From the NCBI RefSeq assembly GCF_000220395.1, contig NW_004087677.1, forward strand, positions 1 to 39,188: a DNA stretch of 39,188 nucleotides. The letters are read 5' to 3'. Made by a program: the position numbers and the translations under genes. The notes under the pieces were generated by a model that was not told the origin of the DNA, made no database searches, and was given only the letters and a program-made list of their open reading frames with translations. Shown here in pieces: positions 1-39,188 of the stretch; position 1 is the first letter of the stretch, and every line of letters starts with the position of its first letter. This stretch comes from Ichthyophthirius multifiliis (lineage: Eukaryota; Ciliophora; Oligohymenophorea; Hymenostomatida).

Positions 1-3
1 TAT

Positions 4-50
<47 letters not shown>
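1..50. repeat. (TA)n microsatellite at the window edge
   Basis: The window opens with about 50 bases of nearly pure TA dinucleotide. Similar TA tracts recur in introns and spacers throughout. There is no coding signal here. Confidence 0.9.
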
Positions 51-52
<2 letters not shown>

Positions 53-139
53 CTTATTTAAAATATATATTTATATTAGGATAAATTTAAATTTAGTTTA
101 TTGTCTTAAGATTATGAAATTGTAATAATTATTAAAAAT

Positions 140-643
140 ATGAAAAAATAAGAAATAAAAGATAAAATAAATTAATAATTAGAACATAATATATTATTGA
201 AAAAAAATCTATTAATAATCTTAATGAAATGGTTAAATAAGTCTAAGATAAAAACAAACACTATAAATAGGATAATAAAGATATTTTTCAAAAAAAAAGA
301 ATTAGATATAATATAGAAATTAGTAAATACCGATATCTATTATTATAAATAATATGATTAATTATAATTAAATAAATAAGGATAATATCAAAATTTTAAG
401 CAAGATAAAAATAAAGCATTTAATTATATATAAAATTATAATCTATTAATTTATATATTGACTAAATTTTCTTTTTTTTTTGGAATCAATCTAAAAAAAT
501 ATAAATTTTAGATTTAAAAATTATAAAATAAAGGTATTATTAAGAAATTAAGATAATTATTATTCAACTTAATATAAATTATAAGAAGAATATAAAATAA
601 AATTAATTAATTTCTATAAATTTAAAAGGAGGAAAATATTTGA
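140..643 (+). other. Possible coding fragment or decayed gene, unresolved
   Basis: With TGA as the only stop, one frame is open from an ATG at 140 to a TGA at 641-643 (167 residues, rich in K, I, N, Q). A neighbouring frame around 205-320 gives a more convincing coiled-coil-like stretch, with NLNEMVKQVQDKNKHYKQ readable in one block. The coding frame therefore seems to change within the region, through introns or through decay. G+C is lower than in the clear genes, and in DNA this AT-rich open frames of 150 codons arise by chance. I cannot tell a spliced gene, the tail of a gene entering from the left, and a relic apart. Confidence 0.25.
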
Positions 644-1598
644 AATAAAATAAACGCAATTTATTTAAAATAAAAAATAAAAGTATTTTATATAATTATA
701 TTAAAAATTAATAATAAATACATATATTATAAATTTAGAATTTGCATTAGCTATTAAACATGTAAATAATAAATTAATAATAAAAGTTAGAATTATAGTT
801 AAATTGTCTAATAAATATATAATAATATTAATATAAAATAGAAATAATAATTTAAATTAAAATATATTAAAAAAATAGCTAATAAAATAAATAAAATATA
901 TATTATTAATTAAAATACATATAAAAAAAAATAATATATTATTAATTTAAAAATAGACAATTATTCCAAATTATTATATACAATAATAAAATGATTGAAA
1001 ATATAAAATTTTAATAATAATAAAAAATATAATTTAAATTATTTTAATATTAATATTATTTTTTATATTATTATATTTATTATAATATAAAATATATTTT
1101 TATTTTTAATATTACTCAGTTTATTTTGTAGATTATTTTCTTTTTTTCTTATTTATATTTAATTTGTATTAATAAAAGAAATAAAATATAAAATATATAT
1201 TATTTTATAATAATTAATTAAACAAGATATTATGATTTTTGATTATATTAATACCTTCATTTTTTTTTTAATGAAAATTTTTATTTAAATAATTTATTAT
1301 TATAGTTTTTATAATTATTCTTATATTGTTTTATTTATTTATTTTTATCTATTTTTTATAAAAACCATATATATTGTATTTTTTTTTTTTATTCTTATTT
1401 GTTCCCTCTATTTTTTTTTTTTAATTATAACTAAATAAAAAAAATATTAATATTATATATATATAAATTAGAAAATTTATTTTAATTAAATAAAAGCTAA
1501 AAAAAATAAAAAATACTTATTTTTCTAAAAAAAATTATAAAAAAAAAAAAAACTAAAAATAAAAATAAAAATTAAATTAAATTTAAAATAAAATAAAA
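644..1598. other. AT-rich spacer, no supported gene
   Basis: The stretch is almost entirely A and T, with many homopolymer runs (T runs near 1260, 1380 and 1410; A runs near 1535). No frame shows the GAA/GAT/GGA-rich codon pattern of the real genes. The last 40 bases before 1599 are A-rich, as is usual before ciliate start codons. Confidence 0.6.
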
Positions 1599-2666
1599 AT
1601 GAAAAAATATGATATATCTACTAAATAATTTTAAATTAAAATTTAAGAAGTAGCTAATTTATAGGCTATAAATAATTAATAAACAGAAATTCAAATAGTT
1701 CCGATTTTCAAATCTTTAGAAAAAAACAAAATATTAATCCAAATCTTAAGCAAACAAAACTTTATATACTACGAACATATAATTTAATATTAAGATAAAA
1801 AACCAGAAGCCTAGATATAAATCCAATCACTCAATACACATCATCCAGTATATTTTTTAAACTAGAATTGTTAAATAAATTACAAAATGACATCTATTGA
1901 AAACACTTCTACAGAAAAATAACTATAATATTTTTGTTTTTGCGACGCTAAATATTATTAAGACGAAATCTAATTAAAATATATTTTCTAATTTTCAAAC
2001 ATAGAAAAATAATTAATATTGACAATAATATTGGGTGATTTTGGGATAAATAATAATAAAAATATCTCACGTAGTACAATTTCAATTGAGAAGGAAAAAA
2101 GCTTTATCGAAAATAATGAGTCATAAGACATTATTTCTATCTAATCTTCAAAAAATTTTAATTAAAATTAATATAATGAAGATACATATTAAATATATAA
2201 ATAATAATAGATATAATAATAGTTATAATAATAATAATAAGAATAATAATAATTAAATTAATAATAAAAAAAGAAACAGAAATGTGAAAGGAAAAACGTT
2301 GTTAAAAATTTCGTAAAAGGATTTAGTAGATTTCTAAAAAGTAACTAAACAAAAATGAGATTAATTAAAGAAGATCCTAATTTAAATGAATATTATATAA
2401 ATAAATATATTTTATAGCTAAACGAAATAGAAAAGTAAAATAAATATAATAACAAAATGATTATTAAATTATTCAAATCAGACCTTAATATTTTTATTTA
2501 ATATTTCATTAAGTATCATTCTTAGGAATGGATAAATAATAGCTAAATTATTGATTAATAAACTCATTTGAAAATACTTGAAAATTATTAAAAAGCATTA
2601 GAAGATCCTTCTTGTATAGATAAATTACCTTCTTTACGAATAAGAAATAGAAACAAAAATAAATGA
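1599..2666 (+). CDS. Hypothetical glutamine-rich protein (355 aa)
   Basis: A single uninterrupted frame runs from ATG 1599 to TGA 2664-2666 when TAA/TAG are read as Gln. The frame is open well upstream of an internal ATG at 1887, with clear coding composition (for example VPIFKSLEKNKILIQILSKQ), so 1599 is preferred as the start. The middle holds a Q-rich stretch from TAA/TAG runs near 2190-2265, followed by a basic patch and a helical C-terminal half ending in a basic tail (RIRNRNKNK). There is no signal peptide or membrane segment, and I recognise no family. The A-rich leader before the ATG fits a ciliate translation start. It is confidently a gene, but its function is unknown. Confidence 0.8.
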
Positions 2667-3045
2667 ATAAATTCTTTATTTTTTATTTTTTTTTTTTGTT
2701 AAAAAAAAAAAAAAAAAAAAATATTAAATATTATTTTTTTTTTTTTTTTAACAAAAAAAATAATAATAATAATTAATAAATATGTATTTAAAATAAATTC
2801 ATATTTAAATGATGTAAATAAATGTTTTAATGTTATGAAAATATTTTTTTTTTTTTTATTCGGTTTTTTTTGTTAATTTATAGATTAAATATAAAAAAAA
2901 ATATAATCAATTTATTGTTTATATTCTAATAATTATTTTCATATTATTTGGACATAATTTTTTAAACTAATAAAAATAAATATATATATAACAAAAAACT
3001 ATATCTAATAAACCTAAACTTTTTTATTTTATTTACTTTTTATTT
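2667..3045. other. Intergenic spacer between convergent genes
   Basis: The spacer lies between the 3' ends of the plus-strand gene ending at 2666 and the minus-strand gene ending at 3046. It holds a long A/T inverted repeat (2685-2762, listed separately) and otherwise low-complexity sequence. Confidence 0.6.
2685..2762. repeat. A/T inverted repeat (potential long hairpin)
   Basis: A T-run, then TTGTTA and a long A-run, is mirrored about an AATATTAAATATT centre by a long T-run, then TAACAA and an A-run. The two arms are near-perfect reverse complements of roughly 30 bases each. It lies just downstream of the TGA at 2666, so it could fold in the 3' end of that transcript. Homopolymer lengths are error-prone, so the exact arm lengths are uncertain. 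Confidence 0.6.
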
Positions 3046-3696
3046 TCAAATTAATTCTTAATATATGAAGAGCTTTTAGCCAGAAAAGTTGCAGAATAAA
3101 TCATTTATATTTAGGATAATATTTAAATTCAAAAGTCTTAATAAAATATTAAATTAAAATTATATTTTCCATTTATGTCATATCTTATACAATTTCAATG
3201 TCCTAAATTATATTAATTAAAAATATAAGTAAAATTAATATTATAATGTTAATTAATACATCTTTAAATATTTAAATAATGATTGAGGAAAAATTTAATA
3301 TATTTTATTTTTATCTTGATAAATAGATTTTTTAAACGCAAATAAATTCATAAAGCTTCTTTCATAATTGCATTTAAATAATATAATAATGTGTATTATC
3401 TTTGCTAATTAAAATTTAATAGCATTTTTTTCATATATATAGATTATTTATATAAAAATAATATTGATAAATGTATTGTCTATTTTAGTAATATAAAAAG
3501 TTAGATTATCATTTACAGTATCATCTAAAGAAAAAACATATTTTTGATATTATTATTCATATTTAAATATTTTTATAATTATTATTCATATTTAAATATT
3601 TCTTATACAATATTTTGAATATAAAAATTTATTCTTTAAATATAAAACCTAAAAAATCACAAAATAAATAATTAATTAATTATGTTAATTCAACAT
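3046..3696 (-). CDS. Hypothetical small hydrophobic protein, three exons (model tentative)
   Basis: The central exon (about 3260-3524) has convincing coding text in one frame, including NYERSFMNLFAFKKSIYQDK. A consistent model joins an ATG at 3694-3696 (exon 3609-3696), an intron of 84 nt (3525-3608), the central exon, a second intron (3137-3259) and a last exon 3046-3136 ending NFSGQKLFIYQELI and TGA. The three exons sum to 444 nt, 147 codons plus stop, with phases that agree. The second 3' splice site is a choice between several AGs, and other choices change the C-terminus. The protein is rich in I, L, F and Y; no family is recognised. Confidence 0.4.
3525..3608. repeat. 29-bp tandem duplication inside an intron
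   Basis: On the minus strand a 29-base unit built around ATATTTAAATATGAATAATA occurs twice in direct succession with two mismatches. It fills most of the proposed first intron of the gene at 3046-3696. Because 29 is not a multiple of 3, it would shift the frame if exonic, which supports intronic placement. Confidence 0.6.
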
Positions 3697-3969
3697 TTTT
3701 TTATTTTTATTTTTATTGAAAAAAAAATATTTTTTATTACTATAAAAAAAGATAAAAAAAAAGAAATAAAAAGAAAATAAAAGAAAAATATTTGAGTTTA
3801 TAATTATAATAATTATATATATATTTAATTTTATGTTTTTATATTTATATTTATTTTTATTTATATAAATTATATATTATTTTAAATATAATTTATAAAT
3901 AAACATTTTAAATAAATACAATATTTATTAAATTAAATTATTATAAAAATATTTTTATATTAAATATTA

Positions 3970-4950
3970 TCAAATTTATGAATATTATGAACATTGTTAG
4001 TAATCTGATTAAAAGTCTTATGTCTTTTTAATTATATTATTCGTAAATAAAACACAGAACTGACCGTATTCTAGATTATTTTAAAATATTTATTTACAGA
4101 TTAAATGATTTTCATCAGTTAAACCAAATTATAAATCTTTAAAAGGTTTTAACATTTTATAAAAAATATTGAATTAATCTGGACATAAATTAAAGTTTTT
4201 CTTTTCTTAGTTTTAACTATATTATATGTATGATTGATTATTATTATTTTATTTCATTTGAAATTAAAATTAAATTTTATTTGGTTTATTAGTATTAATT
4301 TCTAAATGGATAATTTCCTCAATATATGTAAAACTAAAATAAATATTCTCTTTATCACTATTATTTTATAATAAAATTAATTCAAGTAATATTTTAATTG
4401 GTATAAGTATAAATCTATTATCATTTATGAAATTTTTTAAATTAATTTGCTTTATTATTAAATATAATTAAGATTATTACTAACCATTAAAGTTTATTTA
4501 ATTTACTATTAATTTGTAATAAAAAATAATTTGATTATCTTGTATAAATTCAAGTTTTATATTATTAAAATCTTTTATATCTTAAATATTATTTACGAAA
4601 TTTTAAAAACTTTAAAATTTAAAGCAGTACTATATATTATCTGGGATTTCATTAGAGTTTTTTAAAAAATAAGAATTTTCCAATCTTAACTAATGTTATT
4701 AATATCTTTGATTAAAAAAATATAGTTAAATTTGGTTCTCGTCAATAGGTTCTAGTATAAAATAAAGGAATTATTTTCTTATTAAGATTAATACTTCTGA
4801 ATTTTATAGAAGTGTTCTATTATAATAGGAAACTGCTTTTATGAAATCTTTAAAACAACCTTCTTTAAAATCTAGATTTAGAATAGTTTAATTTTTGTTA
4901 ATTTAACTAAAAGTTTATTCGGATAAAGAAAAAGTATTTTTATTTGACAT
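3970..4950 (-). CDS. Hypothetical protein (326 aa), single exon
   Basis: An unbroken 327-codon frame runs from ATG (complement of 4948-4950) to TGA (complement of 3970-3972), reading TAA/TAG as Gln. The N-terminal half alternates hydrophobic strands with short polar turns (for example VLILIRKQFLYFILEPIDEN), suggesting a beta-rich fold. A central segment is N/Q-rich, and the C-terminus carries a distinct block (PFKDLQFGLTDENHLICKQ). There is no signal peptide or transmembrane helix. The alternation faintly recalls sliding-clamp proteins of the Rad9/Rad1 type, but no diagnostic motif is present and I do not assign it. It is divergent from the gene at 5479, with a 528-bp shared upstream region. 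Confidence 0.8.
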
Positions 4951-5478
4951 AATAATAAAAGAAAAAATAATGAAATTGTTTTTATTAAAAAAAAAATTGT
5001 TATTTTGAATTGTTTTTTTTTAAACAAAAAACTAATAATAATTTCGTTAAAATTTTTATTAAAAATATCATTTTTTGGTAAAATTTAGTAGAAAATTTAA
5101 AATTTAGTAGAAAATATAATATACAAAATATAAAAAAGATATGAAAATAAAAATAATTTAAAAACCAAAAAAAACAATTAAAATAAATAAAAATTACTAT
5201 CTATTTTATAAAAAAATAATAATTAAAGAAAAATTGTACTATAATATATATCACTAATATATATTTTTAAATAATTTAAATTTAGTTTTAATAAATTTCT
5301 GATATAAAGAATAAATTATAATATTTAATAATTCTTTAAATATATTTTTCCCAATGTAGCTATTATAATTTTATAGCAAAATGAAAATATATGTAATAAA
5401 ATATAATCTTTTAAATTAAAAAAACTTTAATTATTTTTTTAAATATCCTTAATTAAATACCTATATAAAAATAAATAA
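4951..5478. promoter_or_regulatory. Divergent intergenic region, presumed bidirectional promoter
   Basis: The region lies between the starts of the minus-strand gene (4950) and the RBR ligase gene (5479), so both promoters must lie here. It contains a direct repeat of about 19 bp (AAATTTAGTAGAAAATTTA, twice, near 5082-5117) and T-run/A-run inverted arms near 4978-5030. No recognised factor site can be named. Confidence 0.4.
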
Positions 5479-7228
5479 ATGTCTGATTTGTAAATACCAG
5501 ATGAAGGAAATAATAATATAGATAAATATTGCTAATAAAATAACAATAAATAAAAAGTTTATTTGGAAAATAATTAATCTAACCATATTATTGACATTAA
5601 TTTACTAACAATTAGGAAAATATTAATAGACAAAGGTAATAATTTTTTATTTAAAAAATGAAATATATAATTTTATCAAAAAAGGTTATAACGAACAATA
5701 ATTCGACCCAATAATTAATCTTTATACTAAATAAGATATAAATATAAGTAATGAATAAGATATAATTAATAATATTATTAACTAAATTCATCAAAAATAT
5801 GATACAAATTAGTAGTTAGAGTCCTAAAATAAATCAGAACTAAACTAAGACTATAAAAAAGAAGAAAATAAATTAAATTAAATCAAATTAATTCAATGTA
5901 TTATTTGCTTAGAATAAAAAGAAACATTTTATTAAAATTCAAAGTGTCTTCATAGTTTTTGTATTTAATGTACTATTAATTATCTTTAATATAAAATAGA
6001 TTTATTAAATGTAAAATTAATTTTTTCTTTTTTCTTATTATTAATAATGATTTTTAAATAAAAAAAAGGTTGAATAAATCAAATGCTAAGATTAGCATTG
6101 TAATAATTATTTCAGTCATGATGAAATATTATTGTTCTTAGAAAAAAATTTATAGAATTATATTTAAAGATATAAAAGTATATATAATACATAATAAATT
6201 TTAAAAATACCAAATAGTAAACCATGTTAAACTCCTAATTGTGACGGTTATATAATTATATAAAAAACTAAAAAATACTAACCATGTAATTTATGTAATA
6301 CAAATATATGTACAAAATGCCTTCAAATATGGCATCCTAATACTACTTGTTCTAATAATAAATAAAATGATTCTATTAAAATAATTATTAAGAAAGGCTT
6401 AAGTACTACATGTCCTAATTGTAATATAAATATAGAGAAATAATCAGGATGTAACCACATGAAATGCATGTATTTAAAAAATAAATATTCATAAATTAAA
6501 TATATATCCATAATTTTTTTTTATAAGTATTTGTTAATATGAATTCTGTTGGATTTGTAAATCGAAATATGAATATGGTCATTATGAAAATTTAAATCCT
6601 TTAGGATGCAAATAGTATTCTTCAAGATAAGATTGGCCTTTATATAAAGTCTATTTAATAAGATTTTTAACATTTATTTATTTGATTTTTATAGTACTAA
6701 GTATTCCATTTTATGTCTACTTTTTTATATCATTTAAATATGGAATTAAAGCTATTAAGTAAATTATTTATTATATAAAAAAATATAAATTTATTATTTT
6801 ATTTTATTTAAAATAAAAAAATTAAATTAAATAGAAAAAGCTTAAGAATAAGAAATAAAGTACTAAAAAATTTTATGACTTTTTTATCATTAATATTTAT
6901 GTTTGCTGGATTGGTGTTATTTCCTATTTTATTATCCTATTTTATTGCTAAATAATTATAAGATTAATACTGCAAAAAATTTAAAAAAGAAAAAGAAAAA
7001 GATAATTATAAAATGACATAAATCCTAATTAGTTTATAGGATAGACTAATAGAAATAATATATAATAAATAACAAACGAAAAATATGATAATATTTAGGT
7101 AAATGATAAATAATAAATAGACTAAAGAGTTCCAGTAGTTAAATATTTAATTGCTGATTAATATTAACACGAGATTAATCATTTTAGATGTGCTGTAACA
7201 AAAAATTATAATATTAATAAAACAATGA
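5479..7228 (+). CDS. RBR (RING1-IBR-RING2) E3 ubiquitin ligase with C-terminal membrane segments
   Basis: RBR ligases take ubiquitin from an E2 onto a RING2 cysteine and then pass it to the substrate. Five exons (5479-5635, 5685-6010, 6069-6469, 6528-6758, 6835-7228) join in phase to 502 codons. RING1 spans about residues 124-172 (CIIC, CLHSFC..C, CQDQHC). The IBR spans about 214-255, with paired Cys and WHPNTTC. RING2 spans about 276-305 (CPNC, IEKQSGCNHMKC, EFCWIC); Cys289 in SGCNHMKC aligns with the catalytic Cys of parkin-type enzymes. Two hydrophobic helices follow (about 340-364 and 388-410), so it is probably membrane-anchored. Past about 7015 a second frame also looks coding (VPVVKYLIADQ), so the last 70 residues are uncertain because of a missed intron or an indel; an alternative end lies near 7388. 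Confidence 0.9.
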
Positions 7229-7901
7229 ATTTAATAAAATATACTAATTATAATAATAAAATAATTAATAATAATAATATTTAAATATTAAATAAAAAAT
7301 ATTAATAAATATTATTGTTTAAATTAAAAAAATTAGAGAAAAATAAATTAATAATAATATAATAATTACAATTAGTTAAAGTGAATGATTTATTTTTATT
7401 ATTATATTAATAATCTTATTAATATTATTGTTATTATTATATTTATTTAATTTATATATTGTATATTTATTTAATATATTAATTTAAAATTATAAAATAT
7501 ATAATAAAATATATATAATTTATTTTTTTATATATAAATTATTAATAATTTAGATATTAATAAATTAATATTAAAAAAAGTAATTAACTATTTGTTTATA
7601 TATTTTTATAATAATATTATATATAATTTAATAATTCTTATTTTCGGATTATTTAATTTTTTTTTTCATTCAAAAATAAACTAAAATAAATAGTGAAATA
7701 ACTATGAAATTTTAATAAATAAATTGAATTTTATTAAAAAATTTAAATAAATAATAAGATATTTAAAATGTATATACATATTAAATAAATTCTAGTCCAT
7801 ATTAGTTAAATTTTTAACAAATACTTATCAAAATTTATATATATATATTTAAAACAAAATAAATAAAAATAAAAGTTTTTAACTAAAAATTAATGATAGT
7901 T
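7229..7901. other. Convergent intergenic spacer
   Basis: The spacer lies between the 3' end of the RBR gene and the 3' end of the minus-strand gene at 7902. It is low-complexity A/T. If the alternative reading of the RBR C-terminus is right, the first 160 bases are coding. Confidence 0.5.
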
Positions 7902-8408
7902 TCATAAATTTGTCTATATTTTAAAATTTTCATAAAAAGTTTTTGCAATAATAGATTATATTGAAAGAATTTAATTTGATTTTAAAGTTTCTTTATTATT
8001 TAATTAATTAGATTTTATAAAATTCTATGTTTTTTTAATTTAATTTAAATTTTATTTCTTTTGCGTTTTTTATTGGTTTTCTAGTTCTAATAATTTATGT
8101 GTATTAGTATTTAATAATAACAAAAACTTAAAAGCCTCATCATGATAAATTTCTAAATTTTATTTTAATTATTAACAATTATCTTCATTTTTATTGGTAC
8201 TAACTAAAAGTGGAGTTGTTTTAGAACTTAAATGACCACAAATGCTTTTTATTCTTCTTTTATTATCTTTATTTTCTGATTAAAATTTGGAATTAAAATT
8301 TGTACTAAATAGTGAATTAATTTTAAACGGACTTGTGAATTATTTAGATAATATAATATCACTTTTAAGAATATTTTATTGATTTTTATAGCTTTTTTAA
8401 TTTTGCAT
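7902..8408 (-). CDS. Hypothetical protein (168 aa), single exon
   Basis: A continuous frame runs from ATG (complement of 8406-8408) to TGA (complement of 7902-7904), giving 168 residues. The N-terminal third is rich in S, N, F and K. A short basic block (KDNKRRIKSICGHLSSKTT) precedes a segment predicted helical (EIYHDEAFKFLLLLNTNTHK). The last third is Q/K/N-rich and ends FYENFKIQTNL. There is no signal peptide or membrane helix, and I recognise no family. It is followed downstream, on the same strand side, by the RBR gene's 3' end, and upstream by the cytochrome c-domain gene, also on the minus strand. Confidence 0.7.
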
Positions 8409-8842
8409 AATTATTTTATTATTATTTTAATCACAATAATAATATAAAAAATTTATTTATAAAAAATGATAATAAAAATAATTTTATAATAAATAATAAT
8501 AAATAATAGAAAAAAAATTAAATTATTTTAAAAAATACTATATATATTTAATTTATTCAAAAAAAATAATTATATATATATAAGGTAATTATTTTTAAAA
8601 AACAAAATAAATATAAATATATAAAAATATTATCTTTATTAAATATATACATAAATATTTATAAATATAAAATTAAAAAATATAATTATAATATTTTTTA
8701 TTATATATAAATAAATAAAAATCTAAATATAATTAAATATAAATATAAATATATATATTATTATTTATATATTTATATATTTATATATTTATATATATTA
8801 TTAATAGATATATTATACATATTTTTATTTTAACAAAAATTT
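8409..8842. other. AT-rich spacer with short tandem repeats
   Basis: This spacer separates two minus-strand genes. It is nearly pure A/T, with an 8-bp-type tandem repeat (TTTATATA units) around 8760-8800. It must contain the promoter of the gene at 7902-8408; no specific site is recognisable. Confidence 0.5.
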
Positions 8843-9583
8843 TCATTTTTTTTAATTTCTTCTTGTTTTTTCTTTTTGTAATAAGTCTTCAGTTTCAGCA
8901 TTAATATTAATGTAATCAGCTCCATAAGTTTTAACAGCTTTAATTCTTAAATTTTCGCTAAATTCCTTAGTAAATATTTTTAAAAAAGCTACTAAATCTG
9001 ATCTTTCTTCTTCACTCTAAATACCTCCATTTTTTATTTCACATTTGCATCCTTTTATGAAATTTTTAGGATTTTATAAAAAATAAAAAAGATTTCTTGT
9101 ATTCCAAATATGAGAAGAATAAGTTAATGCCGGGGTATAATTATAATAATAATCAGCTCCTGCCCTTCTACCATAAATAAGTCCTAATCCAGGTCCACTA
9201 GTCTTTCTTCCAGCATTATCTTTTTCTAAAGAATGACATGATTAACATTAAGTTGTAAAAATTTATGATCCTGCAACAAAATCGCCATCTATTGGTATTT
9301 TTTAATCTTCAATTTCATATTTATATCTATGTTCTTTCGATTTTGCGGATTATATTTTTTTTAAATTTTCATGATCTAAGAATTTTTGTTCTCCTTCTTT
9401 ATTTTTTGTGTCGACTTCTGATTATAATTTTGTTATGTTTTCGTAAAATTATTCCTTTGTTAAACCAGATTCGGTAAGTATTCTTTAATTCCATTTTTTC
9501 TCGAGCTCTTCTTAGGTGAGCTTTTATTTATTTTCGTTATTTTACTATGATTTTTCTATATTTTATTGTTGTGGTTTAGACAT
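8843..9583 (-). CDS. Long cytochrome c-domain protein with CxxCH but Cys at the Met80 position
   Basis: Single exon of 246 residues from ATG (complement of 9581-9583) to TGA (complement of 8843-8845). Residues about 100-205 follow class I cytochrome c order: haem site CQSCH at 113-117 with His117 as proximal ligand, SGPGLGLIYGRRAG at 129-142, the Tyr/Trp region ending HIW at 160, LFYFLQNPKNF at 165-175, and the C-terminal helix ERSDLVAFLK at 193-202. Where ordinary cytochromes c have PGTKM with the axial Met80, this protein has KGCKC (177-181), so Cys181 replaces the ligand. The ~100-residue charged N-terminal extension and ~40-residue C-terminal tail are also unusual, since typical cytochrome c is 105-115 residues. 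It could be a divergent electron carrier or a haem-bearing subunit of a mitochondrial complex. The haem-c fold is clear; redox function is not. Confidence 0.9.
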
Positions 9584-10993
9584 TTGTGTTTTTTATATTT
9601 TTGGATATTAAAAAATTATATGTATTATTTTTTATTATGTTTACTTTTTTTCTTTTCTTTTTTTATTTTTATTAATTTCATTTAAATATTTTTACAGTCC
9701 TTTAAGCTATATTTTACTAATCGTATATTATAATATTGAAAATATTTATTAATTAAAGATTTATTAAAATATAAGTTTAAATATATTAAATTTATATATT
9801 ATTTTAAAATTGTTTTATATATAATTTTATATTTATTAGTATTATAAATGCTCTGAATAAATATTTCATCTAAATATAATTAAATATAATATTAATATAA
9901 TAATTTTTTTTTATGAAATTAAAAATTATAATTATGAATATTAATAATTAAAATATTTAAAAAAAAAAATCTAAACAACGTTTATAACATAAATATTTTT
10001 TAATAATCATTTGATAGAGTTAGTTACATTATAAAAATTTACGGAAGCAAATTTAATATTATATTAATAATTTTAGTATTTAAATTTGAATTTATAATAA
10101 TTGTTAATAAAATTAAAGATAAGAAAAATAAATAATATATAAAATTAAAACTAATAACAAAAAAATCAAATATATTAAAATAGTTATTAATAAAAAAATA
10201 AAGAAAATTATATTTTAAAAAATAATATAATAAATTTATATAATTTATAAATAAAACTATAATTTATATATTAATTTATATTTTGAAAAAAAAAAAAATA
10301 TTTTATATTATATTTTCTTAAATAATTAATAATAAAAATTTTAGAATAAATAAAAATAATTGTTAAGTAACTAAATAAAATGTATTGTTCTAAAAATTTA
10401 TTATGTTTTCTATAATTATTTTATTATTAAAAAAAAAGATAAAATAAATAACTTATCTTTTTGTTTTATAATAAATATAAATATATTAATAGTAATATAT
10501 TCAAAAATAAAATGTAAAATAAGGTAAAAATAATAATATAAAAATAAAAATATATAAATATATATATATAAGATAATATATATATATTTTTTATTTATAT
10601 CATTATTTTTTTATTATTATTTTTAAATTTATAAAAAATTTTCTAATTCTATTAATTCTATTTATATTATATATAAATAAATAAGCATATTTTGTATTAT
10701 TATTAAATATATTTTGAAATTATATTTTGTTTTTTCAAATTATTTTTTTATATTATTTATACATTTTTTAACTATTTTTGCTAAATTAAATTTATATGTA
10801 TTATTTTTTATTCTTTTTTATATAAAATATAAAAACTTTTTTTTTTTTTTATTTTATTTTTTTTACTTTATAAATTTATTTATAATATTTGTTGATTTTT
10901 ATCTTGAGAAAAAAAAAATCATATTTAATAATTAATATTTTTTTTTAAAAAAATATTTTTTTGCATACAAATAAAAAATAATATTTACATATA
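9584..10993. other. Long divergent intergenic region, no supported gene
   Basis: About 1.4 kb lies between the start of the cytochrome c-domain gene and the SPT2-like gene. It is almost entirely A/T, with homopolymers and TA tracts near 10555-10590. A T-rich open stretch at 10714-10935 gives only F/I/L/Y residues and lacks coding composition, so I do not call it. Promoters for both flanking genes should lie at its ends. Confidence 0.5.
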
Positions 10994-11875
10994 ATGTCAT
11001 TACTTTAATTAGTAAGAAAGCAGTCTGATTAAATTGAAGACTAATTAAATATTGAACAAGAAATAAACTAGAGTAAGTAAAATTATAATTCAAATAAGAA
11101 TTAAAAAAATATATAAATTAATACATTAAATAATAATATTAATTATAATAGGAAAGAATATTTAAAAAGAAATGTTAAAACATTAAAATAATATATAAAA
11201 AGATAAATAAATAGATTTAAAAAACTAAATTAAATAAATATAATAATAAGAAAAATAATTTGTATAAAATAATCATCATAAAGAATAATAAATTTAAGAA
11301 AATGAAGATTTTGAAATTCTTATAAAAAAAAGATTAAAGTTGATTAAGATGAAAGTATTTCAAAGTAAAATTAAAATGAAAAGGAAAAAATTAAAAAATA
11401 TGAATAAAAGTTTTAAGATAAAAATTAATAACAATTAAAATAAAAAGAATATGAATAGAAAAATATATAAAAATCAGAAAAAGACAAAAATAATAAATAA
11501 TATTAATATAAAAATTCAAAAAATAATAATTTATTAAATAATTAAAAAATATAAGAAAATAATTAAAAATAAATTTAATAAAAGTCAAATTAATAATAAA
11601 GTCAACAATAAAAAGAATAAAATTAATAAAATAAATAAAAAACAAATATAGAAATTGTCTAAAAAAATAAATAAAATTAAAAAATATAATAAAATTTGCA
11701 ATAAAAACAGCAAAATATATAAATTTAATAAAAATCTGAATAAAATTAAAATATATAAATAAAACAAAATTAAAATTAATTTAATTAATAATAATAGTAA
11801 TAATAAAATGATGATAAAACTCAAAAAATATAAATAAAAAAATCAAAATAAAATACATAATATTAAAAATAATAA

Positions 11876-11928
<53 letters not shown>

Positions 11929-12254
11929 GTAATAATAGTAATAATAGTAATAATAGTAATAATAATAATAAAAATTTAACAATAATAATCATAGTAATTA
12001 TAGCCATAAAATTAAAATAATAATTAATAAAAAAGATTATCTTAATTTCCTTTAAAAGACTAAATATTAAAATTAGATCAAGCATTAAAAAATTAAAACT
12101 GGAAATTAAAACGATGAAATATAAAAAAAGTACTACAAATTGAAAATGTATTAAAAAAAAAAAATAATAATATACTAACGAACAAAAACAAAAACAAATT
12201 AATGAGAAATAAAACTTAATAATAACAATCTAATAATAATAAAAATAATAATAA

Positions 12255-12323
<69 letters not shown>

Positions 12324-13120
12324 TATAAGATATTATAAATTAACATAAAACTAAAATTAATCTAAATAGGATTAAAAAACATATAAAAGCTAGAGCAAAA
12401 ACCATTTGTACAATAACAATCATAGAGAACTCCAAATTATTAAAATAATAATATTTAAAAAATGATTCATAATAAAGTAAATAATAAATGTTTAAGAACT
12501 TAAATATTTTCCAAAAATAATAATACTTGTAAAAAATAATAAATAAATTAAAAAGTATGAAAAGGTTAAATTCCTAACAATAAGATGTAATGAAAAGATA
12601 TAAAGCTGCTCTTATAAAAATAAATTAGAAATTATAAGAAATCTAAAAAGCTAAAAAAATAAAACAACAATAAAATTAAAATAGACAAAGACAATAATAA
12701 ATGCAATAAAGGAAATAAAGAGTCGAAATTGAAGATGACTATGACTATGAGGATGGATTTGTGGTTCGAACTGAAGATGAAGAAGATTTAGATGAAGAAG
12801 ATGATGAAGCGTAAAAGGAATTATATAAAATTATTAATAAAGATAAATTAAGATAAAAAGCTAAAATTAGAGATAATGAGTAAATTTTTGAGAGTAATTT
12901 TGGAAGAATGGCTTACGAAGAATTTTAGTCAAAACTTATTGGTTAAAAAGAAGATTTAGAAGAAGAAAAAAGATTGAGAATTATTGCCGAATAAAAAAGG
13001 TTGAAAAAAATGAATAATGAAATTGTCTCGAGTAGCGAAGAAAGTGAAGAAAATGAAGATGAAGAAGAAGATGCGGATATTAAAAGTTTTATTGTTGATG
13101 AAGATGAAGATATTATATGA
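10994..13120 (+). CDS. Q/N-rich protein with SPT2-like acidic/helical C-terminus (exons not fully resolved)
   Basis: SPT2 proteins are chromatin factors that bind histones H3-H4. The tail (about 12540-13120) is clear: QQDVMKRYKAALIKINQK, a Q/R-rich helix, EDDYDYEDGFVVRTEDEED, a short KELYKIINK block, then ESNFGRMAYEEFQSKLIGQK and EDLEEEKRLR, an acidic run and TGA 13118-13120. The order acidic GF(I/V)V segment, short helix, then (E)xNF...EE..S.. and ED..EE helices resembles the SPT2 C-terminal domain. The likely start is ATG 10994 (MSLLQLVRKQSDQIEDQ), with an intron ending near 11339. The middle is Q/N/K-rich, with TAA/TAG runs read as polyglutamine (11878-11971). Frame changes between about 12150 and 12540 show unresolved introns or indels. 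Gene certain; family assignment moderate. Confidence 0.6.
11878..11971 (+). repeat. (TAA)n tract with periodic TAG, encoding polyglutamine
   Basis: About 30 consecutive TAA/TAG triplets lie in the coding frame of the SPT2-like gene. The second half shows a regular TAA-TAA-TAG period repeated four times. Read as Gln, it is a polyQ stretch of about 30 residues. The antisense reading is a meaningless poly-leucine frame. Confidence 0.8.
12247..12322. repeat. Second (TAA/ATA/AAT)n microsatellite
   Basis: Nearly pure trinucleotide repeat of about 75 bases within the SPT2-like gene region. Which amino acid it encodes (Q, N or I), or whether it lies in an intron, depends on the unresolved frame here. 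Confidence 0.8.
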
Positions 13121-13976
13121 TATTTTGTTTTTTTTTATTGTTTTTTTAATAATAATAATTAGATAATATATTTTTATTACTTTTAAGCTTGGTTAATTTT
13201 TTTTCTGTATTTATTTTTTTTAAAAAAAAAAAAAAAAAAACTCAATACAAAAAAATAAAAAACTATGATTTATTTTTTCTTTGTATTATATTTTTTTTTA
13301 AATTATGTTTTTTGTAAAAAAAATTACAGAATTAAAAAGAAAAAAATGTTATAATGTTATTTAATATTTATATATATATTTTTTTTATATTGTTTGTTTG
13401 TTAATATTTTATTTTTTTATTAGTTAATTTGGTAATATTATATTTTATTTTTATTTTTTATTTAAAAATATTGTTAATTTATTCTATATTTATATCAATT
13501 ATATTTTTTTATATTTCAATCAATTATATTTCTTTTATTATTTTTAATTTTAATTATTTTCGTTTTTTTTTTAAAAAAAATAATAATAATTTAATTTAAC
13601 CCATTTCTGTCAATATTTTTTCAAACAAAAATATATGTTTTTATCTTATCTTATTTAAAAAAATAAAAAAACATGAAATTAAGTTTTTATTTGATAAAAC
13701 TTTAGACAATTTTTATTAATTTTATTACGTTTTAGTTTTTTTAATTTTTTTTTTAACTGTTTTGTAAAATATAATAATATTAATTAAATAGTTTTAAATT
13801 TAAATGTAATTAATTTCTATCCGTTTTTTTAACTATTTTTTTATATAAACTAATTATAAACGTTTTGGAAAGAAATACATTATATATGCGTCTTAATTCA
13901 AAAATGATAAATAAAATAAAATTAAAAATAAATAAATAAAAATAATAAATAATACACTAAAAATAAAATTGAAAAA
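13121..13976. other. AT-rich spacer with long homopolymers
   Basis: The spacer lies between two plus-strand genes. T-runs and A-runs abut near 13210-13240, and similar runs recur at 13565-13585. No frame shows coding composition. It must include the 3' region of the SPT2-like gene and the promoter of the next gene. Confidence 0.5.
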
Positions 13977-14768
13977 ATGATTAATTATTAATTAATAGAT
14001 TCTTTAATTTATGTATAAAATCTTCCTGGAAATTTTATTAATTGTTAATAAATAAATAATAATTTTTAACTTGACAGTTATATTCCTATTTAATAATAGA
14101 ATATCTATGAAATATAATCTTCTTTTATATAATAGTAATAATAATAATAATTTTAATGTAATAATAACAACTTTTATAAAGAAGTAATTTAATAAAATAA
14201 ACAAGTAAATAGATTACAAAATATAAATGATTTTATTTAGTAATAATAAAAAATTATTTCTGAAAATTAAAATAATATATTTAATTTTTAAGGAAATTTA
14301 ATTAATAATTCCTTATTAAAACAAAATAATTAACAATAAGAAACTTAATTTATATAAAATAAATAATACATTATTTATGAATACTAAAAGATTTAATAGT
14401 AATTTGAAACTTTGTAATAAAAAAAGTTAAAATTATTGAATAAATTAAAGAAATATTAGATAAAAAATAAAAATTAAAGTAATAAAAAGCTAATTTAAAT
14501 GAAAAAATGTCTTCTTTTATTAATTTCTTCAAATAAAAAATTAAAAAAAAAATATTGTTAATTTAAATAAATAAATGAACTTCTATATAATTAATTGTCT
14601 GAACTTGAATTTTTTGAATTAATAATGAAAGAATAGAATTATTTTATTTTATTTAAAAGATTTTTAATAAAACCTTTCATTAAATATATAAAAATTACTA
14701 AAGATTTTGATATTGATTAATAAATGAAAGACTACATTAATTTTATTATAAATAAAATAAAATGTTGA
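13977..14768 (+). CDS. Hypothetical Q-rich coiled-coil protein (263 aa)
   Basis: A single exon runs from ATG 13977 to TGA 14766-14768, 264 codons including the stop. The N-terminal half carries polyglutamine from TAA/TAG runs (near 14132-14150) and N/Q-rich spacers. The C-terminal half is helical and lysine-rich, then turns to LYNQLSELEFFELIMKEQ and a hydrophobic-basic end (KRFLIKPFIKYIKITKDFD). There is no signal peptide and no recognised family. Its start sits in the typical A-rich context. Confidence 0.75.
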
Positions 14769-15277
14769 TAAAGAAAAAATTAATTTAAAAATATATTATA
14801 TGTTAATAAAAATATAATTAAAAATAGTAATATAAATATATTTTAAAATAATATAAATTAATTTTATATATTTATTTTTATATTTATTTAATTATATTTA
14901 TTATTCTGGTATTTATTATATATAAATTAAAGTTTTATATTATAGATATTTTTTTAATAAAATAAAATTATTAATTAAAATAAATTTATATATAATCATA
15001 TATTATAGTATTTAATAAATAAATCTAATGTATATAATTTATTATAGTAATTATTAATAAATAAATTATATATAAATTAAAAAGAAAAAAATAAGGATAA
15101 ATATATTTTGTAATAAAAAATAAATAGATATATATTAAAAATAAAATATTATAAATTATTTATATTATAAATTAGTATTAATTTTATCATTATAAAAAAT
15201 ATAGTATTTTTAATTTTATCTAAATAATAGAATTTTATTTTATAAATAAATAAACATTTTTTTGTTATTTTAATATT
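14769..15277. other. AT-rich convergent spacer, nothing recognisable
   Basis: The spacer lies between the 3' ends of the Q-rich coiled-coil gene (+) and the PIG-X gene (-). It is essentially all A/T, with no coding pattern in any frame. Confidence 0.5.
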
Positions 15278-16667
15278 TCATTATTTAAACTGTTTTTTTT
15301 ATATTTATATTGTTAAAAATCCACACATTATAATAGTTGTAAAAATAGTCACAATAAGTACATAATCATTGTCTTTTAAGTTTCCTATTGGTATTTATCT
15401 TTCTAATAAACTCATTTACTTCAATTCATCATCATTGATTCTCTAAAAATGTTTACCAAATATATTTTTTACTATTTTATCTTCAATTTTAGATTAATGT
15501 TATTATTTTTTCAAACAATCAGTATAAAAATACGGTTAAATATTCAAAAAGCTTGTTTTATAAAGCTAAAATTAAGGTCTTCTATATCTATAATGAATAG
15601 GATAATTAAGATCAAAATGCATGCTTTCATCTTAAAATTAATATTTTAATATATAGATATATTAAGTGCTTAAATAAGAGGGTTTTTCAATTTCAAGTAA
15701 ATCAAAATTTTTTAATTTCTATATGTATTTAAAAATTTAAAATATATATATATATTTATAAATTTAATAATTAATTTCTTTAAATAATTAATATTTTTAT
15801 CTTTATTTTTTTTACAAATTAATCATGTAAATACAATTCATCTTAATCCACATACTAAGTATTATCTAAATAATCAAGAATCAAAATTGAACATTTTTAA
15901 TTTTTTTGATTTTCTTTTAATTTCAATTAAAAATTAATTCTTACTTTTTAATGCAAACCATCTCCAAAAGCACTTTTTTAAAATTAAAATTATTGAATCT
16001 CTTATTATTCTTCTTCTTTAATATTCGAAATATTTCCTTAATCATTAATTGAAAAAGATTAATTTATAGAAAGTATGAATTATTAATTAAAATTAAATTA
16101 ATTAATATTTTTTAAAATTTTAAAGCATTTTAGATCTAAATAAGTATTGTTTTATTAATAATTTAAAGTTATTTAAAATTTTTCATTTAGATTAAAATTA
16201 TTTATTTAAAAAGGAAATTTATATAAAGTAGCTAGCTATGTTATATCTAAAACTTCATTTTATATAATTGCTGTTGCATTTCTATAATAAAATACATTAA
16301 AGCCTTTACATTAAGTATTATTTAAAGGAAATACATAACCTTTGCTTGAAAAATAAGCCTCGAATTTTTACCCTAATTGATTATCTATTCTTTAACTAAT
16401 ATCAGGTAGATTTCCACATCTAATTATTTGTAATTTATCAAATGGAAAGTTAGAAATATAAAGAATATTCTAGGGATTAATGGGTTTTATTGTGGATGAT
16501 TTATATTAGAAGTTTATTATGTCGGAGCCTTTTTTAAATTTTATTTAATTGCTTTTTATTATTTCAATGTCTTCTTGTTTTAATTCATTGCTTGTTACAA
16601 TATTTAAGTATTGTATTTGTAATGTTTATATTATTAATAATATAAATGTTATAAATAATAATTTCAT
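15278..16667 (-). CDS. PIGX: PIG-X/PBN1 family: accessory subunit of GPI mannosyltransferase I
   Basis: PIG-X stabilises PIG-M in the ER membrane, the enzyme that adds the first mannose to GPI anchors. Two exons (15816-16667 and 15278-15718) flank a 97-nt GT..AG intron and give 430 residues. Residues 1-17 form a signal peptide (MKLLFITFILLIIQ). The diagnostic core is SAFGDGLH at 232-239, Cys259, then ILILDYL and YVDQDEL (272-278), followed by the LNYPIHYRYRRP motif at 321-332, in the order seen in PIG-X. A single C-terminal membrane helix lies at about 403-422, with a short basic tail. This matches the family's luminal domain plus one-span topology. It is longer than mammalian PIG-X (roughly 250 residues), through the N-terminal ~220 residues. 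Confidence 0.85.
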
Positions 16668-16758
16668 TTATTATTTTTAATTTAAGATTTTTTGTTTTGT
16701 TTTTTAAAAAAATAAAATTTAGATATTTTAAATTAAATAATATATATATTTTTTTTTT

Positions 16759-18110
16759 TCAATATATAATTTATTTATAGCTTGAAATTTTATTTTATAA
16801 AATTCTAGCTTTTTTTTCAAAAATCTCTTTTATTTTACCAAAACTTTAAGATTTAAAAGTCATACAAGCAATAATTTTCGAAGAATCATATTACATGAAT
16901 TAATCTTCAGTAATTAAAAATGAGCTTTAATTTTTTTTCCTTTAACCATATTTTTAAGTGTATCATGTATCAAATTTCTAGATTATCTATCCATAAAATT
17001 AGGGGTTTAAGTTACATTTTTAGACTAGTAATTTTAGTTTTATTTAGTTTTAAGAATTTTAAAATATAGAGAATTTTAAAGTTCTGTATTTGATAAGACG
17101 AGTTTAAGATTTTTTTCGAGTTTTTTTATATATAAATTAAAGCAAGAATCGAAAAGTTTTTATTTAAAAAAGAAGAAATTGGATTTTTATATGATTTTAT
17201 TTTTAATGAAATCATTTTATTTTTTGAAAATTTAAATTTGATTTTCTATATTTTATTGTCTTTATAAAATTTGATTTTCTATAGTTTCTTGTTTTTATAA
17301 ATTTTAATCTATTATATATTCTTATTATTTATTTTTTATATTTCGGGATGTATTTTTCGTATATTTAGATTAAGTTGTCATAAATTATATATTTTTTTAT
17401 TAAAAAAAATCATTATTTGTAGTTGAGTAGAAATTTTATTCACTTTTTAATAATTAATTGTGTATATTTTATCCACAAAAATATTATATTTTTTATAAAT
17501 TGGATATTGATTTAATCTCTTTTTATATATAATTATTTTTAGATCTCTTAGAATATCTTTTTATTACATATTTTCTTAATTTCATAACTAAATTCGATAA
17601 ATGTAAATTCTTTTCATTTAATTCATTTATATGTTTTTTTCTCATTTCATATACTTAATTTAATGCTTTCATCTATTATTCTTCTTTTATAAATTCGTCC
17701 ATTAAATTTTTAATGTCATTTTATAAAACTTCCGAAAACTTTCTATAAATTTGACATTCTTTTTGAATATTTCTTACGTTTTAGTAATTTCCCATTTTAT
17801 ATTCCATTTATTTTAACATTGTATTAAATTATTTTATTTTATTGTATGTATTTGTTAATGATTTTATTATTATTTAATATCTCCTATCTAAAACTACTTT
17901 CATATGTTTAAATGTTTATTCCATTTTTTCAGGAAGGACGATTAAATAAGTGTTTAGGTTTTCGTTATATTCAACTATTTATTGCCCTTTTTCTGATATT
18001 AGCATTTTCTCTTAAATCTTGCGGTATTCTAGTTCTAATTCTTATTCAAATTTTTAGTGTTTTTCTTGGATTTCTTTTACTTCTTCTATTACCGATATTT
18101 CATTATTCAT
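16759..18110 (-). CDS. Coiled-coil protein with a probable frameshift near its C-terminus
   Basis: From ATG (complement of 18108-18110) one frame is open for 416 codons, down to a TGA at 16860-16862. It opens MNNEISVIEEVKEIQEK and is heptad-rich through about residue 190, with many E, K, Q, M and L, then Q/N-rich with a near-duplicate element (ETIENQILQRQ / QNIENQIQIFK). Beyond about 16960 a different frame is far more coding-like (FLITEDQFMQYDSSK, then SFGKIKEIFEKKARI), ending at TGA 16759-16761. The true protein probably uses that end, which needs a one-base indel or an unrecognised intron. No family is recognised; a structural or ciliary coiled-coil role is only a guess. Confidence 0.7.
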
Positions 18111-18395
18111 ATTTTTTAATTGTTATATTATTTAATGTATTTTATTTTTTTATTTAAATACTATTAGTAAATTATATTTAATTTTTTTAAATATTATATT
18201 AAAATTTATTAAAAAATTATAAAAACAAAAATTAACCTTTTTTTTTATTTAAATAAACTTTTAAAATTTATACCAATAAACAAATAAACAACTGTTTTTT
18301 TTTTTTTTCTTAATAAAAAAATAAAAAATAAGCTTTAATTAATATATATATATATATATTATTCATTAATTAAGAATATTTATTATTAAATAATT

Positions 18396-20207
18396 TCAAT
18401 GTTCTAAAAAAATAACAATACAAGTTATATCATCTCTTGCAAAACTTTACTTTTGAAAAAATTAAAAATAAAATAATTTTTTTTTGTTAAAAAAAAATTA
18501 AAAAAAACCTTATTCCAAACTTAAACAGCTTCATTTAATAATTTATCAGCTGCCTATTCTACATTCCCTTTTTCATAAAATTACGAAACACATTTAATAA
18601 CATCAATATTGTTCATATATTCCCAAATACCATCAAAAGCTAATACAATAAATTTATCTTCACTACTTAGGTCATATTCACTAATTTCTGGTTCTGAAAT
18701 AACACCCGCTAGAATACCTGCTTTATCTCCCATACTTCTAGTCATTGCTAGCCCTGGAATATCGATATTTTATTACCAAACTCTCAAAGGGCCTATTGGT
18801 TATCCATTAAAATCACTTTAACTTTATACCCTTCCCCCAGCCTTTATTACACGTTATCTTTCTCGTTCCAAACAAGGCTTATGGTCTGTGGTTAATGTTT
18901 GGAAATAAAAACCATTATTTATTCCTTTTTATTTTCCTATAATTGCCCTTGAATCACCTACATTAGCAATATAGAGTTTGTTTTTATTTATTAGAATTGA
19001 AACTAAGGTAGAACCGGAAAGATATGAATCAAAGTTTTATGAACAGATTTCTTTGTTTGTTTCTTTAAATGAAATTGTTAATGTTTATTTTAAATCTTAT
19101 TATAAGTGTTTTTATATATTTAAAGGGAGTACTTTTGATATTAGTTAAGATACTAAATGACCATTTAAACCTTTTTAGTTTTTGTTTTTATAAAAATAAA
19201 TAAATAGTATTACCATGACCATCACATATAGCAAACAAATTTAAGTTTAAACCAGATAAGTTTTTTGGGTTTAATATGGCTGAGTCTTGGTTTATTTTTT
19301 ATATTTTTTAAATTGTCAAACCTGGTTTTGTTTTTATTGAATATTTAATTTTTTGTTATTGTTTTAATAAATTTGGTTATAATTATTATTATGATTAAGT
19401 CTTTTCTATTCTATTTTTAAATAAAATAATTACTAAAAAGTTAATTTTTTATTTTTTAAATTTAAATAATTTTTTTGTTTTATCTAATATGGTATTTTAT
19501 ATATATTTAAACGTATTTAAAATTAAAATTAATTACTAATGCTTCTAAAATATAGGATTATGATTAATAAATTAATTACTATTTAATTTAGTAAGAGGTA
19601 ATAATTAAATATTTTTAATTTAATTTAAATCAATTGAATTATGCAATCTTTTTACAACTGCTGCCTTTTCTAATGAAGGTAACTTATTTTCTTTTTTATA
19701 TATATTTTATTTTAATAAAGGATAATTACTGTATTTTTTTAAAAATACTCTTTGATTATTGTTATTGATTTAAATATAATTTATTATGATCTTTTTGTTG
19801 TAAATAAAAAGAAATGTTTGGCAAATTTATTTAAGGTAAATGTTCAAATTTAGAAGTTTGATTGCTTATTTATTTATTTTAATTAAAAAGAATAAAAAAA
19901 TAAATAAAAAGTACTTTTAAATCAAATCAATTTTATCTAAAGTATTTAATTATTTTTAATATAAATCTTTTTTATTTTAGATTAATAATATATTTTATTT
20001 TTTTAAAAAATATATGTATTCCTTTATTTTTTTACTTTTTTATTAATTTTATTATTCAATTGTAGATATTAATTTATTATTGTATTTTGCATCTTCTTAA
20101 TTATATATACTTGAATTAGTTAGTTTATGATGATAATTGTTTATTTGATTTTTAAAAACATAGCTTTGAGGAAAAACTAATGATTAAGTTAATGGATTAT
20201 TATGCAT
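18396..20207 (-). CDS. PP2C-type (PPM) serine/threonine protein phosphatase
   Basis: PP2C enzymes remove phosphate from Ser/Thr using two metal ions held by Asp residues. All main motifs appear in order: INQDS, FAICDGHG, GSTLVSILI, LYIANVGDSRAII, LTTDHKP with RVIKAGGRV, GLAMTRSMGD, GVISEPEI, FIVLAFDGIWE and RDDITCIVIFLEH followed by TGA. The catalytic Asps (DGHG, FDGIWE, RDD) are intact, so it should be active. The 3' gene structure is clear: last exon 18396-18449, intron 18450-18508, exon 18509-19170, intron 19171-19213 splitting the DGHG codon. Upstream, a ~200-residue N/Q-rich extension leads to a probable ATG at 20205-20207 through at least one more intron. Exon borders between 19650 and 19950 are unresolved and contain an apparent frame change. 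Confidence 0.9.
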
Positions 20208-20729
20208 TTTTGTATTTATTTATTTTTAGTACTATTATTTATTCATTAAACAAAAACGAAACTTTAATTTATTTTTTTTATTAATTATGTATATATTTAA
20301 AATAAATATTTAATTTATATTTTTATTAATTTTTAAAATTTTCAATTTATATATTTATAATCTTAATATAAAAAATTATAAAATTGTCAATAATATAACC
20401 AAACAGAATAAAAATGGAAATTTTACAGAATCTCCTTTATTATAATATGAATAATAATTTTCTAAATATTAATTTTAAATAAAATATTTTTTATAAAGCA
20501 TTATATATATTTATAAGAGCGTTTTTATAAAGATTCTTGTATTTTTGTTTCATTTTCCATTTGACATTTTCTTTTTATAACTTAAAAAAAATTAATCAAA
20601 CATATAATTAATTATTAGCTACTATTTTCTAATATATATCTTTCTACCATTTATGTTCTTTTATTCTTTAATTAATTCTTAAAATTTAATCTTTTTCTAA
20701 TAATATAAAAAAATAAAAAAAAAAGTATA

Positions 20730-20771
<42 letters not shown>
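20208..20771. other. AT-rich spacer ending in a (TA)n tract
   Basis: The spacer lies between the start of the PP2C gene and the truncated end of the kinase pseudogene. It closes with about 20 TA dinucleotides at 20731-20771, which abut the point where the kinase homology stops. No gene is seen. Confidence 0.6.
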
Positions 20772-20777
<6 letters not shown>

Positions 20778-22010
20778 TTTCTATTTATTTATAAAATTCC
20801 AAGTATTATTAGATATATATTTAGGTTTATTAATTTTTATATTTAAAATATTTTCAAAGACAGCTTCATTACTACACCCATAAAAAGGATTATTTCCAGT
20901 AAATAACTCATAAGTTAATAATCATATACCATACCAATCTACAGCCTTCCCATATTTTTATTTTTTTACAATTTCAGAGGCTAAATACATAGAGGTTCCA
21001 CAAAAAGAATAAGTCTTTTATCTAGAATTAATATTGAGTTTAACTAAACTAAAATCAATATATTTAATATGCCCATCATTATTTATGAGAATATTTTAAT
21101 GTTTAAGGTCTCTATAGATGATATGTTTTAAATGTAATTGTTCTATAACTACAATAATTTCGGCTATATATTTTTTAACGATATTTTCTTAAAGTCTATT
21201 TTTTCTAAAAAGAAGTTTACTCAAATCTCCTCCATCGATATATTCTAAAATTAAATATAAATACTAATTATCCTAAAAAAAAAAATCAGAGTTAATTAAT
21301 AAAAGGATTTCCCTTCATTTCTTTCCTTTATAATATATTTTTATATTTTTGTTTATTCAATTATTTAGACATTATTTTCATGGAGTATTTTTTACATTGA
21401 AAATGTCTAAATTTACTTTACCAAAACCACATTTTCCAAGTTCTCTTATAAATTAGAGTTTCTATCCCTTTATTTCTTCATCTTCTACAAATAAATTTTT
21501 TTAATTTATTATTTTATTCTATTTTTAATCAAATAATCATTTCATTTTTGTAAATTTTAAGATTTCGTCTGATATTCCTCTCCTTATAATATGATATGAT
21601 AAAATTAATTTTAATTAGGCTTTTTGTTTATAAAAATTATGAATTTTTCATAAATTCTATAACATTCTAAATATTTTACAAGGTATTCTAGTTTTAAATC
21701 TTACTCATTTCTTATGTTTGTATCTGCTTTTGAATATATAAGAATATTTAAATTTTCTAAGTAATTTCTTTCTGAAGCGTAATGAAGGGCTGTGTACGAA
21801 GATAGATCGGTACTATATATGTCAAATAAATTGTTTTTTATTAAATATTATAAAAATTATGTTGAATTTGGGATACTTACTATATGCAAGATAGTTCTTT
21901 TGAAAAATATTAGGAATTTAAAGTCAAATTTTAAGGTATTTTGCTAAAATTTTTAGACTTTCTAAATGAGAAATGTACAACTAATAAAATATCTAAGAAC
22001 TTATTTATAT
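20772..22010 (-). pseudogene. Ankyrin-repeat protein kinase pseudogene (AGC-like kinase domain)
   Basis: Reading from 22010 downward gives ankyrin-like text (YISHLESLKILAKYLK, RTILHIVS, SSYTALHYASERNYLENL) followed by a kinase domain: IKGQKLQFIRELGKCGFGKV, KKYSMKIMSK, YLYLILEYIDGGDL, YRDLKHQNILI, YIDFSLVK, SFCGTSMYLASEI, VDWYGI-stop-LLTYELFTG. Lesions: a TGA inside an ankyrin unit (about 21924), a one-base loss after GFGKV (about 21405-21423), an extra base before DFFFQDNQ (about 21286), and an in-frame TGA at 20922-20924 where kinases have Gly. Key residues have decayed: the first loop Gly is Cys, the Pro after the catalytic Lys of HRDLKP is His, DFG is DFS, and APE is ASE. Homology stops at a TA repeat, so the C-lobe is truncated. 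It should make no active kinase. Confidence 0.85.
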
Positions 22011-23126
22011 TATTTTTACATTAAGAATTTATATTTTATTAAAATATATTATATTAATGTTTATTAATGACATAAAAAAAAAATATTAAAAAGAATATAA
22101 ATGATTATATATACTTAAATGTAAATTATAAACTGAAATATATGATTTGCTATTTTAAATTTTTGAATAAGTTTATAATATTAACTTTATTAAATTTAAA
22201 TTTATTTATACATTATATAATTAAAGATTAAAATAAAAAATATAAATTATTAAATTAATAGAAGATATTAAAAAATTATTTATATATAATTATTTATACT
22301 TTAATTATTTAGATTAAAAAATATATTTTTAACCTGAATTATAATAATATTAATTAAAATAAATATTTTTTTTAAATAAAGATAAATATTATAATACGTT
22401 TTTAAGATAAAAATATAATAGTATTATATAAATAAAAATATTAAATAATATATATATACATATACATATACATATACATATATATATATATATATATTTA
22501 TAATAATAATTATTATTATAATTATAATTATAATTTTAATTATAATTAAAATATATTAATATATATAATATATATATATTTTTTAATAAATATATACTCA
22601 ATTTACCTCAAAAAATAAATATATATCATATTCATATTTTTTTTTTATACTATAAATAATATATTTTTTTAATATAAATATTTAAAAATAATAATTTTAA
22701 TAAATCATAAAGAATTTTATAATATAATAATATATATAAATATAAAAACATATATTTATATATAAACTTTGTAATATTTATTTTTAAAAAATTAAATTTT
22801 CTATTTATTAATAGTTTAAGTAAAACTGAAACATTAAAAATTTTTATTTTTTTTAAATAAATTATTAATAAAAAACAATAATACAATTCTTAAAAAATAA
22901 AAATATATAAATTTAAAAAATTATAAAAATTTTAATATATTAAATATATATAATATATATATATATATATATAAATATATATTTTTATATATATATATAT
23001 TTATTAAATATATGTCAGTCTATATAAATTTTAGAATAACTTTTTCATATAAATATATAAAAAATCAAAATTAAATATATAATAAAATAAATAAAATATA
23101 ATTTTTATTAAATAAATAGTGATTAA
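22011..23126. other. AT-rich region with TA/CATATA microsatellites, no supported gene
   Basis: The stretch is nearly pure A/T. It includes a hexamer-like repeat (CATATA units) around 22448-22490, TA runs near 22960 and 22995, and ATT/AAT repeats near 22500-22550. The short minus-strand open stretch at 22650-22886 has only I/L/Y/K/F composition and no coding character. The right end must hold the DHHC gene promoter. Confidence 0.6.
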
Positions 23127-25313
23127 ATGAAATAAGATAAAATTTTAGTTTAAGATAATAAAATTATAGAAATTAGTATGAAATAGTCTCTTAAGGAAAA
23201 TAAAACAAATATAAAGTATTTTTATTAATAATGGTAAAGTAATTGTAAAATATTATTTAATGGATCAATTTTAACTGGGTAATATAAAAATTCTTTATAT
23301 ATATAAATTTTAAAAATTCAAAAATAGTTCAGAGAATATAAATTTTATAGGAACTTTCATACTTACAAATTTGTTATCTTGTATAAATTACATTGTATGC
23401 GAAGAGGTATGATAAAATTAAAATTAAAAATGAGATAATTTAACTTATGAATTTGCAATTAATTTTTTATAATTAAATTTAAACTTTTTTTAATGTAATA
23501 AAAAATAAATAATATTAATTAAAAATAGATTGAGAGTTTATTATTTATAATTTTGTTAACAGTATTTATTTTTTTGACAAACTTTTTGATGTTTTCTTGT
23601 TTTTTTACAGATCCTGGTATTATTCCAAGAATTGTATAATATAAATAAAAATTTTAATTAATCAATTATAAAAATCCGATTCATAAAATAATTAAATTTT
23701 ATATATTTAAAAAATAAAAGATAGGTAAATCAGAAATTAATAAAGATTTGATAAATATTCCTATAAAATAAAATTTAATCATATAAGATTTTTAGGATAT
23801 GCCTAAATAAAATTTGACAATATTAAAAAGCCATCTTTTGGAATTAAAATTTTGTCAAACATGTATAAAATAAATTAATTCAAATTATTAATATATTTAT
23901 TTTAAAAAGGCTTTATATGGAGACCTATAAGGTCTAAACATTGTTCTAAATGTGATAATTGTGTTGAAAAATTTGATCATCATTGCCCTTGGTTAGGTAT
24001 TTGTATAGGCAAAAGGAATTATAAGTATATTAAATCAAATATTTTAAAAAAAGAAATAATTAATATATTTTATAAAAATAATGAAAAAATTTATATTTTA
24101 TTTTTATAATTTATTATATTTAATTTAATTTGTTTTATTTTATTTTATTTTATTTTTTTAATTAAAGTTTATTTTTAATAGATATTTCTTTCTTTATATT
24201 TTTAATTTAACTATATTATGCTTAGTTGGTATATCTTTGAATATATAAATTTTGATTATTAATCTAATTTAATAAAATGAAACAATTTAATAATAATATA
24301 AATCTATAGCTTTACTTTTTATTATAGTATTTGTAAAAAAAAAATCAAAAATATATAAAATAAAAAAAGAATTATAATGATTTTTTTATATTTAAAAGTT
24401 TTCTTTTTTTATTTTAAGATTTTTTTTATTCCATAATTATCTAATTATTAAAAATAAAACGACTAACGAACACTTAAAAAAAAGATGGAAAAACTTAAGC
24501 ATTAATCCTTTTTTTAAGTGAGAAATTTATTATAAAAATATTTTTAAAATTTATATTTTTTTTAGTAATTTCTTTAGTAGTTTCTATAATGTTATATTCA
24601 AACAAATAACTCCTAGTTTAATTTTTTTAAAGAAATAGCTTTATCATAATCCTTACTATTTTTAAATTGAAGAATTATTATAGGATGAATAAAGTATTGT
24701 AAATACATTACAAAAATAAGCATAATAGCAAAAATCAGAAAACAGTAATAAATAATCAGTTACTGATTGTGATATAAGTTATAATAGTAATTTTCATATA
24801 CATTTTTTTAAAAGTTTATTGTTCTTTATTTAAAAAAAAGTAATCTAATAAAGTTAAAATATAAAAGGATAAATTTAAAATTAAAATTAATCTAAAAAAG
24901 TTATAAATGTTGAACAAACAGATAATTAAAAATAAAATACTAATAAATCTAATTAACCTAATATATTTATTTAAAATTTATCTTTAAAACAAGTAAAATA
25001 AGTTTTAAGAGGCTAAAGTTCTGGAAAAAATAGAAATTTATAAAGCAGTTGTCCAATATTTTAAAATAAATTGTATTAATAAAATGTTAATATTATAAAA
25101 ACTACCTTAAATTAAAAAAATAATGTAATTTTTTTTTAAGATGATTCAGATATTGAATTAAATTAAATATAAAAAATTAATTCGATAATATATAATTCTA
25201 ATAATATGTAAAAAATAGATAAAATTAATAAGGAAAAAGATATTTTAAACACTTATAATGAAAATAATAAATAAATTTTAAAAGAAATTTAATAAATTTA
25301 ATTAAATAAATGA
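23127..25313 (+). CDS. DHHC palmitoyltransferase (zDHHC family), eight exons
   Basis: This enzyme attaches palmitate to protein cysteines via an acyl-cysteine intermediate. Exons 23127-23278, 23328-23406, 23529-23633, 23721-23862, 23910-24024, 24182-24332, 24399-24517 and 24566-25313 join with consistent phases into 536 codons and TGA. Membrane helices precede TDPGIIPR (DPG at 105-107). The zinc/catalytic core runs from CQTC (157-160) through [14 protein letters not shown] and [17 protein letters not shown], with DHHC at 182-185 and Cys185 catalytic. Two more helices follow, then [16 protein letters not shown], the family TTxE motif, and a short NPF(F) segment. The C-terminal ~230 residues are Q/N/S-rich and probably disordered. 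The seven introns are 47-157 nt, A/T-only, GT..AG. Its stop lies only 66 bp from the stop of the convergent FAM135-like gene. Confidence 0.95.
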
Positions 25314-25379
25314 AAAAAATATAAAAAAATAAATAATATGTTATAAATATTTATTTATATATTAATATAAATAAAATTT
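25314..25379. other. 66-bp convergent intergenic gap
   Basis: Only 66 bases separate the TGA of the DHHC gene (+) from the TGA of the FAM135-like gene (-). The 3' untranslated regions of the two genes must overlap or be very short. No terminator element is recognisable. Confidence 0.7.
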
Positions 25380-28263
25380 TCATTCAAAAAAATAATCATA
25401 GTTATATACAAGCATTTTCATAAATGTCTAGTTTTATAAATATTGTAAATGTGCAGTTTTTCCTATCATATTATTGAAAGATCTAAATATTTTTATATAT
25501 ATATAAAATAAAATGATTTAAAATTAGATTAAAATATTTATATTTCAAATAAATATATATATATCAATTATTACTTATTTTTAATTTAGAAATTTACATC
25601 AATACGATGAAGTTTTTTATTTTTTAAATTTTATAAAATATTAGTTACCATTTCATTATATATTTAACAATTCCTAAATTAAATTATAATTTATTTTTTT
25701 TAAATAAAAAATACGCATCTTAATTTTAGGATTATGAACATTTTTATATCCTAGCTGAAGAATAAGAAACATAAGAATCTTATAAACTACTAAAAACAAC
25801 TACATTTTCAAAGTAGTTTAATCCCTAAAATAAATATATAAAAAAAATATGTAAATAATTTATGATAAAAAAATAAAAAACAGGTTAAGTAGAAAGAGAA
25901 TATATATATGTATTCTTAATATCTTTTGCATCAGATAATGTTAATTAATTAAGACAAGTCTATTTACTAAATTTTTTCATTATCCATAACCCTATGGTAT
26001 ATATGTAAAAATTATATATATGTATTTGTATGAATATAAAATTATAAATAAGAATATATATATATATATATATAAATATATATTTATATAATATATATAT
26101 ATATTTATATTAATTATTATATAATTTTTTATATATTTAAATATTTATATGTTTAATAAAATAACCTGCGTCTACTATTTTATTAGTTTAATACATATTT
26201 CCAACATGAGGTGTAGAAAATGTCATAAAAGTATAAAATTTATTATAATATTTTTACAAATATGGAATACATGCTCTTATTATTAAACCTCCTAATGAAT
26301 ATCCTAAAAAGCTTATTCTTTTTATTTTTTTAAATAATAATAAATATTTTTTTTATTATAAATTTTTAATTAGATATTTCTTTACATTAAAGACTTTTTA
26401 TGAATAATTTTATTTCTTCTGCTAATCTTTAACCCATTTCCGAAATGTTTCCATCTGTTTTATTCTCATTTGAACTAGAACATAAACATATACTATTAGG
26501 ATACTTAATAATCAAATTATCTTTAATTAACCTCATATCATATTAATCACCTTAATATCCATGTACAAAAACAAATATATGTTTTTCTCCTCTATTAAGT
26601 TAAATATTAAAATCTTATTTATTTTTATAATTACTATATATTCACCGGATTTTTAATGTTTTCTTGATATCTAATTAATTTTTATTTTATTCAAGTTCGT
26701 ATATTTCTTCGAATAAAATCGGACATAAATTTTAATCTGAAAATAAAGATAAATCTAGAATATCTTATTATTGTATTTATTAGTTATTTGTTTATTCTTT
26801 TTTCCTATATTCAGATGCTATTTTGCAGTTATTCTTTCCTACATTTTGTTCTTCGTTATTTGCTAAGTTGTCTACTATTATTTTGTTTTTGAATATTGCT
26901 TCACCTAGTTTTATTTTATTATTTTTAGTGTATTGCAACTTTAAATATTCTTTTATTTATTTTTGATTTTTTTTTATTGTTTCTACAAAAAAATGCCATA
27001 ATTCAAATTATATAGCTGCTAAATTTAAAAAATCCTATTTTTATTATTTATTAATTAAAATTTATATTTTATTTTTAAAAATTATTTTCAGTTATTTTTT
27101 TATATTTTATACTAATTATATATCATTTGATATTTAATCTTTTATTTATTTTTGGGTAAAATCATAATATTCTGATATATTAAATTTTTATTTAAAGTCT
27201 ATTTATTGTTAAGATTAATTTTATTATTATTAAATCTATGTTTAATATTTTTTTAAAAAATTAGGTTATGGTATTTAATAATTTAAAATCTTTTTTTATT
27301 TAGATAAGAAATTATTCAAATAAAATTTATTTTTATTTACTTATTCTATTATATCTTTAAATTCATTTTAAAAATGTTTAAATATATTAGCAAATCTATT
27401 TTAAAATATATAAAACCCTTATCTAAAGGTATTTATATATGCATCGTAAAAAATATTAAGTTATTCTTTTTAAACTAAAAAAAAAAAAATTAATAGTTTT
27501 TTCTTATTGTAAATATACAATTTTTCGTTGATTTTTTAAGAAAATCTTTAAATGATTTTATACAATTATTATTATTATATGTCGTATCTGTTTATAAAGT
27601 TGCTGTTTCTAATTCTGTTTCTATTATAAGGTCGGCATTATCAACTCTGAATTTTAAATCTTTTTTATTTTAATATAATTAAAATATTATTATAAAAATA
27701 TTTTATTAGATTTAACCTAAAAATATAGTATGTATTGTTACATTTACTAAGCATGTGTTGTTTTAATCAAATATTACAGGTATATATTCATGTATACCTT
27801 TTTATTTTTTACAAAAATTAATTAAAACTTATAAAATATTTTTTTTTTCTTATAAAAAACACATAATAATAATAATAAATAATATTAACTAATAAATAAT
27901 TTATTATTATTTTATTCTATAAATATATTTTATATCTATCATTATTTTATTTTTTTTATATTAACCTTTAAAACAATTTGTTAATTTGCTTTTAAAAATA
28001 GATATAGGATTTAATTAATTATATATCATATCTCCATACGACTTTTCGGAGGTTAAAATAGATAAATCGGCATAAGAAAGTTCTACAATAAAATATAAAT
28101 TGTCATCCTATAAATTTGGAAAAGCATTTAATTCTAAACGAAATTAACATATGTCATTAATATCAATTTCTTATTCAATATATTTGATTATAAAAAGTTT
28201 GCTAAAAAAATCTGTATCATATAATTTCCCATTTCTAATATAATTTTCCTTTTTAGAGCCCAT
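25380..28263 (-). CDS. FAM135-type alpha/beta-hydrolase (DUF676 lipase-like)
   Basis: FAM135 proteins carry an N-terminal FAM135 domain and a C-terminal lipase-like serine hydrolase domain. The start ATG (complement of 28261-28263) opens MGSKKENYIRNGKLYD, followed by an N-terminal segment with GIHEYIPVIFDQNNTCLVN. The hydrolase part shows HIFVFVHGYQGDQYDMRL, SSSNENKTDGNISEMGQRLA, the nucleophile elbow ISFLGYSLGGLIIRA (26287-26304), FSTPHVGNMY, GLWIMKKF, FENVVVFSSLQDSYVSYSSA and NNMIGKTAHLQYLQNQTF, ending YNYDYFFE and TGA. Ser of GYSLGG, Asp of LQDSYV and His of TAH form the expected triad, so it looks active. About ten short introns are needed, one of them in the stretch 26030-26165. The exon list in the middle third (26600-27540) is not resolved. 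Confidence 0.85.
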
Positions 28264-28772
28264 ATTATTTTTATTTTATGATATATCGAATATTGAATAT
28301 GGTTATGAATATATTTTCTCATATTCTTTTTTTTTTTAAAAAATATATATATATATATATATATTTTTTTAAAATCTACATTATTATTAGTTGTTTGAAT
28401 TATTTTGATTTTAAACTTGGACTTCTTAGTATATTTAAGCTTTTAAATTATATATCCCTTATTTATATAATCCTATATTTTTAAAAGTATGAAAATTAAT
28501 TAAAATTTCTAATGAAGCTTTTAAAGACATATATTAAATTTTAATATTAATAATTAAATATAAAATATTAATTATAATAAAAAATAATTAATAGAAATAA
28601 AATTAATTTAAATATATTTTATAAAATATTATTTCTTTAATTTTTTTAATAATAAAATACATAATAAAGAGATAAAAATTAAAACAAAAAAAAAATTTTT
28701 TTTTTTAATATATCTTAAAATATTTATAATATTTTTAATTTTTTTTTCAAACTTGAATAATAAAAAAAAAAA
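28264..28772. promoter_or_regulatory. Divergent promoter region of the FAM135-like and ferlin genes
   Basis: This 509-bp stretch separates the two start codons and must drive both genes. It contains a short TA tract near 28342-28364. The open stretch 28278-28484 on the plus strand is hydrophobic low-complexity text without coding character. No named factor site can be identified. Confidence 0.45.
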
Positions 28773-29578
28773 ATGGATAAAATAAAAGAAACATAAAATG
28801 ACTTTTAAGTATTTGCCTCAAGTTTAACCCATTTTTTTAAAAATGAATAAAAAAAAGAATACCAAGTACAAGGTATAAATAATATAACAAAAATAAATAA
28901 TAATAAAAAAAAAAGTCACAATTATAGAAGCAAGGAATTTAATATCAAGTAGTGCCGATGGATCAGATCCATTCATAAAAATAACAGTCGCAAATTTAGC
29001 TCCATAAGTAACCGATATGAAAAATAATGCAAATACAGTTGTATTTAATTAGTCATTTACATTTACCAATTTAAGACTAAGTGATGTCGAATTTGAAGGC
29101 ACGGAAATTTTAATTTAAGCATTTAGTTAAAATCCATTTCGTTAAAATGAATTAATAGGACAATAATCAATAGGAATTTCTACTTTATATAGAAGTAATA
29201 ATCATGAGCTTTTTAAGGTTTGGTTGCCTTTAATAAATCCTTAGTTTGGTATTTAAGAAAGAGGATTATTATTGGTTTCATGTTATATAATAGGAACTAA
29301 TGATAGACCTCCTGTACATGATATAAATGAATATAATGAAGAAGATGATGAATAATATAATTTTATAAATATACCAGATGATTAATTAACAATGGAATAA
29401 ATAGAATTAAAAAAATTAGCTAAAAGAGGTGTTGTAACCTTAAATAGACCGGTATTACCTTAAGAATAATTTCAATTGATTATTGCAATAGCTAAAGGGG
29501 AAGATTTTCCAATTCTTTCTTATAATTCTTGTGATTCGTATATTTTAAATAATAATAATAAATATTATTAATATAATA

Positions 29579-29623
<45 letters not shown>

Positions 29624-30581
29624 ATTTTTATTAAAATAATATTTTAAAAATAGATTTATTTCTAGCAGAGTAGGTAGTAATGTACTTGCAACTTAAGTAT
29701 TTAAAAATACTTAAAAACCTAGTTTTTAATTAAAGTTTATTTTTCCCATTCATATTCCAGTATTTAATGATAAAATTGTTTTAAGAGTTTGGGATAAAGT
29801 GCTATTAAAATTAAATTATAAAATTATAAAAATAAATATATATATTTATATTTATATATATATTATATATTTATATTTATATAATTTTTTTTTATATTTT
29901 TATTTACCATTAAATAGAGAAAATTAACGGCAGATAACTTTATTGCTAGTATACCTGAAATACCTAATTCTAATGATTGGTTTAATATTAATACTTTAAT
30001 TTCAAGGGGTGGAACTATGCCTTTTAAATGGGTATAACATTAATTTTTTATTTTATTTTTTATTATAGAACTTTTTTATATAATTAAAGTATCATTTATA
30101 TGGAATACCTCTAGAAGAAAGGACTGGAGAATTTGATTAATTAGTAAATGGAAAAGTGAAATAAATTGAAGGGTCAGCTTACTTTGGCAGAATTTTAATT
30201 TCTTTATCTATTTCTCCTAATAATAATGCTTCCGTATAAATATAAAATCTTACTATTTATAAAGAACCGTAATTATAAAGATATATTTTAAGAGTTGATA
30301 CATATGAAATATAAGTAAAAAAAAATGTTATTATTTTAACTTACGAATATATAAAAGAGTTTATAAGATTGTGGAGATTATATTATTGTGTAAATTTCTT
30401 TTGCTGGAAAAACATTAAGAAGTAAATATTGTAAAAAAGTCAAAACTAAAGATAATAAATCATTATAAAATTAATAAAAGAAAAAAGAAAATATACAAAA
30501 AGTTTATATATATGAATGGAAATAATCTCATACTGCGATAGAAGAAGAATTAAAAGTATAAAAAAATTAAAATTTAAATAT

Positions 30582-30635
<54 letters not shown>

Positions 30636-33600
30636 GTATTATTATATTGTTATATTAATTCTAATATTTTTTTTATATATTTATATATTTTAAATAGATT
30701 GACATTCCTTAAGATGAAGATTAATAACCTGATGTTATAATATCCTTAAAATCTGTTTAATTAGATAAAAATAAAATAACTATAAAAGACAAAGAAGTCC
30801 GTTTAGCTTATATGCGAATAAAAGCTTAATCAAATGATTTAAAGGATGAATATCCTAAATGGTATTAAATGAAACCTATAAAATATAGTACATTTTTTGA
30901 AATTCATTCACATGCTTTATTAAATGTAGAGTTAAAAACTGAAAACTTGGCTAAAAGTAAACCTAGGCATCATTTTAAAAGAAATATTAAAGTTTTTTAT
31001 ATTTTTAAGGCTTATATTTATGGAGCATATGATTTATGTCCAAATGAATTTTCTGAGAATATTTTATGCGAAATGTTTATGTAATTAGGCATTAAATAGA
31101 TACCAGTAGTTAAAGGAAAATAAGGTAAAAATGTTATTTGGAATGTCTTTATTTAAGATGAAATTTAATTAGATGAAAAATTAGAATTCTCTTCAAATAT
31201 TATTTTAAATTTTACAAATCTTAACGCTAAAGGAATTATGGGAACTAATTATTTAGTTGATTAATCAATAGGTTTAAATCTATAAATTTAATAAATTAAT
31301 ATAAATATATATAATAATATAAAATATTTGTATATTTAATTTTTTATTTTAATATTTTTTGTTAAAAAAAAAAAAAGGATAAATTACTATAAAATCATCA
31401 GAATGTGAAGTTTAAGTAGATAAATTTTTTGATGGATATACTGAAATTAATTAAAATTATTAATTTTATCATATAATGAAAAACGGAATGTGTAATGGTA
31501 GAATTTTAGCTTCTTTTTAACTTTTTAAAAAAGATCAATAAATATAAACTGATTACACTAATGAATATATAGGTAAAATATTAGATAGTAATTAATTTAA
31601 TTTTACTTAAATAATTTTTCCTGTTATTGGAATTAGAAATTTGCCTTTCCCTTTAAAAAATCCATAATTGATTCTAAGAATTGCATAGCCTGATTTAAAA
31701 TTCTGTTTAGAAAAAAAAAAAAGAGACGAAAAAAAATAAAAAAAAGAATATTTTTATGAAGCAAAAATAGATATTTTATAGAATTAGTAAGATCAACCAC
31801 AATATGCACCTTCAAATAAATTATATTCAAATCCCAATTTCTGTTATTTATTGAAAAATCATATTTCTGAACCAATTAAAATACCTATTGATGTTCGTTT
31901 TTTGCCTTAATTAGAAATTGAATTAAGAGAAAAAGATAATTTATAAAATTAAGTTAGGTTATAAACAATATATATATATATATATATTTATTTATTTATT
32001 TATATAATATATATATATATATATAAATATATATTTAAATATATAAATCTATATATATTTATCTATTATTATTTTTTTATTTAATTTAATATAGATATTA
32101 TACAGCTATTAATATTATATAATTTATACCTTGGATAACAAATAATGTTTATTATAGTGAAGTAATGTAATTATTTGAAATGGGGAAAATTAGCCATTTG
32201 ATAAATTTGTAAGAAAATAAAGAATTAATATCATAATAAATGTGTGAACTTAAATAAAGATCAAATGATAAAGATAATAGAAATATTCTTGATGAAAATT
32301 TTAGAAAAAGTGTTGATGAATTTATTAATTTAGAACATAATTAAAATACTCTAAATACAAAAATTGATATTTAATAATAAGATTAATTACCTTTAAATTA
32401 AGCAAAAGAAGAAAAATAATAATTAATTGCTTAATAAGATTAATAATAATAATCTGTTTACAATACTTATAATAATATTACCAATAACAATGATGAAAAA
32501 GTTCTTAGTTTATCTATGATTTCTTAAAAAGTTTAACTTTAAAATTCCGAAGAAAATTAATTATAATTATCGAGTTATGATTTAGTTTAGTCTTTTAAAA
32601 ATGCATAATTTTAAAGATCTATTAAATTTGAAAAAGTAAAAAGAATTATTATTTTTAACTAAAGAAATATTATTTTTTACTTTTTTTTAAATAAAAACTT
32701 TATTTTATTTTTAATTAATTATAAATAGAATTAGGAAGATGAATAACTATTTTAATTAGAAAGAAATTAATAAATTAATGAACTAAAAAAATAATTAATT
32801 GAATTAAATACTTCCAAATAAGAAACCAAATAATAATAATTAAAGATTTTAAGAGATATTGAGACTATAAAAAAACAAAAAGTTGTAGAAAGTTAATTTC
32901 TCGAGCAAGATGAAGATTAAGGTTTTTTTGTTTGTTATTTATATATATATATATACGAAAAATAAAATAGTTTTAGAAAATTTTGATTATGGAAGAGAAG
33001 TTTAATTTTAACCAATGTCTTAGTTATTATAAAAAAATATTCCTTATTTATAATTTCCTTTATTTTAAATAGGAAAATCTGTAAAAGAATTAAAAAAATA
33101 ATCATCATTTATATATATATTAAAATATTTTTATTTAACAAAAATAAAATAAAAAAAGAATGGAGGATAAGGAATACCTACAAATGCTGTATTAAAAGCT
33201 CATTTAAAAATAAAAAAAATATCCGAAGAAGAAGTAAATTAAGAAAAAACAACAAGAAGGACTAATTAAAAAAATTAATCTTAAGAAAACTCGATACGAT
33301 CAATCAAATCAGTATTTTTTTTGTTTTCTCTTAAAATAAATAAATAAAAATAAACTATTTTATTTTTTAAATAAAAAAAGGTCAAATCATATACTTCATC
33401 TAATTTAAGAAATACAACATTATTAAATTAATGTTTAATAAAATACAAACTAGAAGAAGATGATTAATAATATCCTTTTGACATTTTCAAAAAGGAATTT
33501 TTATAATTTTTTAGTTAATAATATCCTTTAAAACTTCGTGTATATATTCTCAGATGTACAAATTTGAGCGCATAAGAAGAAAGAATCTAAGCTTATCATC

Positions 33601-35079
33601 TTTTAGCAGGTTTAAAAGCTACATGTTCTGCTTCTGCATATCCAATGCTTTAAGTAGGTACAGGGAAGTCCGAATAGGGGAGAATTGATATTGTCAAAAT
33701 GATAAAAGATGACTAATCGGTTGCTAAGGATACTTTGAATCCTGAATTTTTCAAAATGTACGAATTGGATGCTTTTTTACCAGAAGATTGGAATTTAATA
33801 GTTAATATAATGAATAAAGGAACCTTAATGGATTCTTTAATAGGATAATTTGAAATTGATTTAGAAGATAGGGTACTAGGGTAGACTGATTTGAGAAAAA
33901 AATAACATATGAAGTCTATTTAAATAAATATTAAGATTAAGTAGAAATTCTTAAATATAAGTAATAAGATGGAACAGGAGCAAAAAGAGAAAAATATGAA
34001 AGTAAGATAAATGAGCTTTAAAGTAAAATTGAAGCTTTTAATAAAGATTTAAAATTGCCAGTTGAATATATTGAAGTAATTTTTTTATTTTTTTTTTAAA
34101 TAAAATAAAAAAAGCTTAAACATCCTTGTAAAAAAACATGTTAAGGAACAGTAGAAATGTTTATTGAACCTTTTCCAGTTGATATAGCCAGAATAATAGA
34201 TCCTTCGAATATATAAAAGCCTTCTCCTTTAGAATTCGAGATAAGATTAATTGTTTGGGAAGTATTTAATGTTCCTCTTAATTAAGATAAAAAACCTTTA
34301 AGCATGTATGTATCAGTAGCTTTAGATGGAAACGCTAATATTAATGGAGAAGAAATTATTAAACAAACTGATGTTCATAATGGTTCAGAAGATGGTAATG
34401 GAGTTTATAATTATAGGTACTTTTATATATATGGATAAATATAAAATTATTATTATTATTTTTAAAAAAATAAAAAAATAGAATGGTGTTCCCATTTTGT
34501 ATTCCATGTCTTTTTCCTAGATTAAGAATTTAAGTTTTTAATTTTTCAACTGTTGGTTCAGATGAAAATTTAGGAGAAACCGTTATTACTTTAAAAAAGT
34601 AAATTTTTTTTAAAAAAACTAAAACAAATATATAGATTATATACAATTATATTATATATAATATATATATATATATATATACATATATATATAAATATAT
34701 ATATAATATTTTTAATAAAAGAGCTTTAAGAAAGTTAAGATTTGAAGGTTCTTATTAATTATCTAGTACAAAATATTAATTAGAACATCCATTACATTAA
34801 GGTTCTAGGGGTGAATTATAAATTTCAATGAGTATAGTTTCAAAATAATTAGCTGAATCTTAACCTGTAGGGGAAGGTTAAGATGATCCTAATGAAAATC
34901 CTTTTTTGGAAAAACCGAAAGAAGGAAGAGGAATTGCAAATTTTTTAAAAGGAACTTCTTTTGATTTAGGATTGTGGAAAATGATCGGGTGGAAATTACT
35001 TATTTATTTAGGAGGTGCTTTTTGTTCAATTGCTATTTCTCTTATTTTATTTTATAAACCAGGAATTTTAGTTAAATGA
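28773..35079 (+). CDS. Ferlin: multi-C2-domain, C-terminally anchored membrane fusion protein
   Basis: Ferlins are large proteins with tandem C2 domains and one C-terminal membrane anchor that act in calcium-dependent vesicle fusion. ATG 28773 begins MDKIKETQND; exon 1 ends at 28872 and the intron 28873-28915 leads into the first C2 (VTIIEARNLISSSADGSDPF). Further C2-like units follow: RRPVLPQ-like linker then FQLIIAIAKGEDFP (29460-29970), IKVFYIFKAYIYGAYDL (about 31000), a degenerate one at FPVIGIRNLPFPL (31620-31700), LRVYILRCTNLSAQE (33535-33880) and FEIRLIVWEVFNVPL (34225-34600). A Q/K-rich linker spans 32160-32900. The end, LLIYLGGAFCSIAISLILF then YKPGILVK and TGA 35077-35079, is the membrane anchor with a very short tail. 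At least ten introns, several carrying TA or TTA repeats, interrupt it. Roughly 1,750 residues; some internal exon borders are uncertain. Confidence 0.9.
29572..29622. repeat. (TTA)n microsatellite in a ferlin intron
   Basis: About 17 TTA units lie between the exon ending near SYNSCDSYI and the exon beginning ISSRVGSNVL. They are not translated in the best model. Confidence 0.75.
30588..30628. repeat. (TA)n microsatellite in a ferlin intron
   Basis: About 20 TA dinucleotides within an intron between the EEELKVQKNQ segment and the IDIPQDED segment of the ferlin gene. Confidence 0.75.
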
Positions 35080-35243
35080 AGATATTTTTTAATATTTTAT
35101 ATTAATTTAATACTACGTATAAATATATATATATATTATAAAATAAAATTATTTATTAAAAAAAAGATGAAAAAAAAAAATAAAATATATATATATATAT
35201 ACTAAATATATGTCTTTTTTGTTTTTTTGTTTGTTTGTTTTTT

Positions 35244-35540
35244 TCATAATTTGGGTTATGGTAAATCCCAATTAGGTGCAATTTTGGTTAATTCAGTAAT
35301 GTATTTATTCATAGAATCTTCTTTTGATAAATTTCCTAGGGCTTTCCATGCATCATATTTAGCTCTTTCTATTATTTTTAAACGGGATGGTTAAGATCCT
35401 TTACATTGTCCTTATTTTGCTTGTTAAAAAAGAGCATAAAATGTTAATTTTTATTAATTTGTTAATTCTACTGGAGGATGACCTTTGGGAGGTTCTTTAA
35501 TGAAATTTAATGCTTTATTAAACTTTTCTTCAATAGTCAT
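35244..35540 (-). CDS. Acyl-CoA-binding protein (ACBP family, 98 aa)
   Basis: ACBP binds medium- and long-chain acyl-CoA in the cytosol and buffers and carries it between enzymes. A single exon runs from ATG (complement of 35538-35540) to TGA (complement of 35244-35246). The protein is one ACBP domain of normal length. It opens MTIEEKFNKALNFIKEPP and carries the family signature LTFYALFQQAKQGQC, then the RAKYDAWKALGNLSKEDSM block and YITELTKIAPNW. The Tyr and Lys residues of the YALFQQAK and AKYDAW helices that contact the CoA are present. It shares a 124-bp upstream region with the divergent gene at 35665 and is convergent with ferlin, 164 bp away. Confidence 0.95.
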
Positions 35541-35664
35541 TATTTTTATTTTTTTCAATCTTTTTTATTTATAGAAAAAAAAATCAACTTATTTAATTAA
35601 ATATTTTTTTATTTAAAAAGAATATATATATATATATATTTATTTTATACTTAAATTTAAAAAA
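35541..35664. promoter_or_regulatory. Very short (124 bp) divergent promoter region
   Basis: The start codons of ACBP (-) and the gene at 35665 (+) are only 124 bases apart, so both promoters and 5' untranslated regions must fit here. It contains a TA tract near 35620-35640 and A/T homopolymers, with no named site. Confidence 0.5.
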
Positions 35665-36204
35665 ATGAAAAATAAAAAAATAAAAAAAGAAAAATTTAAT
35701 AATGGACATTCCTTTTTGGAATATTTAAAATAAGAACACAATATTCCTTTACATGAATAAAACCCAAAACTAAAAAAAGCCAAAAGTATCCATCCAAATT
35801 TAGAAGATGAAATAAATGATCTAGAAGAAAATAAATAAGTATATGTGATAAAAGATATTAATAAAAATCGATATTATTTTGAAAGAAATCCTGAATTTGA
35901 AATAAGTGGAACAATCCCATAGGAATTTCTAGTTCCTTAAATAGACAAAACTATATAAAAAGAAAAAATTGTCCAAAAAGATGGTTAACTTTAATAAAGT
36001 TTAGAAAAACTTTAATAAAAAACGAATTGTTTTCATAAATTTTCTAGATAAATAATTAAAGTATAATTTGGTGATATGTTTAAAGATTAAAATCAAGATT
36101 AGACTTAAAATAAGAGATTTGAGTGTTTTAATAAATTTGTTTTTGAATAAAAACCGGAATTGAAAAAAATTTATGAGTCGTTTTTTATGGATTAAAAAAA
36201 ATGA
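35665..36204 (+). CDS. Hypothetical protein (179 aa), single exon
   Basis: A continuous frame runs from ATG 35665 to TGA 36202-36204. It starts with a lysine-rich stretch and then SFLEYLKQEHNIPLHEQ. The middle is acidic and helical (NLEDEINDLEENKQ), followed by KNRYYFERNPEFEISG and a Gln-rich helix. The C-terminal part (FECFNKFVFEQKPELKKIYESF) is helical and amphipathic. It has no signal peptide or membrane helix. Base composition is clearly coding. I do not recognise the family; a small ciliary or cytoskeletal protein would fit, but nothing proves it. Confidence 0.8.
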
Positions 36205-37370
36205 AAAAAATAAAATAAAAAAATTGTTTATAAATTATCATTTTAATAATTTGTATAAATATATATATTTATAAGATATATTATTTTTTATATATTTCAT
36301 ATTTTTTTTTATTTTAATTATTTTTTTGTTTAATATTAAAATAAATAAAAATATTAGTACTTTTTTTATTTATTTTATTTTTTTAAAAAAATATATATTA
36401 TTCAGTAAAAAATTATTAATATATGCATAAATTATTTATAATCAAATATTTAATTTCTTAAAATATATAAAAAGTCAGTAAAATATTAAAAGTTAATATA
36501 AAAAGCCATATAAAATAAATAAAATTAATCAAAAAATATATATAATAAATAAATTTAATAACCAAATTATAATAATTAAAATATTTAATTAAATATCTTG
36601 AACTAAAAAACCATATTAACCTTAAAAGTAAAATACAAAACACTTAAAAATGTCTATTTAAAAAAAAAAACAAAAAACATTTAAGATTGTTTTAACTAAA
36701 ATATATGTTAAAAACATATTAATTTTAAGTTAAATAATTTTAAATAAATATATATATAACTTTAGTTGAATGTTATAAATATGACTATAATCAAACATTA
36801 AAATAGACCCCTAAGTAACACAGTAGAAATTTAAATAAGAAGAACAAATTCTTTTAAAAATATCAAGTTATTAATGATAAGAAAAATATTTGTTTTTATT
36901 TATATAAACAAAAAAAAATAAAACTGTAGGAATTTTTTTATTTTTTTTTCTTAATTAATTAAATTTAACTTGATATAATAAATTAATTTATTTTAAAAAT
37001 ATAAGATATTTTTTTATAAATTGTTATTTAAAATTAATTAATCATTTTTTTTTTTATAAATAATATTTCTGTTTTTTTTATTTTAATATTTTATTTAAAA
37101 AAAAATTATATATTATTTAAAATTTTTAATATATAATATTTATATATATAAATAATTTATATATTTATATATATATATTAAATTTATTTTATTTAAATTT
37201 ATTTATTTTTCTTTTTAAATAAAAAAATGTTATATATAATAGTAAATAATATATTATTTAATTAATTTTAATTTATTTTTATCTTGGTATTAATTTTTAT
37301 ATAGAATATACATTTTTTATAATTTAATAAAATTTAATAAAAATTTAATTAAAAAAAAATAAAAAAAATA
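36205..37370. other. AT-rich spacer, possible small exon near 36781-36870
   Basis: Most of this 1.2-kb stretch is low-complexity A/T. One short island is richer in G and C: from ATG 36781 a frame reads KHQNRPLSNTVEI and then IRRTNSFKNIK before decaying into F/I/K text. It could be an exon of an unfound gene or a relic, and I do not call it as a CDS. The A-rich run just before 37371 fits the start of the next gene. Confidence 0.45.
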
Positions 37371-38002
37371 ATGAATTAAATCCACTTTACTTAAAAATAA
37401 AATTAACAAAATTATTGTGGACTAATGCAAAAATAAAATTAAATATAAAATGAAACAAAATTTATAATAAATAAAGATATAGTTGATTATAACTAATAAT
37501 AATAAAAAAATAACAAATTAATAAAGTAATTAAGTAAAAAAAATTATTTTCATAAAAAATAAATAAAAAAGTAAAAAACTCAAAATTCTTATTAAAAGCT
37601 AGATAATAAATTGGATGTAAAAAAAAATAAAAATTAAGTTATATATATAAAAAGTTAAAAAATAAACATGAAATTGACTTTAATAATAATAGTAAAAGTT
37701 ATTATTAATTAGCAATAAATTACCAAATAGCTAAAACAAAATCATAAAATAAAATCTTTTATTATAAATAAAATAAATAAATTGATAAACAAAATAATTA
37801 TAGAAGTAGTTCATTTAAAAAAATAAACTAAAAATCATCTTAATCATGTATTTATAATAATTAAGAAATCGAAAAGTTAAATAAGTATTATAAGAAATTG
37901 AATAGATCTCGTAGTTAAGAAAGTATAAAAAATAAGATATATTAAAAAGATTTAAAAACATAAAGTAGTTAAAAAAAATAAAAGGAAACTTTAAAATATT
38001 AT

Positions 38003-38038
<36 letters not shown>

Positions 38039-39188
38039 GCCTTTATATTTTTAAAAATGAATAAGAAAGAAATAATTATTTCAATTTAAAAAAGAATAAA
38101 AGTTTCATTAATTAACAATAAAAACTAAATCTAAATAATATTTTTTTTTAAAATAAAAAATTAATTTAGAATGAAACTCATATTTCTTAACGAAATGTTA
38201 AGACTATTAATGTTTCTTTAGTTGAAAATGATATCGAAGTTTATGAATAATTATTATATTTATCAAACGAAAATAAAATATTAAAAGAGCAAAAAAGTTT
38301 ATTTGAATAAAATATTGCAGAATTTTAATAAAATAAATAAAATTAGATAATTTAAATTTAATGTTTTTAATAAGAAAATAATTAATTAAAATAAGAAAAT
38401 GAAAACTTATAAAAAAATTTATTTATGTAAAATATATTAGAAAATTAAATATAATAATTAATAGATTAAAATTCAAATTTAAAAATCAACTTAGAAAATA
38501 AAAGATAAAAAAAAGAAACTACAAATCAAAATATAAAGAATCTTAATTATAATTAAACGATAATTATTAAAATTAAATTCAATAAATTTAAATATAGCAT
38601 GAGGAATAATTATAGATATTATAATTAAAATTAAATTAATAATATTAATAGATTGATAAATTAAATTTATTAAATTAAGAATTATAGCATTAATATTAAT
38701 AGTAAATTAATTAAAATCTTAATGAATGTTAAATTATAAATCAAAGCTAAATTATTAATTTGCAAAATTAAATTTCTGATATGTAAAATTAAATTATTTA
38801 ATTAAAAAAGATTAAGAGGAAAATATTAATAAACTAAAACTTAAATAAAAGAATAAAATTAATAAATTTATATTATAATTGCATTTCTAAAAGGAAAAAT
38901 ACCAAAAAAACATAAATTTACTTATTAAAAATAAATTAAACATACAATAAAAGGAAAATTAAGAAAAACTATATGTATATTAATAAAAGATGCATGATTT
39001 TTATAATATTTAAATGTAAAAATATGAAAAAGAAATATAAGAACTAATATAAAATTAAAAAAAATAGAACTGAAGAAAAAAATAAAAAAATAAAAAATAA
39101 AAAGCCTAAAATAATTATAAATATAAATAAATATATATATAAATTATATAGGAATTGTAAATATATAATTTATTTAAAATAACTTTTT
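37371..39188 (+). CDS. Long coiled-coil protein, N-terminal part (runs off the window)
   Basis: ATG 37371 opens MNQIHFTQKQNQQNYCGL. Exon 1 ends after LDNKLD, at a GT..AG intron of about 40 nt that restores the frame at LKNKHEIDFNNN (near 37660). Later exons give strong coiled-coil text: EVYEQLLYLSNENKILKEQ and SLFEQNIAEFQQNK (38220-38340), then EEQLQILQLKLNQQYQQID and ISDMQNQIIQLKK (38600-38810), then KYEKEIQELIQNQKK (39000-39065). The frame changes between these blocks, so several introns or indels remain unresolved. It is rich in Q, N, K, I, E and L. There is no domain signature, and similarity to other coiled-coil proteins would be uninformative. It is cut by the window's right edge. Confidence 0.7.

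Follow-up and report, generated by a model that had tools for sequence, protein, structure and literature searches.

A conserved cysteine at the predicted distal haem-ligand position in a ciliate paralogue of mitochondrial cytochrome c

The window analysed here, a stretch of 39,188 nucleotides on contig NW_004087677.1 of Ichthyophthirius multifiliis, encodes a cytochrome c-type protein with cysteine at the place of the axial residue Met80, one of the least variable positions in mitochondrial cytochrome c. Because the related proteins found retain this cysteine, the substitution looks like an old and genuine change in haem chemistry, not an error. We favour, as probable though well short of assured, a reading in which a nuclear gene encodes a long-established ciliate paralogue of mitochondrial cytochrome c, with an invariant Cys in the place of the distal Met, giving a low-potential, His/Cys-ligated haem that would sit on a partner. 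The coordinates of the gene, its parts and its neighbours are collected in Table 1.

Table 1. Features of the cytochrome gene and Pfam-matched neighbouring frames in the window
Feature	Position	Strand	Basis
Gene, ciliate Cys-type cytochrome c, 246 aa	8843..9583	-	code 6 frame; no intron seen; relatives align full length
N-terminal extension, residues 1-98	9290..9583	-	alignments and structure prediction
Cytochrome c domain, residues 99-206	8966..9289	-	
Haem c attachment motif CQSCH, residues 113-117	9233..9247	-	C113, C116 and H117 in 22/22 family members
GCKC (replaces GTKM), residues 178-181	9041..9052	-	sequence, PDB-chain alignment
Cys181, predicted distal (sixth) haem ligand, at the Met80 place	9041..9043	-	Cys in 21/21 family members reaching the position
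C-terminal extension, residues 207-246 (about 40)	8846..8965	-	structure prediction
Protein phosphatase 2C domain frame	18107-19222	-	PF00481, E 2.7e-43
SPT2 chromatin protein domain frame	12488-13120	+	PF08243, E 1.5e-17
DUF4441 frame	1599-2666	+	PF14536, E 2.8e-16
C2 domain frame	28798-29958	+	PF00168, E 1.2e-9
C2 domain frame	32577-34565	+	PF00168, E 3e-5

The gene is a single open frame running from ATG to TGA under NCBI table 6, in which 16 in-frame TAA or TAG codons are read as Gln. Its product matches the Pfam cytochrome c model PF00034 at 29.2 bits, against a curated cut-off of 21.3, and contains a single CXXCH. The preliminary description had called the CQSCH haem site intact, which it is, its two cysteines and its histidine being invariant across the family described below, and His117 is expected to be the proximal haem ligand. 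The same description had placed Cys at the axial Met80 position, within 9020-9060. This too was borne out: comparison with PDB chains using phmmer paired 'fikgckce' with 'yipgtkm', so that Cys181 falls on Met80 and Cys179 on Thr78, and MAFFT alignments agree. The GCKC segment is encoded on the minus strand by GGA TGC AAA TGT. We read the residue at the sixth-ligand position as Cys from these alignments, and thiolate ligation is likely. A nearby Met can be rejected as the ligand, because the window protein contains no Met beyond its initiator.

Three protein searches gathered a family of at least 22 members counting the window protein, a lower bound since scoring in one of the searches was restricted to the 7997 candidates with the most words in common. 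Five members are the window protein and proteins of the named ciliates Tetrahymena malaccensis, Paramecium octaurelia, P. bursaria and Pseudocohnilembus persalinus, four species of one ciliate class, Oligohymenophorea; a wider spread would rest on the other 17 members. The T. malaccensis protein is the nearest named relative (57% identical over 90%, E 3.7e-78), relatives measuring 245 and 240 aa can be aligned with the window protein end to end, and PF00034 matches all 22 members at E up to 0.1. The relatives found keep the cysteine: the Met80 column holds Cys in every one of the 21 members with a letter there, the remaining member, P0033, ending before the ligand position. It holds Met in all 14 of the bacterial-type cytochromes that were the further hits of these searches, and in six of six others compared, namely this genome's own canonical cytochrome c, four PDB chains from eukaryotes and a cytochrome cy domain from a bacterium. 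Hits were assigned to the family (22) or to the bacterial type (14) from their E-values and by reading the sequences, and a tree built without the ligand column then parted the two sets.

Conservation at the ligand column is more than chance would give. Of the 215 columns that carry at least 15 letters, 18 are invariant and column 181 is among them, whereas columns 179, 180 and 182 beside it hold eight, four and seven residue types, respectively. The second Cys at 179 and the loss of the preceding Pro, both noted in the preliminary description, are present in the window protein, where Lys177 stands for Pro76, but neither is a trait of the family. Cys occurs at column 179 in only 1 of 21 members, on which ground we rejected Cys179 as part of the haem site, and Pro is found at the Pro76 place in 10 of 21; the genome's canonical cytochrome c has Ser there. 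In the aligned sequences, then, the Met80-to-Cys change is shared and kept in the family, and Cys179 is a local oddity. Elsewhere in the domain, and as a point against our reading, relatives carry between zero and six Met in columns 150-203, with none in the window and T. malaccensis proteins. Within columns 172-200 Met is commonest at column 175, the place of Tyr74 of cytochrome c and six residues before the Cys; 11 of 21 members have Met at this column and the other 10 do not, the window protein having Phe.

These alignments also bear on whether the cysteine could be an artefact of sequencing error, a missed intron or a decaying copy. The gene is known from one assembly and lies within a very A+T-rich stretch, G+C being 11-20% across seven 5-kb steps of the window. 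However, its frame is open across 246 codons, its G+C of 0.255 is the fourth highest among the ORFs listed for the window, and relatives, the 57% identical T. malaccensis protein being the nearest named, keep the Cys. Since they align right through the GCKC segment, neither an intron nor a sequence error is needed there, and we consider an artefact highly improbable. Three proteins from short contigs, P0021, P0034 and P0035, branch off at a distance within the Cys family and share a tail of NK... and then RRLD that replaces the C-terminal helix, each protein ending in Arg; this could represent the 5' side of an intron, or else a domain that really is shorter. Around the cytochrome gene, five of ten neighbouring frames scanned match Pfam above cut-offs, with no evident link to it, and a tRNA scan of the surroundings under the bacterial setting found none.

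Phylogenetic analysis was carried out with column 181 removed, on 40 sequences and with 102 of the 119 alignment columns kept. The 20 family members included (P0032 and P0033, which are cut short, were omitted from the 22) fall on one side of a branch with support of 98/97, which fits a single origin of the Cys family among the rows of the tree. The canonical cytochrome c of the genome stands beside the Cys family in a weak grouping (49/57), and the grouping of the Cys family with all six other cytochromes c is likewise weak (57/70).

A canonical cytochrome c is present in the genome as a separate gene retaining GTKM (P0008, 115 aa, contig C412; L001:1441-1788, plus strand), and a cytochrome c1 gene is also present. 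Used in turn as queries against the assembly (45 Mb, 937 contigs), the window protein and its canonical counterpart each found the same two genes, the window's own and P0008; the presence of the canonical one indicates that the window gene encodes an additional protein and is no stand-in for the carrier. The genome was searched in six frames with introns disregarded, and further divergent copies are possible; a PF00034 search found the C412 gene only, missed the window gene, and so gives no full count of the divergent cytochromes c. Next to the canonical gene, and converging with it, lies a frame for an AhpC/TSA peroxiredoxin of 204 aa (L001:2262-2876, minus strand, ends approximate; PF00578, E 5e-37). 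Loss of Lys13, loss of Tyr67 and net charge were considered as marks of a lost shuttle role and rejected, the canonical paralogue being alike in each: neither protein has Lys13 or Tyr67, and each domain carries a net charge of +3. The yeast chain 1cri used in this comparison carries a laboratory substitution at Tyr67. The haem-edge residue Phe82, in contrast to mitochondrial cytochrome c, is found in none of the 20 family members that have a residue in its column, which agrees with a role other than that of a shuttle.

Invariance of the Cys does not of itself make it a ligand. The haem could instead be five-coordinate, or bound by Lys, and the protein could work as a peroxidase while its Cys takes part in other redox reactions. 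Canonical cytochrome c gains peroxidase activity on losing Met ligation, and Lys or Arg adjoins the ligand-column Cys in 19 of 21 family members. Nonetheless, the Cys is invariant exactly at the ligand place between variable neighbours, and among the columns filled by the window protein only 113, 116 and 181 hold more than one Cys, leaving no other conserved free Cys as a disulfide partner. We regard a non-ligand Cys as quite unlikely, and retain thiolate ligation by Cys181 as the basis of the scheme that follows.

In our scheme the System I (Ccm) machinery would attach haem c to CQSCH within the intermembrane space of the mitochondrion, and the haem iron would be six-coordinate and low-spin with His117 and the Cys181 thiolate as axial ligands. 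PMC3884852 reports that haem is attached by System I in the mitochondria of Tetrahymena. The genome itself gave one match to the cytochrome c assembly model PF01578, below cut-off, and none to the holocytochrome c synthase model PF01265, a silence that is uninformative, control genomes being equally silent. As a consequence of His/Cys-thiolate ligation, the potential could lie several hundred mV under that of ordinary cytochrome c, too low for a carrier role from complex III to complex IV, which we would not expect of this protein. PMC9562282 places His/Met haems at +200 to +380 mV and gives a range of -180 to -470 mV for the SoxA and TsdA c-haems with His/Cys ligation; bovine cytochrome c is given as +262 mV in PMC8388095. 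Conserved helical extensions would then anchor the protein to another protein or to a complex, and there the haem might act as a low-potential relay or as a thiol or sulfur redox site. The drop in potential with the loss of the carrier role, the attachment to a partner and the role played there are the weakest steps of the scheme.

The preliminary description put the N-terminal extension at about 100 residues. We count 98, and there is also a C-terminal extension of about 40; together with two extra residues after the ligand, these set the window protein apart from mitochondrial cytochrome c. The N-terminal extension is partly conserved across the Cys family and is predicted to hold helices at 24-34 and 43-82; at the C-terminal end, helices are predicted at 191-220, starting in the domain, and at 222-245. 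AlphaFold models, which are haem-free, reached only middling confidence (mean pLDDT 76.5 with 16 sequences and 73.2 with 22), and comparisons by Foldseek and VIA-align point to a cytochrome c fold, in effect for the domain only (residues 94-207). The conserved extensions suggest a fixed partner. We rejected a subunit of a solved ciliate complex as an identity for the protein, the PDB matches listed (the best 60 in each search) being ordinary cytochromes c. No orthologous chain was found among the best 60 of 109 and the best 60 of 122 PDB matches, whose top E-values were 4.5e-18 (the closest by sequence to the window protein) and 1.2e-24; an orthologue should have outranked these ordinary cytochromes c, as the T. 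malaccensis protein reached its far lower E-value in a larger database.

The preliminary description had proposed sensing, peroxidase chemistry or a structural haem as candidate functions. Two further explanations concern what such a haem would do; the probabilities attached to the alternatives are not mutually exclusive, a sensor overlapping with the ligation steps of our scheme and a sulfur site being a narrower form of its relay or thiol step. In the first, the protein is a type-2 haem-thiolate sensor of redox state or gas, in which Cys181 binds ferric iron and leaves on reduction or gas binding, the extensions passing the signal to a partner. The conserved Cys and the partly conserved extensions outside the domain are as this predicts, and transitory binding by Cys is described for type-2 proteins in PMC9562282; the type-1 and type-2 classes are, however, described there for b-type haem proteins, and a Pfam search of the family members showed no sensor partner domain. 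We hold a sensor to be unlikely, if the least so of the alternatives, and rank a relay or a thiol/sulfur redox site first. In the second explanation, a site like that of TsdA or SoxA, the Cys leaves the iron and is modified by sulfur species while the haem takes an electron. The predicted ligand pair on a c-type haem is the same as in those enzymes, and the TsdA reaction runs via an intermediate on the ligand Cys according to PMC4423706 and PMC9562282. Against this, one CXXCH is present here, whereas TsdA is described as di-heme in PMC6879331, and no SoxA or TsdA model is among the 21 NCBIfam families matched at E up to 0.1. We consider this specific chemistry doubtful, below even the non-ligand Cys in probability, and our preference stays with the broader low-potential relay or thiol/sulfur redox site.

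The family can be set against several known systems. With mitochondrial class I cytochrome c (PF00034) it shares CXXCH, Gly6, Phe10 (Tyr in 2 of 22), Pro30 and Trp59, together with residues of the C-terminal helix and the overall fold; it departs from it in having Cys for Met80. Engineered Met80-to-Cys variants of cytochrome c reportedly carry the same substitution at the same place, but are laboratory-made and form no conserved natural family; a literature search for the names of such variants found nothing. NaxLS is likewise said to be His/Cys-ligated, with Cys at the distal place of small cytochromes c. It is a bacterial heterodimer, likened here by description; PMC8388095 names it as a complex of two small cytochromes c from anammox bacteria. 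SoxA and the TsdA thiosulfate dehydrogenases have a c-type haem with His and Cys axial ligands (PMC9562282), a pair that is only predicted here; they are bacterial and TsdA is di-haem (PMC6879331), whereas the present protein has one haem and the mitochondrial cytochrome c fold. The NCBIfam SoxX model matched 11 of 22 family members, with a best E of 0.0028, the window protein scoring 14.1 bits against a cut-off of 61.

Both the cytochrome c domain and bacterial His/Cys c-haems are known, and their combination in a conserved eukaryotic family may, tentatively, be new: among the papers listed, from a search outside which most subscription literature lies, there was neither a natural Met80-to-Cys mitochondrial cytochrome c nor this family. 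It is conceivable, at somewhat less than an even chance, that ciliates have a second, dedicated mitochondrial cytochrome c, with a natural His/Cys-thiolate haem in the intermembrane space serving low-potential or sulfur/thiol chemistry on a partner, most simply fixed before Paramecium, Pseudocohnilembus and Tetrahymena split. We know of no other eukaryote with a thiolate-ligated c-haem function of that sort. A natural family in which Met has become an invariant Cys, beside the normal protein, is a ready experiment on how axial ligands set haem function. The family points to an undescribed redox step in ciliates, and as T. malaccensis has a member, laboratory Tetrahymena is probably usable for direct tests.
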